From NCBI RefSeq assembly GCF_900092025.1, contig NZ_FLTX01000005.1, positions 62,001 through 126,000 on the forward strand: 64,000 nucleotides of DNA. Reading direction: 5' to 3'. Position numbers and translations under genes: made by a program. Shown piece by piece: positions 1-64,000 of the stretch. The notes under the pieces are model-generated. The model saw only the letters and a program-made list of their open reading frames with translations, searched no databases and had not been told where the DNA came from. This DNA comes from Xanthomonas bromi. GTDB lineage: Bacteria; Pseudomonadota; Gammaproteobacteria; Xanthomonadales; Xanthomonadaceae. Within the stretch, counting starts at the first letter, position 1. Every line of letters begins with the position of its first letter.

Positions 1-100
1 CAACATCAGCTACAACGGCGTGCCCATGGGCAATGCCAGCACCGCCGACAACCAGCGCGTGCTGGTCAATACCAAGGCCACGATTGCCGCCTTCCGCTGA
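1..100 (+). CDS. 3' end of an unidentified protein-coding gene
   Basis: An open frame enters from the left edge and ends at TGA 98-100, giving about 32 residues ending in KATIAAFR. It is followed after 24 bases by a strong intrinsic terminator, as expected for the end of a real transcription unit. The fragment is too short to name a family, and no function is assigned. Confidence 0.6.
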   Translation, partial: NISYNGVPMGNASTADNQRVLVNTKATIAAFR

Positions 101-124
101 GTGTTGTTGAGTGATCCAAGCCCG

Positions 125-152
125 GCCCGGCACCGCAAGTGCCGGGCTTTTT
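125..152 (+). terminator. Intrinsic terminator after the left-edge gene
   Basis: Perfect 9-bp stem GCCCGGCAC / GTGCCGGGC (125-133 and 139-147) with a 5-base loop, followed by five T residues. Confidence 0.9.
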
Positions 153-236
153 GGGCGACACCTGCGCACGTGGATCGCGCACACTAGGCGCACCGCCGGT
201 GACTGTGCCGGCCCTGTCCTGTCGAGCGGAGCCCTC

Positions 237-653
237 ATGTCCACGTCCCTGCGCTATGCGCTTGTTTTCCTGGCGGCGCTGACGGTTGCCGGATGCAAAC
301 AGCAACCGGCCGATCCCGTTGCCACGCAGCCCAAGCCCACCGTTACCGCGCCCGCACCAGCCGCCGGCGACGCGCAAGCCCGCGCACTGAATGTGCTCGA
401 AGCCCGCTTGCAGAGCGACCATGTGTATCCGGACAACTGCATCAGCATCATGGCCGAACAGGCCGATCCGCCTTCGCCGGACGCGTTCGAATTTGCGGTG
501 CACGAACGCCACGGCGACGGCTGCCCTGGCGACCCGCGGACCAGCCCGGTACGCGACCGTTTCCGCGTGCAGACCGATGGCACGTTGCTGTGGTACGACG
601 TGGTGAATGCGGATTTCGTCGGCTACGCCGAGCGTGCGCGCAGCGTGCAGTGA
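237..653 (+). CDS. Small secreted lipoprotein of unknown function
   Basis: A 138-residue protein starting at ATG 237, with a GGAG ribosome site at 228-231. The frame is open further upstream, but this start gives a textbook signal peptide: positively charged start, hydrophobic stretch, then lipobox VAGC with the lipidated cysteine near residue 20. After the signal comes a Pro/Ala-rich linker (about residues 25-45) and a compact domain with cysteines at NCIS and DGCPGD that could form a disulfide. Probably anchored in the outer membrane or periplasm. I do not recognise the family. It stands alone between the terminator at 125-152 and the converging lpxH. Confidence 0.75.
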   Translation: MSTSLRYALVFLAALTVAGCKQQPADPVATQPKPTVTAPAPAAGDAQARALNVLEARLQSDHVYPDNCISIMAEQADPPSPDAFEFAVHERHGDGCPGDPRTSPVRDRFRVQTDGTLLWYDVVNADFVGYAERARSVQ

Positions 654-837
654 TGCGTGACGGTCACTGATCGACGTGCGTGCAGCTCTGTTTCAGTAAG
701 AGCCGCTCAGATGGCCCCGCGCAGCCGCGAGGCGATCGCATAGGACACGCCCGGGATGGTCCTGCGCGCCTTGAATGCAGCATCGCGTCGCGTCACTGCG
801 CCTTGCCATGGCAGGCAGAGCACGCGGATCGGCCGGG

Positions 838-1587
838 TTACAGCGCCAACTGCTCCAGCGACACACCGTCGGCGTCTACATGCAGCACCGAGCCTTGTGC
901 GTACCAGTCGCCCAGCACGATGCGCGTGCAGGTGGTGCCGCCGGCCTGCAGGGTGTGGATGGCAGGGCGATGGGTGTGGCCGTGGATGAGGCGGTCCACC
1001 CCGTACCACACGAAGGTGGCTTCCACTTCGGCCGGCGACACGTCGGTGACGGTGTCGAGCTGCGCCTGGTCGCCCTGCTTGAGTTCGGCGTAACGGGCCT
1101 GACTTGCCGCACGCGCCTGCTGCGCGAACGCTACGCGCGCGGCCAGCGGCTGCGCCAGGAACTGCGCCTGGAACACCGGGTCGCGCGTCTGCGCGCGGAA
1201 GGCCTGGTAAGCAGTATCGTCGGTGCACAGCAGGTCGCCGTGCAGCAGCAGTGTGGTGTGTCCGTACAGATCGATGACGGTGGGATCGGGCAGGATGCGG
1301 AAGCCCGCGCGCTGCGCGTAGGTCTCGCCCACCAGGAAGTCGCGGTTCCCCGGCATGAAGAACACCGGTACGCCCGCATCGGCCACCGCGCGCAACGCCA
1401 CTGCGACCGCGTCGGCGGCGGTGGCGGTGGACGGGGTGTCGTCGCCGATCCAGGCTTCGAACAGATCGCCCAGGATGTAGAGCGCATCGCTATCGGGCAC
1501 CTGCGTCTGCAGGAACTCCAGGAACAACTGGGTGATCGCCGGCCGGGCCGGATCCAGATGCAGGTCGGAAATGAACAGGGTGGTCAT
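838..1587 (-). CDS. lpxH: UDP-2,3-diacylglucosamine hydrolase (lipid A synthesis)
   Basis: A 249-residue calcineurin-type metallophosphoesterase. LpxH hydrolyses UDP-2,3-diacylglucosamine to lipid X and UMP, the fourth step of lipid A synthesis, at the inner membrane surface. All the metal-site motifs of the family are visible: DLHL at 8-11, GDLFE from 40, GNRDF from 80, HGD at 116-118 and HGHTHRP at 202-208. Length agrees with other LpxH proteins (about 240). The ATG at 1587 puts DLHL at the usual distance from the N-terminus. Transcribed alone, converging with the small lipoprotein gene; no operon partner is visible. Confidence 0.95.
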
Positions 1588-1634
1588 GACGCCATTGTAC
1601 GGCGGGAGCGCGGTGCGGTCAGGGGCAGGGGACG

Positions 1635-1670
1635 CGGGAATTCGGGATTTGAGATTCGGATTGGGATGTG
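1635..1670. repeat. Degenerate copy of the GGGAATCGGGA intergenic repeat
   Basis: The stretch GCGGGAATTCGGGATTTGAG followed by ATTCGGATTGGGAT resembles one arm of the palindromic intergenic repeats seen intact at 59847-59937 and 60540-60628. It lies just upstream of the lpxH start. Confidence 0.5.
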
Positions 1671-2157
1671 AGATGGGGCGTTGTTGATGCGGGGCTAAGA
1701 AGCTCAGGATTGTCGATCAGCGATCGGTCGCAGTGATCGGCAATCAGCGACCAGCGACGGGTGGGCATGCGTCAGTCATTGGCCCAGTAAGGAACCGGTG
1801 ATCAGCTTGAGTGGGCAGTTGCCCGCGTCGCAACGCTCGAGAATCGAGACTCAAGGCCTGAGTCCACTGATCGTTGATCGTGCAGGCTTGCCGCTTGTGA
1901 GCATTGCTCGCCACGACGCCGGTGCGCCAAGCGGCCTTCAGCGCCAATGAAGCGCGCAGCACTTGGAGCTTGCGTCTCTCACCGCCGGCCGCCAATGCAC
2001 TGCATGCCTACCAGTGGCGCGCACGCAATGGTGCGCACGCACCGCAAGCGCGGGCCGGGGGCGGGGCAGGAGTGGTGTACCGCGCGAAGCTACCTGCCGA
2101 CGTCGCACTTGCTGCGCGTTGGCTTTCTATCGATCTTCGTGGAAGAACAATCGACGG

Positions 2158-2185
2158 CGGGTGCGTGAGGCTTCGCACGCACCCG
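2158..2185. other. Perfect 10-bp hairpin in intergenic DNA
   Basis: CGGGTGCGTG (2158-2167) and CACGCACCCG (2176-2185) form a perfect stem with an 8-base loop. There is no T-tract on either side, so it is not a classical terminator. It lies 82 bases downstream of the PAP2 stop codon and could be an RNA-stabilising 3' structure for that minus-strand transcript; this is inference. Confidence 0.4.
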
Positions 2186-2266
2186 CATTCGCCCCTGGAG
2201 GGCGTCTCTTCCTGAAGCACAGCCGTCATGTCTGTTACGACGCCACGCTGCCGCAGACCGCAGCGC

Positions 2267-2809
2267 TTACCCCAGCACCAACGGCAGAGCCCACAGCGAC
2301 AGGCCGGCCAGCAGCACGCCGATCACCGTGGCGGCCAGCACGTCGCTGGGATAGTGCAGCCCCAGCACCACGCGCGAGAGTGCCACGCCGGCCGAGAATG
2401 GCACCAGCAAAGGGGCAAGCCAGGGATAGTAGGCCAGCGCCACGATACTGAAGGACACTGCGTGCAGGGTGTGGCCGGAGGGGAAGCTGAACTCGTCCAG
2501 CGGTGCCACCCAGGCGCGAATGCGCACGTCCGCCGCATACGGGCGTGGGCGACGCGTCCAGCGTTTGAGGGCCTTGTAAAGCGTCAATGCAAGCACGCCG
2601 GTGGCGGCCATGTGCGCGGACGCACGTACACCGTCCATGCCGTCGAGCACCACCAGCAACCCCATCAGGGCGTACCAGAACACGCCGTCGCCAAGGCGAC
2701 TGATGGTGGCAAACACACGCCGAACCGAGTTGCGTCGGCACCAATGATTGGCGCGTCGGCACCAGCGCGCTTCGTGGCCGCGCAACACCTCAAGCCGCGT
2801 TGACGACAT
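2267..2809 (-). CDS. PAP2-family membrane phosphatase
   Basis: A 180-residue integral membrane protein of the type 2 phosphatidic acid phosphatase superfamily. The three catalytic motifs are present: KRWTRRPRP at 82-90, PSGHTLH at 110-116, and SR at 145-146 with the motif III histidine at 152 and aspartate at 156. Hydrophobic segments separate the motifs. Substrate is unknown; the family dephosphorylates lipid phosphates such as phosphatidate or undecaprenyl pyrophosphate. I chose ATG 2809 because a GGGGG ribosome site precedes it; a TTG at 2836 is possible. The start overlaps the end of the upstream glycosyltransferase by 20 bases, so the two genes are an operon and may act in the same glycolipid pathway. 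Confidence 0.85.
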   Translation of the reverse strand: MSSTRLEVLRGHEARWCRRANHWCRRNSVRRVFATISRLGDGVFWYALMGLLVVLDGMDGVRASAHMAATGVLALTLYKALKRWTRRPRPYAADVRIRAWVAPLDEFSFPSGHTLHAVSFSIVALAYYPWLAPLLVPFSAGVALSRVVLGLHYPSDVLAATVIGVLLAGLSLWALPLVLG

Positions 2810-3926
2810 AACGCCCCCGTGCAGTGCTGATTTCAAACAACAACGCTTCGAAAGCGGAAACTACATTGTCTGGATGCAATTTTTTCATGGCCTGTGCCGC
2901 CGCCGTGCCCATGCGCTGGCGCAGTGCATCGTCTTCGGTGAACGCGACGGCGGCCTGGACGAATGCCTCGTCGGTGTCCACCGCCGCGCCGTTATGGCCA
3001 TTGCGTAGATATTCGCGTGCCGCGCCGTAATCGAACGCAACCGTGGCTACACCGCTGGCCATCGCTTCCAGCGTCACATTGCCGAAGGTTTCGCTGCGGC
3101 TCGGGAACAGGAACAGATCGCCGCTGGCGAAGTGACGCGCCAATGCATCGCCGCGTTGGACGCCGCAGAAAATGAAGTCCGGATTTTCATGGGCGATCTT
3201 CTCGCGAGCCGGGCCATCGCCCACCCAGACGAAGCGCGCCTTCGGGCGGACCTGCTGCAGCGCGCGAAAGGCGCGTACGGCCAGCGGCAGATTTTTTTCG
3301 CTGGCGATGCGCCCAACGTAGATGGCGGCAAAGCCGTCGTCTTCGATGCCCCAATCGGCGCGCAATGCGAGATCACGACGGCTCGGATCGAATTGCTGGC
3401 TGTCCACTGCGCGCGCCAGCAGTTGCACGCGTTCGAAACCTTCATCGCGCAGGAACTGTTGCAGTTCGCGCGTGGGCACCAGGGTCGCATCGGCCTGGTT
3501 GTGGAAGCGCCGCATCCAGCGCAGCGCGGTACCTTGCAGCCAGGCAGCGCCGTAGTCGGGCAGGTATTCGTCGAATCGAGTGTGAAAGCCGGTGGCAACC
3601 GGAATGCCCAGCTGGCGGGCGGCACGCATCGCCGACCAGCCCAGGGGACCTTCCGTGGCCACGTAGATCGCATCCGGTTGCGTGCTGCGCCAATGACGCA
3701 CGAGGCGTTGCGTTGCCGGCAGGCCGAATTTCAACCCCGGATAGCGCGGCAGCGATACACCACGCACCAGCAGCGCATCGGTCGTTGCGGTATCGGCGCT
3801 TTGGCGTGGTCTCACCACATCCACCTGGTGTCCGCGCGCGCGCAGACCCGTTTCCAGACCGTGCACGGTCAACGCAACACCGTTGACCTCGGGGGGATAG
3901 GTTTCGGTAACGATCGCGTAGCGCAT
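2790..3926 (-). CDS. GT4-family glycosyltransferase (MgtA-like)
   Basis: A 378-residue retaining glycosyltransferase of the GT-B fold. The N-terminus MRYAIVTETYPPEVNGVA, with its glycine-containing loop, is typical of GT4 mannosyltransferases acting on lipids. The C-terminal half has the nucleotide-sugar site: YVGRIASEKN, VGDGPARE, and the EX7E-like stretch FPSRSETFGNVTLEAMASG. ATG 3926 is chosen over an upstream extension because it starts the fold and is preceded by GGGAG. Probably cytoplasmic or membrane-associated, using a GDP- or UDP-sugar to glycosylate a lipid or polysaccharide; the exact sugar is not readable. Overlaps the PAP2 phosphatase gene downstream. Confidence 0.85.
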   Translation of the reverse strand: MRYAIVTETYPPEVNGVALTVHGLETGLRARGHQVDVVRPRQSADTATTDALLVRGVSLPRYPGLKFGLPATQRLVRHWRSTQPDAIYVATEGPLGWSAMRAARQLGIPVATGFHTRFDEYLPDYGAAWLQGTALRWMRRFHNQADATLVPTRELQQFLRDEGFERVQLLARAVDSQQFDPSRRDLALRADWGIEDDGFAAIYVGRIASEKNLPLAVRAFRALQQVRPKARFVWVGDGPAREKIAHENPDFIFCGVQRGDALARHFASGDLFLFPSRSETFGNVTLEAMASGVATVAFDYGAAREYLRNGHNGAAVDTDEAFVQAAVAFTEDDALRQRMGTAAAQAMKKLHPDNVVSAFEALLFEISTARGRYVVNAA

Positions 3927-4010
3927 GCCCGTTCTCCCGTTTCCGCTAGCTTCAGGGAGTGCGATGGCATTGACGTTGCGCCGATAAGACGTCGTGGTGA
4001 CAAGCGCGAC

Positions 4011-4210
4011 GGGATTGGGAATTTGTTGGTCGGGATTCGAAATTCGGGATTTGCACACGCGCCGCAGCTTGCGTGTGACGCAACGCTGACAGTGGGGCGC
4101 ACGCATCAGTACATCGCAGTCGACAGATTCCTGATCCCTACTGCCGTCCCCTACCTGAGGCCCTGCCGCCCCCGGGAACAACAAATCCCGAATCCCCACT
4201 CCCAAATCCC
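4011..4210. repeat. Diverged inverted pair of the intergenic GGGATT repeat
   Basis: The left arm at 4011-4052 (GGGATTGGGAATTTG and CGGGATTCG...TTCGGGATTT) and the right arm at 4190-4210 (ACAAATCCCGAATCCCCACT) are complementary in type. Together they resemble an expanded copy of the palindromic repeats near recR and hinT. They fill the 301-base gap between ppx and the GT4 gene, which has no other visible feature. Confidence 0.5.
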
Positions 4211-4211
4211 A

Positions 4212-4232
4212 CCTGAGGCCTCCGGCCTCAGG
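4212..4232 (-). other. Hairpin overlapping the ppx stop codon
   Basis: CCTGAGGCC (4212-4220) and GGCCTCAGG (4224-4232) form a 9-bp stem with a 3-base loop. It covers the ppx stop codon (4228-4230) and has no T-tract after it on the minus strand. It may act as a weak terminator or 3' stabiliser. Confidence 0.4.
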
Positions 4233-5754
4233 CCACAAACGGTTTGAACGCAATTCCCAGCCCGGCCATGCTGTCGACTTCTCCGATCAGGTCGGCGCGC
4301 AGCAGCGGGCGTGAGTCGATCCAGCTTTGCGACAGGATCAACGACAGCCGGGTGTCGTCGGCGGTGAGTTCCAGGGTCGGAATCGGGTCCGCTTCGTGCG
4401 CGCGGTGCAGCAACACTGCCAGCCGCAGCAGCGCAGCCTTGCGCCGGGTTGGCAGCAGCAGGCGGTCGGGCAGCGCATCGAACGCGGTCTTGGGCACATT
4501 GCGCCGATGCGTACGCACCAGTGCGGCCAGCACCTGTTGCTCCTGCCGCGAGAACCCGGCGATATCCGAGTGCTCCAGGATATAGCTGCCGTGCACGTGG
4601 TACTGGCTGTGCGCAATGATCAGTCCCAGCTCGTGCAGGCGCGCGGCACGTCGCAGCACCTGCGCATCGTCGCCATCCAGTTGCCATGACTCGCAGACTT
4701 GATCGAACAGGCGGCAGGCAGTGGCTTCCACGCGCTGCGCCTGCACATCATCGATCCCATAGCGCTGCATCAGCGAGGTCACCGAACTGTCGCGCGGATC
4801 GTTCTCGCCGCCGCGGCCGAGCATGTCGTACAAGATGCCTTCGCGCATCGCCGCCTTGCTGACCATCAGTTTCTCCAGTCCCAGCGCCTGGAATGCCGCT
4901 TCCAGCACCAGAATGCCGCCGGCGATGATCGGCCGCCGCTCGGCCGCCAGGCCCGGCAACTGGATGTCTTCGAGGCGCTTGGCCTTGAGCAGTTCATCGC
5001 GCAGCGCCGCCAGTGCAAGCGCCGTGATCGCGCCCTTGGTCAACTTCATCGCCGCGCAAATCTCGCCGATGGCCTTGTGCGTGCCGGACGAGCCGATCGC
5101 TTCATGCCAGCCCAGCGCCCGGTACTGGCCGGCGAACTGCTGGAACTCGGCGCCGATCTCGGTCAGCGCGTCCTTCCATTTCTTCTTCGACAACTTGCCG
5201 CCGGGGAAAAACCGCCGCGTGCTGGCAATGCAGCCAGCTTGCAGACTTTCGCGTTCCAACGTTTGAAACCCGCGGCCGATGATGAACTCGGTCGAGCCGC
5301 CGCCGATGTCGATCACCAGCCGGCGTTGGTCTGGCTTGGGCGGTTGCGCATGCGCAACGCCGAGATAGATCAGGCGCGCTTCCTCGCGCCCGCTGACCAC
5401 TTCGATCGCATGGCCCAACGCAGTTTCGGCCGGCATCAGGAACGCTTGCGGCGAACGCAGTTGACGCACCGTGTTGGTGGCCAAGGCGCGCACGCGCAGC
5501 GAGGGCACGTCGCGAATGCGTTGGCCGAAACGCGCCAGGCATTCGAGCCCGCGCTGACGCGCTTCGTTGGAGAGACCACCTTTGCCATCCAGGCCATCGG
5601 CCATGCGCACGGTCTCGCGCAGGCGATCGACAACGCGCAGCTGACCCATCAGGTAGCGCGCAATGACCATGTGGAAACTGTTGGACCCTAGGTCGATGGC
5701 GGCAAGAAAATCGCCATCGCGCAGGGGCGGAATCGTGGGGGAGGGCATTGGCAT
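4228..5754 (-). CDS. ppx: Exopolyphosphatase (Ppx/GppA family)
   Basis: A 508-residue protein of the actin-like ATPase superfamily that removes terminal phosphates from polyphosphate (and possibly the 5' phosphate of pppGpp). The phosphate-1 motif AAIDLGSNSFHMVIARY is near residues 18-34, the phosphate-2 motif VIDIGGGSTEFIIGRG near 143-158. The length (about 500) and a C-terminal HD-type region with HELGLIIAHSQYHVHGSYIL match Ppx. It is oriented with ppk, phoR and phoB on the minus strand. ppk lies 172 bases upstream, so the synthesis and breakdown enzymes for polyphosphate are next to each other and next to their likely regulators. Confidence 0.95.
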   Translation of the reverse strand: MPMPSPTIPPLRDGDFLAAIDLGSNSFHMVIARYLMGQLRVVDRLRETVRMADGLDGKGGLSNEARQRGLECLARFGQRIRDVPSLRVRALATNTVRQLRSPQAFLMPAETALGHAIEVVSGREEARLIYLGVAHAQPPKPDQRRLVIDIGGGSTEFIIGRGFQTLERESLQAGCIASTRRFFPGGKLSKKKWKDALTEIGAEFQQFAGQYRALGWHEAIGSSGTHKAIGEICAAMKLTKGAITALALAALRDELLKAKRLEDIQLPGLAAERRPIIAGGILVLEAAFQALGLEKLMVSKAAMREGILYDMLGRGGENDPRDSSVTSLMQRYGIDDVQAQRVEATACRLFDQVCESWQLDGDDAQVLRRAARLHELGLIIAHSQYHVHGSYILEHSDIAGFSRQEQQVLAALVRTHRRNVPKTAFDALPDRLLLPTRRKAALLRLAVLLHRAHEADPIPTLELTADDTRLSLILSQSWIDSRPLLRADLIGEVDSMAGLGIAFKPFVA

Positions 5755-5926
5755 GGCCGCATGGTAGCCGATGGGCCGTTGGCCCCGTGAGAGGCCATCC
5801 GTGCGCCCATGCGCGGGCAGGCACGATCCGTGGTTGGAATCGCTGGGTGCAAGCCGTCAATCGACGTGATGGGCGTGCCGCACGCCTTCGCGAACGGCAT
5901 CCCACCTTGCGGACTACCCGCAGTGC

Positions 5927-8044
5927 TCAGATCCGATCGAGTAAGGTCATCTGCGCCGAATGTAGTGGCTCGCCCGGCGCAGGCGTGCGCCTGTGGTATA
6001 CGCCTTCGGGATCCAGCTCCCAGGCGCTGACATTGTCGTCCAGATAGTTCTGCAGCACCTCGCGGTAGACGCGCTTGGCCAGGTCCGGATCCAGGATGGG
6101 GAAGCAGGTCTCCACCCGCCGCAGCAGATTGCGTTCCAGCCAGTCGGCGCTGGCGCAATACAACTCGGCGGCGCCGTCGTTGCCGAACCAGTACACGCGG
6201 CTATGTTCCAGAAAGCGCCCCACGAGCGAACGCACGCGGATGTTGTCCGACACGCCCGGCACGCCGGGGCGCAGGGTGCAGGCCCCGCGCACGATCAGAT
6301 CGATCTGCACCCCGGCCTGCGAAGCCAGGTACAACGCACGCACTACTTGCGGTTCGTTGAGGGCATTCATCTTGGCGATGATGCGCCCCGGGCGACCCTT
6401 GCGGGCCAGCCGCGTTTCGCGATCGATCCGCTTCAACACGCCGGCATGCAGCGTAAACGGCGACTGCAGCAACTGGTCCAGCTTCATGCGCGGCGCAAGC
6501 CCGGACAACTGCTGGAACAGCATATGCACGTCGTTGCCGATTTCGGCATCGGCGGTGATCAGGCTGATGTCGGTATATAGACGCGCGGTGCCACTGTGGT
6601 AATTGCCGGTGCCCAGGTGCACGTAGCGTTTGAGCTTGCGGCCCTCGCGCCGCACGATCAGCAGCATCTTGGCGTGGGTCTTGAAGCCGACCACGCCGTA
6701 GACCACCTGTACGCCGGCTTCCTGCAGTTTGTCGGCCAGGCCCAGGTTGGCTTCTTCGTCGAAGCGCGCACGCAACTCCACCACCACGGTGACGTCCTTG
6801 CCGTTGCGCGCGGCCAGAATCAGCGCATCGACAATCAGCGAATCCTTGCCGGTGCGATACAGCGTCTGCTTGATCGCCAGCACGTTCGGGTCGACCGCCG
6901 CCTGGCGGATCACGTCCAGCACCGCAGTGAACGCATCGAAGGGGTGATGCAGTAATACATCGCCTTTTTTGACGATCTCGAAGATGCCCTCGCTGTCGCG
7001 CAACGTGCGCGGATTGAACGAGGGGTACTTGAGTTCGGGGCGCTGCACCAGATCGTAGACCTGCGTAACGCGGCTCAGGTTGACCGGCCCCACGATGCGA
7101 TACACCGCGTTCTCGTTCAGGCCAAAGTTCTGCAGCAAGGTGCGCAGAATCGGCGCCGGGCAATCGTGCGCGATCTCCAGCCGCACTGCCGGCCGGTAGC
7201 CGCGCGTGACCAGTTCGTCGCGCAAGGCCAGTGCCAGGTTTTCGACTTCTTCCTCGTCCACCACCAGTTCGGAATTACGGGTGACGCGGAACTGATACGA
7301 GCCCATGACCTGCATGCCCGGGAACAGTTCGTCGACGAATTCGGACAACACCGACGACAGGAACACGAAGCTCTGCGCGCCCTCCGGCGACAGGCTCGCC
7401 GGCAGTTGGATGATGCGCGGCAGCGAACGCGGTGCGCGCACGATGGCCAGATGCCCGGCGCGACCGAACGCGTCCTGGCCTTCCAGCACTACCACGATAT
7501 TCAAGGTCTTGTTGAGGATCTTCGGGAACGGATGCGCCGGGTCCAGCCCCAGCGGCGACAGCACCGGCATGATCTCGTTGCGGAAATACGCACGCAGCCA
7601 GCGTTTCTGGCGCGAGGTCCAGGCCGAGCGGCTGAGCACGGCAACGCCAGCATCTTCCATCGCCGGGCGCAGCACTTCATTCCATGCGTGGTATTGCTGC
7701 TCGACCAGCTTGGCGGCGCGATCGTGCACGGCATTGAGGATGGCGGTCGGGCTCAAGCCATCCGGTGCCGGCGGCAGACCGAACTCCTGCGCGTGCCGCA
7801 CGGTGGCTGCACGGATTTCGAAGAATTCGTCCAGGTTGGTGCACGAAATGCACAGAAAACGCAGCCGTTCCAGCAACGGTACCTGCTCATCGAGCGCCTG
7901 CGCCAGCACCCGGAAATTGAAGTCCAGCTGCGACAGCTCGCGGTTGATGTACAGCGCCGGATCACGCAGAGGATCGGTGGCGATGTCGTCGCCGGGTGTG
8001 ATGTCGTGCAGTTCTTTGGCGTGGCCCATGGAATCGATCATCAA
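5927..8044 (-). CDS. ppk: Polyphosphate kinase
   Basis: A 705-residue PPK1. It reversibly transfers the gamma phosphate of ATP to polyphosphate via a phosphohistidine, in a membrane-associated complex. Family signatures are clear: N-terminal YINRELSQLDFNFRVL, the LDEFFEIR segment, GDVLLHHPFDAF, and the catalytic region HLGTGNYHSGTARLYTDI containing the phosphorylated histidine. The second phospholipase D-like half is complete and the length is normal. The start is the first of two adjacent ATG codons. It lies 66 bases downstream of phoR in the same direction, which fits induction by phosphate starvation. Confidence 0.95.
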   Translation of the reverse strand: MMIDSMGHAKELHDITPGDDIATDPLRDPALYINRELSQLDFNFRVLAQALDEQVPLLERLRFLCISCTNLDEFFEIRAATVRHAQEFGLPPAPDGLSPTAILNAVHDRAAKLVEQQYHAWNEVLRPAMEDAGVAVLSRSAWTSRQKRWLRAYFRNEIMPVLSPLGLDPAHPFPKILNKTLNIVVVLEGQDAFGRAGHLAIVRAPRSLPRIIQLPASLSPEGAQSFVFLSSVLSEFVDELFPGMQVMGSYQFRVTRNSELVVDEEEVENLALALRDELVTRGYRPAVRLEIAHDCPAPILRTLLQNFGLNENAVYRIVGPVNLSRVTQVYDLVQRPELKYPSFNPRTLRDSEGIFEIVKKGDVLLHHPFDAFTAVLDVIRQAAVDPNVLAIKQTLYRTGKDSLIVDALILAARNGKDVTVVVELRARFDEEANLGLADKLQEAGVQVVYGVVGFKTHAKMLLIVRREGRKLKRYVHLGTGNYHSGTARLYTDISLITADAEIGNDVHMLFQQLSGLAPRMKLDQLLQSPFTLHAGVLKRIDRETRLARKGRPGRIIAKMNALNEPQVVRALYLASQAGVQIDLIVRGACTLRPGVPGVSDNIRVRSLVGRFLEHSRVYWFGNDGAAELYCASADWLERNLLRRVETCFPILDPDLAKRVYREVLQNYLDDNVSAWELDPEGVYHRRTPAPGEPLHSAQMTLLDRI

Positions 8045-8110
8045 GACGGGTTGTGTGCGTGGTTGCCGCGCAGCTGCAGCGCAGGCGATGCGGCGCGCAC
8101 TGACTACATA

Positions 8111-9448
8111 TCACGCCGAGCGTGACAGTGGCACCGATGGCGCGCGCTGTACGACGCGCGCAGCCACGAAATGACACGAGAATTCGCTGCCGCGTCCCAC
8201 TTCGCTTTCGATGTCCAGGCGCGCCTGGTGCAGCCCCAGGATGTGTTTGACGATCGATAGCCCAAGCCCGGTACCGCCGCTCTCGCGCGAGCGGCTGCTC
8301 GAGACGCGATAGAAGCGCTCGGTGATGCGCGGCAGATGCGAGGCGGGAATGCCGTAGCCGGTGTCGCGCACTGCCAGCGCCGCACCATCGCCTTCGCGCA
8401 CGAAACGGATCGTCACCTTGCCGCCGCCAGGCGTGTAGCGCACCGCGTTGGTCACAAGATTGGAAAATGCGCTGTGCAGTTCCTTGTTGGAGCCGAGCAG
8501 ATCCACGTCGGCCTCGTCGAACACTTCCACGGTATGGCGGCCCTGGCTGTGCGCCTCGGCCTCGCGGCGCAGGGTCGACAGCATGGGCGCCATCGCCACG
8601 TGTTCTTCGCCCAGTTCTTCCTGCGATTCCAGCCGCGACAGCGTCAACAGATCTTCGACCAGTTGTGCCATGCGCTGCGATTGCTTGCGCATTTCCGCCA
8701 GCATCGGACCCGAATCGGGGAAGTCTTCCGGGTCGAGCATGTCCAGATAGCCGTGCACCACCGTCAGCGGGGTGCGTAGCTCATGCGAGACGTTGGCCAC
8801 GAAGTCGCGGCGCACCTGCTCCAGCCGCAGCAGCTTGCTGACATCGCGTGCCACCAGCAGCCAGTAGTCGTCGGAATAGGGAATCAGGCGCAGATTCAGG
8901 CGCAGATCCGGGTCCGCCGGCGAGGCGGCATCGAGCATCGGCTCGGCATTGCGCCCGGACGCCAGCCAATGCGCCAGCGGCAACGGCTGCAGCCGCTCCA
9001 CGACGGAGACGCCCATGTCGACTGGATGATGCAGGCCGAGCAAACCGCCAGCGGCCTTGTTGAACCACTGCACGCGCTGGCTGTTGCGATCCACCACCAC
9101 CACCGCATCCGGCAGCGCCTGCGCCGCGGCGCGGTAGGTCCGCAACATCTCGATCAAGCGCCGCTTGCGCCCGCGCATTTCGGCCTGGCTGCGATACAGC
9201 AGCCGGTCCAGTTCGTTCCAGGCGCCGATGCCGGCGGCAGGCTCGGCACGCTGACGCGCGGTGAGCCGTCTCAGCACCTGGCGCAGCCGCCAGTAATGCC
9301 ACGCCAGCACGCCCAGGGCGGTGAGCGTCAGCGCCATCCACACATGCTCGATCAGCACGCCTGCAACGACGGCAGCGCCCAACAACAGCGCGAGGGTGCC
9401 GAGCGTCTTGAGCCAGGCGGAACGGATGTGTTGAGGCATGGAAGGCAT
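8111..9448 (-). CDS. phoR: Phosphate regulon sensor histidine kinase
   Basis: A protein of about 445 residues. It has two N-terminal hydrophobic segments (roughly residues 12-50), a PAS-like region (around PDAVVVVDRNSQRVQWFN), the dimerisation box FVANVSHELRTPLTVVHGY with the phosphorylated histidine, and an HATPase with N, G1 and G2 boxes (NLVTNAVRYTP, VRDTGYGIP, GGTGLGLSIVKHIL). In the PhoR family it phosphorylates PhoB when phosphate is low. Starts at GTG 9454, ATG 9448 and ATG 9439 are all possible; none has a strong ribosome site. It follows phoB by about 60 bases. Confidence 0.93.
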   Translation of the reverse strand: MPSMPQHIRSAWLKTLGTLALLLGAAVVAGVLIEHVWMALTLTALGVLAWHYWRLRQVLRRLTARQRAEPAAGIGAWNELDRLLYRSQAEMRGRKRRLIEMLRTYRAAAQALPDAVVVVDRNSQRVQWFNKAAGGLLGLHHPVDMGVSVVERLQPLPLAHWLASGRNAEPMLDAASPADPDLRLNLRLIPYSDDYWLLVARDVSKLLRLEQVRRDFVANVSHELRTPLTVVHGYLDMLDPEDFPDSGPMLAEMRKQSQRMAQLVEDLLTLSRLESQEELGEEHVAMAPMLSTLRREAEAHSQGRHTVEVFDEADVDLLGSNKELHSAFSNLVTNAVRYTPGGGKVTIRFVREGDGAALAVRDTGYGIPASHLPRITERFYRVSSSRSRESGGTGLGLSIVKHILGLHQARLDIESEVGRGSEFSCHFVAARVVQRAPSVPLSRSA

Positions 9449-9510
9449 TACCACGAAACGTCAGGTAGGCAGCCACCGGCCAGACTGCGGCCGGGCGGCT
9501 TTGCGGCACG

Positions 9511-10200
9511 TCAGGTCGCCGACGAAAAACGATAGCCCGAGCCACGCACGGTCTGCACCATGTTTTCCAGGCCGAACGGTTCCAGCGTCTTGCGCAGCCG
9601 GCGGATATGCACGTCGATGGTGCGCTCTTCCACATACACGCTGCCGCCCCAGACATGGTCCAGCAGCTGGGTGCGCGTATACACGCGCTCGGGGTGTGTC
9701 ATGAAGAAATGCAGCAGGCGGTATTCGGTCGGGCCGATCGGCACCGGCGCATCGCCGGCAAACACGCGGTGTGCGGCGCCATCGATGCGCAAGCGTCCCA
9801 CCGCCACGCTGCCGTCTTCATCGTCTTCGCGGGTACGCCGCATCACCGCGCGGATGCGGGCCAGCAATTCGCGGGCGGAGAACGGCTTGACCACGTAATC
9901 GTCGACGCCGGCTTCCAGTCCGCCGACGCGGTCGTTCTCTTCACCGCGCGCGGTCAGCATGATGATCGGAATCTCGCGGGTCAGCTGCTCCTTGCGCCAG
10001 CGCCGTGCCAGATCCAGGCCGCTGGTGCCCGGCAGCATCCAGTCCAACAGGATCAGATCTGGCACGCGGTCGGCGATGGCAGTCTGCGCCTCGCGTGCGT
10101 CGCCGGCATGGATGGGCTCGAACTCGCCTTTGCGTAGCGCGAACGCCACCATGTCGCGGATCGCGGGTTCGTCATCGACGATCAGAATGCGTTTCTGCAC
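9511..10200 (-). CDS. phoB: Phosphate regulon response regulator
   Basis: A 229-residue OmpR/PhoB-type regulator. The receiver domain (1-120) shows the acidic pair DDE, the phosphoacceptor aspartate in LILLDWMLPG, the conserved T in MLTARGEE and the K in VKPFS. The C-terminal winged helix (about 130-229) has the PhoB-like recognition region VYTRTQLLDHVWGG...RTIDVHIRRLRK. Start is GTG 10200, which gives the standard QKRILIVDDEP beginning. A good Pho box lies 49-66 bases upstream, so the operon is probably autoregulated. phoR follows in the same direction. Confidence 0.95.
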   Translation of the reverse strand: MQKRILIVDDEPAIRDMVAFALRKGEFEPIHAGDAREAQTAIADRVPDLILLDWMLPGTSGLDLARRWRKEQLTREIPIIMLTARGEENDRVGGLEAGVDDYVVKPFSARELLARIRAVMRRTREDDEDGSVAVGRLRIDGAAHRVFAGDAPVPIGPTEYRLLHFFMTHPERVYTRTQLLDHVWGGSVYVEERTIDVHIRRLRKTLEPFGLENMVQTVRGSGYRFSSAT

Positions 10201-10248
10201 GCGGGGCTTACCGTCTGGTTTTGGTGATCGCCAGTAGACTACGGTTTT

Positions 10249-10266
10249 GTGACTCTAATGTGACAG
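10249..10266 (-). promoter_or_regulatory. Pho box upstream of phoB
   Basis: Read on the minus strand: CTGTCAC-ATTA-GAGTCAC. This is two 7-bp direct half sites separated by 4 A/T bases, the layout of PhoB binding sites (consensus CTGTCAT-N4-CTGTCAT). It is 49 bases upstream of the phoB GTG and points in the same direction. No -35 was searched for exhaustively, since PhoB-activated promoters usually lack one. Confidence 0.75.
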
Positions 10267-10385
10267 GGCTGGCGCCACCTGTGTGACGGAGACAGCTCGG
10301 TAAAGCGAGCTGTGCAGCTCCGGTCGGCAGACAGCCCCTCGACACGCTGCTTCATGGTTGCACCACCTGCAACACGCACCGGCTC

Positions 10386-12032
10386 TCAGCGCTTGGATAA
10401 ATCTGGGTCGCGGATGCCCTGGCGACGCAGCTCCAGGACGGTCGGGGTAATCGCGGCGATGCGGGCGTCCACGCGCGCCCGTGTCACATAGTCGAGATCT
10501 TTCTTCTTCAGCGCTTCCAGCTGAATCAGCGCCTGTTCGGCGCGGCCGTTCAAGAACGCTGCTTCGGCATACGCTTCGCTGGCGCGCAGGCGGTCGCCGG
10601 ACAGCTCGCAGGCACGTGCGTAGCTTTGTTGCAGCAATGGGTCGTCGCTGCTCCGGTGCAGCAGCGGTTCCAGCACCTGGCGCGCGCGCTGGCCGGACTC
10701 CTTGCTGGCCTGCTCGTTGAGCGCGCTCGCGTAGGTCAGTGCCACCGCGCGGTTGTTCGGCAATTGCTTGAGCAGGACATCGAAGCGCGCATTGGCCGCC
10801 TCGCGCTGGCCCACACGCGCCTGCGCCTCGCTCAGACCCAGCGCCAGCCATAGGTTGTCCGGGTGTGCGTCTAACAGACTGGTCAGCTCGGCGACGGGTT
10901 CGCTCGGTCGACCGCCGCTGTTGCGCAGCCGCGCCAGTGCCAGCCCGTAGCGTTGCGCGTCGCTCAAGCCTTGTTTGGCACTGCGGCGCAGGTTTTCGTA
11001 TTCGCGAATGGCCGCATCCGGCGTGGCTGCGCTGAGCACGCGCAGGCGTTCCTTGGCCCAATCGAAGCCCCGCTGGTCGGCACCGTGGCTGAGTGCGTCC
11101 ACCGGCAGCCGCAGCGCGTAGGGCAGCAGCGCGTTGCCGTTGCGGCTCAGCGGCTCCGACAACGACGGGTCGGCGGGGTCCACGCGCTCCTGGCGCGTTC
11201 CGCCCGGCACCGAGGTGGTCAACACCACAGTGTTCTTCTTCATCTGCTCGGCGCGCACCTTGGCTTCGCTGATGCGGGTGACGGTGACCGGGTGGGTCTG
11301 TAGGAAATCCGGCGCGCTGTAGCCGCCTTCGTTGGCGCGCATCGCCACCGACATACGCTCGAAGAAGCCGGCCATGGCATCGACGTCGTAACCGCTGCGC
11401 ACCAACGTGCGGATGCCCAGTCGGTCGGCCTCCGATTCGTTGGAGCGGGTGTAGTCGATCTGCCGCTGCTGCATCAGCCCCATCGCACTGGTGATGGTGG
11501 CCATGGTGGCATCGCCCTTGGAGTTGCCCCCGGCCTGCTGCGCCGCCACCACCGCAGCCAGCATGCCGAGCAGGATCGGGATCTGGTCGCGTTGCGCGCG
11601 CTCCACCCCGCGCAGCACGTGCTGCTGGGTAACGTGGGCGATTTCGTGCGACAGCACCGCCGCCACTTCGTCCTCGCGCTCGGCGGTCAACACCAGCCCG
11701 GCGTTGACCGCGATATAGCCGCCCAGTGTGGCGAACGCATTGATCTGGCGGTCGCGCAGCATGAAAAACGTAAACGGCTGCTGCGGTTGGTCGCTGTTGG
11801 CGCCCAGCCGGGTGCCCATGGTCTGCAGCCAATCGGTGATCAGCGGGTCGTCCAGCACGTAGTCGTAGTTGCGCAACTCGGCCAGCATCATCCGGCCGTA
11901 CTCGGCCTGGCGCGCCGGGGTCAGCAACTCGCCGGCCGACGAGCCGATGTCGGGCAGGCGGTTTTCCTGCGCAGGTGTCACACCCATGGCAACAGCCAGC
12001 GTGAAGGCAGTAGCGAGTGGTAGCAGGCGCAA
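10386..12032 (-). CDS. bepA: Periplasmic M48 metalloprotease with TPR repeats (BepA/YfgC-like)
   Basis: A protein of about 548 residues. A signal peptide (LRLLPLATAFTLAVAMGVTPA) leads into an M48 peptidase domain with the zinc motif HEIAH inside AAVLSHEIAHVTQQHV and a downstream ESEADRLG third-ligand region. The C-terminal half is alpha-helical and TPR-like. In E. coli BepA assists outer membrane protein assembly (LptD, BamA) and degrades stalled substrates. I place the start at TTG 12032 because GGAG sits 6 bases before it and the signal peptide begins there. The frame stays open to 12170, but that would run 34 bases past the ATG at 12121 and into the promoter region of the divergent glutaredoxin gene. 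Confidence 0.88.
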   Translation of the reverse strand: MRLLPLATAFTLAVAMGVTPAQENRLPDIGSSAGELLTPARQAEYGRMMLAELRNYDYVLDDPLITDWLQTMGTRLGANSDQPQQPFTFFMLRDRQINAFATLGGYIAVNAGLVLTAEREDEVAAVLSHEIAHVTQQHVLRGVERAQRDQIPILLGMLAAVVAAQQAGGNSKGDATMATITSAMGLMQQRQIDYTRSNESEADRLGIRTLVRSGYDVDAMAGFFERMSVAMRANEGGYSAPDFLQTHPVTVTRISEAKVRAEQMKKNTVVLTTSVPGGTRQERVDPADPSLSEPLSRNGNALLPYALRLPVDALSHGADQRGFDWAKERLRVLSAATPDAAIREYENLRRSAKQGLSDAQRYGLALARLRNSGGRPSEPVAELTSLLDAHPDNLWLALGLSEAQARVGQREAANARFDVLLKQLPNNRAVALTYASALNEQASKESGQRARQVLEPLLHRSSDDPLLQQSYARACELSGDRLRASEAYAEAAFLNGRAEQALIQLEALKKKDLDYVTRARVDARIAAITPTVLELRRQGIRDPDLSKR

Positions 12033-12180
12033 GGGAGACTCCAGGTGATGCGCGGAGCATGCGGGCAGCGCGGCGCGGTGGCGTGAATCATCGGTTAACC
12101 CACAGTGTTGCGGTGACGACATGGAAATTCCAGTCGCCCGGTACCATGTGTCAGACATCACACCCACCACGGAGTTTCCC

Positions 12181-12489
12181 GTGAGCCAAGACGATACCGA
12201 TCAGCACGCGGCCTCCGATCCGCAGATCACCCTGTATTCCTCCGCCATCTGCCCGTATTGTGTGGCGGCCAAGAACTTCCTCAGGAGCAAGGGCAAGACC
12301 TGGACCGAGGTGCGGATCGATCTGGACCCGGTCGAGCGCGACAAGATGATCGCTCTGGCCAAGCGCACCAGCGTGCCGCAGATCTTCGTCGGCGACGTCC
12401 ATGTGGGCGGCTACGACGACATGATGGCCATGCACCGGGCCGGCAAGCTCGAGTCGTTGTTGGCCGGCAGCGCGGGCGGTCAGGCATGA
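12181..12489 (+). CDS. grxC: Glutaredoxin 3
   Basis: A 102-residue dithiol glutaredoxin. It uses glutathione to reduce protein disulfides and ribonucleotide reductase in the cytoplasm. The active site is CPYC in SAICPYCVAAKNFL, and the conserved TSVPQIFVGDVHVGGYDD carries the cis-proline and glutathione-binding GG. The start is GTG 12181, with GGAG at 12171-12174; an ATG at 12121 would add 20 residues with no family counterpart. The stop overlaps the next ATG (ATGA), so the following AhpD-like gene is translationally coupled, which suggests a shared thiol redox function. Confidence 0.93.
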   Translation: MSQDDTDQHAASDPQITLYSSAICPYCVAAKNFLRSKGKTWTEVRIDLDPVERDKMIALAKRTSVPQIFVGDVHVGGYDDMMAMHRAGKLESLLAGSAGGQA

Positions 12490-12881
12490 GTGGTTCCGAC
12501 GACGGTAGCGCCGATCGCCTGCGCGAGTTCACCGAATTCCGTCAGCGCATGAACCAGCGCATCCTGGCCGAGCCGAACCAGGTGGTGCGACGCTTCTTCG
12601 CGCTGGACACGCAGACCTACCAGGCCGGCGCCCTGGACGTGAAAACCAAGGAACTGCTTGGCCTGGTCGCTTCCATGGTGCTGCGCTGCGACGACTGCAT
12701 CAGCTACCACGTGGCCCAGTGCAAAGAAGCCGGCGTGAGCCGGGAAGAGTTCTTCGAAACCTTCTCGGTCGGCCTGGTGGTCGGCGGCTCCATCGTCATC
12801 CCGCATCTGCGCCGCGCGGTGGATTTCCTCGACCAACTCGAAGGTGGCGCGCAGGCGCCTGCCCAGCACGCCCACGACTGA
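12486..12881 (+). CDS. Carboxymuconolactone decarboxylase / AhpD-like protein
   Basis: A 131-residue helical protein of the CMD family. The central segment MVLRCDDCISYHVAQCKEAGVSREE contains the CxxC (CDDC) plus histidine that AhpD-like thiol peroxidases use for catalysis. Its ATG overlaps the stop codon of the glutaredoxin gene by four bases, so it is probably reduced by or works with that glutaredoxin. True lactone decarboxylase activity is unlikely given the CxxC. Confidence 0.85.
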   Translation: MSGSDDGSADRLREFTEFRQRMNQRILAEPNQVVRRFFALDTQTYQAGALDVKTKELLGLVASMVLRCDDCISYHVAQCKEAGVSREEFFETFSVGLVVGGSIVIPHLRRAVDFLDQLEGGAQAPAQHAHD

Positions 12882-12898
12882 GTGTGGTGCTGACGCAC

Positions 12899-12920
12899 GG
12901 GAGTGGGGATTGGGGATTCG
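12899..12920. repeat. Half copy of the GGGATT intergenic repeat
   Basis: The stretch GGGAGTGGGGATTGGGGATT matches the left arm of the repeats near recR and hinT. No right arm is present here. Confidence 0.55.
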
Positions 12921-12936
12921 TACAAGCGAGCAAGAC

Positions 12937-12966
12937 ACGCGCCGCCCAATGAGGCGGCGCGTTTCG
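12937..12966 (+). terminator. Intrinsic terminator of the grxC-AhpD unit
   Basis: Perfect 10-bp stem ACGCGCCGCC / GGCGGCGCGT (12937-12946 and 12953-12962) with a 6-base loop, followed by T-rich TTCGTTTG. Confidence 0.8.
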
Positions 12967-13142
12967 TTTGGGCGCCGGGGGCTCTTGGAGGGTTACCAAG
13001 ACATAGCGGGCAGTCGTCAGGCGGTGTGGGCGGCACGCAGGAACCGCAGTGCACGGAGGACGGACACATGCCGATTCCGAGCACCGGCTGCGGTAGCCTG
13101 GCCGCGCAGTCGTTTGATGGTGGCCCTTAGACCAAGGTCGGT

Positions 13143-13172
13143 TTGGGCGCCTTCACCGGCATCGGGCATAAT
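13143..13172 (+). promoter_or_regulatory. Candidate sigma-70 promoter for isocitrate dehydrogenase
   Basis: TTGGGC (13143-13148), an 18-base spacer and CATAAT (13167-13172), 77 bases upstream of the ATG. The -10 fits well and the -35 is moderate. Confidence 0.4.
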
Positions 13173-13249
13173 TCCCGGTGAAACCTCATTGCGCCGATCT
13201 GCCGGGTTGACGGCTGGCGCTCCCCCCTCAAGTTCGGAAACCCAACGTT

Positions 13250-14257
13250 ATGACGCAGACAATCACGGTCATCCGCGGCGACGGTATTGGCCCGGAGATC
13301 ATGGATGCCACGCTGTTCGTGCTCGACGCGCTGCAAGCTGGCCTGACCTACGAGTACGCCGACGCCGGCCTGGTCGCGCTGGAAAAGCACGGCGATCTGC
13401 TGCCCGAGTCCACCCTGGCCTCGATCACCAAGAACAAGGTGGCGCTGAAAAGCCCGCTGACCACACCGGTCGGCGAGGGCTTCAGTTCGATCAACGTCGC
13501 CATGCGTCGCAAGTTCGACCTGTACGCCAACGTGCGTCCGGCCAAGTCGTTCCCGAACACCAAGTCGCGTTTCGCCGACGGCGTGGACCTGATCACGGTG
13601 CGCGAGAACACCGAAGGCGCCTACCTGAGCGAAGGCCAGACCGTGTCCGAGGATGGCGAGACCGCGTTCTCCGGCACCCGGATCACCCGCAAGGGCTCCG
13701 AGCGCATCGTGCGCTACGCCTTCGACCTGGCACGCGCCACCGGCCGCAAGAAGGTCACTGCGGTGCACAAGGCCAACATCATCAAGTCGACCTCGGGCCT
13801 GTTCCTGAAAGTTGCGCGCGATGTCGCCGCGCAATACCCGGAAATCGAATTCCAGGAAATGATCGTCGACAACACCTGCATGCAGCTGGTGATGCGTCCG
13901 GAGCAGTTCGACATCATCGTGACCACCAACCTGTTCGGCGACATCATCTCCGACCTGTGCGCTGGTCTGGTCGGCGGCCTGGGATTGGCTCCGGGTGCCA
14001 ACATCGGTCTGGACGCGGCGATCTTCGAAGCCGTGCACGGCTCGGCGCCGGACATCGCAGGGCAGGGCAAGGCCAACCCGTGCGCACTGCTGCTGGGCGC
14101 CGCGCAGATGCTGGACCACATCGGCCAGCCGCAGAACGCCGAGCGCCTGCGCGAAGCCATCGTGGCTACCCTGGAAGCCAAGGACTCGCTGACTCCCGAC
14201 CTGGGCGGCACCGGCAACACCATGGGCTTCGCCAAGGCCATCGCCAGCCGTCTTTGA
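13250..14257 (+). CDS. NAD-dependent isocitrate dehydrogenase (IDH/IPMDH family)
   Basis: A 335-residue beta-decarboxylating dehydrogenase. Family marks: GDGIGPEIM near the start, the substrate loop GEGFSSINVAMRRKFDLYANVRPAKS with the serine and arginines that bind isocitrate, the catalytic Lys in VHKANIIKST, the metal aspartates in TTNLFGDIISDLCAGL, and HGSAPDIAGQGKANP in the NAD-binding region. The substrate loop favours isocitrate (or homoisocitrate) over isopropylmalate, whose enzymes carry an LRRxLxL pattern. It is monocistronic, with a strong terminator right after it. The exact cofactor and substrate need biochemistry, so no gene symbol is given. Confidence 0.88.
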   Translation: MTQTITVIRGDGIGPEIMDATLFVLDALQAGLTYEYADAGLVALEKHGDLLPESTLASITKNKVALKSPLTTPVGEGFSSINVAMRRKFDLYANVRPAKSFPNTKSRFADGVDLITVRENTEGAYLSEGQTVSEDGETAFSGTRITRKGSERIVRYAFDLARATGRKKVTAVHKANIIKSTSGLFLKVARDVAAQYPEIEFQEMIVDNTCMQLVMRPEQFDIIVTTNLFGDIISDLCAGLVGGLGLAPGANIGLDAAIFEAVHGSAPDIAGQGKANPCALLLGAAQMLDHIGQPQNAERLREAIVATLEAKDSLTPDLGGTGNTMGFAKAIASRL

Positions 14258-14277
14258 GCACACTGGTTGATCGCACA

Positions 14278-14311
14278 AAAAGAAAAGGGCGCCTAGGCGC
14301 CCTTTTCTTTT
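14278..14311. terminator. Bidirectional terminator between IDH and the BI-1-like gene
   Basis: A perfect 34-base palindrome centred on CCTAGG, with AAAAGAAAAGGGCGCC on one side and its complement on the other. It gives a GC stem followed by a T-rich tail on both strands and can serve both convergent genes. Confidence 0.9.
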
Positions 14312-14344
14312 GCTCAAAATCCGGATGGCCGGGGGACTGCTCTT

Positions 14345-14370
14345 GCGATTCCCCAATCCCGATTCCCCGC
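14345..14370. repeat. Half copy of the GGGATT intergenic repeat
   Basis: GCGATTCCCCAATCCCGATT (14345-14364) continuing into CCCCGC is the same right arm as in the recR and hinT repeats. It abuts the stop codon of the BI-1-like gene. Confidence 0.65.
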
Positions 14371-15132
14371 TTAATTGCGCGACTGCAGCTTCGACAGCAA
14401 ACGCAGGAACTCGATGTACAGCCACACCAACGTCACCATCAGGCCGAACGCGCCGTACCACTCCATGTGCTTGGGAGCGCCCTGTTCGACGCCGCTTTCG
14501 ATGAAGTCGAAGTCCAGCACCAGGTTCAAGGCCGCCACCACCACCACGAACAGGCTGAAACCGATGCCGATCAGGCCCGAATCGTGGATGAAGGGGATGC
14601 GCACGTCAAAGAAGCCCAGCACGATGGTGGCCAGATACACCAGCGCGATACCGCCGGTGGCCGCGACCACGCCAAGCTTGAAGTTCTCGGTGGCCTTGAT
14701 CATGCCGCTGCGATAGGCGAACAGCAGCGCGAACATCGTACCGAAGGTCAGCAGCACCGCCTGGAACACGATGCCGTTGAAACGTGCCTCATAGACCGCC
14801 GAGATCGACCCGAGGAAGAAGCCTTCCACCAACGCATACAGCGGCGCAGTGACCGGTGCCCAGGTGGGCTTGAAGCTGGTGGCCAGTGCGAACACCAAGC
14901 CACCGATCGCACCGGCGATCATGTACAGGCGCGCGGCAGGTAGTGGCATACCGTCGGCACCGATCGATTGCGACCAAGCGAAAGCGGCCGTGACCACCGC
15001 CATCAGCAACAGCGCACCGGTCTTGTTGACCGTGCCGTTGAGGGTCATCGCCTGACCGTCGCGGGTGACCACCGAGCCGGAGCCAGAGTCGAGGAATGTG
15101 GATTCCCGAAGAGCCGGGTTACCGCTACGCAT
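14371..15132 (-). CDS. Bax inhibitor-1/YccA-like membrane protein
   Basis: A 253-residue integral membrane protein with about seven hydrophobic segments starting near residue 38 (NKTGALLLMAVVTAAFAWSQ). The middle has the family-like LYALVEGFFLGSISAVYEARFNGIVFQAVLLTFGT, and the C-terminus ends in FLRLLSKLQSRN with an aspartate-bearing last helix region (LVLDFDFIE). The subgroup resembles YbhL/YccA and the DUF1112-type proteins; these are thought to be ion channels or protease modulators. ATG 15132 has GGAG 7 bases upstream. Converges with the IDH gene across a shared terminator. Confidence 0.88.
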   Translation of the reverse strand: MRSGNPALRESTFLDSGSGSVVTRDGQAMTLNGTVNKTGALLLMAVVTAAFAWSQSIGADGMPLPAARLYMIAGAIGGLVFALATSFKPTWAPVTAPLYALVEGFFLGSISAVYEARFNGIVFQAVLLTFGTMFALLFAYRSGMIKATENFKLGVVAATGGIALVYLATIVLGFFDVRIPFIHDSGLIGIGFSLFVVVVAALNLVLDFDFIESGVEQGAPKHMEWYGAFGLMVTLVWLYIEFLRLLSKLQSRN

Positions 15133-15215
15133 GCGTGTTCTCCATGAAAGTTGTGCTCACCGTACTGGCGAGCGTTGTTGCGAGGATAGCTGATCGCCCG
15201 ATTTACACAGAATGA

Positions 15216-15244
15216 TTGACAGCGCGTCCAATCGTTCCCAAAAT
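15216..15244 (+). promoter_or_regulatory. Sigma-70 promoter of the tRNA cluster
   Basis: TTGACA (15216-15221), a 17-base spacer and CAAAAT (15239-15244), about 40 bases before tRNA-Pro. A perfect consensus -35 fits a strongly expressed stable RNA unit. Confidence 0.7.
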
Positions 15245-15282
15245 AGCCGACCTTTCCAGCCTTCGGGATTGAAAGGTCCCGC

Positions 15283-15359
15283 CGGGGTATAGCGCAGTCT
15301 GGTAGCGCGCCTGCTTTGGGAGCAGGATGTCGGGGGTTCGAATCCCTCTACCCCGACCA
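15283..15359 (+). tRNA. tRNA-Pro (anticodon TGG)
   Basis: 77 bases. The acceptor CGGGGTA pairs with TACCCCG, the anticodon stem CCTGC/GCAGG encloses TTTGGGA with TGG at 15317-15319, and CCA is encoded (15357-15359). First of four tRNAs in a row. Confidence 0.95.
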
Positions 15360-15401
15360 TTCCGAGCTCCTAGCGGCGTGGGAATGCGAAGTTCGGTCCG
15401 G

Positions 15402-15478
15402 GCGCCCGTAGCTCAACCGGATAGAGCACCGGCCTTCTAAGCCGGCGGTTACAGGTTCGAGTCCTGTCGGGCGCGCCA
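15402..15478 (+). tRNA. tRNA-Arg (anticodon TCT)
   Basis: 77 bases. The acceptor GCGCCCG pairs with CGGGCGC, the anticodon loop CTTCTAA has TCT at 15436-15438, and CCA is encoded. Confidence 0.95.
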
Positions 15479-15510
15479 TCGGCGGTACGGTAGGAAGCAG
15501 GTTTTCAGTG

Positions 15511-15587
15511 GTGGCTGTAGCTCAGCTGGTTAGAGTACTGGATTGTGATTCCAGATGTCGGGGGTTCGAGTCCCCTCAGCCACCCCA
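15511..15587 (+). tRNA. tRNA-His (anticodon GTG)
   Basis: The acceptor GTGGCTG pairs with CAGCCAC. The base before it (15510) is G and the discriminator position is C (15584), so the extra G-1:C73 pair typical of tRNA-His is available. The anticodon loop TTGTGAT carries GTG, and CCA is encoded. Confidence 0.95.
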
Positions 15588-15680
15588 CTGATCACACGCG
15601 ATTGTTGGAATGTTCGACCCGATGTATCACCGGGTGTTGCAACCAAGCAAAAATGCGCATACAATGTGCGACCAGTTTCA

Positions 15681-15756
15681 GGGCCGTTAGCTCAGTTGGT
15701 AGAGCAGTTGACTCTTAATCAATAGGTCCAAGGTTCGAATCCTTGACGGCCCACCA
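15681..15756 (+). tRNA. tRNA-Lys (anticodon CTT)
   Basis: 76 bases. The acceptor GGGCCGT pairs with ACGGCCC, the anticodon loop CTCTTAA has CTT at 15714-15716, and CCA is encoded. Last gene of the cluster. Confidence 0.95.
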
Positions 15757-15759
15757 AAT

Positions 15760-15798
15760 AAAAGCACTTAGGCAACTGTCTAGGTGCTTTTCTTTTTT
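15760..15798 (+). terminator. Terminator of the Pro-Arg-His-Lys tRNA cluster
   Basis: AAAAGCACTTAG (15760-15771) pairs with CTAGGTGCTTTT (15780-15791) with one G-T pair, followed by CTTTTTT. Confidence 0.9.
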
Positions 15799-16186
15799 CC
15801 GGCATTCAAAACAGAAGGGCGCGCGTTGTGCTTGCTGTAGACGAGTCAGGCCAGCGATAGATCTGTGTTGCGATGTCGCTGCAGTGTGGCGATATCGCCT
15901 GCATCGCAGATGCGTGGACATGGTCTCGCGCAGATGGCTTTCTCAAGCATTTCTCAGGCAAGTATCTACGCCGGAATGCTTGTTCTACGCGCGCTTCTCG
16001 CAGGCATTGGCACGGTTCCAATTCTGACCAGATCACCAGTCACGCCAAGAGCACCACGTTGCGCCATTTCGGCGCCACGTCACGACGGATAGTCAGGCCA
16101 TCGTGCTGCATGCCTTGCGCAATCTGCGAGCAGTGCAGAAATCAGCCATGTCACGCACACTTACGCAAGGCCACCAACGCAACCGT
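15799..16186. other. Intergenic region without a visible gene
   Basis: About 390 bases between the tRNA terminator and the converging histidine kinase gene. Short open frames exist on both strands without ribosome sites or recognisable motifs. I see no repeat or RNA structure worth naming. Confidence 0.5.
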
Positions 16187-17455
16187 CTAGCTTTGCTGCA
16201 GGCGCGGAAATGCCAGCACGAAGCGTGCGCCCTGGCCCGGGCCCGAGGTGACTCCCACAAAGCCTCCCGCCTGGCGCACCGCGCTATAGACCTGCGCCAA
16301 TCCCAGGCCGGCGCCCTTATCCGCGTGCTTGGTGGTGAAGTAAGCCTCGAACAAGCGCGCCTGTACCGTGCTGTCCATGCCGTGCCCGGTATCGGCGACG
16401 GCGATGGTCATGTAATGCCCTGCCGGTTTTGTCAGCTGCGCGTCTTCTTCGTTGACGAAGGTTTCGCCGGTTTCCACGCTGATAGTGTCGCCGCTGGCGC
16501 AGGCATCGCGCGCATTGATCACCAGATTCAGGATGGCGCGCTCCACGGTGTGACGGTCGACCATGGCGCAACATCCGCCCTCTGCGGTGCGAAGCTGCAA
16601 GCGCAGCTCTGCGCCGACAACCTGTTCCAGCAGCGGACCGAGCTGTTCTGCCAGTTCGGCCAGGTCCACCGCTTCGGGGCTGTAGGGGTATTGGCGCGAG
16701 AAACCAACCAGGCGCTGCGCCATCACCGAGCCGTGCTGAAGTGCGGCATCGGCCACACTTAGCAGCTTGGCGTCGTGCCTGTCGATCTGCGCACGCTGCA
16801 CGACCAGGTCGATCGCCGATGTGGCTGCCTGCAGCACGTTGTTCAAATCATGGACCACCCCGGCCAGCAGTTGTCCCACCGCTTCGCCTTTCTGCGCCTG
16901 CTCGGAGATCTTTTCGGCGGCGTCCTGTGCGGCGCGCGCAATGTCCAGATCGCCTTCGATGCGCTCACGCAGGTCGCGCAAGCTGTGCAGCTCGGTCGAC
17001 AGAGAATGTTCGCGTGCGCGCGCCAGCATCAGGGCGCTGGTGGAAAAGGCGCGCTCTGCCACCAGGGTGCTGTCCAGGGTATGAAAGGCTGACTCCAGCG
17101 CGCGGCGGTCGGGGACGTTCCTGCTGACCGCCAAGACCGCCTCGACGTTGCCTTGCTCGTCGAACAACGGGCTGGTGACGACCTGCCAGGTCTGGCGCAC
17201 GCCGGCCAGGTTCACGCAGATGGCTTCAAATTCATGGATTGCGCCTTTCGCCGACTCGGCCATGGCCACATCCACCGCGTTGGCGGCTTCGCTCGGCCAG
17301 AGCTCGCGCCAGGGTCGGGCGATCACTTGATCTGCAGATGTGGCGCCAAGTCCGGCCAGCCCATTGACGTTGACCGACGTAATCCGCCCCTCAAGATCGA
17401 TTTCTTTGATGCAATCGCGCGACAGTGCCACGATCTGGCGATATCGGTCTCTCAT
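16187..17455 (-). CDS. Orphan PAS-domain sensor histidine kinase
   Basis: A 422-residue cytoplasmic kinase with no transmembrane segment. An N-terminal PAS domain (about 1-115, from YRQIVALSRDCIKEIDLEGRI to VSRNVPDRRA) is followed by a helical linker, a histidine box of the VVHDLNNVLQ type (H at the HDLNN) and an HATPase with N-box NLVINARDAC, G1 VADTGHGMD and G2 GAGLGLAQVYSAVRQAGG. This HDxxN layout is typical of kinases that often carry receiver domains, but no receiver is attached and no response regulator gene is adjacent. Its partner must be elsewhere in the genome. Confidence 0.88.
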   Translation of the reverse strand: MRDRYRQIVALSRDCIKEIDLEGRITSVNVNGLAGLGATSADQVIARPWRELWPSEAANAVDVAMAESAKGAIHEFEAICVNLAGVRQTWQVVTSPLFDEQGNVEAVLAVSRNVPDRRALESAFHTLDSTLVAERAFSTSALMLARAREHSLSTELHSLRDLRERIEGDLDIARAAQDAAEKISEQAQKGEAVGQLLAGVVHDLNNVLQAATSAIDLVVQRAQIDRHDAKLLSVADAALQHGSVMAQRLVGFSRQYPYSPEAVDLAELAEQLGPLLEQVVGAELRLQLRTAEGGCCAMVDRHTVERAILNLVINARDACASGDTISVETGETFVNEEDAQLTKPAGHYMTIAVADTGHGMDSTVQARLFEAYFTTKHADKGAGLGLAQVYSAVRQAGGFVGVTSGPGQGARFVLAFPRLQQS

Positions 17456-17701
17456 CGCGACTGCTGCCCCTCAACTGAAATTAACGGAATTTTCGCAAAT
17501 CCTTCTGCTGAGATGTCCATCCAGAAAGTAAGAGCTTGGTCTGGATTCAGCCGGAGGGTTCATTCTTCACGCTCTCGCACGGCGTGGAGTCTCCAATCCG
17601 CTGGTGAAGCAGCGCCGTCGTAGGAAGCTCCGCCACCCTGGTGATACGCAACAGCCAATTGCAACGCTTTTTCTTTGCGGGCATCCCTGCAACAATACCT
17701 G

Positions 17702-17837
<136 letters not shown>

Positions 17838-18036
17838 ATGCAGTGCGGCCGTGAGTGCTCCGGCCGCTGCAGCTTCTGCAAGCCGGCTTCACGCTGCGGA
17901 CGTTATTGCGCGCGTCCCGCTGGTAGCCGCCACCGTTATCGGCGAAACTACAAGGCTCGGCGGCATTCTCGCCATCCGTCAACCCGCATCTTCCATCTCG
18001 TGCCGACGCTGTGCGCTGTCGGTGGCAGGAGTCAAC

Positions 18037-19329
18037 ATGCAAGCATCGATCGAATCCACCGGCAATCTGGAACGCCGCCTGACCTTCACCCTGCCACAGG
18101 AGCGTCTGGAGACCCATGTCGGTGGCCGCCTGCGCGAACTGGCGCGGACCACGCGCATCAAGGGCTTCCGTCCCGGCAAGGTGCCGACCAAGGTCATCGA
18201 GCAGCGCTTCGGTCAGCAGGTGCGTGCCGAGGCGATGGAAGGCCTGCTGCGTGAGACCTTCGATTCGGCGGTGCGCGAGCATTCGCTGCGTCTGGCCGGC
18301 AACCCGCGTATCGACCAAGGCGAGACCGATTTCGACTTCGTCGCGACCTTCGAAGTCGTGCCGGACTTCGGCGACATTGACGTGACCAAGCTCTCGGTGG
18401 TGCGTGCCACTGCCGAAGTGACCGATGCCGATATCGACCAGATGATCGAAAATCTGCGTCTGCAGCGCCGCACCTGGAACCCGGTCGAGCGCGGCGCGCA
18501 GGTCGGCGATCTGGTGGCGCTGGAGACCTGGTCGCAGGCCGGCGACGAGCGTCTGCCCGCCGAAGGCGTCGAGACCGGCAGCAGCGTGCTGGGCTCGGGC
18601 GTGATGTTCGACCAGATCGAAAAGGGTCTGGAAGGCCTGACCAAGGGCGAAGAGAAGGCTCTGACCGTCGATTTCCCGGCCGAGTGGCGCGTGCCGCAAC
18701 TGGCGGGCAAGACTGTGCAGGTGCACGTGAAGGCAGTTGAAGTGTCCGAGCCGGTATTGCCGGTCGTGGACAAGGAGTTCATCAAGAGCTTCGGCGTGAA
18801 GAGTGGCGATGCCGAGCAGTTCCGCGCCGACATCCGCACCAACCTGGAGCGCGAGCTCAAGGGTGCGCTGATGAATCGTCTGCGCCGCGAAGTGGGCGAG
18901 CAGCTGATCGCCGCCTACGCGCATGTCGAAATGCCGCCGCGCCTGGTTGAGAACGAAGCCCGTTCGATGCTGGCCCAGCAGGTCGAGCAGGTCCGCCGCA
19001 GCGGCCGCGATCCGGGCCAGGTGCCGGCCGATGCGCATCAGGGGTTCATGGACGCCGCCGCCAAGCGCGTGCTGGTCGGTCTGCTGGTCGGTGAAGTGGC
19101 CCGTCGCAACGAGCTGCGCCTGGAATCCAAGCGCGTCAGCGAAACGCTGCGTCTGATCGCTTCGACCTACGAAGAGCCGGAACAGGTCATTGAGATGTAC
19201 CGCAACGATCCCCAACTGATGAATGGATTGCAGAGCCGTGTGATGGAAGAGCAGGTGATCGACTGGATCGCCGAGCGCGCCCAGCACACCGAGCAGTCGC
19301 TATCGTTCCAGGACGCCATCCGCGTCTGA
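18037..19329 (+). CDS. tig: Trigger factor, ribosome-associated chaperone
   Basis: A 430-residue trigger factor. It binds ribosomal protein L23 at the exit tunnel and shields nascent chains. The ribosome-binding loop is seen as [21 protein letters not shown] (about residues 38-58), followed by the PPIase (FKBP-type) insert around residues 150-245 and the C-terminal chaperone arms. Length is typical. ATG 18037 has AGGAG five bases upstream; an open extension to 17851 would run through intergenic DNA and is rejected. First gene of the tig-clpP-clpX-lon proteostasis cluster. Confidence 0.96.
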
Positions 19330-19348
19330 CCCTACAGTAAGAGAAGAG

Positions 19349-19372
19349 CCGCGCCTGCAGTCCGGGGCGCGG
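19349..19372 (+). other. Hairpin in the tig-clpP gap
   Basis: CCGCGCC (19349-19355) and GGCGCGG (19366-19372) form a 7-bp stem without a T-tract. It could modulate read-through from tig into clpP; this is inference. Confidence 0.35.
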
Positions 19373-19421
19373 ATGTCGAACACGGGCATCGGCACAGGCC
19401 GTTGCCACAACAGGAAGACTG

Positions 19422-20048
19422 ATGAGCATTGTGACCAAAGCCCTGAACCTGGTGCCCATGGTGGTCGAGCAGACCAGTCGTGGCGAGCGTGCGTACGACA
19501 TCTACTCGCGTCTGCTGAAGGAGCGTCTGATCTTCCTGGTCGGTCCCATCGACGACCATATGGCCAACGTCATCGTGGCCCAGCTGCTGTTCCTGGAAGC
19601 GGATAACCCGGAAAAGGACATCAGCATCTACATCAACTCGCCCGGCGGCGTGGTCACGGCCGGCATGGCGATATACGACACCATGCAGTACATCAAGCCG
19701 GACGTGAGCACCATCTGCGTCGGCCAGGCTGCCTCGATGGGCGCGCTGCTGTTGGCCTCCGGTGCCGCCGGCAAGCGTTATGCGCTGCCGAATTCGCGCG
19801 TGATGATCCATCAGCCGCTGGGCGGCTTCCAGGGCCAGGCGACCGATATCGACATCCATGCGCGCGAAATCCTGACCTTGCGCTCGCGCCTGAACGAGAT
19901 CCTGGCCAAGCACACCGGCCAATCCCTTGAGACCATTGCGCGCGACACCGAGCGCGACAACTTCAAGAGCGCGGTCGATGCGCAAGCCTATGGGCTGGTG
20001 GATCAGGTGCTGGAGCGTCGTCCGGAAGAGTCGATCCAGCCGTCTTGA
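19422..20048 (+). CDS. clpP: ATP-dependent Clp protease, proteolytic subunit
   Basis: A 208-residue serine peptidase that forms the double heptamer chamber served by ClpX (and ClpA). The catalytic serine is in [11 protein letters not shown], the histidine in [11 protein letters not shown], and the aspartate in the final third ([12 protein letters not shown] region). The N-terminal part [32 protein letters not shown] is the usual propeptide and axial loop. It sits directly upstream of its partner clpX. Confidence 0.97.
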
Positions 20049-20081
20049 TCGCCAGGTCGCTGAAATTGCAGGAAAATCCGG

Positions 20082-20116
20082 CAGGGTCGGGTGGGGCGAA
20101 CCTCCTCCCGACCCTG
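20082..20116 (+). other. Strong hairpin between clpP and clpX
   Basis: CAGGGTCGGG (20082-20091) and CCCGACCCTG (20107-20116) make a perfect 10-bp stem. No T-tract follows (TGCTATTCTC), so it is more likely an RNA stabiliser or a partial attenuator setting the clpP:clpX ratio than a full terminator. Confidence 0.5.
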
Positions 20117-20173
20117 TGCTATTCTCGAAATCGAACCCCCGTGCATCGGGTGGGGTAACTGGGTAACAGAAGC

Positions 20174-21460
<1,287 letters not shown>

Positions 21461-21535
21461 GCCCTGCCAGCCGGCCGGCCAGGCAGTGTCCTCGCTGGCG
21501 GATAAAGGGTTTCCGACCGCTACTTGCAACGTCCA

Positions 21536-21571
21536 GCCGATGGCCCCATAACGGAGCCATCGGCTTTTTTT
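21536..21571 (+). terminator. Terminator between clpX and lon
   Basis: Perfect 9-bp stem GCCGATGGC / GCCATCGGC (21536-21544 and 21556-21564) with an 11-base loop, followed by seven T residues. Confidence 0.92.
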
Positions 21572-21605
21572 ACGCCTTAAATTCCCACTTCCTGCGGAGC
21601 GCCCC

Positions 21606-24077
21606 ATGGCCCAGTCCCAACCAGAAGTTCTCGATCTGCCAGTGTTGCCGCTGCGCGACGTGGTGGTGTTTCCGCACATGGTGATCCCGCTGTTCGTCGG
21701 CCGCGACAAGTCGATGCGCGCGCTGGAAAAGGCCATGGAGGCGGACAAGCGCATCCTGCTGGTGGCGCAGAAATCGGCTGAGACCGACGACCCTGCGTCG
21801 GCTGATCTGTATACCGTCGGCACCCTGGCGCAGGTGCTGCAACTGCTCAAATTGCCCGATGGCACCATCAAGGTGTTGGTCGAGGGCCTGTCGCGGGTCA
21901 CCGTCGACAAGGTGGTCGAGCAGGACGGCGCTTTGCAGGGGCAGGGCGCCGAAGTGGACGCCAGCGATGCGCGCGAGCCACGCGAAGTGGAAGCGATCGC
22001 CCGTTCGTTGATGTCGCTGTTCGAACAGTACGTCAAGACCAATCGCAAGCTGCCGCCGGAGTTGCTGCAAACCCTGGCCGGCATCGACGAGCCGGGTCGC
22101 CTGGCCGACACCATCGCCGCCCACATCGGCGTGCGCCTGGCCGACAAGCAGCGCCTGTTGGAAATCACCGACATCGGCGAGCGGCTGGAATTGCTGGTCG
22201 GTCTGGTGGACGGCGAAATCGACGTGCAGCAGCTGGAAAAGCGCATCCGCGGCCGCGTCAAGTCGCAGATGGAAAAGAGCCAGCGCGAGTACTACCTCAA
22301 CGAGCAGATGAAGGCCATCCAGAAGGAGCTGGGCGATCTGGATGACGCGCCGGGCGAGCTGGAAGAGTTGGCGCGCAAGATCGCCGAGTCCGGCATGCCC
22401 AAGCCGGTCGAGACCAAGGCCAAGGCCGAGCTCAACAAGCTCAAGCAGATGTCGCCGATGTCTGCCGAGGCGGCGGTGGTGCGCAACTATCTGGATTGGC
22501 TGCTAGGCGTGCCGTGGAAAAAGCGCACCAAGGTCCGCAAGGATCTGAAGGTGGCCGAAGACACCCTGGACGCCGATCACTACGGGTTGGACAAGGTCAA
22601 GGAGCGCATCCTTGAATACTTGGCGGTGCAGTCGCGGGTGAAGCAGATGAAGGGCCCGATCCTGTGCCTGGTCGGCCCGCCGGGCGTGGGCAAGACTTCG
22701 CTCGGGCAGTCGATCGCCAAGGCGACCAACCGCAAGTTCGTGCGCATGAGCCTGGGCGGCATCCGCGACGAGGCCGAAATTCGGGGCCACCGCCGTACCT
22801 ATGTCGGTTCGATGCCGGGTCGCCTGGTGCAGAACCTCAACAAGGTCGGCAGCAAGAATCCGCTGTTCCTGCTGGACGAGATCGACAAGATGTCGATGGA
22901 CTTCCGCGGTGACCCGTCGTCGGCGTTGCTGGAGGTGCTCGACCCCGAGCAGAACAGTTCCTTCAACGATCACTATCTGGAAGTGGATCTGGATCTGTCG
23001 GAGGTGATGTTCGTCGCCACCTCCAACTCGCTCAATATCCCCGGCCCGCTGCTGGACCGCATGGAAGTGATCCGTATCCCCGGTTACACCGAGGACGAGA
23101 AGCTCAACATCGCGATGCGCTACTTGGTGCCCAAGCAGATCAAGGCCAACGGTTTGAAGCCGGAAGAGATCGAAATCGGCAGCGACGCGATCCAGGACAT
23201 CGTGCGGTATTACACGCGCGAATCGGGGGTGCGTAACCTCGAACGCGAAGTCGCCAAGATCTGCCGCAAGGTGGTCAAGGAAATCGCGCTCGCAGGTCCG
23301 CAGCCGGCGACCAAGAAGCTGGTGGCCAAGAAGGGTAAGCCGAAGGCGCTGGTGACCGTCAACGCGAAGAATCTGGACAAGTATCTGGGCGTGCGTCGCT
23401 TCGATTTCGGCCGCGCCGAGGAAGAAAACGAAATCGGTCTGGTCACCGGTCTGGCCTGGACCGAAGTCGGCGGCGAGTTGCTGCAGGTCGAATCCACGCT
23501 GGTGCCGGGTAAGGGCAATCTGATCCTCACCGGTCAGCTCGGCAATGTCATGAAGGAATCGGCATCGGCCGCGTTGTCGGTGGTGCGTTCGCGCGCCGAG
23601 CGTCTCGGCATCGATGTGGATTTCCTGCAGAAGCAGGACGTGCATGTGCACGTGCCCGATGGCGCCACGCCGAAGGACGGCCCCAGCGCAGGTATCGCGA
23701 TGGTGACCTCGCTGGTATCGGTGTTGACCCGCGTGCCGATCCGTGCCGATGTGGCGATGACCGGCGAGATCACCCTGCGTGGGCGGGTCTCTGCGATCGG
23801 CGGATTGAAGGAGAAGTTGCTGGCTGCCCTGCGCGGCGGCATTCGCACCGTGTTGATCCCCGACGAGAACCGCAAGGACCTTGCCGACATTCCGGCCAAC
23901 GTCACCCGCGACCTGAAGATCGTGCCGGTGAAGTGGATCGACGAGGTGCTCGACCTGGCACTGGAGCGTCCGCTGGCGCCGAAGAAGGCCAGCAAGGAAA
24001 AAGCGCGCAAGACAGCGTCGCGCGTCGCCGTGCGCGGCAAGTCGCGTAGCACACCGGGCACCCGCGTCAAGCACTAA
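21606..24077 (+). CDS. lon: ATP-dependent protease Lon
   Basis: An 823-residue homohexameric AAA+ protease that degrades misfolded and regulatory proteins. Domain order: N-terminal LON domain ([22 protein letters not shown]), coiled-coil region, AAA+ module (Walker A GPPGVGKT, Walker [11 protein letters not shown]), and C-terminal peptidase with the catalytic serine in [11 protein letters not shown] and a downstream lysine in [10 protein letters not shown]. The C-terminal 35 residues are unusually basic ([10 protein letters not shown] and on). ATG 21606 follows GCGGAG. It has its own transcription unit after the clpX terminator. Confidence 0.97.
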
Positions 24078-24103
24078 CGGGGGCTGTCTGGATCCTGGTA
24101 AAA

Positions 24104-24140
24104 CAAGCCAAAACCCGCGTCGTTATTGGGTTTTGGCTTG
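24104..24140 (+). terminator. Long hairpin after lon
   Basis: CAAGCCAAAACCC (24104-24116) and GGGTTTTGGCTTG (24128-24140) form a perfect 13-bp stem with an 11-base loop. There is no T-tract, but its position after the lon stop suggests termination or 3' end protection. Its right arm overlaps the -35 of the hupB promoter. Confidence 0.6.
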
Positions 24141-24166
24141 CGTGCAGTTGGGGGCGCTGGTATAAC
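24138..24166 (+). promoter_or_regulatory. Sigma-70 promoter for hupB
   Basis: TTGCGT (24138-24143), a 17-base spacer and TATAAC (24161-24166). This is the best promoter-like pair before hupB and leaves a leader of about 120 bases. Confidence 0.65.
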
Positions 24167-24291
24167 TGCACGACTCGTGGGCGCGGCAAAATGTGATGCG
24201 TCACGCGATACCACTTGTGTCGGGTTCTTCGCTAACGGCAAGAGCGCCGATTGTCGATTCCGCGGCATCTGCCGCAAAGGGAGTTTCAAGA

Positions 24292-24564
24292 ATGAATAAA
24301 ACCGAATTGATCGATGGCGTTGCCGCTGCTGCTGACATCTCCAAGGCTGAAGCTGGCCGTGCTGTCGACGCGGTTGTGAGCGAAATCACCAAGGCGCTGA
24401 AGAAGGGCGACGCCGTCACCCTCGTTGGCTTCGGCACCTTCCAGGTCCGCGAGCGCGCTGAGCGTACCGGCCGCAATCCGAAGACCGGCGACAGCATCAA
24501 GATCGCCGCTTCGAAGAATCCTGCATTCAAGGCTGGTAAAGCCCTGAAGGATGCAGTAAACTAA
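24292..24564 (+). CDS. hupB: DNA-binding protein HU-beta
   Basis: A 90-residue histone-like nucleoid protein. It shows the full HU signature: MNKTELID at the start, [22 protein letters not shown] with the DNA-bending arm and proline, and the C-terminal [15 protein letters not shown] 24292 follows AAGGGAG. lon-hupB order is common in gammaproteobacteria. Three tRNA genes follow. Confidence 0.97.
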
Positions 24565-24575
24565 CCGACTCGCTA

Positions 24576-24650
24576 GGGTGCTTAGCTCAGCGGTAGAGCG
24601 TCTCCCTTACACGGAGAGGGTCGGGGGTTCGAAACCCTCAGCACCCACCA
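24576..24650 (+). tRNA. tRNA-Val (anticodon TAC)
   Basis: 75 bases. The acceptor GGGTGCT pairs with AGCACCC, the anticodon loop CTTACAC has TAC at 24608-24610, and CCA is encoded. It starts 12 bases after the hupB stop, so it may be co-transcribed. Confidence 0.95.
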
Positions 24651-24678
24651 TTAAGCACCAGGCAAACGTTTCAAGCGC

Positions 24679-24755
24679 GGAGCGGTAGTTCAGCTGGTTA
24701 GAATGCTGGCCTGTCACGCCGGAGGTCGCGGGTTCGAGTCCCGTCCGCTCCGCCA
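24679..24755 (+). tRNA. tRNA-Asp (anticodon GTC), copy 1
   Basis: 77 bases. The acceptor GGAGCGG pairs with CCGCTCC, the anticodon loop CTGTCAC carries GTC, and CCA is encoded. Identical in sequence to copy 2 at 24849. Confidence 0.95.
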
Positions 24756-24764
24756 GTTACACCG

Positions 24765-24794
24765 AAGCCCCTGAGCAATTGGGGGCTTTGTTTT
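24765..24794 (+). terminator. Terminator after tRNA-Asp copy 1
   Basis: AAGCCCC (24765-24771) pairs with GGGGCTT (24782-24788), followed by TGTTTT. Confidence 0.75.
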
Positions 24795-24848
24795 CTCCAC
24801 GACATTCGCGTTGCGAATGGAGCAGAGGAAGATGTCCAAGTTTAAAGC

Positions 24849-24925
24849 GGAGCGGTAGTTCAGCTGGTTAGAATGCTGGCCTGTCACGCCGGAGGTCGCG
24901 GGTTCGAGTCCCGTCCGCTCCGCCA
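24849..24925 (+). tRNA. tRNA-Asp (anticodon GTC), copy 2
   Basis: Same 77 bases as copy 1. The conserved block also includes short flanks (AGC before, AGTTA after), indicating a recent tandem duplication of the tRNA cassette with its terminator. Confidence 0.95.
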
Positions 24926-24933
24926 GTTATATC

Positions 24934-24967
24934 AAAGCCCTCGGCCTTGTGCCGGGGGCTTTTTTTT
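24934..24967 (+). terminator. Terminator after tRNA-Asp copy 2
   Basis: AAGCCCTCGGC pairs with GCCGGGGGCTT with one wobble pair, followed by a run of T. Confidence 0.88.
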
Positions 24968-25189
24968 GGCTTTGATTCATTGCTGCGGGTCCTTCCATCG
25001 GCAGTTTGATGGAGTGTCACGCATCCTGTCGCTGCGCGTTCGGGGGCTTTCGATACCAAGCACACGCTGGCGGCGTTCACCCTTGACGCCTGTTGCTGTG
25101 CAACGACACCGTGGTAGCGGGCATTGGGCTGGGTGCTTGGCGTCAAGCGCGTTACACTGCGCGGCTCGCCCACAGGCCGTGATTTGCCA

Positions 25190-27160
25190 ATGCTGCAGAA
25201 ACTTCGCGACAAGACGTCAGGCTGGATCGCTACCGCCATCCTGGGGTTGCTGATGATTCCGTTCCTGTTCGTCATCGACAACAGCTACCTCGGCGGCATT
25301 GGCGCCAACAACGTGGCCAAGGTGCAGGCGCCGCCGAATTGGTGGAAATCGGCACCGTCGTGGTGGCCGGTCTCGCTGCTGTGGCAGCACCATGAAATCA
25401 GCACGCAGGATTTCCGCGCGCGTTTCGAGCAGGCGCGTATGCAGGAGCGTCAGCGTCAGGGCGACAAATTCGATCCGCGGACATTCGAATCCCGCGAAAA
25501 CAAGCTGCAGGTGCTCGACCAGCTGGTCGACGAACAGGTGGTGCGACTGGGCGCGGAAGATGCCGGAATCGTCATTGGCGATACCACCGTGCGCGATTAC
25601 ATCGGCAGCATCCAGGCGTTTCAGGTCGATGGCAAGTTCAGTCCCGACCAGTACCGCGCCGCGCTTGCGCAAGGCACACCGCCGCGGACGCCGGCCCAGT
25701 TCGACGCATTGGTGCGCGATAGCCTGCAACAGTCGGTGATTCCGCAGGCCATTGCCGAATCGGGCTTCGCCACCAAGTCAGAGTTCGAGCGTCTGCTCAA
25801 GCTGATGGGCGAAACGCGCGACGTGCAGCTGGCCATGCTGCCGCCACCGGCCGCAGATACTGCGCCGGTGAGCGACGCGCAGATCAAGCAGTGGTACGAC
25901 GGGCATACGCAGGATTTCCGTCAGCCGGAAACCGTCGCCATCGAATATGTGGAGCTCAATGCCGCCAAGATGCCGCCGGCAACCGCTGCGGACGAGGCCA
26001 CATTGCGCAAGCGCTATGAAGACGAGAAGGCACGCTTCGTCGAGCCGGAACAGCGTCTTGCGTCGCATATCCTGATCAGTACCGGTAGCGATGCGGCGGC
26101 GCAGAAGGCTGCCGAGGCGAAGGCCGCAAAGCTCGCCGCAGAGGCCAAGCAGCCGGGCGCCGACTTTGCTGCATTGGCGAAGGCAAATTCCCAGGATCCC
26201 GGCTCCAAGGATGCCGGTGGCGATCTGGGTTGGGTCGAGAAGGGCACGATGGTCAAGCCGTTCGAGGACGCACTGTTCTCGATGAAGGCTGGCGATGTGG
26301 TGGGCCCGATCAAGAGCGAGTTCGGCTACCACGTGATCCGGCTGCGTGAGGTCAAGGGGGGGCAGGGCAAGGCGTTCGAGCAAGTGCGCGACCAGCTGGC
26401 CGCCGAGCAGCTCAGGGCCGATGCCGACAAGGCATTTGCCGATGTCAGCGGCAAGCTGGTAGACCAGGTGTACAAGAACCCGACCGCACTGGAGCCGGCG
26501 GCCAAGCAGGTCGGCCTGCCGGTGCAGACGTTGGGGCCGTTCTCGCGCAGCGATGCCAGCGGCGTTGCCGCCAATCCGGCCGTGCTGCGTGCGGCGTTTT
26601 CCGAAACGCTGGTGCAGGACGGGACGGTGAGCGATCCAATCACCATCGCACCGAACCATAGCGTGGTGTTGCGTGTGACCAGTCACACTGCCGAACAGGC
26701 CTTGCCCTTGGACAAGGTGCGCGACAAGGTGACGGCGGCGATCCGTGCGGACCGTGCCGGGAAGGCCGCCGCCGCTGCTGCAGATGCCCTGTTGGCACGC
26801 GTGCAGAAGGGCGAAACGCTTCAGGCGCTGGCTGCAAGCGAGAAGCTTCAGGTGCAGCCGATCCCGGGACTGCCGCGGACGGCACCAATCCCGACGCCGG
26901 CTGCGAACCGTACGATTTTCAGCGCACCGCGACCGACCGAAGGGAAGCCGTCGGTTGGCAAGGTGGAACTGGACGGCGGGCGCTTTGCTGTCTTCGTCAT
27001 CAGCAAGGCCACTCCGGGCGATTTGAAGCAGATGCCGGCCGAGCAGCAGACGATGTTGCGCGAACAGCTGAGCCAGATCGACGGAAACAACGCCGCGCAG
27101 GCGTACGTCAAGGAAATGCGCAAGCGTTACAAGATCCAGATCGAAGAAGCCCAGCTGTAA
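25190..27160 (+). CDS. ppiD: Membrane-anchored periplasmic folding factor PpiD
   Basis: A 656-residue SurA-like protein. A single N-terminal membrane anchor (WIATAILGLLMIPFLFVI, about residues 12-29) leaves the rest in the periplasm. A SurA-N type chaperone region (residues about 60-230) is followed by a parvulin PPIase domain near 270-360 (ASHILISTG...DLGWVEKGTMVKPFEDALFSMKAG...FGYHVIRL). PpiD assists folding of outer membrane proteins near the SecYEG exit. ATG 25190 gives the usual short cytoplasmic tail MLQKLRDKTSG; an upstream extension lacks that logic. Its position after lon and hupB is standard. Confidence 0.94.
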   Translation: MLQKLRDKTSGWIATAILGLLMIPFLFVIDNSYLGGIGANNVAKVQAPPNWWKSAPSWWPVSLLWQHHEISTQDFRARFEQARMQERQRQGDKFDPRTFESRENKLQVLDQLVDEQVVRLGAEDAGIVIGDTTVRDYIGSIQAFQVDGKFSPDQYRAALAQGTPPRTPAQFDALVRDSLQQSVIPQAIAESGFATKSEFERLLKLMGETRDVQLAMLPPPAADTAPVSDAQIKQWYDGHTQDFRQPETVAIEYVELNAAKMPPATAADEATLRKRYEDEKARFVEPEQRLASHILISTGSDAAAQKAAEAKAAKLAAEAKQPGADFAALAKANSQDPGSKDAGGDLGWVEKGTMVKPFEDALFSMKAGDVVGPIKSEFGYHVIRLREVKGGQGKAFEQVRDQLAAEQLRADADKAFADVSGKLVDQVYKNPTALEPAAKQVGLPVQTLGPFSRSDASGVAANPAVLRAAFSETLVQDGTVSDPITIAPNHSVVLRVTSHTAEQALPLDKVRDKVTAAIRADRAGKAAAAAADALLARVQKGETLQALAASEKLQVQPIPGLPRTAPIPTPAANRTIFSAPRPTEGKPSVGKVELDGGRFAVFVISKATPGDLKQMPAEQQTMLREQLSQIDGNNAAQAYVKEMRKRYKIQIEEAQL

Positions 27161-27180
27161 GGCTGGATAAGCGATTGGTG

Positions 27181-27214
27181 ACAGAAAAAGCCCGGGTAAC
27201 CGGGCTTTTTCTGT
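27181..27214 (+). terminator. Terminator after ppiD
   Basis: Perfect 15-bp inverted repeat ACAGAAAAAGCCCGG / CCGGGCTTTTTCTGT (27181-27195 and 27200-27214) with a 4-base loop. It has U-rich tails on both strands. Confidence 0.92.
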
Positions 27215-27820
27215 GGGTGCTTGTTGTGGAGAAGATAGGTCGTGGGCGTCAATCCGACATCCGGCACGTATCGTGTTGCCGTCGCTGTGTGCCTGCTTTT
27301 GCCGGCTGACGGCAGTTGCGCTTTTGGCTTGCCCATCGCTGGACTGTCAGCGCGGTCGCCTAACCATTGTCAGCTACTAGCTGCTGACGCCCGACGCTGC
27401 GACGACGCGCGGGGAAGGGATGCTGAAGGTGCACGCGCGGTGTCCTGCTGGTGACCTGCCAACACTGGATCAGCGGGAGGGTGATGCATGATTGACTCGG
27501 CAGGAAGCGTCGTTAACGTCATGGCTCACGCTGGGTCAGAATGTGCAGGCTTTTTTTTGCCGAAGCTCGGCTTGCAGGTGCAACGGCCAGGTCCGTTATG
27601 GGGAGTGACGCGTGGTAAGCGCTAAATAGGTGTGACGGCACCTAACTGCGCCCTTCGTGCTCCAATACATTTCGGTCACCCACCTCTCAGGATCCAAGCG
27701 ACTTGAGCAATAAGGCGCGTTTGGTGAGCGTAGCTCCACTATTCGACGGGAGCGCACCGCTAAATGCCTGTTCGCAGTGCATTACGGCGGCACGCGGGGC
27801 TCGGCACACACCTCAGTGCG
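27215..27820. other. Intergenic region without a convincing gene
   Basis: About 600 bases between the ppiD terminator and the end of mltD. The short frames have no ribosome site. There is an eight-T tract at 27550-27557 and a small hairpin TAGGTG...CACCTA near 27627-27644. I cannot support an RNA gene from this alone. Confidence 0.5.
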
Positions 27821-29002
27821 TCAAGGCGTGTCGTCGAACGACAGCACCATGCCAGGCTTCAGGATAGCGCTCTTGTCCAGACCGTTGCTGGCGAGCAGCG
27901 TCGTGACGGTCACGCCATAGCGGCGGGCAATTGCCCAGGCCGATTCGCCATCGCGCACGGTGTGGGTGCGTGTTGGCGAGGTCGAGGCTTTGCTGGCTGA
28001 CCTGGCGACGACGGTCGGTGCGCCATCGTTGCTGTCGGCGCCACTTCCCGTATCGGCGGCTGCGACCACGGCGCCATTGGAACCGGGTTGCGCCGGCGCA
28101 ATCGGCGCAAGCACGTGCACGCCGCGCGGTGCGGTGCGTGCGCCGGCAAGAGCGGGATTCAGGCGGGCGAGTAGCTGCGGCTCGATCGCACGCTGCCCGG
28201 CCCAGGCGTTGAGGCTGGTGCCCGCCGGCAGCGCATGTTCGGTGAGGACCGGTACCGGGCGATCCAGCGAGGTGAGCAAGTTACCCTGCTGCTGCGCATG
28301 ATTGAGCACGCAGGCCAGGGCGTGCAGTTTTTCAACGTAGTCGTAGGTGACCTTGGACATGCCCGGTAATTCTGACGGGCGCGCGTTCTGTGCGTTCATC
28401 CCGGCACTGCGCATTGCCTGCAGCACGCGGTACTCGCCGGCGTTGTAGGCCATGAGCGCCAGTCGCCAGTCGCCGCCGAACATGCCGTAAAGCGTTTTGA
28501 GATAGCGCACCGCCGCCGTCGTGGAGTCCACTGCGGACAAGCGCCCGTCGTACTGCGCGCCGACCGGCACCCGGTGATTGCGCGCGGTGGTGGCGACAAA
28601 TTGCCACAGGCCAGCGGGGCCGCTGCCGTTGCGTGCGCCGGGACGGTAACCACTTTCCACGAACGGAATCAGCGCGAATTCGGTCGGCATGTCGGCTTTG
28701 CGCAACTCATCGACCACGTAACCGAACAGCGGCAAGACGTCCTGGGCATCGTCTGCCAGGCGCGAAGGGGCTCGTGAAAAATGCTGTTCCCAACGGGTGT
28801 CGCTATGTGCGCTGTCGCAGCCCGGGTCGGCGCGCCCCTCCAGGAACGACGAAAAAATCTCACGACCGTTGCGGATGACGGGTGCGCTGGTCTGCGCGGC
28901 GGCGGCGCCCACGGTTGTAGAGCTTGCTGCGTCGTTAGGCGATGCGACTGCCGGTGCAATGGCCGAACAGGCGGCCAGTACTGCTAAAACCAGGCGCCTC
29001 AT
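27821..29002 (-). CDS. mltD: Membrane-bound lytic murein transglycosylase D-like
   Basis: A 393-residue secreted enzyme that cleaves peptidoglycan glycan strands, leaving anhydromuramic acid ends. A signal peptide (LVLAVLAACSAIAPAVA) precedes an SLT domain with the catalytic glutamate in ALIPFVESGYRPGARNGSGPAGLWQFVATTAR and the AYNAGEYRVL motif. A single LysM domain (HTVRDGESAWAIARRYGVTVTTLLASNG) lies at the C-terminus; E. coli MltD has two. No clear lipobox, so it may be periplasmic rather than a lipoprotein. Its ATG overlaps the stop of gloB by four bases, and the synteny with E. coli mltD-gloB supports the name. Confidence 0.9.
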   Translation of the reverse strand: MRRLVLAVLAACSAIAPAVASPNDAASSTTVGAAAAQTSAPVIRNGREIFSSFLEGRADPGCDSAHSDTRWEQHFSRAPSRLADDAQDVLPLFGYVVDELRKADMPTEFALIPFVESGYRPGARNGSGPAGLWQFVATTARNHRVPVGAQYDGRLSAVDSTTAAVRYLKTLYGMFGGDWRLALMAYNAGEYRVLQAMRSAGMNAQNARPSELPGMSKVTYDYVEKLHALACVLNHAQQQGNLLTSLDRPVPVLTEHALPAGTSLNAWAGQRAIEPQLLARLNPALAGARTAPRGVHVLAPIAPAQPGSNGAVVAAADTGSGADSNDGAPTVVARSASKASTSPTRTHTVRDGESAWAIARRYGVTVTTLLASNGLDKSAILKPGMVLSFDDTP

Positions 29003-29766
29003 GCGCGAAATTCGTCTTTCCAGCGCCGAAGTTCGGCGAAAACATCGACTTCGGAGGAAAGTGCACCGGTTGCGTGCGATGCCGCTGCGGCGCGAATCTC
29101 GGGGTGGTCGGTGCGTAAGAACGGATTGGTGGCCAGTTCACTCTTGAGCGAAATCGGCAGGGTAGGACGGGCTGCGTGACGCATGGCCTGGGCTTCCTGT
29201 TGACGGCGCTGCAAGGCAGCGTTGGTGGGATCGACGTGCAGCGCAAACGCCGCGTTGGCCAGGGTGTATTCGTGGCCGCAACACACCAGCATTTCGCCAG
29301 GCAGGGACGCCAGGCGCTGCAACGAGTCGAACATCTGAGGTGCGGTACCTTCGAACATCCGCCCACAGCCTAGGCTGAACAGGGTATCACCGCTGAACAG
29401 ATGACCTCCGCTGACGAAGGCAATGTGGCTCCGGGTGTGGCCGGGAACCTCCAGCACGTCGAATGCGGCTCCGAGCAGGCGCAAGCGCTCGCCCTGTCCC
29501 ACCTGACGGGCTGCTGCTGAGATACGCTCATCGGCGGGCCCGAATAGGTCCAGCTGCGGCCAACGCGCCTGCAGCGCCGCCACGCCACCGATGTGGTCGG
29601 CATGGTGGTGGGTCAGCAAGATTGCGCTGGGGACCCATTCGTCGCGTTCTGCAGCGTCGATCACCGGCTCGGCCTGCCCGGGATCGACCACGATGGCGCG
29701 GCCATCGGCGGCGACCAATGCCCAGATGTAATTGTCGTCGAATGCGGGCAGGGCGATCAGTCGCAT
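28999..29766 (-). CDS. gloB: Hydroxyacylglutathione hydrolase (glyoxalase II)
   Basis: A 255-residue metallo-beta-lactamase fold enzyme that hydrolyses S-lactoylglutathione to lactate and glutathione, the second step of methylglyoxal detoxification. The dinuclear metal motif THHHADHIGG is near residues 53-62, followed by GHTRSHIAFV, FSGDTLFSLGCGRMFEGT and CGHEYTLANAAFAL. The C-terminal glyoxalase II domain has the glutathione-site region. ATG 29766 gives the standard MRLIALPAFDDNYIW start. It is coupled to mltD downstream and is only 12 bases from the divergent yafS start. Confidence 0.95.
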   Translation of the reverse strand: MRLIALPAFDDNYIWALVAADGRAIVVDPGQAEPVIDAAERDEWVPSAILLTHHHADHIGGVAALQARWPQLDLFGPADERISAAARQVGQGERLRLLGAAFDVLEVPGHTRSHIAFVSGGHLFSGDTLFSLGCGRMFEGTAPQMFDSLQRLASLPGEMLVCCGHEYTLANAAFALHVDPTNAALQRRQQEAQAMRHAARPTLPISLKSELATNPFLRTDHPEIRAAAASHATGALSSEVDVFAELRRWKDEFRA

Positions 29767-29778
29767 AGAATTGGGACC

Positions 29779-30435
29779 ATGCCTTCCACGCCATTCTCCC
29801 GTCAAGCTGGCGTCTCATCCTGGTTTGAAACCGGTGCGGGACGCAGCCTGCTTCAGCTGGAGCGTCGTTTGGCGTTGGAGGCGCTGCAGACACGTCCGTC
29901 GCAACCCTGGTTATGGCTGACGCCGACGACCGAGTTGCCGCCGCGCGAGGCGCTGCAAGGTCGCGGTCTGCGGTTGCATCGCAGTGCCGGGCGCTTCGCC
30001 GGCGACGCGCGCTGCGCGATGCCGTTGCCGCTGCCGACCGAAAGCCTGCAGGCGATCATCGTGCAGCATGCGGTGGTTGGCGGGGCGGCGGATTTTTTGG
30101 CTGAGTGCGAGCGGCTGTTGATGCCGGGTGGCCGGCTGTGGCTGTTCACCCTCAATCCATTGAGCCCCTATCGCTTCCGTTGGGCACGCTGCGGCCCGGT
30201 GGCGCTGCGCCCGGATCGCTGGCGGGTGCTGGCGCAGCGCGCCGGCCTGCAGGGCGTGGAGACTGAGTGTTACCTCGGGCCGATCTGGCGTACCGGGCGT
30301 GGATCGTCCGACCACAGTCGCGCGCCCTGGCGTGCGGTGTATCTGCTGGAAGTGGAAAAGCGCGCTTCCGCGCCGATCGCGCCGACCCCGATTGCGCTGC
30401 CGTCGCGCTGGCCGCAGCCGGTGGCCACGATCTGA
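29779..30435 (+). CDS. yafS: SAM-dependent methyltransferase-like protein (YafS-like)
   Basis: A 218-residue protein of the class I methyltransferase fold. It has the post-fold region PTESLQAIIVQHAVVGGAADFLAECERLLMPGG, typical of type-11 methyltransferases, although the glycine-rich SAM loop is weak here. Substrate unknown. Position is the main support: E. coli has mltD-gloB on one strand and yafS-rnhA-dnaQ next to it, exactly the arrangement here. The start at ATG 29779 has only a weak GGGA two bases before it. Confidence 0.8.
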   Translation: MPSTPFSRQAGVSSWFETGAGRSLLQLERRLALEALQTRPSQPWLWLTPTTELPPREALQGRGLRLHRSAGRFAGDARCAMPLPLPTESLQAIIVQHAVVGGAADFLAECERLLMPGGRLWLFTLNPLSPYRFRWARCGPVALRPDRWRVLAQRAGLQGVETECYLGPIWRTGRGSSDHSRAPWRAVYLLEVEKRASAPIAPTPIALPSRWPQPVATI

Positions 30436-30462
30436 CCTGTTTACGTTCAACCCTGGAACCTG

Positions 30463-30915
30463 ATGAAATCTATTGAAGTGCATACCGATGGCTCCTGCCT
30501 CGGCAACCCTGGGCCGGGTGGTTGGGCGGCCTTGTTGCGTTACAACGGGCGCGAGAAGGAGCTGGCCGGCGGTGAAGCGGTATCTACCAACAACCGCATG
30601 GAGCTGATGGCGGCCATCATGGCGCTGGAAACGCTGACCGAGCCGTGCCAGATCGTGTTGCATACCGACTCGCAGTACGTGCGCCAGGGCATCACAGAGT
30701 GGATGCCGGGCTGGGTGCGGCGCAACTGGAAAACCGCCGGCGGCGATCCGGTCAAGAACAGGGAATTATGGGAGCGGCTGCACGCGGCCACGCAACGCCA
30801 CAGCATCGATTGGCGTTGGGTGAAAGGCCACAATGGCGACCCGGACAACGAGCGCGTCGACGTGCTCGCCCGCAATCAGGCCACCGCCCAGCGCGATGGC
30901 CGTGCAACATCGTAA
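30463..30915 (+). CDS. rnhA: Ribonuclease HI
   Basis: A 150-residue endonuclease that cuts the RNA strand of RNA-DNA hybrids. The four-acid active site is visible: [13 protein letters not shown] (first Asp), [11 protein letters not shown] (Glu), HTDSQYV (Asp) and the C-terminal [14 protein letters not shown] (His and Asp). The length matches E. coli RNase HI (155). It lies between yafS and dnaQ. Confidence 0.97.
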
Positions 30916-30923
30916 GAGGACAC

Positions 30924-31658
30924 ATGCGTCAAATCATTCTCGATACCGAAACCACCGGCCTGGAATGGCGCAAGGGCAACCGCGTCGTGGAAATCGGTGC
31001 GGTGGAGCTGCTGGAGCGGCGCCCGAGCGGCAATAATTTCCATCGCTATCTGAAGCCCGATTGCGACTTCGAGCCCGGTGCGCAGGAAGTGACCGGGCTG
31101 ACCCTGGAATTTCTGGCCGATAAACCGTTGTTCGGTGATGTGGTGGACGAATTTCTCGCCTATATCGACGGCGCGGAATTGATCATCCACAACGCCGCGT
31201 TCGATCTGGGGTTTCTGGACAACGAGCTGGCGCTGCTGGGCGACAACTACGGGCGCATCGTCGAGCGCGCCACGGTGGTGGATACCTTGATGATGGCGCG
31301 CGAGCGCTATCCGGGACAGCGCAATTCGTTGGATGCCTTGTGCAAGCGCTTGGGCGTGGATAACTCGCATCGCCAGCTGCACGGCGCCTTGCTCGATGCG
31401 CAGATCCTGGCCGATGTCTATATCGCGCTGACCTCGGGGCAGGAGGAAATCGGTTTCGCCAGCGCTGACGCCGGCCAGCAGACCGACACTGCTAGCGGCA
31501 TGATTGCGTTCGACCCGGCGCTGCTGTTGCCGCGTCCGCGCGTCGCGGTGACCGCCTCCGAAGCGCAGGCGCACGAGGCGCGCCTGGCGCAACTACGCAA
31601 AAAGGCCGGCCGGGCGTTGTGGGATCCGCCGGTCGAGGAAGTCGCTGTTGCCGGATAA
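30924..31658 (+). CDS. dnaQ: DNA polymerase III epsilon subunit (proofreading exonuclease)
   Basis: A 244-residue DnaQ. The exonuclease motifs are ExoI LDTETTGLEW, ExoII HNAAFDLGFLDNEL and ExoIII-epsilon HGALLDAQILADVY, with the catalytic His in the last. The C-terminal tail (residues about 185-244) is the region that tethers epsilon to the alpha subunit. ATG 30924 has AGAGGA just upstream and follows rnhA by 8 bases, so the pair is co-transcribed. Confidence 0.96.
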   Translation: MRQIILDTETTGLEWRKGNRVVEIGAVELLERRPSGNNFHRYLKPDCDFEPGAQEVTGLTLEFLADKPLFGDVVDEFLAYIDGAELIIHNAAFDLGFLDNELALLGDNYGRIVERATVVDTLMMARERYPGQRNSLDALCKRLGVDNSHRQLHGALLDAQILADVYIALTSGQEEIGFASADAGQQTDTASGMIAFDPALLLPRPRVAVTASEAQAHEARLAQLRKKAGRALWDPPVEEVAVAG

Positions 31659-31949
31659 GGTGTGACGCAAGATGCATCGCCGTTGTTGAAGAGCAGCGAC
31701 GGCGCCAAGGTGTCTGAGTCGCCTTTTTTCGGCGATGACCATGCGCGCAGAACACGTCAGCCTGTTGCGATCTGCGAAGGGTCGCGCAAGGCGTCACCTC
31801 GCTTGTCGTTCGATCGATTGGCATGGTGTTGCAAACGCGTGTGACGTTTAACGGCAGAAACCAAGCGGTCCTGCCGGGCTAAACACTAGCCAAGGGGGGC
31901 GTGCATCCGCTGCGCACCTGTCGGCTCACGTCGTTCGCCGATCACAACG

Positions 31950-32654
31950 TCAGTAACTGCGCACCAGGATCGCGGTGATGTTGTCGGAACCGCCGCCATC
32001 CAGCGCTGCGGCGACCAGGCATTCCACGCATTCCTGTGCACTGCAATCGGCCTGCGACAAGGTGGCTGCGATGGCGGCATCGTCCACTTCTTCGGTCAAG
32101 CCGTCGCTGCAGAGCAATAGCTGCATGCCGGATTTGAGTTCGCCCTGCATGGTGGCGACATTCAGATGCGCCGGGTCGGTCACGCCCAACGCCTGGGTCA
32201 CCACGTTGCGATGCGGATGTGCGCGTGCCTGCTCGCTGGTGAGCGTTCCCTGAGCGATGAGTTCCTGCACATAGCTGTGGTCCTGGCTCAGCTGGGCCAG
32301 CCGGCCATCGCGCCACAGGTAGGCGCGGCTGTCGCCGACCCAGGCCACTTCGAAACGCTGGCCCAGCACGCGCGCGGCGACCACCGTGGTGCCCATCGGC
32401 AAGGTGTCGTTGCAGCGGCGCGAGGTCTTGATGATCTCTTCGTCGGCGATGCGCACCGCCTGGGCCAGCGGGGTGCCGGCGCGGATTTCACGCACGATGG
32501 TTTCGCGCGCCAGTGCGCTGGCCACTTCTCCGCAGGCATGCCCGCCCATGCCGTCGGCCACCAGCCACAATCCCAGCTCGCTGTCGCCGTAATACGTGTC
32601 CTCGTTGAGGTCACGGCGCAGACCGACGTGGGTAAGGTGTCCGAATTCGAGCAT
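31950..32654 (-). CDS. PP2C-type serine/threonine protein phosphatase
   Basis: A 234-residue Stp1-like phosphatase. The metal-binding aspartates are visible in LRRDLNEDTYYGD (residues about 12-24), LVADGMGGHACGEVAS, LLLCSDGLTEEVDD and GGSDNITAILV at the C-terminus. The family dephosphorylates Ser/Thr kinases such as PknB-like kinases or type VI secretion partners; no kinase gene is adjacent. ATG 32654 begins the conserved fold; the frame is open to 32825 but that extension is Arg/Pro/Gly-rich without family support. Confidence 0.9.
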   Translation of the reverse strand: MLEFGHLTHVGLRRDLNEDTYYGDSELGLWLVADGMGGHACGEVASALARETIVREIRAGTPLAQAVRIADEEIIKTSRRCNDTLPMGTTVVAARVLGQRFEVAWVGDSRAYLWRDGRLAQLSQDHSYVQELIAQGTLTSEQARAHPHRNVVTQALGVTDPAHLNVATMQGELKSGMQLLLCSDGLTEEVDDAAIAATLSQADCSAQECVECLVAAALDGGGSDNITAILVRSY

Positions 32655-32850
32655 GGGGCCGGGTCGCCAAGGAAAAGATGCGCGGCCATCATCGCGGCCT
32701 GGCCGGCTAGCGGCAACACACCCCGCACGGGCGTCGTAGTGCCGGTTCACGCCTGGGCGAGGGGCGCCTCCGCTGGCGCCGGCCCGGGCCGCTTGTGGCG
32801 GGGACCGTGTGCCCGTATGATGCACGGCCCCGGGACACCGGGGACCATCT

Positions 32851-32941
32851 GGAGAGGTGGCAGAGCGGTTGAATGTACCTGACTCGAAATCAGGCAGGCG
32901 TTTATAGCGCCTCGGGGGTTCGAATCCCCCCCTCTCCGCCA
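32851..32941 (+). tRNA. tRNA-Ser (anticodon CGA)
   Basis: 91 bases with a long variable arm. The acceptor GGAGAGG pairs with CCTCTCC, the anticodon loop CTCGAAA carries CGA, and CCA is encoded (32939-32941). Confidence 0.95.
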
Positions 32942-33107
32942 GATTGAGGCGATAAGTTGTGCCAGTGACGCGCGCGTTTTGCCGGCGTCATTGGGGGGTG
33001 AGAAGCCCCGGGTTCGACAGACAGCATCGCTGTCTGCACGGCGAAGCCGCCCGCAGGGCGAAGGCACGCAGTGCCGAGTGAATCCACTCTGTCGCCAGAT
33101 TCGCATC

Positions 33108-33128
33108 AGCCCCCGCAAGGGGGCTTTT
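33108..33128 (+). terminator. Terminator downstream of tRNA-Ser(CGA)
   Basis: AGCCCCC (33108-33114) and GGGGGCT (33119-33125) with a GCAA tetraloop, followed by TTTGTTT. Between the tRNA and this there is another hairpin, CAGACAGC / GCTGTCTG (33018-33036). Confidence 0.8.
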
Positions 33129-33195
33129 GTTTATGTGTGGCAGTCGCCCCTGCGGCGATGACTACAATCCGCTCGATTCCCGTTGGAGGCCTGTC

Positions 33196-33600
33196 ATGTC
33201 CGAGATCCTGGTGCCCGTGTCCTTTGGTGAACTGCTCGACAAGATCGCGATCCTGCAGATCAAGTCCGAGCGCATGCGCGACCCCGCCAAGCTGGCCAAT
33301 GTGCGCAATGAGCTATCTGCGCTGGAAACCAGCTGGATGGCGCATCCGGCCGCCGGGCACGACATCGTGCGCCTGCGTGCCGAACTCAAGGCCGTCAATG
33401 AGCGGCTGTGGGTGATCGAGGACGACATCCGCCTCAAGGAACAAGCGCAGACCTTCGACGACACCTTCGTGCAGCTGGCGCGCAGCGTGTATATCGAAAA
33501 CGATGAGCGCGCGCGTCTCAAGAAAGAGATCAACCTGGCGCTGGGGTCTTCGTACGTGGAAGAAAAGTCCTATCAGGACTATCGCGCTACCGGCGCCTGA
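33196..33600 (+). CDS. Conserved hypothetical protein, DUF6165-like
   Basis: A 134-residue, charged, largely helical protein. It begins MSEILVPVSFGELLDKIAILQIKSE and ends SSYVEEKSYQDY, which matches the DUF6165 type found near LPS genes. No catalytic motif can be named, and the helical heptad-like pattern (residues 25-75) suggests a coiled-coil dimer. ATG 33196 follows GGAGG. It faces the GT9 gene, so a role around LPS or capsule assembly is possible but unproven. Confidence 0.75.
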   Translation: MSEILVPVSFGELLDKIAILQIKSERMRDPAKLANVRNELSALETSWMAHPAAGHDIVRLRAELKAVNERLWVIEDDIRLKEQAQTFDDTFVQLARSVYIENDERARLKKEINLALGSSYVEEKSYQDYRATGA

Positions 33601-33804
33601 GCGCGCCGATTGGCCGATCGCGCTGGCCGCGTGGGAGGCGCGGTCGCTGAGTGAGGGTGGCTTGCGTTAGGCCGCTGGCGCGGTGCCTGCGGTTGTGATG
33701 TTTGAGTTGATCGGCGGCATCTGCCTGTCTCTGTGCGAGGAGCCGCCGGGCTAGCGCATTTTTCGGGTGATCTCCCGTGTGCCGATGGTCGCAGTTCTCA
33801 ATCC

Positions 33805-34854
33805 CTAGCGCGCGTGATCGGCGCGATAACGCTCAAAGGCGGCGATCGCATCGTCCACGGTGATCAGCGACATCACCTCGTCGAATTCGATCTTCGTTCC
33901 CCAGCTCAGCTGGTCGGCCGGTTTGTGCAGGAACTTACGCGCGGCGGCGTCGTAGCGGTCCACGCAATAGCGCACGTCCGAATACGGGCCGCTACGCCGC
34001 GGGTTGCTGGCCGCATGCAGGCCCAGCACCTTGGTGCCCATCGCGTTGGCGATGTGCATCGGGCCCGAATCCGGCGTGACCGCCAGGTTCGCGCGGGCGA
34101 GCAGGGCAGGCAGCTGCTTGAGCGTGTCCTTACCGACCAGGTCCAGCACTGGCGTGCGTGCTGCCGCGACGATGGCATCGGCGGTGCTGCGCTCCAGGTC
34201 GCTGCGGCCGCCGCACAGCACCACACGCCAGCCTTGGGTCGCTGCATGATCGGCAAGCGCGGCATGCCGGTCTGTGTACCAGTTGCGCCGTACGTGGCTG
34301 GAGCAGGGCGAGATCATCAGCACCGGGCGACCATCGTCGTCCCATTGCGCGCGCGCCCAGGCGTGTGCCGTATCGGGGACCGGCAGGTCCCAGCGCACCT
34401 GGGTCTGGCGTAGGCCCAGTGGCTCGGCAAAGCTGCCGATGGCGTCGAGCACATGGATGCCGGGACGGTCGGCGATGCGCTCGTTGACGAACAGGCCATG
34501 CAGGTCCTTGGAGCGGCTGCGGTCGTAGCCGATGCGTCGTCGCGCCGGCACGAATGCGGAGAGCACATTCGCGCGAAAGGCCACCTGCATCTGCAGCAAG
34601 GCCTCGAAGCGCCCCAATGGGGCCAGCGATCGGCGCAGCGCCCGCATACCGGCCAGGCCGCTGCGTTTGTCGTAGGCATGGAAGTGCACGCCGGGCAGGC
34701 CGTCGAGCAATTTCAGCCCGGCCTTGTCGATGATCCAATGCAGTTCGCTTGCCGGAAACCCGGCCTGCAACGTGCGCACCAGCGGCACCACATGCGTGAC
34801 ATCGCCCAGGGCGGACAAGCGCAGCAAACACAGCGATGCGGGCGTTACAGCCAT
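33805..34854 (-). CDS. GT9-family glycosyltransferase (heptosyltransferase-like)
   Basis: A 349-residue protein of the ADP-heptose:LPS heptosyltransferase family. Family marks: the N-terminal LCLLRLSALGDVTHVVPLVRTLQ with the glycine-aspartate loop, LQMQVAFRANVLSAF, the sugar-nucleotide region ISPCSSHVRRNWYTDRHAALAD, and PDSGPMHIANAMGTKVLGLHAASNPRRSGPY. It most likely adds heptose or a related sugar to the lipid A-Kdo core. ATG 34854 begins the fold. It diverges from kdkA with only 20 bases between the starts, which supports an LPS inner core role. Confidence 0.88.
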   Translation of the reverse strand: MAVTPASLCLLRLSALGDVTHVVPLVRTLQAGFPASELHWIIDKAGLKLLDGLPGVHFHAYDKRSGLAGMRALRRSLAPLGRFEALLQMQVAFRANVLSAFVPARRRIGYDRSRSKDLHGLFVNERIADRPGIHVLDAIGSFAEPLGLRQTQVRWDLPVPDTAHAWARAQWDDDGRPVLMISPCSSHVRRNWYTDRHAALADHAATQGWRVVLCGGRSDLERSTADAIVAAARTPVLDLVGKDTLKQLPALLARANLAVTPDSGPMHIANAMGTKVLGLHAASNPRRSGPYSDVRYCVDRYDAAARKFLHKPADQLSWGTKIEFDEVMSLITVDDAIAAFERYRADHAR

Positions 34855-34874
34855 GGTGTTGTTAGACTCGATAG

Positions 34875-35624
34875 ATGGTTTCTTTCGATGCCACCGAAGC
34901 GCTGGCGCCGTACCGCGAAGGAGGCGGCTATGGCGCCATTCTGTTCGACCGCGAGCGGCTGCGGCAAGCCGACGCCAGTCTGTTTTCGCCGCAATCGTGG
35001 GGCGACAGGGCACGGCCGGTGGACGCCGGCGGGCGTGGCGGTGCGTGGTTCGTGGATGCGCCGTTCGGCCACAGCGTGTTGCGGCAGTACCTGCGTGGCG
35101 GCATGGCCGCCCGTGTGAGCCGCGATCGCTATCTGTGGAAAGGGGCAGGGCGGACGCGCAGTTTTGCCGAGTTCCGGCTGATGCGCGAACTGATCAAACG
35201 CAAGTTGCCGGTGCCACGCCCGTTGGCCGCCTGCTATTTACGCGAAGGCATGTGCTATCGCGCTGCGCTGTTGATGGAACGACTGGAAAACGTGCGCTCC
35301 TTGGCCGATCACGCCCAGGTCGCCGGCCGCGGTGCGCCGTGGGAGGCGACCGGGCAATTGATCGCGCGCTTCCATCGCGCCGGCCTGGATCACGCCGATC
35401 TCAACGCGCACAACATCCTGTTCGATGCCGGCGGGCATGGCTGGCTGATCGATTTCGACCGCGGCGTGCTGCGCATTCCGGCCACGCGCTGGCGCGAGCG
35501 CAATCTCAAGCGCCTGCATCGCTCGCTGCTGAAGCTGCGCGGCAACCGCAGTCGCGAGGACGTCGACAAGGATTACGAGCGGCTGCATCGCGCCTACGAA
35601 CTGGCCTGGGGCCGGGGCTACTGA
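34875..35624 (+). CDS. kdkA: 3-deoxy-D-manno-octulosonic acid (Kdo) kinase
   Basis: A 249-residue kinase that phosphorylates the Kdo residue of the LPS inner core using ATP. It has a protein-kinase-like fold with the lysine in an early beta strand and the catalytic loop [34 protein letters not shown] (HxDLNxxN and the metal-binding DFD). The N-terminal GGYGAILFD and the [23 protein letters not shown] stretch are typical. It overlaps the next gene by one base (TGATG). Confidence 0.93.
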
Positions 35625-36373
35625 TGGAGTGGGCCTTGCGGGTGCAGGGAGTCGGCAATGCGTCGGCGGTGGCGCTCGGCTCGCCGATGGCCACGCTCGA
35701 GCGCGCCGGTGCGCCGTGGCTGACCATCGACTGCGGCAGCGAGGGGCTCACCGCCTATCAGGCCCATTACGGTCACTTGCCGCAGGCGATCTTCATCACC
35801 CATGTGCATCTGGATCATGTCGGTGGGCTGGAGCGGGTGTTCGTCGACAGCTATTTCTCCGAGCGCCGCGGGCGCACGCGCCTGTATGTGCCGGCGCCGG
35901 TTGTGCCGCTGCTGCAGCGGCGCATCGCCGATTACCCGAATGTGCTTGCCGAGGGCGGGGCGAACTTCTGGGATGCGTTTCAGCTGGTGCCGGTCGGCGA
36001 TGCGTTCTGGCACGAGGGCGTACGGCTGGAAGTGTTCCCGGTACGCCACCACTGGCCCGAGACGGCCTACGGCTTGCGTTTGAAGGGCGCGCTGGTCTGG
36101 ACCGGCGATACCCGCCCGATTCCGGAGATGCTGAAGCGTTATGCGGACGATAGCGAGCTCATCGCACATGACTGCGGCGTTCACGGCAACCCGTCGCATA
36201 CTGGCGTGGACGATTTGGAGCGGGAATACCCGCAGGACCTGTTGAGCCGCATGCTGCTGTACCACTACGCCAGCGACGCCGACGGCGATGTGCTGCGTGC
36301 ACGTGGCCACCGCGTTGCGGTGCCCGGTCAATATCTCGCGCTGGCGCACCCGACCGCCGCGATGGTGCCCTGA
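35624..36373 (+). CDS. MBL-fold metallo-hydrolase
   Basis: A 249-residue metallo-beta-lactamase fold protein. It shows the metal motif THVHLDHVGGLE (HxHxDH), HHWPETAYGLRL, WTGDTRPIPEML and an aspartate-bearing AHDCG. The arrangement resembles the RNase Z or beta-CASP-lacking phosphodiesterases, but the substrate cannot be read. It is tightly coupled to kdkA upstream and to moaA downstream (each pair shares one base, TGATG), so it bridges an LPS gene and a molybdopterin operon. Confidence 0.85.
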   Translation: MEWALRVQGVGNASAVALGSPMATLERAGAPWLTIDCGSEGLTAYQAHYGHLPQAIFITHVHLDHVGGLERVFVDSYFSERRGRTRLYVPAPVVPLLQRRIADYPNVLAEGGANFWDAFQLVPVGDAFWHEGVRLEVFPVRHHWPETAYGLRLKGALVWTGDTRPIPEMLKRYADDSELIAHDCGVHGNPSHTGVDDLEREYPQDLLSRMLLYHYASDADGDVLRARGHRVAVPGQYLALAHPTAAMVP

Positions 36374-37404
36374 TGGGCGCCTTGCTGCTGCCGGATCTTG
36401 CGATTGCACCGATGCAGGATCGCTATGGACGCCCGTTGCGCGATCTGCGTCTGTCGGTCATCGAAGCCTGTAATTTCCGCTGCGGTTACTGCATGCCAGC
36501 CGATCGCGTACCGGACGATTACGGCTTCGACGCGCAGCAGCGATTGGGCTTCGATCAGCTGGAAACCCTGGTGCGTGCGTTCGTCTCGCTCGGCGTCAAC
36601 AAGGTGCGCCTGACCGGCGGCGAGCCGTTGCTGCGCCGCGACCTGCCGAGCCTGATTGCGCGGCTGACCGCGATCGAGGGTATCGAAGATCTGGCACTGA
36701 CCACCAACGGCACCTTGCTTGCCCGCCAGGCCGTTGCGCTGCGGCAGGCCGGGCTGCGCCGCATCACCGTCAGCATGGATGCGCTGGAGCCGGCGTTGTT
36801 CAGGCGCATGAGCGGCGAGCGCGGCGACATTGCGCAGGTGCTGGCCGGCATTGCCGCCGCCGAACAGGCTGGTTTCCAACGGCTGAAAATCAATTGCGTC
36901 GTGCAGCGTGGCGTCAACGAAGATCAGGTGCTGCCGCTGGTGGAGCACTTCCGCGGCACCGGACACGTGCTGCGCTTCATCGAGTTCATGGATGTGGGCA
37001 GCTGCAATGGCTGGACGCCGGATGCGGTGGTGACGTCCGCGCAGCTGCACGCGCGCATCCACGCCCGCTGGCCACTTGTGGCGCTGGACGCCAATTACAC
37101 CGGCGAAGTGGCGCGGCGCTACGCGTTTGCGGATGGCACCGGCGAAGTGGGCTTCGTCAGTTCGGTCAGCGTGCCGTTCTGCGGCGATTGCCAACGTGCG
37201 CGCGTCTCTGCCGACGGACATCTGTATACCTGCCTGTTCGCCAGCCAGGGTCACGATCTCAAGCCGGCATTGGCCGACGGCGCGCCTGCGTTGGCAACGC
37301 ATCTGCGTCAGCGCTGGAGCGCACGTGGCGACCGCTACAGCGAAGTACGTGCCTCGGTGCCACGGCGCGGCAAGCCGGTCGAGATGTTCTTGATCGGCGG
37401 ATGA
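36373..37404 (+). CDS. moaA: GTP 3',8-cyclase (molybdopterin synthesis)
   Basis: A 343-residue radical SAM enzyme that, with MoaC, converts GTP to cyclic pyranopterin monophosphate. The N-terminal [4Fe-4S] motif CNFRCGYCMP (CxxxCxxC) lies near residues 33-42, the GG motif in RLTGGEPLLRRDL, and the second cluster ligands CGDCQRARVSADGHLYTC in the C-terminal part. The conserved C-terminal GG tail is present (FLIGG). First gene of moaA-(broken DUF4440)-moaC-moaD-moaE. Confidence 0.96.
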   Translation: MGALLLPDLAIAPMQDRYGRPLRDLRLSVIEACNFRCGYCMPADRVPDDYGFDAQQRLGFDQLETLVRAFVSLGVNKVRLTGGEPLLRRDLPSLIARLTAIEGIEDLALTTNGTLLARQAVALRQAGLRRITVSMDALEPALFRRMSGERGDIAQVLAGIAAAEQAGFQRLKINCVVQRGVNEDQVLPLVEHFRGTGHVLRFIEFMDVGSCNGWTPDAVVTSAQLHARIHARWPLVALDANYTGEVARRYAFADGTGEVGFVSSVSVPFCGDCQRARVSADGHLYTCLFASQGHDLKPALADGAPALATHLRQRWSARGDRYSEVRASVPRRGKPVEMFLIGG

Positions 37405-37780
37405 GCGAGGACGCGCTGCTGGCGCAGCTGCGCACGCTGGAACTGCGTCTGCTCGATCCTCAGCTGCGTGCCGATGTGCAGGTGTTGGACGCGCTGCTCG
37501 ATCCGCCGTTTGTCGAGTTCGGTACGTCGGGCCGTCGCTACATGCGCAGCGAAGTGATCGTGGCCTTGAGCGCGTCCGGTGTTGCTGCCGATGACCAGGC
37601 CGATGGCTTCGAATGCATGCGGCTGGCGCGGGATCTGGTGCAGTGCGTGATCGGTCGATGGATCGCCGTCAAGGTGTTGAGCGGCAGGCCTTGCGCAGCT
37701 CGCTGTGGCACAGGAACGCTGACGGAGGGTAGTTACAGTTCCACCGAGGCACCCCGTTCACCGAGAATGCCGCATCCTGA
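37401..37780 (+). pseudogene. Broken DUF4440/SnoaL-like gene between moaA and moaC
   Basis: The start ATG (37401) overlaps the moaA stop by four bases and encodes a normal domain beginning MSEDALLAQLRTLELRLLDP...PPFVEFGTSGRRYMRSEVIVAL. The frame 0 sequence loses family character after LVQCV (about 37650). From there the good sequence continues in another frame: SMDRRQGVERQALRSSLWHR, then NADGG, a TAG stop at 37730-37732, then LQFHRGTPFTENAAS and a TGA at 37778-37780. So there is a frameshift near 37650 and a premature stop where a tryptophan is expected (HxGTP preceded by W is typical of DUF4440). Frame 0 runs on uselessly into moaC. Function of the intact homologue is unknown. Confidence 0.75.
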
Positions 37781-37804
37781 TCGCCTGTCTTTGTGTCGTT
37801 TCCC

Positions 37805-38302
37805 ATGCCTGCAAAATCCCGTTCCGCACGCTTGACCCACCTCGACGATGCCGGGCTTCCCACCATGGTGGATGTCTCGGGCAAGGCGGTCACCGCCCGT
37901 AGCGCCACCGCGGAAAGCCGCGTGCACTTTCCGGCTGCCGTGGCCGGGCAGCTGCGCGCCAATGGCTTGCGGAGCGCCAAGGGCGGCATTGTGGAGACGG
38001 CGGTGATCGCTGGCACCATGGCGGTCAAGCGCACGCACGAATTGATTCCGTTTTGTCATCCGCTACCGATCGATGCATGTCGTTTCGAGATCGACTGGGC
38101 AGGCGAGCAGGTGCTGGACATCCGTTGCACGGTGCGCTGCGTGCATCGCACCGGCGTGGAAATGGAAGCGCTCACGGGTGCTAGCGTGGCTGCGTTGACG
38201 GTCTATGACATGTGCAAGGCGTTGTCGCACAGCATGCGCATCGGCCCGACCAAGTTGGTGTCCAAGCGCGGCGGCAAGCGCGATATCGGAGCGGCGCAAT
38301 GA
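37805..38302 (+). CDS. moaC: Cyclic pyranopterin monophosphate synthase
   Basis: A 165-residue MoaC, partner of MoaA in making cPMP. Family motifs: [18 protein letters not shown] near the N-terminus, [31 protein letters not shown] with the catalytic residues, [24 protein letters not shown], and KSKRGGKRD-like [10 protein letters not shown] at the C-terminus. ATG 37805. Overlaps moaD by four bases. Confidence 0.96.
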
Positions 38303-38544
38303 CGGTCACGGTCACGGTGCTGTACTTCGCCAGCTTGCGCGAGGCCGCGGGCATTGCCGACGAGCGCGTGCAGACCGGCGCGCAGGATTTGCGCAGCCTG
38401 TATGCAGAGCTCGATGCGCGGCACGGCCTGCGCTGGACGCCCGCGCAGTTGCGCGTGGCCGTGGATGGTGCATTCGCGCGCTGGGAGGATGCGCTGCGCG
38501 ATGGCAGCGAAGTGGTGTTTATTCCGCCGGTGTCGGGAGGTTGA
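38299..38544 (+). CDS. moaD: Molybdopterin synthase small subunit (sulfur carrier)
   Basis: An 81-residue ubiquitin-like protein ending in the double glycine (PPVSGG) that is adenylated and thiocarboxylated. It starts [18 protein letters not shown], and its ATG overlaps the moaC stop (ATGA). Works with MoaE. Confidence 0.95.
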
Positions 38545-38546
38545 GC

Positions 38547-38990
38547 ATGAGCGAGCAGGTTGCAGCGGTCTTTGCGCTTTCCGACGTGCCGCTACCGGTC
38601 GATCAGTTACGCGCCGGTGCGGAACATCCGCAGGCCGGTGCGTTCGCCAGTTTCGAAGGCTGGGTGCGTAATCACAACGAAGGTCGCGGCGTGGCTGGAT
38701 TGCGCTACGAAGCCTACGCCGCGCTCGCGCACGCTGAAGGGCAGCGCGTTCTCGACGAAGCAATGCAACGATTCGCCATCGTGCACGCGCATTGTGTGCA
38801 CCGCGTGGGCGAACTGCGCATCGGCGACATGGCGGTGTGGGTCGGCGTCAGTGCGGCGCATCGTGGCGCGGCCTTCGATGCATGCCGCTACATCATCGAT
38901 GAGGTCAAGGCGCGCGTGCCGATCTGGAAGTACGAACATTACCTGGAAGGCGATGCGGGCTGGCTGCATCCGGAGCCGCAAGCGCAGTAA
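38547..38990 (+). CDS. moaE: Molybdopterin synthase catalytic subunit
   Basis: A 147-residue MoaE that converts cPMP to molybdopterin with two MoaD thiocarboxylates. Motifs: GAFASFEGWVRNHNEGR, LRYEAYAALAHAEGQ, HRVGELRIGDMAVWVGVSAAHRGAAFDACRYIIDEVKARVPIWKYEHY with the catalytic Lys and Arg. It starts two bases after the moaD stop. Last gene of the operon. Confidence 0.96.
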   Translation: MSEQVAAVFALSDVPLPVDQLRAGAEHPQAGAFASFEGWVRNHNEGRGVAGLRYEAYAALAHAEGQRVLDEAMQRFAIVHAHCVHRVGELRIGDMAVWVGVSAAHRGAAFDACRYIIDEVKARVPIWKYEHYLEGDAGWLHPEPQAQ

Positions 38991-39036
38991 TGCGCGCTTG
39001 CGAATCAGGCGCTGCGGCGGACTTCTGAGAATGAGG

Positions 39037-39146
39037 GTGGTGTCCCCGCCGGCTGACCTCGGCGCCCGCATCAATCGATACCGTTGCTGCCTTCCAGCCC
39101 TGGCGGGATTTTCGATCTAGCGTCGCGAGGGACCGACGGGGCCACC
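39037..39146 (-). ncRNA. ffs: Signal recognition particle RNA (4.5S, small bacterial type)
   Basis: Read on the minus strand it contains the conserved apical core AGGGCTGGAAGGCAGCAACG (GGAA tetraloop and asymmetric loop) flanked by long arms. The ends pair: the 5' GTGGCCCCGTCGG and the 3' CCGGCGGGGACAC form the closing helix. This is the SRP RNA that works with Ffh in membrane protein targeting. Ends are estimated from the pairing. It lies next to the left boundary of the island, and before insertion it neighboured tRNA-Ser(GGA). Confidence 0.88.
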
Positions 39147-39213
39147 ATAAGACGTGGACCATTGGCATGGCCCTGCGATTTGCGGCATTGGTGTCATTGC
39201 GCAAATCATGAAA

Positions 39214-39231
39214 CTGGCGGAGAGAGGGGGA
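39214..39231 (+). repeat. Left attachment site of the island
   Basis: CTGGCGGAGAGAGGGGGA, identical to 57196-57213. It is a detached copy of the tRNA-Ser(GGA) 3' end and sits 68 bases from the SRP RNA gene. Confidence 0.9.
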
Positions 39232-39765
39232 GGTACTGATCCCGCTCGAACGTCCTGGCTCTCCTACAGCCACGCAAACCAGGAAGGTGTCCTGCTTTGT
39301 GGTCCGCCATTGTAGCGGGTCTGGCACGCTCACCGCTAGCCTCAAAGTGGACAGATGCTTTCTCTCTTTTGCACGAGTCCCTATTCAAAATCTAGGTAAC
39401 GTCGAGGGGCTAGGAGCCAAGGCACGGGACAGACCGTGCTGGAGAGTTCCTGCATCTATCGGGAGGGGCGGGCTTGCCGGACTTCTCGCTAGACCCTAAC
39501 TGACGCTCTCGCTCCTCGCTTACAAGCTGAAGCAGTTTTGCTAGAGCATCTATCTTAAGCAGCATTTCAGAGGGAAACTGACTGATTGTAGCCAACCCTC
39601 TGCCTCCGCTGGAAATCTAAAGCTTGACATTTGTCTGCGTCCGTTTCCATCTGCTAGATAAGGTCAGGGCGAGGGCTGCATGAGGCCGGCTCCACCTCAG
39701 CAGTGGGCGGATGTGAACTATGAGATGATGACCCCGAGTGGGACAACGGAAGTCATGTATTAGCT
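39232..39765. other. Left end of the island before the DUF4062 gene
   Basis: 534 bases. A consensus -35, TTGACA, near 39625 may serve the DUF4062 operon, but a well-spaced -10 is not clear. A 61-codon minus-strand frame with a good ribosome site lies at 39410-39595. I see no other feature. Confidence 0.45.
39410..39595 (-). CDS. Possible 61-residue helical protein with TTG start
   Basis: Reads MATISQFPSEMLLKIDALAK, then LLQLVSEERERQLG, then a Ser/Pro/Arg-rich tail. Translation would start at TTG 39595 with GGAGG seven bases upstream, an unusually good ribosome site for a random frame. The first 35 residues look amphipathic and helical. No family recognised; could be an antitoxin-like peptide or chance. 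Confidence 0.3.
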   Translation of the reverse strand: MATISQFPSEMLLKIDALAKLLQLVSEERERQLGSSEKSGKPAPPDRCRNSPARSVPCLGS

Positions 39766-40419
39766 ATGTCAAAGTCCAGCAAAAAGGCAACGGGCACGCA
39801 GCCGCCAACTATCATGATCAGCTCGACTGTATATGGGTTTGAGGAGCTGCTGGATCGCATTTATGCGCTCCTGACCGAATTTGGCTACAACGTATGGTGC
39901 TCACACATAGGCACTCTTCCTGTTTATTCCAGTTTAAATGCTTTTGAGAGCTGTTTAAAGGCGGTGGAGGATTGTGATCTTTTCTTCGCTCTAATTACGC
40001 CAAAATATGGATCTGGAGTTGTAAAAGGTGAAATCTCTATTACTCACCAAGAGATCATTAAGGCGATTGAGCTAAATAAGCCTCGTTGGTTGCTGGCTCA
40101 TGATCATGTGATATTTGCGCGCACAATTTTAGCCGGTCTTGGTCACAAAAACCCAAAAGAGCGCTCCGAGCTAAATTTTAAGGGATCCCAAGTTCTGGAC
40201 GACCTACGAGTGATAGACATGTATGAAGCCGCTATTCGTAATGAGATTGAATTTGTGGATCGCAAGGGGAACTGGGTTCAAAAGTTTGTAAGTGATTCCG
40301 ACGCGCTTCGATACGCAACCGCACAATTCTACAGATTTCAAGAAGTTGAGAGATTTCTCAAAGAGCAGCTTGGCGATTCAAGGCGTGTAATGGAGATTGT
40401 TAGTGGGGGGGTTACATGA
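39766..40419 (+). CDS. DUF4062 (TIR-like fold) protein
   Basis: A 217-residue protein. Residues about 14-95 match the DUF4062 pattern: TIMISSTVYGFEELLDRIYALL, then CLKAVEDCDLFFALITPKYGS, then SITHQEIIKAIELNKPRWLL. DUF4062 belongs to the TIR/STIR-like Rossmann superfamily and usually sits at the N-terminus of bacterial and eukaryotic NLR-like proteins; here it is on its own with a helical C-terminal part. No catalytic Glu of NADase TIRs can be assigned with confidence. Its stop overlaps the next ATG by four bases, so it is made together with the AlbA_2/ATPase protein. Base composition is AT-richer than the core. Likely a sensor or effector of a two-gene defence or signalling module (inference). 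Confidence 0.8.
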   Translation: MSKSSKKATGTQPPTIMISSTVYGFEELLDRIYALLTEFGYNVWCSHIGTLPVYSSLNAFESCLKAVEDCDLFFALITPKYGSGVVKGEISITHQEIIKAIELNKPRWLLAHDHVIFARTILAGLGHKNPKERSELNFKGSQVLDDLRVIDMYEAAIRNEIEFVDRKGNWVQKFVSDSDALRYATAQFYRFQEVERFLKEQLGDSRRVMEIVSGGVT

Positions 40420-41801
40420 TCACCGCGACAGTCCAATCTCAAATCATGAAAGGGAAACAGAGTGGCGTAGATTTTATTGAAGACCCGATGGAGATTGATG
40501 AAATCTCTGCCACGGTATGCGGTTTTTTAAATGCGCGCGGTGGGGTTATTTTTGTTGGTGCAAACCAGGCTGGTGAAATTGTTGGAGTTGGAGAAGATCC
40601 TGAAAGCGTGCGTCGTCGATTGGAGTCGCAGCTAAAAGAAATGATTGCTCCAACAGCACTTTTTACACTTAGCGTTGATGTTCATCATGATCTTTCGATA
40701 ATTTCGATCGAGGTTCCTCAAGGTCGAGATGTTCCTTACGTAGTCGAGGGGCGTGTGTTTCTTCGATACGGTAAAGCCACGGTCGTGGCCGATCCCGCAA
40801 GGCTTCGAAAGTTGGTTCAGGTGCGGTCTATTGAAGCTGAGCGCTGGGAACGCCGTCCTTCTATGGGCTTAGGTGAAGAGGACCTCGATAATTCTGAGAT
40901 TGGATCCACAGTAGAGGATTCTGAAGAGACGAGCCGTTTTGCCTATGAGAAACCGAATGATATTTATTCAGTTTTGCAGCAGCTAGGCTTAACGATACGG
41001 GGTAGTCTAACTAACGCATGCGATGTTCTTTATTCTCGACGTCCGCCCGTCCGGCATCCTCAGTGCAGAGTGCGGGTTATACAATTTGAGTCTGATAAAA
41101 TTGGCGTAAGGTATAGTAGCGACCAATGGCTTGAAGGGCCTTTGGTGAAAATATATATGGAAATGATGGATCTGGTTGGTGCGCAAGTCCGCGTTCAAGC
41201 TTTTTTTGCACGAGGCGAGCATGTCCGTAAGGATATTGCCAATTATTCCATTGAAGCTCTGCGTGAAGGGATAGTCAATGCACTAGCTCACCGAGACTAC
41301 TCTTCGTTTTCTGGTGGGTTATCGGTGTCTATTTATCCCAGTCGAATTGAGGTTTGGAATTCGGGCCGCTTACCGCGAGGGATCAAGGTTGGTGACCTTG
41401 GAAAGCTTCATCCATCTATTCCTATAAATCCTGATATTGCTCACGTTCTATACTTGAGACGTCTGATGGAGCGCGTCGGGCGAGGAACGCAGAAGATCAT
41501 AGCTGCTTGTGAAGAATTAGGCGCCAAGCCTCCCAAATGGCAGGATAGTCCTTCGGGCGTGACTCTCACTCTTTATTCGGCACTAGATGCCGAGGCTGCG
41601 GAGCTAAGTCCCCGGCAGGCCTTGGTCATGGAGAAATTGCGTCCAGGCGACACACTTCGCCTCGCGGACTACATCGCGGACTACGAGGTCTCCGAGCGAC
41701 AAGCTCGACGCGATCTCAAGAGCTTGGAAGAAGCTGGCTTCCTCAAGCGATCAGGTCGTGCCCGTGCGACAATTTACCAGCGAACCGGTAGAACGATCTG
41801 A
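40416..41801 (+). CDS. AlbA_2 (Schlafen-type) DNA-binding / HATPase_c_4 / winged-helix protein
   Basis: A 461-residue protein of the family often mislabelled RecG-like. Residues about 15-125 are an AlbA_2 domain (VDFIEDPMEIDEISATVCGFLNARGG, VIFVGANQAGEIVGVGED, FLRYGKATVVA). Residues about 275-390 are a GHKL-type ATPase (REGIVNALAHRDYSSFSGG with the N-box asparagine near 288, RIEVWNSGRLPRG, LMERVGRGTQKI). Residues about 405-455 form a winged helix (LADYIADYEVSERQARRDLKSLEEAGFL). Such proteins are putative nucleic-acid-responsive regulators. It is translationally coupled to the DUF4062 gene and is followed by two iteron blocks that could be its binding sites. Confidence 0.85.
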   Translation: MITATVQSQIMKGKQSGVDFIEDPMEIDEISATVCGFLNARGGVIFVGANQAGEIVGVGEDPESVRRRLESQLKEMIAPTALFTLSVDVHHDLSIISIEVPQGRDVPYVVEGRVFLRYGKATVVADPARLRKLVQVRSIEAERWERRPSMGLGEEDLDNSEIGSTVEDSEETSRFAYEKPNDIYSVLQQLGLTIRGSLTNACDVLYSRRPPVRHPQCRVRVIQFESDKIGVRYSSDQWLEGPLVKIYMEMMDLVGAQVRVQAFFARGEHVRKDIANYSIEALREGIVNALAHRDYSSFSGGLSVSIYPSRIEVWNSGRLPRGIKVGDLGKLHPSIPINPDIAHVLYLRRLMERVGRGTQKIIAACEELGAKPPKWQDSPSGVTLTLYSALDAEAAELSPRQALVMEKLRPGDTLRLADYIADYEVSERQARRDLKSLEEAGFLKRSGRARATIYQRTGRTI

Positions 41802-41832
41802 GTATCCGGCCAAATCCGGCCAAATCCGGCCA
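41800..41832 (+). repeat. Iteron block A: 33-bp direct repeat of ATCCGGCCAA units
   Basis: Starts GAGTATCCGGCCAAATCCGG (41800-41819) and continues to 41832. It contains three ATCCGGCCAA-type units with a strict 10-bp period, one helical turn each. It is identical over 33 bases to block B and begins at the stop codon of the AlbA_2 gene (41799-41801). An inverted partial copy, TTTGGCCGATT, follows at 41838-41848. Confidence 0.92.
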
Positions 41833-41930
41833 CGTATTTGGCCGATTCGGTGTCAGTATGGCGCCCGTGTCATCCAAGTAAGTTTTTGATTTTGAAAGGT
41901 TACCCATCTTGACCTGTTGTGTTCTCTGTC

Positions 41931-41963
41931 GAGTATCCGGCCAAATCCGGCCAAATCCGGCCA
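41931..41963 (+). repeat. Iteron block B: second 33-bp direct repeat
   Basis: Identical to block A over all 33 bases, 131 bp downstream (start to start). Again three 10-bp units. The 98 bases between the blocks are AT-rich and contain GTTTTTGATTTTGAAAGG. Confidence 0.92.
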
Positions 41964-42065
41964 GGTTTCGCAGCTGCATATAAGTGTTTAGGAGCGACAG
42001 CTTGCTTCCTCTTTCGATTGGGCCGGCTGGACTGACATCCTTAATTCCATCGTTGAGACGTCTTG

Positions 42066-42446
42066 TTAGCTAGTCAGCTGCAGCCACAACACCAGCATGA
42101 CCATGGGGAGCCCGCTGAGCACCGAGCTGACCCAGAAAGCCCCCATGACAGTCAGCGGCGTCATGACCCACCACTGACCCCAAGAGAAGCCTTGGTCGCG
42201 CTGCCGAGCCGCGTAGGCCTCCTGCGGATACAACCGTTCCGCCTTTCGCAGTCCCCGCCAAGCCATCAACGGCCCGACGATGAAGCCGAACGGGCCCAGG
42301 AAGAGCAAGCTGAGCGAGAACCACCGGAAGAAGCGCGTGTGCGGCGTCAGGACTTTCTTGGGAGCGGCGCACAATGCGCCGTCCCCACCAAGCCCACCCA
42401 CGGTGTCAGCGGACGTTCCTGCCATCGAATCGGGTCGGGTCTTCAT
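42066..42446 (-). CDS. Small two-TM membrane protein
   Basis: A 126-residue protein starting at ATG 42446, which overlaps the stop of the upstream lipoprotein gene (ATGA). Residues 1-35 are polar; two hydrophobic segments at about 41-63 (RWFSLSLLFLGPFGFIVGPLM) and 92-121 (WVMTPLTVMGAFWVSSVLSG). The loop between them is basic and therefore probably cytoplasmic. No family recognised. Third gene of a minus-strand trio of envelope proteins. Confidence 0.65.
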   Translation of the reverse strand: MKTRPDSMAGTSADTVGGLGGDGALCAAPKKVLTPHTRFFRWFSLSLLFLGPFGFIVGPLMAWRGLRKAERLYPQEAYAARQRDQGFSWGQWWVMTPLTVMGAFWVSSVLSGLPMVMLVLWLQLTS

Positions 42447-42757
42447 TTGGCATAGGCCCTCCACGTGCCGTCGGCCTTCGCATAGCGAAGATTTTTACTG
42501 ACCGGGATGGGCACCTGCCGGCCCTCGATGTTGAGCACGGCCTGGCCGCGCGTGTCGCAGCGGTAGCCGTCTACGCTTTCCGCTTCCACGCAGCCGGTGA
42601 GTTCGAAGTTTTGGACGTTGGTGACTTGGCCCGCACCGCTTTCTTTCAGCAGTCGGACAAAGGCTTCCTTGGCGTTGTCAGACGAAGGCTTGCCGCCGCA
42701 GGCGGTCAGGCCCAGGGCCATGGTCATCGCGACCAGGCCGATCGTTGCGTGTTTCAT
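42443..42757 (-). CDS. Small lipoprotein
   Basis: A 104-residue protein with a clear lipoprotein signal: MKHATIGLVAMTMALGLTAC with cysteine 20, then GGKPSSDNAK. The mature part has a cysteine pair (GCVEAESVDGYRCDT) and ends WRAYAK. The style resembles short lipoproteins carried by conjugative and mobilizable elements. Coupled to the two-TM protein downstream. Confidence 0.75.
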   Translation of the reverse strand: MKHATIGLVAMTMALGLTACGGKPSSDNAKEAFVRLLKESGAGQVTNVQNFELTGCVEAESVDGYRCDTRGQAVLNIEGRQVPIPVSKNLRYAKADGTWRAYAK

Positions 42758-42802
42758 GTCTGTCCTTTGAGAGCGAGAGGGAGTGGGGAGGAGGAGGCGG
42801 AG

Positions 42803-43555
42803 TTACTTGTCGCGGTTCCCGTCGGGCTTGAAGCCAGCGATCCAGAGCCTGGTGTCCTTGAAGGGCGTCAGGAGGCCGGAGGGTCCCGGATGCAGGTCCG
42901 CGGTCTGGAGCAATCCCGAGACCCAGGCGACGCGCAGGGCGACATCGACGGCGCGGTCAGCCACGCCGGGCCGGCTCACATTGACCACGAACGGTTGGCT
43001 CGGCGGGTTGGGGCCCGTGGATCGCTGGGCGCCCGTATTGGGCTTGCTGGGTGCCACCCGGATGCCGCTAAGCGTATCCCGGCCTTTCCACAGCGCCGCA
43101 GTGTTGAGCTCGGCCGTCTCGCCCAGGTCGTCGGTCTCCACTACAGCGGCATCGAAGCAGGTGCGGAAGGTCTCGGTGGTCGAAGCTGCGGGGCTGGTCC
43201 AGATGCGCGCTTCCACAGTCCAGCAGGGCAGGGAGGCGCCCCATTCCTGAAACGTGAGCGCCACCCGGGGCCACTCAAGCTTCCCGAGCTGGGCCTGCTG
43301 GTGGTTGTCGCCCTTGAAGAGCCCGGGCAGCTTCCCGGCGCCGCCGAGAGGCACGTAGATCGAGCCAGTCCCTTGATTGCCAGGCTTGCCCCTGGCGTTC
43401 GGCTGGATGCCGACCATCTGCTTGCCCGAATCGGCGAGGCTCTTTCCAAGCTGGCGGAAGAAGCCGGGCTTTTGGGGCTGAGTGTCCTGGGCCTGGGCAA
43501 CGCCGGCCACGGTCAATGCGAGCAGGGCGGCGCCTGCAATCCTTGCGGTCTTCAT
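42803..43555 (-). CDS. Secreted hypothetical protein
   Basis: A 250-residue protein with a Sec signal peptide MKTARIAGAALLALTVAGVAQAQ (cleavage after AQA). The mature part includes a Gly-rich stretch (ARGKPGNQGTGSIYVPLGGAG) and two cysteines (LPCWTVEARIW and FRTCFDAAVVE). I do not recognise the family. It is divergently arranged with the XRE regulator gene and leads the lipoprotein and membrane-protein genes, so the regulator may control this trio. Confidence 0.7.
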   Translation of the reverse strand: MKTARIAGAALLALTVAGVAQAQDTQPQKPGFFRQLGKSLADSGKQMVGIQPNARGKPGNQGTGSIYVPLGGAGKLPGLFKGDNHQQAQLGKLEWPRVALTFQEWGASLPCWTVEARIWTSPAASTTETFRTCFDAAVVETDDLGETAELNTAALWKGRDTLSGIRVAPSKPNTGAQRSTGPNPPSQPFVVNVSRPGVADRAVDVALRVAWVSGLLQTADLHPGPSGLLTPFKDTRLWIAGFKPDGNRDK

Positions 43556-43605
43556 GAAATCCCCGTGTGTTGTTGGAGGGTGCTACATTTCATGAAGAGT
43601 CTGCC

Positions 43606-43983
43606 ATGCAGTGGAGGAGCAAGTCATGCTGTCCGGCCAACTTTTCAACATCCGTTCACGTGCCGAAGGCTTCTCCCCGAGCTCTCTTTGCTGCCCGCCT
43701 GAAACAGGCTCGGGAACTGCAAGGCATCCCAAGCCAGCGAGCGTTGGGGGTGCTGATGGGGCTCGATAAGAAGTTGGCCAGTAGCCGGGTCAATCGATAC
43801 GAGAACGAGACCAGTGGCATCGACTTGGATGGGCTGGGGAAGCTGGCCGACACGTTGGGTGTGCCAATGGCCTACTTGGTCGCCCAAGACAGCGATATGG
43901 CTGACGCAATACTGGCTTTGGGAGAAATGACGCCAGAAGACCGGAGAAAGGCCACAGCATGGCTAAAGAAGTTCAAGCGTTAG
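43606..43983 (+). CDS. XRE-family helix-turn-helix regulator
   Basis: About 125 residues. The HTH region is LFAARLKQARELQGIPSQRALGVLMGLDKKLASSRVNRYENETSGI followed by LDGLGKLADTLGVPMAYL, a Cro/CI-type repressor fold. The C-terminal tail is DRRKATAWLKKFKR. The start is unclear: ATG 43606 is used here, but GTG 43660 would give MPKASPRALFAARL, closer to the family. A 47-codon frame with a much stronger ribosome site starts at 43626 in another frame and overlaps this gene. A TTTCATGAA palindrome near 43588-43596 lies in the divergent promoter region and could be an operator. Confidence 0.75.
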   Translation: MQWRSKSCCPANFSTSVHVPKASPRALFAARLKQARELQGIPSQRALGVLMGLDKKLASSRVNRYENETSGIDLDGLGKLADTLGVPMAYLVAQDSDMADAILALGEMTPEDRRKATAWLKKFKR

Positions 43984-44026
43984 CTATTGTCAGAGCGGCC
44001 GTGCTTCGTCTGACCAGGGATCGTTT

Positions 44027-45070
44027 ATGTTTATTTATGTCGATGAGTCAGGCAGTTTTGTTCCCTCGAGCAGTTCTGGGAGCTGGTCTGTAGTCGCTGC
44101 CTACGTGGTGCCTGAGATAAGCCGAAAGCAGGTCGAGGGTGCACTTAAGGCACTCAAACGGCGTCTTGGCTGCGGCTATCGTGACGAAGTCAAGCTGAAG
44201 GATGTGCCGGAATCGGAATTTAAAGTTTTCTTGGCTCAGCTTCGCGAGTTCGAATCGGTCCTCTTCGTTTCAGGAATTGATCTAGGGCACGAGGACACCG
44301 AGAGTATCGTTCGCCATCAGGCAGACCAAGTCCAGCGTGTCCGCGTAAATAGGCCCAAGATGCTCTATGAAGAGGGAAGGGCCTTGATAGATGATTTGTC
44401 CGGACGGCTTGAGCGGCTTTCCCCTCAGCTGTATGCGCAGTTAGTTGTACAGGTTGATCTAATTGATCAGGTCTTTCGAGCATCCACGCTTTACTATGCT
44501 CAAAGATTGCCGGCCACTTTGGGAAGTTTTAGGTGGCGAATAGATGAGAAGAACTCGGCGCGGCCCCTTTTTGAGCAGACGCTGTCTCACATGGCCTCGC
44601 CGCTCATTCAAGCTAAATCTTTGGAGGCTCCTGGCATCTTCGTTGAAGAGTTTGACTATTCTTACTTCGAAAAGAATTTCCGCTACGCCACCGCGGACGT
44701 GCCAAGCTACGTTCAAGAAGCTGCTGGGCGACCTATTGAGTCAGCGGTAAATCTGGGGGCCGTGTTCCGCGATTCGAAGTTCGTCCGATCACATGACTTT
44801 CCTGGTGTCCAAGTAGCTGACCTCTTGGCGTCAGCGTGGCGACGTGCATTGAGGGGAGGGTTTGATGCAAATGATGAGATGGCTTCGCTTCTTGGAAGCC
44901 TAACGGTTCAGCGCCAAAAGTCTGATCCGTCTATTCACCTCATCTCGTTGTCGCACGACCAAATCGAAACCGGGACAGCCTACCTTGCAGCATCAATCGC
45001 TCGACGTAGCGCAAGATCAATGCTCCTGCCTCGCTCAGCGCTTAGAAGACACACAAGACGCTATTTATGA
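44027..45070 (+). CDS. DUF3800 protein, probable RNase H-fold nuclease-like
   Basis: A 347-residue protein. It begins MFIYVDESGSF, the DUF3800 signature (YxDESG), and has the matching late motif GVQVADLLASAWRRAL near residue 265 (aspartate in ADLL). DUF3800 proteins are frequent in phage- and island-borne loci and are predicted to have an RNase H-like fold with two to three acidic residues. No biochemistry is assumed. ATG 44027 has AGGGA upstream. It follows the XRE gene by 43 bases on the same strand, so the two form a unit. Confidence 0.8.
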   Translation: MFIYVDESGSFVPSSSSGSWSVVAAYVVPEISRKQVEGALKALKRRLGCGYRDEVKLKDVPESEFKVFLAQLREFESVLFVSGIDLGHEDTESIVRHQADQVQRVRVNRPKMLYEEGRALIDDLSGRLERLSPQLYAQLVVQVDLIDQVFRASTLYYAQRLPATLGSFRWRIDEKNSARPLFEQTLSHMASPLIQAKSLEAPGIFVEEFDYSYFEKNFRYATADVPSYVQEAAGRPIESAVNLGAVFRDSKFVRSHDFPGVQVADLLASAWRRALRGGFDANDEMASLLGSLTVQRQKSDPSIHLISLSHDQIETGTAYLAASIARRSARSMLLPRSALRRHTRRYL

Positions 45071-45107
45071 CATATCTAAGCTAGAAACGAATTTGAAGCC
45101 GGACATG

Positions 45108-46064
45108 TCAACGGTCACGCTCCTTTTCGGCAATATGCCGATGATATGAACATATCACCTCATCATATTCGTCCAGTCCAAGGGGCACTGAGCAAACCAA
45201 GCACTCTCTAGCCTGATGTTCGTAGCCACAAGCAAGGCACATCTGCTCTTCATAAACGTAAGCCTCTTCATCGCATTCGGGGCATGTTTCCAGCGGATCA
45301 GGCCCGCCATGCTTCACGGCCAGAAAGCTTGCTCCGGCAAAGTGATTGGGAAGTATCCGTCCAAGCCACTCCTGATTTGAGCTGCTATGACCGCAAGCTC
45401 TACAAGCCCACTGAGCTTCGAACGGATTCGTGTTTTGACGATCAAGCTGTCTGACAAGCTGCGAGCTACACTGGGGGCACCCCTCTTTCTTAACTGCTTC
45501 TAAGAGTGCCTCCGGTCCATCCATATTCTCATAGGATGATCGGCACTCTGCTCGAAGATGATCTTCAATTTCCTTCTCTTCGACCAGTGAAGCCCACGCG
45601 TCCTCATCTATTTCTTCCTGTGGATCGACACCTAAATGCGTCGGCATGAATTGAGAGAGGAACAGCAATCCATCAGCGAAAGCACCTCGAATCTGACCAA
45701 CATCATCAATGTGGTGATGCTCTACCTTGTTGCGAATGGCGGTGATTTGCCGCAAGAGCTGGGCATCCACATCAATCTTGCAGGATTTAAACCGCTCAAG
45801 GATATCGTTGACGTCCACTGTCGTATTTCCTGCTTTCCCAAAGACAACATGTCCGTCATCGTTAAGTAGTGGCTTCAGTTGCTTCCAAATCAATATCTCA
45901 TCGTCGGGTGATAATCGACGAAGCTTTTCTTTGCAAAGCAGCAGGATGCCTGCGGTTAGGTTGCGCACTGCGGAAGAGAGGCGCGCAGGTGAGCCATCGT
46001 TAAAGTCCTCAACGCCAACTTGGATAGCGTTGAGGGCATTGCGGTAGATTGGATCTTCAGCCAT
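45108..46064 (-). CDS. HEPN-motif protein with C-terminal zinc ribbons
   Basis: A 318-residue protein starting at ATG 46064 (AAGGA upstream; ATG 46091 is also possible). Residues 1-145 are helical and contain RNKVEH at 111-116, an Rx4H motif like the active site of HEPN ribonucleases, in the context AITAIRNKVEHHHIDD. The C-terminal half has ordered zinc pairs: CPQC 196-199 with CRAC 221-224, CPEC 261-264 with CLAC 276-279, and CLVC 288-291 with CSYH 305-308. This looks like a nuclease domain followed by nucleic-acid-binding ribbons. No antitoxin is adjacent. Family not recognised by name. Confidence 0.65.
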   Translation of the reverse strand: MAEDPIYRNALNAIQVGVEDFNDGSPARLSSAVRNLTAGILLLCKEKLRRLSPDDEILIWKQLKPLLNDDGHVVFGKAGNTTVDVNDILERFKSCKIDVDAQLLRQITAIRNKVEHHHIDDVGQIRGAFADGLLFLSQFMPTHLGVDPQEEIDEDAWASLVEEKEIEDHLRAECRSSYENMDGPEALLEAVKKEGCPQCSSQLVRQLDRQNTNPFEAQWACRACGHSSSNQEWLGRILPNHFAGASFLAVKHGGPDPLETCPECDEEAYVYEEQMCLACGYEHQARECLVCSVPLGLDEYDEVICSYHRHIAEKERDR

Positions 46065-46095
46065 GTCGCCATCCTTCAAAGATTCTTCCATCTCA

Positions 46096-47496
46096 TCAAG
46101 GATAGAACTTGCTGGCGTCGGACAACAATACGTGGAATTGCCCCCGCTGGTAGCGCGGCAGCTCGACGTTGGGCTGATACAGCTCCAAGGCGCTGATTTG
46201 CTTGCTTCGCGTCACCTGCGGTTTCTTGTGCAGGTAGTGCTGGCGCAAGACCTGGACCCGGTCGCGGGGATCGGTGCTGTGGCCCGTGACCAGGGCAATC
46301 TCCTTCTCTGGAACATCGTTGACATCAAGCTCGGTAGCCAGGGTGTGGCGGAAGGCGTGGAAGCCGATTCCTTTCGCGAAGCCCAGGCTCTTCAGGTAGC
46401 GCCCGAAGTCCACCACGAACTGCTGGCTGTAACGCGCATTGGTCTCCCCGGTGGTGCGGTTCACCCCAGCAGAGAGCAGCGGGAACAGCCGGGGGTGGCC
46501 CGTCTCCTTCATGTCCTCCACGAACTCGAGGAAGCCTGCCTCCAATAGCGGCTTAGCGATGGGGATGATGCGCATGCAGCCCGCGCCCTTCATGCTTTGC
46601 CTGCTGCGCCGTCGTCGCTTTGGGTCTGCGGCCAAGTCTTGGTCCAACGTCTTCTGGAAAGCAATGCACCAAACCCCGCGTTCCTCGATGATGTCGGCCA
46701 GCTTCAGCTGGCAGACTTCATTGACCCTGGCTCCGGTATATAGGCCGATCATCGGTGCCCACCAATACTGCGGTTTTTTTGCCCAGGGGATGAATGTCGC
46801 GGGGTCAAAAATGGCTTGCAGGTCTGCGTCCTCGAAGAGGCGGATGGCCTTGTCGGGATCGATGGTGTGATCTTCTTTGGGTTTCCGGAAGGCTTTCATC
46901 GGTGACACGTCGATGGCTTGTCCGTTGACCAAGTGGTTGAAGAAGGCGACCAAAAACCGGCGGTGTCGCTCCTCGGTGGCAGGCGCCAGCGGCGGCACAT
47001 CCTGCTCCTTCCCCATGGCGATGGCTTCGTCGAAGGTGAGATCCTTGAGCAGCGGATCCGACACCAGGTTCCTCGGAGCCCAACGCAGCAGCGTCCAGAG
47101 CGCTTGGATGTGGTGGTAGTCCACACGAGCTGCGGAGATATTGCCGCAGGTCAGCAGGAGCAGCTTCAACGTGCGCTCGGTGGACTGGACGGTCTTCGGG
47201 TCAAGCTGGCGGCGACGCATGTCCTCCAGATGATCCTCGATCTCCTTGGCCAGAGGGCGCGACGGGGTGCCCATAGGGAGCTGGGCCGGATAGCGTGTGC
47301 TGTTCTTAAGGCCGCTCTTTCGTCCCGTTTCGTCGAGCGCGGCGAGAATACATTCTTGGAGATTGATGGCCGCTTCCCGTCCCCGGATGATGGCGCGGTC
47401 GATGTGGAACCGCCCAACGTGGATGCCTTCCAAATGCAGGAGGCCGAAGGGCGATGCGATGTAATCGTTGAGTGCTGCGGAGGGTAGAGCGGTCAT
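46096..47496 (-). CDS. int: Tyrosine recombinase/integrase (internal copy)
   Basis: A 466-residue phage-type integrase. The catalytic residues are in place: TGARVNEVCQL (first Arg), HAFRHTLATEL (HxxR), GHST (third box) and a tyrosine in VLRQHYLHKKP. An SAM-like N-terminal core-binding region lies around 85-200. The protein looks complete. It sits in the middle of the island, far from both att sites, so it is probably a remnant from an earlier element or a second element fused in. No third copy of the att sequence is found near it. Confidence 0.88.
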   Translation of the reverse strand: MTALPSAALNDYIASPFGLLHLEGIHVGRFHIDRAIIRGREAAINLQECILAALDETGRKSGLKNSTRYPAQLPMGTPSRPLAKEIEDHLEDMRRRQLDPKTVQSTERTLKLLLLTCGNISAARVDYHHIQALWTLLRWAPRNLVSDPLLKDLTFDEAIAMGKEQDVPPLAPATEERHRRFLVAFFNHLVNGQAIDVSPMKAFRKPKEDHTIDPDKAIRLFEDADLQAIFDPATFIPWAKKPQYWWAPMIGLYTGARVNEVCQLKLADIIEERGVWCIAFQKTLDQDLAADPKRRRRSRQSMKGAGCMRIIPIAKPLLEAGFLEFVEDMKETGHPRLFPLLSAGVNRTTGETNARYSQQFVVDFGRYLKSLGFAKGIGFHAFRHTLATELDVNDVPEKEIALVTGHSTDPRDRVQVLRQHYLHKKPQVTRSKQISALELYQPNVELPRYQRGQFHVLLSDASKFYP

Positions 47497-47897
47497 GGGT
47501 CACTTCCATCGGAGATGGAAGTAGGGATATGACAGGACGAAAATCCGTCAATGGGGTCGATGCAAAAACTTGCAGTGTTGGCTGAGTCCTTAGGCGTTGA
47601 GGAATCGCCGCTGGGATGCTTCCCAGACTCGCCAATCTGTTATCTGGTGAGAAGCCTTATGGGCCAAAGGTTCGCAGCGAATTGAGGCCGATTTATCGCA
47701 GTCAATTGTGTACTGTTTGCAGGATTTTAGCTAACAAGACGCTTTAATCCCTCTTTCTGCTACCTGAATTAAAGTTAAACGAGGTGGGTTTATTGTTGGC
47801 ATGTTTTCAATCCTGCCTTAGCTAGTAGCTCTTCGCAGGCTAGCTGCTCGGTGACAGTCAACGTCATACTCTCCGCAACAGCTTCGGGGGGAGTGCA
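47497..47897. other. Spacer between the internal integrase and the ABC-type ATPase gene
   Basis: About 400 bases. AT-rich toward the right end (TAACAAGACGCTTTAATCCC...). It contains TAGCTAACAAGACG at 47728-47741, the reverse complement of 42059-42072. No gene is supported. Confidence 0.45.
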
Positions 47898-50132
47898 ATG
47901 ATTAGCGAGATATCGATCCTTAACCACAAGAGCTTTCACCCAACTCAGCCGACACGCATCTCTTTAGAGACTGAGGGCCGAAAGCCTGTGTTCTTCTATG
48001 GCCAGAACGGGGCCGGAAAGACGGCAATCGGTGAAGTGATACGCGGACTGGCTGTCGGTGACCCGAAATTCGCCGGCTGCCAGGTCACCACGGTAGGGGA
48101 AGGTCGGTTTAGGTTTCATATCTACAACCACGAGTTCGTCCAGTCTGTGATTGGCGAAGCGGATGGCATGCCAGGGATTTTTACTATTGGCGAGACGGAT
48201 GGAGCAACCCAAAAGGAAATAGAGCGGCAAGAGCAGATAAGCAGGGATGCGGACGAAGCGATTGAAGCTGCTCGCGTCGGTATCGAGGCCATTGATGGTC
48301 GCCTTGATAAGGCGCTGATTGCTGCACAAGACGAAACGTGGAAGGCCTATAAGGCCTATGATGCTGGCGAGTTTGCGGGCTACTTGAAAGGGTATGGGCG
48401 CGGAAAACCCAAGTTCTTTGAAGATCTGCGGAAGCTGCAGGTCTCGCCCGACGAGGAGTTGGACGACATAGGTGAGCTGATCAAGCGGCTGACTGACGTT
48501 TCCGGTGACGAGCAATCAAAGCCGAACCACTCACTCTCCACAAGTGGTTTCTCGTTGATAGAGGCCGATGATGTTTGGCAGGAGGCGGTGGAGGTCTCCA
48601 ATGACAGCAGCCTCTCTGCGCTCATTGAAACGCTGAAGAATGGAGACTGGGTTGATAAGGGTCGGTCCTTTGTTCAGGGCGATCAATGTCCTTTCTGCCA
48701 ACGAGGCCTGCCTCATGGGTTCATGGATGAGCTTGTGAGACTGTTTGAAGGCACGAGACAGGAAAAAATTGACTCCATTACCTCCCACGTGACCCGCTAC
48801 GCTACTGACGTATCCAGCCTAGAGCGCCAAATGGAGTCCGCCTTGGCGGAGCCGTTGGCTGATGAGACTGATCTGAAGGTAGCCTCCGAAGCTGTGTTAG
48901 CCAAGCTCAAAGCGAATCTAGCCACAATGCGGTTGAAGCAAGAGCACCCTGGAGAATCTTTCGAGGTAGCCAGGGTTGACATGGGTCTGATGACAGCAGC
49001 GCTGGATGCTCTAAATACGCGTATAGGGGACTTCAATCGACGGATCGCGAACAAGGGAGAGGAGCGCAAGGCAGTTGGTGAAGCCTTCTGGAAAATCCTG
49101 TATCGCGATCGAGCGCATGCATACACCTCCTACGATGCAGTGGTGGCGCCGCTCAATGAGCAACGGGGCGAGTGGGTCATCAAGCAGAAGGCCGCCTCCA
49201 GCTCAAAAAGCGATGCCGCTGCTGCGTTGGTAGAGCTCAAAAAGAACCAGGAGGGAGTTGACGCGTCCGTTGCCGCCATCAATACAAGACTCAAAGGACT
49301 CGGCATTGATACCTTCACCATTGACCGGAAGGCTGGAGAGGGCAGCCTCTACTGTCTGAAGCGTCCTGGCCTTGGTGAAAGCACGACTCAGTCTCTCAGC
49401 GAGGGTGAGAAGACGCTCATTTCCTTCTTCTATTTTATGGAGCTTCTAAAGGGTTCGGCGGAGCAGGGGCAGTCCATCGACTTGGCGCGGACCATCGTGG
49501 TCATCGACGACCCAATATCGAGCCTTTCGCACAACTATGTCTACGACATCGCGTCAGTCATCGCGCAGGAGTTGATCAAGCCGCCTGGTGGGCAGAAGGT
49601 CCGTCAAGTTCTTGCTTTAACTCACAACCTCTTTTTCCTGCACGAGCTCGTTCTTCAGCTTGGATACCGTGAATGGGCCACTGTGCCCAAAAAGTGCCAG
49701 CTGCTGCGCGTCGTAAAGAACGAGCGCAGCCAAGTCATGCCAATGAGCGGCCAAGAGTTCGCAAACGACTATGACGCACTTTGGCAAACCATCCGTGACG
49801 TTCGAGACGGACTGGTCCCTGTCCAAGTCATGCCTAATACAATGCGCTGCGTCGTGGAGACGTTCTTTGCCTTCACGGGCCGTAGGAAAAAGATGAGCGC
49901 AGTGCTGGATGAAATGTCCAAGGCGGATGCGACCTTCAAGCCTCTGGAGCGATATCTGCATCGAGGTAGCCACCGAGATGATGTCAACATTGCGCATGTG
50001 GACTGGGGGCAGTTCGATCTGAACTACTACTTCGCTAAGCTGGAGATGCTGTTCGACAGGGCAGGGCACCAAGACCATTTCAAGATGAAGATGGGTTTGG
50101 TAGAAGTTGAAGAGACTGACGGCGACGATTGA
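47898..50132 (+). CDS. ABC-type ATPase of the AAA_13 class, RloC/PrrC-like anticodon nuclease candidate
   Basis: A 744-residue protein. Walker A GQNGAGKT at 35-42; a long helical middle with one CPFC at 264-267, like the zinc hook of Rad50 and RloC; ABC signature SLSEGEKT at 499-506; Walker B TIVVIDDPISSLSH at 532-545; switch histidine at 576. The C-terminal 100 residues contain RCVVE at 650-654 (RxxxE) and a histidine at 692 in HRGSHRDD. PrrC/RloC nucleases use an Arg-Glu-His triad in an RxxxE...H layout, so a tRNA anticodon nuclease is a reasonable hypothesis. No restriction-modification genes are adjacent, unlike PrrC. GGGGGGAG ribosome site before ATG 47898. Confidence 0.75.
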   Translation: MISEISILNHKSFHPTQPTRISLETEGRKPVFFYGQNGAGKTAIGEVIRGLAVGDPKFAGCQVTTVGEGRFRFHIYNHEFVQSVIGEADGMPGIFTIGETDGATQKEIERQEQISRDADEAIEAARVGIEAIDGRLDKALIAAQDETWKAYKAYDAGEFAGYLKGYGRGKPKFFEDLRKLQVSPDEELDDIGELIKRLTDVSGDEQSKPNHSLSTSGFSLIEADDVWQEAVEVSNDSSLSALIETLKNGDWVDKGRSFVQGDQCPFCQRGLPHGFMDELVRLFEGTRQEKIDSITSHVTRYATDVSSLERQMESALAEPLADETDLKVASEAVLAKLKANLATMRLKQEHPGESFEVARVDMGLMTAALDALNTRIGDFNRRIANKGEERKAVGEAFWKILYRDRAHAYTSYDAVVAPLNEQRGEWVIKQKAASSSKSDAAAALVELKKNQEGVDASVAAINTRLKGLGIDTFTIDRKAGEGSLYCLKRPGLGESTTQSLSEGEKTLISFFYFMELLKGSAEQGQSIDLARTIVVIDDPISSLSHNYVYDIASVIAQELIKPPGGQKVRQVLALTHNLFFLHELVLQLGYREWATVPKKCQLLRVVKNERSQVMPMSGQEFANDYDALWQTIRDVRDGLVPVQVMPNTMRCVVETFFAFTGRRKKMSAVLDEMSKADATFKPLERYLHRGSHRDDVNIAHVDWGQFDLNYYFAKLEMLFDRAGHQDHFKMKMGLVEVEETDGDD

Positions 50133-50281
50133 TGTGGATTCCCATCACCAGAAGAGGCCGATATGGTGTGATTCGCATACTGATGGACGGCGCTGATTCG
50201 TTGGGGAAACCTCGATTACCCCAGGTTCGACCTTCTGTCCAAGCCGGATTGCATCTGTCCTCAAAGTTGGCGCTCAGTCAT

Positions 50282-51337
50282 TCAGTCAAAACCAAGCTGC
50301 TTCCTGAGGTTGATAATGGCCATGTCCGCTTCCCCATTTGGCATGGTCGCTGCTGTGAAAGGGACATTGATGTAGTAGCCTCGACCTTCACCTTGAGGGA
50401 TCAGTTCAACGCCGGCAGCTAAGTAGGCTTCCTTAAGAAGTGCGCTGAGCGGGGCAAAGATGGCGACACCTTTGCCCAACTCTCGTTCATCCCATATAGT
50501 TCGGAGCGCTGCAAATAGCTTTGGAATGAATGTCGTGAGATGTGTCTTCGCATAGAGCGGACAGAGCTCTTCGAGTGGAGTGGAATCTTCGATTGCGTCG
50601 AGGTGCCCCATCATATATCCAGCCATCTTAAACGGCATGGAGATCGGCTCGCCCGCTTCTACAAGCAACTTTCCAATGTCTCCGTGCGTCCGATACTCTT
50701 TGATTTTTTGCTTGGCGCGTTGTAATGAATGGCCGGCAGATTTATCAAACTCCTGGGAATAACGCTGCTTAAGAGCCTCTCGGTCGCCTATCATCCCTGT
50801 CATCCTGCATGCGGCATATTCTTCCCAAGCAACGATTGCGGTCTGAAGTAGCATGTTTTCTGCCCAGTCTCCTTCTGAACTTTTCAGCATCAGGCCAGGC
50901 ATGGCTTCGTCTCGCCACTTGAGTTCAGCAACATGCCCGAACTCATGGGAGATGATATGCAAGGCGTCGAGGTGATGCTCGTGGCTTGAATCAACGAGCG
51001 GGGCAATGATGTTTCCGTTGTAGACTACATGCGACATCACGATGCCGTCCCGCAAGACATTCATTGCCTTCGCAACTGCTATTACGTCGCCGTTGTTCGT
51101 GTATTGGGTGGCTACTGTGGATTCGTAGCCGAGGTCGACGGACTCAAGCGCGGCGCCAAAGTCATATCCGACGGTCACTCCGTCGAGACGCTCCAGATCG
51201 AGGAAGCGTCCGCAATCAATGATTGCTTCTTTCATGTCTTTTATAAAGACTTGGATGAACTCCTGATCGTTCGGGAAATTCAGCAGCGACAGCTTTACGT
51301 TTTCCGGCACCGTGGATGGAGGAATCTCGTCGTGCAT
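50282..51337 (-). CDS. HExxH metalloprotease-like protein
   Basis: A 351-residue protein starting at ATG 51337 (AAGGA eight bases upstream). The zinc motif is HEFGH at 131-135 in ALHIISHEFGHVAELKW, with a possible third ligand in VAWEEYAACRM (near 171-175), the gluzincin style. No signal peptide, so cytoplasmic. The rest is not recognised. It converges with the ABC-type ATPase gene (stop to stop 149 bases) and does not share an operon with it. A self-standing protease next to a candidate anticodon nuclease could be a regulator of it, but this is inference. Confidence 0.65.
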   Translation of the reverse strand: MHDEIPPSTVPENVKLSLLNFPNDQEFIQVFIKDMKEAIIDCGRFLDLERLDGVTVGYDFGAALESVDLGYESTVATQYTNNGDVIAVAKAMNVLRDGIVMSHVVYNGNIIAPLVDSSHEHHLDALHIISHEFGHVAELKWRDEAMPGLMLKSSEGDWAENMLLQTAIVAWEEYAACRMTGMIGDREALKQRYSQEFDKSAGHSLQRAKQKIKEYRTHGDIGKLLVEAGEPISMPFKMAGYMMGHLDAIEDSTPLEELCPLYAKTHLTTFIPKLFAALRTIWDERELGKGVAIFAPLSALLKEAYLAAGVELIPQGEGRGYYINVPFTAATMPNGEADMAIINLRKQLGFD

Positions 51338-51579
51338 TGGGTCTGTCCTTCGGTCGTCGGAGTTTCTGGAGGATAATACACTTGGCCCAGATGAAGCGGA
51401 TGGGTCGCCTGGGTTTATCGGGTTGCATTGGAATCCAGCCAAGTGAGCGTAGAGAGAGTTGAAGTGACTTACTGAATAGCTTCGAACGCATGAGGTGCTT
51501 CTGTCTAGTTCGTTCTCCGTTGTTGCCGTTCCTCAGCCTTCAGGTATAGCTCTCCTCGCTCAACGGCTCGCTGGAGAAG

Positions 51580-51828
51580 CTAAAGGTCGCTGCGAGCATC
51601 GATGTGGTTCAAAAGGGCTCCCAAGAGCTCGGTGTCTTCAAAGTCCTCGGCCCCAGCCAGAGCGACCAGGCTAGAGATATGTTGTCGCCGCTTGACTTGC
51701 TCTCGCTTGGAGGCTTATCTCGCTTTGCTCACTCGCTTTTGACCTGCAAGAAGCTCCCTCGCTTGCAGCTGGGCCAGTCGCTTGGTCGCACGGGTGATTC
51801 GGTCGTGGTAATGGTCCGTTACAGTCAT
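51580..51828 (-). pseudogene. traD: Mobilization protein TraD-like gene with an internal stop
   Basis: From ATG 51828 (AAAGGGG ribosome site) the frame reads MTVTDHYHDRITRATKRLAQ, then LQARELLAGQKRVSKAR, then a TAA at 51717-51715. The same frame continues without shift: ASKREQVKRRQHISSLVALA, then GAEDFEDTELLGALLNHIDARSDL, and stops at TAG 51582-51580. The second part has the R-rich segment and LLGALL motif of the TraD family (PF06412) normally found next to MobA-type relaxases. So one nonsense codon splits an otherwise intact 82-residue protein. Confidence 0.75.
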
Positions 51829-51971
51829 GTCGATCCCCTTTGGTCTAGCAACCAGTGAATCAGGCAATTCGGACTCGTCAATAGATCGGCACGCGATTTC
51901 TCCGAACCTCATTCGTAGACGATAGTTTCTTGAATTCCAATCATTGAAAGAAAGAGCAAGAGCGCACCTAG

Positions 51972-52013
51972 GTGTCACTGCGTGACACGTGCGCAAGGGT
52001 CTTCGCCCCTTGA
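51972..52013. other. Candidate oriT beside mobA
   Basis: GTGTCAC-TGC-GTGACAC (51972-51988) is a perfect 7-bp inverted repeat, immediately followed by GTGCGCAAGGG (51989-51999). MOBQ plasmid oriTs (RSF1010/R1162) have the same layout: an inverted repeat followed by a GTGCGC-type nick region. A second small inverted repeat, AAGGG...CCCTT, follows. It lies between the divergent traD pseudogene and the relaxase gene, the standard location. Confidence 0.7.
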
Positions 52014-52095
52014 ACCCCAAGCGCCGAGGGCGCTTGCGAAAATCCAAAGCCGAGGCATAAACCAAGCAACCCCATTGCTTCGGAGTCGCCGCCTC

Positions 52096-53697
52096 ATGGC
52101 CATCTACCACGCCAACGTCAAGACGTTTAGTCGCGCCAAAGGACATTCGTCCATCGCTGCGGCCGCCTATCGTGCCGGCCTGCTGCTGGAGGACGCGCTA
52201 ACCGGCTTGCGCCACGACTACCGCCGCCGGGACGGCGTCGTCGAAACGCGCTGCATCGCCCCCGAGGACGCGCCCGATTGGGCCCTGGTCCCCGCTGAGC
52301 TCTGGCCGGCTGCGGAGGCTGCTGAGCGCCGCAAAGATTCGACGGTCGCGCGTGAGTTCGAGTTTGCCTTGCCGCACGAACTCGATGACCTTCAGCGCTC
52401 CGATCTGGCCGTGGAAGTCACCCGTGCTCTGGTGGGTCGCTACGGGTTCGCGGCGCAGGCGAGCATCCACAGCCCAGGCAGCAAGGACGGCTTGAACTGG
52501 CATGTCCACGTCCTGGCAACGACTCGGCGCATGGGTCCGGACGGTCTCACGGACAAAACCAGGGAACTGGACGGCGGGCCCTCGGGACGTGTCGAAGTGC
52601 AATGGGTGCGCGAACTCATTGCATCCACCATCAATGCCCACCTTGAGAAGGCCGCGCTTGAGCTTCGCGTGGACCATCGCAGCCTAGCCGCTCAGGCCGA
52701 CGACGCTTTGGCGCGCGGCGACCTGGCCGCGGCTGCCGTGCTCTCCCGGGAGCCCACCAAGCACGTCGGCAAAAACGGCACGGCGTTGGCCCGGCGGGGC
52801 CAGCCGTCGGAGCGTTCGGACGAGAACCGTCGAATCGAGGAAACCAACGAGGAGACCTTCCAAAAGCTCATCGCCGTGTTTGAGCAGGAAGGGCGCGCCA
52901 TGCCGGTGCCCGACGGCCACAGCCAGGCCCAGGCCGAGCGCGAGGCTCGCCGACCTTCTGATGGGCTGTCCTTGTCGCTCGGGCCTGGGGCAGGGCACAT
53001 TGAGGTGTCCCGCAGCATGGCGACCATTGCCCGCGGGCTGGGACTGATGGAGGCGGAGGAGGCCAAGCCGTCGCGCGAGCCACGTTCGGTCTCCGAGCTC
53101 GCGGAGGAAGCCAGCGACGAATGGGGAGTGGCTGTTCAAGCGGATCCCCGCTTGGCTCAAACGCTCCAAGCAACCCAGCGCCTGTTGCAGTGGATCAGGG
53201 AACACGTGGCTGCCTTCGCCGAAGAGGCCCGGCTGCGCCCGGACCTCAACGAGTTGCTCCGTCGACTGCGGCGCTTCAAGGCAGCGATCATGAAGTTCGC
53301 CCGGCGGCTCTTGGCGGTGCGCCGAGCGGAGAAGCTGCACCACATGGCCGAGAACGCGTGGCACGACTTCCTGGCGAACAATCCCGAGCCGGGGACCTCA
53401 TGGACGCAAGGAGACTGGAAGCAGCGGCGCGGGCGTCGGTTGAGCACCCTCGAAGCCCGAGCCGCAGAGCTGGCCGATGCAAGGGCCCGGGTGACCCCGG
53501 AGGAACAAGCCCTCTGCGAGAAAGAGGCGTCGGCCAGCGCGGCGCACCTGGAGGCCTGGAGCTGGGACATGCTCCAGCGCTACCCCCTCCAACTCGACGT
53601 GGCGAACCAGCCCGATGGACCGCGTCCAGGTCCTGCCATCTCGGTCCCTCCTGCCCCTGCACCTGTCTATGTTCCCAAGCCGCCGCGCTTCCACTGA
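52096..53697 (+). CDS. mobA: MobA/MobL-family relaxase (MOBQ)
   Basis: A 533-residue DNA relaxase/nickase. It begins MAIYHANVKTFSRAKGHSSI and AAAAYRAGLLLEDA, the classical MobA start, with the nucleophile tyrosine presumably Y4 or Y25. The histidine motif GLNWHVHVLATTRR (HxH) is near residue 138-142. The C-terminal part is helical, charged and ends in a proline-rich tail. It would nick oriT to allow mobilization in trans by a conjugative helper. ATG 52096 is the natural start; the frame is open back to 51982, but that would run over oriT. Confidence 0.9.
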   Translation: MAIYHANVKTFSRAKGHSSIAAAAYRAGLLLEDALTGLRHDYRRRDGVVETRCIAPEDAPDWALVPAELWPAAEAAERRKDSTVAREFEFALPHELDDLQRSDLAVEVTRALVGRYGFAAQASIHSPGSKDGLNWHVHVLATTRRMGPDGLTDKTRELDGGPSGRVEVQWVRELIASTINAHLEKAALELRVDHRSLAAQADDALARGDLAAAAVLSREPTKHVGKNGTALARRGQPSERSDENRRIEETNEETFQKLIAVFEQEGRAMPVPDGHSQAQAEREARRPSDGLSLSLGPGAGHIEVSRSMATIARGLGLMEAEEAKPSREPRSVSELAEEASDEWGVAVQADPRLAQTLQATQRLLQWIREHVAAFAEEARLRPDLNELLRRLRRFKAAIMKFARRLLAVRRAEKLHHMAENAWHDFLANNPEPGTSWTQGDWKQRRGRRLSTLEARAAELADARARVTPEEQALCEKEASASAAHLEAWSWDMLQRYPLQLDVANQPDGPRPGPAISVPPAPAPVYVPKPPRFH

Positions 53698-53701
53698 AAC
53701 C

Positions 53702-53724
53702 AAAAAGCCCCGCGATGCGGGGCT
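53702..53724 (-). terminator. Terminator of the minus-strand gene at 53750-54091
   Basis: On the minus strand, AGCCCCGC-ATC-GCGGGGCT followed by TTTTT. On the plus strand it directly follows mobA but lacks a T-tract there. Confidence 0.8.
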
Positions 53725-53749
53725 CAATGTTTGCGGGCGCTTGGCCGGC

Positions 53750-54091
53750 TCAGTGGAGGGTCGGGCGCTTTTTTTTGCGCACTGGATCCAGCTGGGCGTC
53801 TTTGGGCTTCCGGCCCGCTCGCCATTCCTCCACCGACGGAAACTCTCGAACGATGACGGCTTCGCGGGTGCGCACAGCCGGAGAGGGCATTGGAGGGGCC
53901 TTGTCCAACGATTGAGCGGCGTTGCCTCCACCTGGCGGCTTCTTCTGGCTGTAGACGATCAGCTCGCCAGCAGAGGCCCAGGCATTGCAGACGTTGCGTT
54001 GTCGCACGAGCGGCTCGTCAGACAGCGTTTGGCTCATCAGCCCGGCGAGCAGCTGGCCGGCAATTTCGAGTTGTTGGGAATGGGTGGTCAT
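53750..54091 (-). CDS. Hypothetical protein of the mobilization region
   Basis: A 113-residue protein starting at ATG 54091 with GGAG upstream. It begins MTTHSQQLEIAGQLLAGLMS, and its C-terminal half is basic and proline-containing (REFPSVEEWRAGRKPKDA, KKKRP). An open extension to 54190 is not needed. No family recognised. It converges with mobA and has its own terminator. Possibly a small regulator of the mobilization region. Confidence 0.6.
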   Translation of the reverse strand: MTTHSQQLEIAGQLLAGLMSQTLSDEPLVRQRNVCNAWASAGELIVYSQKKPPGGGNAAQSLDKAPPMPSPAVRTREAVIVREFPSVEEWRAGRKPKDAQLDPVRKKKRPTLH

Positions 54092-54528
54092 GAAAACTCC
54101 TGCGTGTGGGGAAGTCCTCATCCAACCAAGAATCGCCATTTGCGCAAGAGCTCGCTTCGAGCCTTGCTTCACAAAATTGAATACGGGCAAAAATGCGATA
54201 GCTGCTATGTCATTTGACGACTAGAGGTGTTGCGAATTCGACCTGGCTTCTCGTCTTTAGCGCAGGGGGGCAGGCACGCAACTTAGGCAGAGCAAGGGAA
54301 GCAGTTCAGCCGGGTCGGTGAGCTCCGGTTTGTTCGCGATACCAACCAGCCGCCGGCCTCCTCCCGTTGCGTGGTCAGCAGGGTCATGGCTTCGACCAAG
54401 AATCTTGGATGCCGTTTGGGCAGTGGAATGGGGCTTTTGTTTTGCTCGGCGCGTCTCCAAGCTCGGGCTTCCTCGTAAGCCGAATTCGGCTCCGTAAGTT
54501 ACCCCTCAAAAGAACCCAGAGGTGCCTT
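54092..54528. other. Spacer without a visible gene
   Basis: About 440 bases upstream of the 53750-54091 gene. Plus- and minus-strand open frames here have no ribosome site. A plus-strand frame at 54367-54708 is antisense to the proline-rich micro-gene and is not credible. I see no repeat. Confidence 0.45.
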
Positions 54529-54684
54529 TCAAGGGCGCCCCTTCTTCATCCCTGGTGGCACGCTATCGAACACATGGATTGGTTCCCTTGTTGGTGGCCG
54601 GACAATCTGGGTCTGCTGCGTAGCCGGTCGCTGCTGAGGTGCTGGCTTCGGCGGCGGCGGTTGGCTGGGAGGCTTATTGCTCAT
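54529..54684 (-). CDS. 51-residue proline-rich protein coupled to a membrane protein
   Basis: Encodes MSNKPPSQPPPPKPAPQQRP followed by ATQQTQIVRPPTREPIHVFD and SVPPGMKKGRP. The ATG (54684-54682) overlaps the TGA of the upstream three-TM protein by four bases (ATGA), a hallmark of translational coupling. The protein is too short for most gene callers. Polyproline segments suggest a binding partner or an antitoxin/regulator of its neighbour. Confidence 0.6.
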   Translation of the reverse strand: MSNKPPSQPPPPKPAPQQRPATQQTQIVRPPTREPIHVFDSVPPGMKKGRP

Positions 54685-55421
54685 AGATCATCAAGTCCAA
54701 AATCGTGATCCTTCTGCGGAAATTTCTCATTGATGACCATCGGGTCTCGGACTGGTGGGCGTTTGATGTCCTTGGCTGTCGTAGATGGCAACGATGCAGG
54801 GCTATTGGCGGGCTTCTCAGGTTTGCTGGGGGTAATCACTTTCTTAGCGTCCTTTAGCGATTTTGGTGCGACGTCATCCGCCGGCTTTGTTGGGGAAAGG
54901 CTGAAAAATACTCCAGCGAGCATGAGGGAGCCAACGCTGGCGATAAGGAATCTGTGCCCAAGCGCGATCCACTCGGCCTTCTTCTTATTTTGGATTGAGT
55001 TATTCGACGCGGATTTCGCGTAGGTCTGGTCAAGATGGTAGTAGAACTCGCGCCGCGCCTCCTGTTCGGCTCTTGATTTTGTGATGCCAAGCCCCCGCCA
55101 CTTCTCCCTATACTCATGCTCGAAATGCTCACGGTCGCCCAGCCATTCAAGCATGTCCGGGGCATGGGAGTATTTGTAACGGACTAGGGACTTGGCAAGG
55201 CAGAACAGATTGCAGAGCAGCAGCACTGCCGTTACAGCCAGGGCAATAGAAAGGCCGAGCTTGGACGCTGGATGTTCGATGTCTACCGACCTTGCCATCG
55301 TAAGGGCACCGCCAGCCACAACAGTTAGGATGCCTACGGGAAGCGAAAGGCTATTATTCAGGGCGTCTCGACGCTGCAGCTCCCAGAGGTGGTGATCTTT
55401 GAACGTCGTGTCCCGGTCCAT
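54681..55421 (-). CDS. Three-TM membrane protein, SLATT/effector-like layout
   Basis: A 246-residue protein. Hydrophobic segments at about 25-43 and 55-77 form a hairpin, a third at about 156-175. Between them is a long charged cytoplasmic segment (YSHAPDMLEWLGDREHFEHEYREKWRG). The C-terminal 65 residues are Lys/Pro/Ser-rich and probably disordered. Two-TM-plus-cytosolic layouts are seen in SLATT-type defence effectors, but no domain match can be proved by eye. Coupled to the proline-rich micro-protein downstream. Confidence 0.6.
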   Translation of the reverse strand: MDRDTTFKDHHLWELQRRDALNNSLSLPVGILTVVAGGALTMARSVDIEHPASKLGLSIALAVTAVLLLCNLFCLAKSLVRYKYSHAPDMLEWLGDREHFEHEYREKWRGLGITKSRAEQEARREFYYHLDQTYAKSASNNSIQNKKKAEWIALGHRFLIASVGSLMLAGVFFSLSPTKPADDVAPKSLKDAKKVITPSKPEKPANSPASLPSTTAKDIKRPPVRDPMVINEKFPQKDHDFGLDDL

Positions 55422-55602
55422 TGGTTTAGTCCTGCGAACCCGAAGCCAGCTCGAGCTCGGATAGTCTCTAAGTTGGCCTGAGTTTATACGACCATGCGGC
55501 CGATCTATGCGCCCATGAGAAGGGTGCGCCCCATGATCTTCGGGTTGACGATATTGCAGTCCAGAAGAATGGCCACACGTGCCTCGTGCGGAGCAATGCT
55601 CA

Positions 55603-57111
55603 TCAACCAGCCTTTCGTTGCTTTGAGGAGCTGGACTGCGGGGCCATCAGAGCGCGAAGGGCCGATATATTTAGCCCATAAGCAAGCACGGCTAGCCCCG
55701 GCGACACACCCCGGAGTCCGTCCAGCTTCTCCTTGGGGGTAAAGGCTCGGCTGTAGGTCACGTGGTGCTCGTCGTCCAACTCGTGGCCGACCAGCTGGGC
55801 GCGGAGCTCGGACACCACGCCCGCGCCCTGCAGCTCCTGGATCAACGTCTTGCGCAGCGAGTGGAAGCCGCGCTTGGCCTTGGGCCAGTTCTTGCCCACC
55901 TCGGCCAGGTGCCTGCTGAAGGCTTTGGAGATCCAGTTCCCCTGGCCGTTCTTGGCATCGGCTTTGGCCGCCGGGAACAAGCGCTCCTGTCCTTTGGCCC
56001 GCGCCTGCTCGACCCAGTCCAGGAAGCCCAGGGCAAGCAGGTCGGGATGGACGGGCACCGTCCTCAAGCTCACGTCTGTCTTCACCTTTTGATACTCGCC
56101 TTCATCCGAAATCTGGATACAGGGAATACCGCCGTCCTCGATCACGTCGGCGGTTAGCAGTTGGCCGACCTCCGAGGCGCGGGCGCCGGTATAAAGCCCA
56201 AGGAGGGAGGCCCACCGGGCTGCCAGGGGCAGGGCTTCAAAAGCAGCCGACGCGAACAGGGCCTGGACCTGGTGGGCGTCGTAGGCCTTGAACCCGAACT
56301 TGCGCCTGGCCCGCTTCTCGCGGGTGGAGTAGCTCACGTGACCGGAAGCCGGGTTGTCGCCCCGAGGGTAGTGGCCTGAGGCCTGGGCCCACTCAAAGAA
56401 CCCACCCTTGCCCCCGATATAGCTCTGCTTATTGGTCAGAGTCGGGGTGGAGGCACCTTTGTCGCGCATGTCTTGATACCACCGGGCCAGGTCCGAACGG
56501 GTGACCGTGTGCAGCTTGGTCTTCTCACCAAGGAAGCTGGTCAGCAGTTCGACAGCGGTCCGCTTGATGGTCCAGGTCTTGGGCAGGGTGCTGCCCTTGA
56601 GGCTGTTCAGCCAGGCGTCTCGGGCCTTCCCGAGCGTGATTGATTCGAGGGAGGGTTTGGTTACCCGCCTCGGCGTGGGGAGGGGAGGCACGTGTTGTTG
56701 AATCAGCTCCCCCAGCGCGCTGGGCTGCGGGGCGGTGAGCGCCATCAGCTGCTGGAAGAGCGTGACGTCCTCTGGGGTGTCGATCTGCCATTGCTCGGTG
56801 ATCGACCCGTCCGCCGAGCGCGTCCGATTCAAGGTCAGCTCCTGCGGGCGTTGGGTGCCGGTCAGGCGCGCCAGAAGCGCGTCCAGGTCGTCGTCTTGGC
56901 TTTGCATGCGTCGGTCCCTCAACACAGTGAAGACCTGAGCATAGCGGGCGGCCAGCGTCAGCGCGCGCAGTCTTGCCTCGCGCATGTCGTAGGTGTGCAG
57001 GGTGCGTTTGAAGGTCTGGCGACCCACGATGGGCTGCAAATCGACCGGCACACGCTGTCGGTATGACCAGAGTCCGGAGGGGGCTCGAACGAGATGATGA
57101 GGAATGCGCAT
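55603..57111 (-). CDS. int: Tyrosine integrase next to the tRNA-Ser attachment site
   Basis: A 502-residue integrase. An N-terminal DUF6538-like segment (MRIPHHLVRAPSGLWSYRQRV), a core-binding domain (about 165-270), and a catalytic domain with TGARASEVGQL, HSLRKTLIQEL (HxxR), VGHELDDE and a tyrosine in VTYSRAFTPKEK. Its start is 85 bases from the right att site, the usual position for the integrase that inserted the element. It is therefore the active candidate for moving the island. Confidence 0.92.
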   Translation of the reverse strand: MRIPHHLVRAPSGLWSYRQRVPVDLQPIVGRQTFKRTLHTYDMREARLRALTLAARYAQVFTVLRDRRMQSQDDDLDALLARLTGTQRPQELTLNRTRSADGSITEQWQIDTPEDVTLFQQLMALTAPQPSALGELIQQHVPPLPTPRRVTKPSLESITLGKARDAWLNSLKGSTLPKTWTIKRTAVELLTSFLGEKTKLHTVTRSDLARWYQDMRDKGASTPTLTNKQSYIGGKGGFFEWAQASGHYPRGDNPASGHVSYSTREKRARRKFGFKAYDAHQVQALFASAAFEALPLAARWASLLGLYTGARASEVGQLLTADVIEDGGIPCIQISDEGEYQKVKTDVSLRTVPVHPDLLALGFLDWVEQARAKGQERLFPAAKADAKNGQGNWISKAFSRHLAEVGKNWPKAKRGFHSLRKTLIQELQGAGVVSELRAQLVGHELDDEHHVTYSRAFTPKEKLDGLRGVSPGLAVLAYGLNISALRALMAPQSSSSKQRKAG

Positions 57112-57195
57112 GGGCGTCGTGTGTTCCGACTTGCGCAGCTGCAGCCAGTTTGTACGCTAACAAAAAACCCCTGATTTCTCAGGGGTTTGCGTATT

Positions 57196-57213
57196 CTGGC
57201 GGAGAGAGGGGGA
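57196..57213 (-). repeat. Right attachment site inside tRNA-Ser(GGA)
   Basis: The 18 bases are identical to 39214-39231. Read on the minus strand they form the last bases of the tRNA (part of the T arm, 3' acceptor strand, discriminator and CCA) plus one base beyond. Confidence 0.92.
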
Positions 57214-57289
57214 TTCGAACCCCCGAAGCGCGGTTTAGACGCTTACACACTTTCCAGGCGTGCTCCTTCAACCACTCGGACACCTCTCC
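57197..57289 (-). tRNA. tRNA-Ser (anticodon GGA), island target
   Basis: 93 bases with a long variable arm. The acceptor GGAGAGG pairs with TCTCTCC including one G-T pair, the anticodon loop CTGGAAA carries GGA, and CCA is encoded. The gene remains intact after insertion because the island brings an identical 3' end. Confidence 0.95.
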
Positions 57290-57424
57290 GTGCCTGGACG
57301 ACCGTGGCCGAACAGGGCCGCAAATTCTAGCGGTCGCCGGCCCGTACCACAAGCTGAATCTTCCAGCCGCGGTCGTGGAGACCGAGCGTGGCACAATATC
57401 GGCTCAAACAAAGCCGGTTGCCCG

Positions 57425-59515
57425 ATGTCTTATCTCGTTCTCGCCCGCAAGTGGCGCCCGAAGCGTTTTGCCGAACTCGTAGGCCAGGAACACGTGGTCC
57501 GCGCGCTCAGTAACGCGCTCGACAGTGGGCGCGTGCATCATGCGTTCCTGTTCACCGGCACCCGCGGCGTGGGCAAGACCACCATTGCGCGCATTTTCGC
57601 CAAATCGCTCAATTGCGAGACCGGCACCAGTGCCGACCCGTGCGGCACCTGTCCGGCCTGCCTGGACATCGATGCCGGCCGCTATATCGACCTGCTGGAA
57701 ATCGATGCCGCGTCCAATACCGGTGTGGACGATGTGCGCGAGGTGATCGAGAACGCGCAATACATGCCCTCGCGCGGCAAGTTCAAGGTCTACCTGATCG
57801 ACGAAGTGCACATGCTCTCCAAGGCGGCGTTCAATGCGCTGCTCAAAACCCTGGAAGAGCCGCCGGAACACGTGAAGTTCCTGCTGGCCACCACCGATCC
57901 GCAGAAATTGCCGGTGACGGTGCTCTCGCGCTGCCTGCAGTTCAACCTCAAGCGCCTGGACGAGGATCAGATCCAGGGCCAGATGACCCGCATTCTGACC
58001 GCCGAAGACATCGAATCGGACCCGTCAGCGATCGTGCAGCTGTCCAAGGCGGCCGATGGCTCCCTGCGCGATGGCCTGTCGCTGCTGGATCAGGCGATCG
58101 CCTATGCCGGCGGTGCGCTGCGCGAGGATGTAGTGCGCACCATGCTGGGCACGGTGGATCGCACCCAGGTCGGGGCGATGCTGCAATCGCTGGCCGATGG
58201 CGATGGCGCGCGCCTGCTGCAGGTGGTGGCCGCGCTGGCCGAATTCTCGCCGGACTGGAGCGGCGTGCTGGAAGCCCTGGCCGAGGCCTTGCACCGCGTG
58301 CAGGTGCAACAGCTGGTGCCGTCGGTGGCATTCGTCGGCGATGGCATCGACCCGATCCCGTTTGCGGCGCAGCTGCGCCCGGAAGTGGTGCAGCTGTGGT
58401 ACCAGATGGCGCTCAACGGGCGCCGCGATCTGTATCTGGCGCCCAGCCCGCGCGCTGGTTTCGAGATGGCCGTGCTGCGCATGCTGGCGTTCCGCCCTGC
58501 AGCGGCGGTGCCGGCTGGCGGCTCGGATGATGGGCGCGGTGCCGCTGCAGGCGGTGGCGCGCGTTCGGTCGCTGCCGCCGGTCAAGCTGCGGCCCCGGCA
58601 GGGGCGGCACCGGTGACGGCTGCGGCCGTTGTGGCGTCTACGCCTGCTGAGGTGACGGAGACGATTCCTGGTGGGGGTGCGGGTGCGGAGGCTTCTGCGC
58701 AGGCCTCGGCGACTCCGGCTCCTGCCGCGCCTTCGGCGCCGGCTCCAGTTGTGATGCTTCCACCCCAGGCGTCTTCTTTGGCTAGTCGTGCGTCTGCAGC
58801 CAATGCGCGCAGCGACGACACGCCGCCGTGGGCGGTGGACGATGCACCGGTGCGGGCGCAGGCCGTGCCAGCGCCCGATACGATGGCCGCGCTGGCGCCT
58901 GAATCCGCCATGGCCCCACCGTCGGTGACCGTCGAGCTCGTGTCGCCTGAAGCGGTTGCGTCTGACGCTGCGATGGAAGCTCCGTCTTCGGTCGCAACGT
59001 CTTCGCCCGCCGCGGTGGTCGAAGACGCATCGTTTGTGGAGCCATCGATGGACACGCCACCGGCTACGGCGGCGTCGATATCAGGCCCGGCAACCGATGT
59101 GTCGGCTCCGCTCGATGACGGCCGCATCGCCGATGCCGAGCAATGGCTGGAACTGGTGACGCGCAGTGGCTTGAATGGCCCATCGCGCCAGCTGGCGGCC
59201 AACGCCGCGTTTATCGGCCATCGCGATGGCGTGTTGCGGCTGGCGCTGGCGCCGGGCTTCGAATATCTCAACTCCGAGCGCTCCATCGCCAACCTTGCGC
59301 AGGCGCTGGCACCGGTGTTGGGAAACACGCCGCGCATCGTCGTCGAAACCGGCAGCGCCGATGTCGAAACGTTGCACGAGCGCGCCAACCGTCAGAAAGG
59401 CGAGCGCCAGAGCGCAGCCGAAACAGCTTTCATGAACGACCCGACGGTGCAGCTGCTGATCCAGCAGCAGGGCGCGCGGATCGTCCCTGATTCCATCCGC
59501 CCTTACGACGAGTAA
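57425..59515 (+). CDS. dnaX: DNA polymerase III tau subunit
   Basis: A 696-residue clamp loader protein. The AAA+ core (1-370) has Walker A GTRGVGKT at 45-52, a zinc site with cysteines 64, 73, 76 and 79, and the sensor region. The central part (about 375-575) is a long Ala/Pro/Ser/Val-rich linker, much longer and lower in complexity than the core. The C-terminal domain (about 580-696) binds alpha and DnaB. No A-rich slippery sequence like that of E. coli dnaX is obvious, so a gamma form is not predicted. ATG 57425 begins the standard MSYLVLARKWRPKRF. Confidence 0.95.
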   Translation: MSYLVLARKWRPKRFAELVGQEHVVRALSNALDSGRVHHAFLFTGTRGVGKTTIARIFAKSLNCETGTSADPCGTCPACLDIDAGRYIDLLEIDAASNTGVDDVREVIENAQYMPSRGKFKVYLIDEVHMLSKAAFNALLKTLEEPPEHVKFLLATTDPQKLPVTVLSRCLQFNLKRLDEDQIQGQMTRILTAEDIESDPSAIVQLSKAADGSLRDGLSLLDQAIAYAGGALREDVVRTMLGTVDRTQVGAMLQSLADGDGARLLQVVAALAEFSPDWSGVLEALAEALHRVQVQQLVPSVAFVGDGIDPIPFAAQLRPEVVQLWYQMALNGRRDLYLAPSPRAGFEMAVLRMLAFRPAAAVPAGGSDDGRGAAAGGGARSVAAAGQAAAPAGAAPVTAAAVVASTPAEVTETIPGGGAGAEASAQASATPAPAAPSAPAPVVMLPPQASSLASRASAANARSDDTPPWAVDDAPVRAQAVPAPDTMAALAPESAMAPPSVTVELVSPEAVASDAAMEAPSSVATSSPAAVVEDASFVEPSMDTPPATAASISGPATDVSAPLDDGRIADAEQWLELVTRSGLNGPSRQLAANAAFIGHRDGVLRLALAPGFEYLNSERSIANLAQALAPVLGNTPRIVVETGSADVETLHERANRQKGERQSAAETAFMNDPTVQLLIQQQGARIVPDSIRPYDE

Positions 59516-59521
59516 CGACCC

Positions 59522-59842
59522 ATGCGTGGAAACATCGCTCAATTGATGCAGCAGGCGCAGAAGATGCAGGAAAACCTGCAGCGCGCCCAGGAAGAACTGG
59601 CCAGGCTGGAAGTCACCGGCACTGCTGGCGGTGGCATGGTCAGCGTGACGCTGACCGGCGCCAAGGAGTGCCGCAAGGTGCGGATCGACCCGAGCATCCT
59701 CTCCGATCAGGAGATGGCCGAGGATCTGATCGCCGCCGCCTTCAACGACGCTTCCAACAAGATCGACGCCGAATCCAAGGACCGCATGGGTTCGGCCACC
59801 GCCGGCATGCAGTTGCCGCCCGGCATGAAGTTGCCGTTCTGA
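59522..59842 (+). CDS. ybaB: YbaB/EbfC-family nucleoid-associated protein
   Basis: A 106-residue DNA-binding protein. It begins [20 protein letters not shown] and has the core [20 protein letters not shown] and the C-terminal [18 protein letters not shown]. It forms dimers that bind DNA with little specificity. It starts six bases after dnaX and precedes recR, the usual order. Confidence 0.95.
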
Positions 59843-59846
59843 GAGG

Positions 59847-59937
59847 CGGGGAATCGGGAGTGGGGAATCGGGAATCGTAAGAGCGGGATTGTCCTTAAGC
59901 TTTTGCGATTCCCCAATCCCGATTCCCGATTCCCGAC
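59847..59937. repeat. Palindromic intergenic repeat before recR
   Basis: Left arm GGGGAATCGGGAGTGGGGAA and on (59848-), right arm GCGATTCCCCAATCCCGATT and on (to 59937). The arms are complementary and would fold into a long hairpin. The right arm ends four bases before the recR ATG. Confidence 0.85.
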
Positions 59938-59940
59938 CCG

Positions 59941-60534
59941 ATGTCCTCTCTGCTAGAACAACTGATCGAGGCTTTCCGGGTATTGCCCGGTGTGGGCCAG
60001 AAATCGGCGCAGCGCATGGCGTATCACGTGCTCGAGCGTGAGCGTGAGGGTGGGCGGCGTTTGGCCGCAGCACTGGGCAATGCGGTGGAAAAGGTCGGGC
60101 ATTGCGTGCAGTGCCGCGACTTTACCGAGTCGGAGATCTGCAGCATCTGCGCCAGCAGCAGCCGTGATCGGCAGCAACTGTGCGTGGTGGAATCGCCGGC
60201 CGACCGCCTGGCGATCGAACACGCCACCGGCTACCGCGGGCTGTACTTCATCCTGCAGGGGCGCTTGTCGCCGCTGGACGGCATTGGCCCGCGCGAACTG
60301 GGGCTGGATCGGCTCGGCGAGCGTCTGGCCGCCGGCGAAGTCACCGAAATGATCATCGCCACCAACGCCACCGTGGAAGGCGAAGCGACCGCCCATTACC
60401 TGGCGCAGCTTGCCCGCCAGCACGCGGTATGCCCGAGCCGGCTGGCCCAGGGCATGCCGCTGGGCGGCGAGCTGGAATACGTGGACCGCGGCACGCTATC
60501 GCATGCCTTTGGCACCCGCAGTGAGGTGCTTTGA
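59941..60534 (+). CDS. recR: Recombination mediator RecR
   Basis: A 197-residue protein that, with RecO and RecF, loads RecA on gapped DNA. The helix-hairpin-helix is in [17 protein letters not shown], the four-cysteine zinc finger in [18 protein letters not shown], and the Toprim domain in [37 protein letters not shown] and [13 protein letters not shown]. Length is standard. The ATG follows the palindromic repeat directly, without a Shine-Dalgarno sequence. Confidence 0.96.
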
Positions 60535-60539
60535 GGGCT

Positions 60540-60628
60540 GGGAATCGGGAGTCGGGAATGGGGAATCGGAGAAGCAAAGTCAGAAGCAAGGGCTGTAAGC
60601 TCTTGCGATTCCCCAATCCCGATTCCCG
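60540..60628. repeat. Palindromic intergenic repeat before hinT
   Basis: Left arm GGGAATCGGGAGTCGGGAAT and on from 60540, right arm GCGATTCCCCAATCCCGATT and CCCG to 60628. The right arm is identical to that of the recR copy. It ends two bases before the hinT ATG. Confidence 0.85.
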
Positions 60629-60630
60629 CC

Positions 60631-60981
60631 ATGACCGACACCATCTTCAGCAAGATCATCCGTCGCGAAATCCCGGCCACCATCGTTTATGAAGACGATG
60701 AGGTGCTGGGCTTCGAAGACATCGCGCCGCAGGCGCCGGTGCATGTGCTCTTCATTCCCAAGCTGCACGCCATTCCGACCCTGGACGATGTGCCACCGGA
60801 GCAGGCACTGCTGGTCGGCAAGCTGGCAATGGCGGCGGCGGCATACGCGCGCGCGCAGGGGCTGGCGCAGGACGGCTATCGCATCGTGATGAATTGCCGC
60901 GCGCATGGCGGCCAGACGGTCTTCCATCTGCATCTGCATCTGCTGGCGGGTGCACCGCTGGGCCGTTTCGGTACGCCGTGA
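60631..60981 (+). CDS. hinT: HIT-family purine nucleoside phosphoramidase
   Basis: A 116-residue HIT protein that hydrolyses adenosine 5'-phosphoramidates. The catalytic triad HVHLH-type motif is HGGQTVFHLHLHLLAG (HxHxH), preceded by FEDIAPQAPVHVLFIPK. The start is MTDTIFSKIIRREIPATIVYED. Its ATG lies two bases after a palindromic repeat and has no Shine-Dalgarno sequence. Confidence 0.95.
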   Translation: MTDTIFSKIIRREIPATIVYEDDEVLGFEDIAPQAPVHVLFIPKLHAIPTLDDVPPEQALLVGKLAMAAAAYARAQGLAQDGYRIVMNCRAHGGQTVFHLHLHLLAGAPLGRFGTP

Positions 60982-61042
60982 TGTGTCGTTTGATCGCGCG
61001 TTGCGTGCAGGCCGCGTAGCGCAGCGCGCATTGCGCACATAC

Positions 61043-61073
61043 AAAAACGCCGCTCCCTGCGAGCGGCGTTTTT
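61043..61073. terminator. Bidirectional terminator between hinT and slp
   Basis: AAAAACGCCGCTC (61043-61055) and GAGCGGCGTTTTT (61061-61073) form a 13-bp perfect stem with a 5-base loop and T-tracts on both strands. Confidence 0.95.
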
Positions 61074-61097
61074 GCGTTTCATTGACTCAGTTGCCCG

Positions 61098-61631
61098 TCA
61101 CCACCAGCCGCGGCCCCAGCCCCAGCCACCGCCCCAGCGCGGACCCCACGGGTCGCCCCACGGGCCGTACGGGTAAGCCGGCACCACCTCCACGTCGCGC
61201 ACGACCGGCCACAGATAAACAACGTCTGCATTCACCTTGGGCAGCTTGTAGTCGTACTCACCGATCTTGGTGGTTTCGTAGCCTTCGATCTTGCCGATGA
61301 AGGTCACTTCGCGGCCGGGCTCGAACACGGCCGGATCGTAGAAGCCCGAGCGGCAGGCCAGGAAACGGCCATCGCTGGCATCCACGGCATTGCGGTCCGG
61401 GCGACCGCTGGCATTGAGCGGGCGCGAGATCAATTCAAAACAGGTCTGGCCCTGGCCAGGTGTGGTCTTGATGATCTTGCCGCCCCAGCGCACGGACGTG
61501 CCGACCTGGGCGCTGGCAGTGGAATCGCTCGGACTGACCGTAGGGAACTGGCCCTGCAGCGGCTTGGGCGCGGTGGCGCAGGCTGCGAGCCCGAGCACAG
61601 CGATAAGAGGAACAAGAAAACGGGTACTCAT
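61098..61631 (-). CDS. slp: Slp-family outer membrane lipoprotein
   Basis: A 177-residue lipoprotein. The signal MSTRFLVPLIAVLGLAAC ends in lipobox LAAC with cysteine 18. The Slp/YeaY core includes VRWGGKIIKTTPGQGQTCFELISRPL, RFLACRSGFYDPAVFEPGREVTFIGKIEG and YDYKLPKVNADVVYLWP. The last 25 residues (from PAYPYGPWG) are almost entirely Gly, Trp, Pro and Arg, an unusual tail. Its ATG overlaps the tgpA stop by four bases. Confidence 0.85.
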   Translation of the reverse strand: MSTRFLVPLIAVLGLAACATAPKPLQGQFPTVSPSDSTASAQVGTSVRWGGKIIKTTPGQGQTCFELISRPLNASGRPDRNAVDASDGRFLACRSGFYDPAVFEPGREVTFIGKIEGYETTKIGEYDYKLPKVNADVVYLWPVVRDVEVVPAYPYGPWGDPWGPRWGGGWGWGRGWW

Positions 61632-63580
61632 GAGGAAGCTCCGGTTCGCGGGCGATGCTGCAGCAAGTCTTTCAAGAGAATGGCGCTGTCCGAATCAGCG
61701 CCAGCGTATCGTGCGGCAGCGAAACGTTGGCTGAGTGCCAACAATGCCGTATTCGGGTGTGAGCAGGCGACACGTTGCGCCCAGACAATGGATGGTTCGT
61801 GCGGCTCGCGGGCCAGGCCTAGCTTGCCGTAGCGGCGGCTCAGTCGGTGCCAGGCACGCAGTAGCGGGTCGCGCTCACGTTCGCCGCGCGCCAGCAGCCA
61901 ACCCATCCAGGCCAGGGCACTGACGGCAAACATACCGAAGATGGCGGCCAGTTGGATGGGGTCCAGGCGCTCGATGCCGAAAGGTTGCAACAGCCGTTGC
62001 TGGCGGTCGGCATCGAAGGACAGCACCAGCTCGTTCCAGCCCCGGCGCAGCCAGTCGCTGACCTGGCCAATGCTGGCCCAGGCGCCGAGGTCGGCGAAGT
62101 TGTTGCCGCCGCCGGTTTGCAGGCGATCTTCGAGCGTGTCGTAAATGCGTTCCGGCGCCACCGCGGCGGTAGGGTCCACGCGGACCCAGCCGCGTCCGGC
62201 CAGCCAGACTTCGGTCCAGGCATGTGCATCCATGCGCCGTACCACCCAGTAATTGCCCAGCGGGTTGTAGGTGCCGCCGGCGTAGCCTGTGACCACGCGC
62301 GCCGGGATGCCGGCCGCGCGCATCAGCACCACGAACGACGAACTGAAGTGTTCGCAGAAACCGGCCTTTTGCTGGAACAGGAATTCGTCGACGCTGTTGC
62401 GGCCGAGCAGCGGCGTGTCCAGGGTGTAGGCGAACTCGCGGGTGATCCACTGCAGCGCCCGTTGCATCACCGCATTGTCGTTATTCCCAGCCTCGCGACG
62501 CCATTGCCGTGCCAGCGCGAGCGTGCGCGGATTGAAGCCGGGCGGCAGGGCAAGCGCGCGCTTGCGTAACTGCTCGGGCAGGTCGGTATCGAAGCGCGTG
62601 GGCGGTGCCGATTGCAGCTCCCAGCGGGTCAGCGCGCTCAGTGGGCGTTGCGCGAACAGTTCGTAGTCCGGCGATAACTCGGCGTTTGGAACGCCCTGGG
62701 TGGGTAGGTCCAGCGACACCAGTTGGCGCCGATCGGTGGGCTCGTAATCCAGGCGATAACGGTACGTTTGCGGGCCTGCGGTGACCGAAGTGGGTTGGGC
62801 GCGACCGGTCCAGCGCGCGCGCTGCCAGCTGCGCCCGTCGAAGTCCCACATCACCGGTCCACGCCAGTAGCGTTGTTGCGGCGGTGGCGCCTTGCCGGTG
62901 AACTGCACGCGCAAGGCCGGGCTGTCGTCGGCCATCAGGTCGATCCACTCGCCCGGCGACATGTTGTCCGACAGTCCGGGCCGCGACAGCGCGCGTTCGG
63001 GCACGCCCCACAGCGGTGCACTCAGGCGCGGCAGCAACCAGAAGGTGGCTAGCGCCAGCGGCACGCCGATGGCGACCAGCTTGCCGATGCCACGCAACTG
63101 CAGACGCAGCACAGGCGTGCTGGTGCGGTGCTCTTCGTCGGCCAGCCGCTGCATGCTCAGCAAGGCGCTGACCACCGCCAGCAGCGCCATGCCCATCGTC
63201 GCCGGCCCTTGGTCGAGCAGAAAGGCTGCAAACGGAGCAAACAAGGCAAAGCCGAGCAGGCTGCGGGCATCGCGCAAGGTGCGCAGTTCGGAGGCCTTGA
63301 TGGCGAGCATCGATGCCAGCACCGCGCAGCCGGTGTCGCGGCCGAAGCGCATCCCGATCTGCCAGTACACCGCCGCCAGCATCGCGATCACCAGCAACAG
63401 CCGCACCGGCGCCATCAAGGTGCCGCGCCAGCTCAGCACACCGACCAGCACCGCGGCCACGGCGACCGTGACGGCAAGCAGGCCAGGCAGTTGCAACAGC
63501 AGCGGCGTCAGTGCGAGCCAGCTGGTGGCCAGCACCCAGCTGCGGCTGGCCTGGCTGATCGGGAGCGAGGGCTCAGTCAT
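61628..63580 (-). CDS. tgpA: TgpA-like membrane transglutaminase
   Basis: A 650-residue protein. Five or six N-terminal TM segments (about residues 12-190) are followed by a DUF3488-type periplasmic domain, a transglutaminase core with the catalytic Cys in FQQKAGFCEHFSSSFVVLMRAAGIPARVVTGYAGG, His in RRMDAHAWTEVWLAGRGWVRVDPT and its Asp, then a final TM near 545-565 (LAAIFGMFAVSALAWMGWLLA). The substrate is unknown; P. aeruginosa TgpA is essential. ATG 63580 is chosen because the first TM follows at once; it overlaps the DUF58 gene stop. Confidence 0.88.
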   Translation of the reverse strand: MTEPSLPISQASRSWVLATSWLALTPLLLQLPGLLAVTVAVAAVLVGVLSWRGTLMAPVRLLLVIAMLAAVYWQIGMRFGRDTGCAVLASMLAIKASELRTLRDARSLLGFALFAPFAAFLLDQGPATMGMALLAVVSALLSMQRLADEEHRTSTPVLRLQLRGIGKLVAIGVPLALATFWLLPRLSAPLWGVPERALSRPGLSDNMSPGEWIDLMADDSPALRVQFTGKAPPPQQRYWRGPVMWDFDGRSWQRARWTGRAQPTSVTAGPQTYRYRLDYEPTDRRQLVSLDLPTQGVPNAELSPDYELFAQRPLSALTRWELQSAPPTRFDTDLPEQLRKRALALPPGFNPRTLALARQWRREAGNNDNAVMQRALQWITREFAYTLDTPLLGRNSVDEFLFQQKAGFCEHFSSSFVVLMRAAGIPARVVTGYAGGTYNPLGNYWVVRRMDAHAWTEVWLAGRGWVRVDPTAAVAPERIYDTLEDRLQTGGGNNFADLGAWASIGQVSDWLRRGWNELVLSFDADRQQRLLQPFGIERLDPIQLAAIFGMFAVSALAWMGWLLARGERERDPLLRAWHRLSRRYGKLGLAREPHEPSIVWAQRVACSHPNTALLALSQRFAAARYAGADSDSAILLKDLLQHRPRTGASS

Positions 63581-64000
63581 GCGGAAGCAGGGCCAGGGCA
63601 CGCTGACACAGGTGATGGTGCGAAGGCCCTTGCGCGGGACCCAACGGTGGCTGGCCCGGCAGCAGCAGGCGATAGCGGCGCCCGTCGCGCTCGGCCAGGT
63701 TGACCCAGCGGGCCAGCCGCGCGATGCGGCGCTCGTATGGCAGCGCGTTGAGCATGCGCCAGTCCAGTGTGACTTCGACCCCCAGCGGCTGTTCGTATTC
63801 GCGCACCAGCAACGTGTCGCGACGCGCCGAGTGCTTCCAGGAAATGGTGCGTGGCGCATCGCCGGCGCGATACGGGCGCAACTGGTGCAGCTCTTCGCCT
63901 TGTGCGTGCAGGCGCGTCTGGTTGGGCGAACCGGCGCCTTCGGGTAGCGCCGGGCCTTGTTCCTCGGGCTTGGGGTAGGCCAGCAACGGCGTTTCCGGCC
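63573..64000 (-). CDS. DUF58-family protein, C-terminal part (cut by the window edge)
   Basis: The last 142 codons of a DUF58 protein, running in from the right edge. The DUF58 signature is GEELHQLRPYRAGDAPRTISWKHSARRDTLLVREYEQ, followed by VTLDWRML. DUF58 proteins accompany MoxR ATPases and TgpA-like transglutaminases in envelope-related operons; a moxR gene is expected just beyond the edge. Overlaps the tgpA start by eight bases. Confidence 0.88.
   Translation of the reverse strand, partial: PETPLLAYPKPEEQGPALPEGAGSPNQTRLHAQGEELHQLRPYRAGDAPRTISWKHSARRDTLLVREYEQPLGVEVTLDWRMLNALPYERRIARLARWVNLAERDGRRYRLLLPGQPPLGPAQGPSHHHLCQRALALLPHD

Follow-up and report, generated by a model that had tools for sequence, protein, structure and literature searches.

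Two adjacent genes of Xanthomonas bromi, in the 64,000-nucleotide stretch analysed here (the window), probably form a conserved module for defence or conflict, a reading supported by their linkage, coupling, neighbours and mobility. The initial annotation had suggested a possible defence or signalling module. On balance we think it likely that the pair is an abortive-infection module wherein a free-standing DUF4062 protein is the effector and an AlbA_2/GHKL/winged-helix protein its sensor and brake. DUF4062 NADases have only recently come to light in bacteria and, in humans, in TEP1 of the vault. In the pair, enzyme and likely switch are encoded apart, in a genetically separable, cross-phylum form. 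The pair also ties the widespread, poorly understood AlbA_2-HATPase-winged-helix proteins to a defined effector.

Sequence and Pfam analysis confirmed both open reading frames and their four-nucleotide ATGA coupling (Table 1). The 217 aa protein matches PF13271 (DUF4062) at 58.1 bits (cut-off 24.7); this is its sole Pfam match, and PADLOC returned nothing for it at E 0.01. Its 461 aa partner matches SLFN_AlbA_2 at 54.5 bits (cut-off 25.3), with HATPase_c_4 (59.6 bits) and HTH_DeoR (23.9 bits) also above their Pfam cut-offs.

Table 1. Features of the gene pair, its 3′ repeats and the surrounding island (positions in the window).
Feature	Position	Strand	Basis and remarks
Island left end, 18-bp direct repeat CTGGCGGAGAGAGGGGGA	39214..39231	+	blastn against the tRNA-Ser end and three empty sites
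DUF4062 (TIR-like) gene	39766..40419	+	217 aa; predicted NADase effector; Glu96 in motif SITHxE
ATGA stop/start overlap, translational coupling	40416..40419	+	sequence; 4 nt
AlbA_2 (Schlafen-type), middle region, HATPase_c_4 (GHKL) and C-terminal winged-helix gene	40416..41801	+	461 aa; Pfam domains; predicted to bind DNA and serve as sensor/brake
3′ repeat cluster 1	41804..41832	+	three ATCCGGCCA(A/C) units, 10-bp period
3′ repeat cluster 2	41935..41963	+	three ATCCGGCCA(A/G) units, 10-bp period
Candidate defence protein PDC-S64	45108..46091	-	PADLOC 145 bits; no Pfam match
Second tyrosine integrase within island	46096..47496	-	Phage_integrase 40 bits
AAA_13 ATPase, candidate defence protein PDC-S06	47898..50132	+	PADLOC 699 bits; Pfam AAA_13 343 bits
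MobA/MobL relaxase within island	52096..53697	+	Pfam MobA_MobL 149 bits; start codon provisional
Tyrosine integrase beside tRNA, probable island integrase	55603..57111	-	Phage_integrase and DUF6538 above cut-off
Island right end	57196..57213	+	18-bp direct repeat, at 3′ end of tRNA-Ser(GGA)
tRNA-Ser(GGA)	57197-57289	-	island right end at its 3′ end

The initial annotation had staked its proposal on conserved linkage of the two genes. When 84,980 species genomes were pattern-scanned with the DUF4062 protein alone as the query, 17 loci emerged, spread over several phyla of bacteria and over archaea, and at all 17 an AlbA_2 partner lies directly downstream (tblastn). The same 4-nt overlap recurs at 14 of these loci, and at 16 of a wider set of 21 that includes the window. 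The pair is also present on a Hymenobacter plasmid, on an Acinetobacter baumannii plasmid (AlbA_2 match below the cut-off) and on one IMG/VR contig; at E 0.01, AlbA_2 and HATPase_c_4 were detected in 18/18 pair members. Divergence of the one protein tracks that of the other: their pairwise distances give a Mantel r of 0.90 (n=15, leaving out L019-L021, whose DUF4062 is incomplete; 0/10000 permutations) and of 0.73 when the near-duplicates L010, L011 and L013 are also left out (n=12; 0/10000 permutations). The pairing is beyond chance.

Each half also occurs apart from the other. The idea that every AlbA_2/HATPase gene is accompanied by an adjacent DUF4062 gene was rejected, as none of eight plasmid relatives inspected by annotation has one. 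A DUF4062 profile (E 1e-4) found none within ~1.5 kb of 29 further AlbA_2/HATPase loci from 398 genomes (L100-L128); because this profile overlooked the DUF4062 fused at L124, detected solely by Pfam's model, divergent DUF4062 neighbours may have escaped it. Conversely, AlbA/HATPase matches are absent at 29/29 general DUF4062 loci (L070-L098), and at a thirtieth, L124, DUF4062 is fused to HATPase_c_4 and HTH_DeoR, with no AlbA_2 match (Pfam). This fusion sits between two type I methylase genes, overlapping the stop of one by 4 nt and followed by the other, and a Legionella anisa plasmid ORF matches its residues 3-411 at 30%. Two generalisations of the initial annotation fit these samples poorly. 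DUF4062 was said to be usually an N-terminal NLR domain; among the 40 matches listed for the bacterial sample, 18 lie in frames of 330-430 aa and nine in frames of >800 aa. That AlbA_2/ATPase proteins usually stand alone is too simple, since two of the eight plasmid relatives directly precede a type I restriction R subunit and linkage to BREX is described in the available part of PMC12839542.

DUF4062 is no longer the uncharacterised domain that it had been taken for. Bacterial DUF4062 proteins, called Swarozyc, were reported as TIR-like NADases in a preprint of May 2026 (PMC13174449), so the enzyme half of the pair is already known. These proteins deplete NAD+ upon infection via a conserved Glu and sense through an HTH/winged domain, and activation by a phage portal was reported together with NAD+ depletion (PMC13174449). 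Glu96 of the window protein, a residue of the NADase type, is invariant in 18/18 pair members, and its column holds Glu in 26/30 other DUF4062s (the remainder being three gaps and one His); by family logic it would correspond to E97 of KpSwz. Among solved structures, the DUF4062 family profile gave no match and a single-sequence search gave two chance matches (E 0.6 and 1.3).

GHKL residues are conserved in the partner, in which E284, N288, H292-Y295 and G355-G357 are invariant in 18/18 pair members. Schlafen RNases have a three-acid active site, given for rat SLFN13 as E205, E210 and D248 in the accessible part of PMC5862951. Profile alignment to solved Schlafens fixed the corresponding columns, which are occupied in the window partner by K14, D19 and N50/Q51; the triad is therefore unconserved in this copy, which carries the AlbA_2 domain of Schlafen-type RNases without their three-acid site. 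The triad is intact in 11/18 pair members and missing in the window copy and L006. Taken together, the invariant Glu, the triad loss in the window copy and the DUF4062-HATPase-winged-helix fusion make DUF4062 the probable killer and its partner the probable sensor or brake.

In the mechanism that we favour, the DUF4062 protein would be a TIR-like enzyme that hydrolyses NAD+ with Glu96 once it is free to oligomerise; NADase activity and abortive infection are both attributed to the pair by analogy with its published relative. The partner, co-made by coupled translation, would act as sensor and brake, and its winged helix might anchor it on the repeat array that follows the operon on its 3′ side. 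Binding of ATP by the GHKL domain and of nucleic acid or a phage product by AlbA_2 could switch the partner, which would then release or assemble the NADase.

The array consists of two clusters, the second beginning 131 bp after the start of the first, and the 29-base cluster pattern has only these two occurrences in its own genome. Many pair loci likewise carry two clusters of 10-11-bp repeats, ~100-130 bp apart and just 3′ of the pair, with units that vary by lineage. Under a layout test that was defined after the arrays had been seen, the strict two-cluster arrangement is found at 8/11 loci of the window's pair type versus 0/1372 control windows. Exact 8-mer repeats exceed all 300 shuffles at 9/19 scored loci; L011, L017 and L023 fail this test, having only a small number of units or imperfect ones. 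Within the Fic-like_C class none of eight pair loci passes the strict two-cluster test, and A. baumannii L024 also fails it; seven of the eight have repeated 8-mers within the gene instead, L018 being without them. Reading the 3′ element as RNA is disfavoured: the sole Rfam match over 39000-42400 is an SRP RNA at 39043-39139, the inter-cluster spacer is unconserved, and the fold z score of -2.5 in the window is accompanied by unremarkable values in two relatives (+0.7 in L006, -0.8 in L019). We prefer to regard the element as DNA, though it may have an RNA role. With its shared layout and lineage-specific units, it is a directly testable candidate ligand for AlbA_2-HATPase-winged-helix proteins. 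The region delimited in the initial annotation, in which the array goes unmentioned, ends at 41963, the exact end of the second cluster.

The array could have a more active part, a version of the mechanism that we rate as rather improbable: the partner would be seated on its private array, and loss of this seat through phage DNA degradation, takeover or modification would license the DUF4062 NADase. Were this true, the lineage-specific units would be private landmarks for reading the integrity of the system's own DNA, and the pair a sensor of self-DNA coupled to cell suicide.

The claim that the pair opens a mobile island was borne out. An 18-kb island, situated at a tRNA-Ser hotspot and bounded by 18-bp direct repeats (Table 1), has the pair as its first cargo, and the island flanks lie <1 kb apart in 15/35 same-genus genomes. 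Enrichment of defence genes nearby, on which the proposal had also been made to depend, is suggested by the presence of known or candidate defence genes within ~8 kb at 12/17 loci; the enrichment is indicative and carries no matched statistic, because the neighbours were hand-picked (58 ORFs of 122 called) and the control of 56 ORFs picked by rule was drawn largely from the genus and class to which the window belongs. One relative of the pair (L006) is near a Thoeris locus, and type I restriction-modification genes are near five of the 17 (L009, L011, L012, L016 and L020).

The latter neighbours bear on a reading with the same effector and another trigger, in which the partner stands guard over a primary defence complex, such as one for restriction, and a phage inhibitor disabling that complex unleashes DUF4062. 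There is a precedent in PrrC, which guards a type I enzyme. At L016 the pair is even placed between HsdM and HsdS, and the position of the L124 fusion between methylase genes is similarly suggestive. In addition, the BREX backup effectors described in the available part of PMC12839542 include Schlafen-histidine-kinase-wHTH proteins. However, no restriction gene was found beside the pair at L010, L015, L019, L021 or in the window itself, so the module is unlikely to rely generally on a single partner system, and we regard this back-up role as an unlikely explanation overall. A role in element maintenance, with DUF4062 as toxin, the AlbA_2/winged-helix protein as antitoxin and regulator, and phage defence as a secondary effect, appears quite unlikely. 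It would suit an overlapping two-gene operon on a mobile island and plasmids, a DNA-binding domain accompanied by a neighbouring repeat array, and the CCGGNCA motifs that precede the operon in L009 and L010 (two copies each, at 72-107 bp) and L019 (one, at 264 bp). Yet CCGGNCA is absent from the 300 bp preceding DUF4062 in the window, L006, L011, L012 and L013, the main array lies 3′ of the operon, and the bacterial DUF4062 enzyme characterised in detail is inactive until triggered (PMC13174449).

The two proteins might instead form a Thoeris-like signalling pair, in which a messenger made by DUF4062 from NAD switches on the AlbA_2 protein, acting as a Schlafen-type RNase. Messenger synthesis is possible for TIR enzymes (PMC13174449) and most partners retain the triad, but its loss in the window copy and L006, the natural fusion lacking an AlbA_2 match, and the plain hydrolysis of NAD+ to ADP-ribose and nicotinamide by KpSwz (PMC13174449) make this very doubtful. 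That DUF4062 is a DNPH1-like nucleotide N-hydrolase destroying deoxynucleotides instead of NAD+ is highly improbable: the family is distantly similar to both the TIR and DNPH1-like folds, yet is reported as NADase (PMC13174449), and the Glu motif is common to other DUF4062 branches.

Literature searches found no description of the split form of DUF4062 with an AlbA_2 partner, and AlbA, Schlafen, HATPase and GHKL are absent from the main text of the Swarozyc preprint (PMC13174449). Swarozyc (KpSwz) resembles the pair in its DUF4062 with a conserved Glu, its defence islands, its patchy mobile distribution and its HTH/winged module. It is, however, a single protein of DUF4062 and a C-terminal auxiliary domain (PMC13174449), whereas the window DUF4062 protein has no C-terminal HTH/winged domain in the same chain; the winged helix is in the separate AlbA_2/GHKL protein, and a 3′ repeat array follows. 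The available part of PMC12839542 describes Schlafen RNase-histidine kinase-wHTH proteins, called RNase effectors, that are linked to BREX and BREX-related loci; they share domain order and defence linkage with the partner, which differs in its adjoining DUF4062 gene and, in the window copy, in its missing RNase triad. Like the pair, Thoeris (ThsA/ThsB) combines a TIR-fold enzyme with a second protein, but here that protein is AlbA_2/HATPase_c_4/HTH rather than SIR2-SLOG, and neither pair protein has a Ths match (PADLOC, E 0.01). The PADLOC pAgo and SIR2-APAZ matches to the partner (25.6-40.6 bits) are confined to its AlbA_2-to-HATPase region; unlike SPARTA/SPARSA, with their short MID-PIWI partner, the pair has no Argonaute, and Pfam finds no PIWI or MID domain in the AlbA_2 protein. 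The antiviral SAMD9 family also joins AlbA_2 to a SIR2-like domain, but as one long protein with a STAND P-loop ATPase and, in the accessible part of PMC5445408, no DUF4062.

The DUF4062 protein also has an invariant GNWVQKF segment, which falls in a low-confidence loop (160-183) of the structure model. Its reading as a partner interface is weakened by the presence of GNWIHVF in two single-gene DUF4062 loci (L004 and L005).

The DUF4062 gene and its partner share the tetranucleotide ATGA, in which the stop codon of the first overlaps the start codon of the second. Their G+C contents are 0.448 and 0.494, respectively, against 0.652 in the moa genes on the left flank and 0.669 in dnaX on the right. 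Whether the two genes recur together elsewhere was a check proposed in the initial annotation, and the linkage is upheld. A scan of 84,980 species genomes, which used only the window DUF4062 protein as query and recovers close relatives, returned 17 loci at 51-75% identity, and in all 17 an AlbA_2 gene lies directly downstream on the same strand. By record title the hosts are Mesorhizobium, Caulobacter, Burkholderiales, Rhodocyclaceae, 'Betaproteobacteria', 'Deltaproteobacteria', Spirochaetes, Bipolaricaulota, Eisenbacteria, Pontiellaceae, one unplaced bacterium and Methanomicrobiales-type archaea; individual labels may be wrong, because 15 of the 17 loci are metagenome bins. The pair was also found on a Hymenobacter plasmid, on an IMG/VR contig and on an Acinetobacter baumannii plasmid, whose partner is annotated 'Fic family protein' and matches HATPase_c_4 and Fic-like_C above cut-off and AlbA_2 below it.

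The genes overlap by 4 nt in 16 of 21 loci (window counted) and by 11 nt in one; gaps of 3-22 nt separate them in four. Divergence in one protein tracks divergence in the other (Mantel r 0.90, 15 loci, 0/10000 permutations) when the incomplete DUF4062 proteins of L019-L021 are dropped, and also after removal of the near-duplicates L010, L011 and L013 (r 0.73, 12 loci, 0/10000 permutations).

Near home, the pair is rare. DUF4062 protein matches occur in four of 297 genomes of the family, namely its own and three in which DUF4062 stands in a single-gene frame of 429-432 aa; among these 297, no sampled genome of the same genus other than its own has a match. A profile of the pair-type DUF4062 matches two of 398 phylum genomes, its own and, weakly, one with a 402-aa frame. 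None of eight plasmid relatives of the partner (23-28% identity) has an annotated DUF4062 neighbour, no AlbA/HATPase gene lies near any of 29 general DUF4062 loci, and pairing seems to be a property of this clade.

The initial annotation held that the pair opens a mobile island, and both direct repeats and comparison of flanks within the genus bear this out. The 18-bp sequence CTGGCGGAGAGAGGGGGA occurs twice in the window, and in three genomes of the genus a single copy joins the left and right flanks. Among 35 same-genus genomes (own genome counted), the flanks lie <1 kb apart in 15, 7-36 kb apart in 10 (own among them) and 1.9 Mb apart in one; in nine they are split over contigs. The tRNA-Ser(GGA)/moaE-dnaX site is an integration hotspot, and from the repeats at both ends together with these distances the pair is therefore the leading cargo of the 18-kb element inserted there. 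Besides the pair, the element holds two integrases, one of them adjoining the tRNA, together with a MobA/MobL gene and two candidate defence genes, PDC-S64 and PDC-S06; the latter, an AAA_13 gene, is a stand-alone candidate. An imperfect inverted repeat within the island possibly marks the ends of a second, nested element.

Features of the pair, its repeat array and the surrounding island (window positions)
Feature	Position	Strand	Description
Small SRP RNA gene	39043-39139	-	barely outside left island end
CTGGCGGAGAGAGGGGGA, left copy	39214-39231		18 bp
DUF4062 gene	39766-40419	+	217 aa; sole Pfam match DUF4062, 58.1 bits
Partner gene	40416-41801	+	461 aa; Pfam SLFN_AlbA_2, HATPase_c_4, DeoR-type helix-turn-helix
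Repeat cluster 1	41804-41832		ATCCGGCCA(A/C) x3, 10-bp period, immediately 3′ of partner gene
Repeat cluster 2	41935-41963		ATCCGGCCA(A/G) x3; starts 131 bp past cluster 1 start
Imperfect inverted repeat	42059-42092 / 47708-47741		34 nt, 74%; around inner integrase, PDC-S64 and DUF3800 genes
AAA_13 gene	47898-50132		744 aa; PADLOC PDC-S06, 699 bits; PrrC and AriA similarity weaker
CTGGCGGAGAGAGGGGGA, right copy	57196-57213		3′ end of tRNA-Ser(GGA)

Proximity to defence genes, likewise proposed as a check, was found at 12 of the 17 loci when neighbour ORFs up to about 8 kb from the pair were scanned with PADLOC against known or candidate defence families. The matches are Thoeris ThsA and ThsB (L006, Mesorhizobium camelthorni), a DruE-like helicase (L007), DrmMII/type II methylases (L008 and L018, the latter also with Vsr), type I restriction-modification (L009, L011, L016, L020 and L012, the last also with an Old/AriA-like gene), a DpdF-like helicase (L014), PDC-S19 (L017) and an HNH restriction-type enzyme (L022). 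Where the matched family is a helicase or methylase, some of the matches are partial and do not amount to whole systems. Neighbours within the same distance at L010, L013, L015, L019 and L021, several of them short contigs, gave no defence match. In a control set, 56 ORFs drawn from 14 arbitrarily chosen stretches (E 1e-10), PADLOC matched only three families (mad3 three times, mad8 and AriA once each) and no restriction genes. The enrichment over this control is indicative, because the neighbour ORFs were hand-picked.

The 29-base cluster pattern 3′ of the pair occurs in the whole genome only at its two clusters. At corresponding places the unit is again ATCCGGCCA in L006 and L019, CCGGACA in L007, L009-L011, L012 and L013, AGGACAT in L017 and GGGCTCA in the Hymenobacter locus L023. 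The second cluster precedes the next ORF's start by ~20-40 bp in L007, L011, L012 and L017. On the 5′ side of the operon, the nearest 300 bp hold no copy of the unit in the window, L006, L011, L012 or L013; L009 and L010 have two upstream copies each and L019 has one.

Between -60 and +300 of the stop codon, exact CCGGNCA on both strands numbers 5-9 copies versus 0.0-0.6 expected from the remainder of each sequence in nine of 10 array-bearing loci; L017 has none in this interval. Exact 8-mers beat all 300 shuffles in nine of 19 scored loci and fail to do so in L011, L017 and L023; 4/160 random windows hold an 8-mer three times. A strict layout test, framed after the arrays had been seen, required an exact 6-mer in two pairs at 10-11 bp spacing, the pairs 85-150 bp apart. 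It was passed by eight of 11 loci of array type (the window, L006, L007, L009, L010, L011, L013 and L023), and failed by L012, L017, L019 and a fusion locus, L124, yet near-copies are present there. Passes elsewhere numbered 0/9 at Fic-like_C-ending loci, 0/1372 in control-stretch windows, 2/1418 in other windows of pair loci and 0/33 at other AlbA/HATPase genes.

Loci of the Fic-like_C class carry the repeats within the gene, as a TEVT/PEVT linker. At L008 the unit CCCAGGAAGT stands in two codon phases, which suggests from the sequence that DNA rather than peptide is maintained. In the wider family, nine of 34 genes (partners L023 and L024 included) exceed all 100 shuffles for repeats over the gene's last 330 bp plus 300 bp, one of these nine being followed 3′ by seven 10-bp units. 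On an IMG/VR contig (L065:2560-2640), seven TTACTGGCGG units of 10 bp stand in tandem immediately 3′ of the AlbA_2/HATPase gene. Tandem 12-bp repeats also lie between HATPase and winged helix in L100, L104, L106, L110, L111, L122 and other AlbA_2/HATPase genes, encoding varied peptides (TPGK, GEKW, PVNV, QPES, TTGK), and are possibly a general feature of AlbA_2-HATPase-wHTH genes.

Because the layout is shared while the units change, the array looks like a putative private binding site of the winged helix. Most likely, the partner would be seated on its own 3′ array, gated by ATP through its GHKL domain, and would keep DUF4062 silent until infection releases it to destroy NAD+. Candidate triggers would be a phage portal (the trigger of KpSwz), a restriction complex that has failed, or array damage. 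This predicted mode of action resembles that of Swarozyc (KpSwz; PMC13174449), a single-protein NADase defence; the pair's auxiliary domain lies outside the DUF4062 chain, however, so the architecture is not that of Swarozyc. The partner shares its architecture with the Schlafen-histidine kinase-wHTH proteins reported around BREX (PMC12839542), although the window copy lacks the RNase residues.

Several copies are aberrant. On the A. baumannii plasmid pC9_4 (L024:1984-3025), the DUF4062 gene, which a C-terminal family profile does not match, follows a 166-aa ORF similar to the family's C-terminal half; the enzyme may be split into two genes. On the pair-bearing IMG/VR contig (L025:7950-8599) DUF4062 spans two frames beside an open AlbA_2 gene; the copy is either broken or misassembled. 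The Caulobacter zeae DUF4062 (L019:7995-8507) may be inactive because ~50 N-terminal residues are missing; its AlbA_2 gene and array are retained. Finally, a single ORF (L124:808-2331) joins DUF4062, HATPase_c_4 and HTH_DeoR without AlbA_2, is flanked by two type I methylase genes and is followed 3′ by AATCGTCCGAT repeats of irregular, in part 11-bp, spacing.
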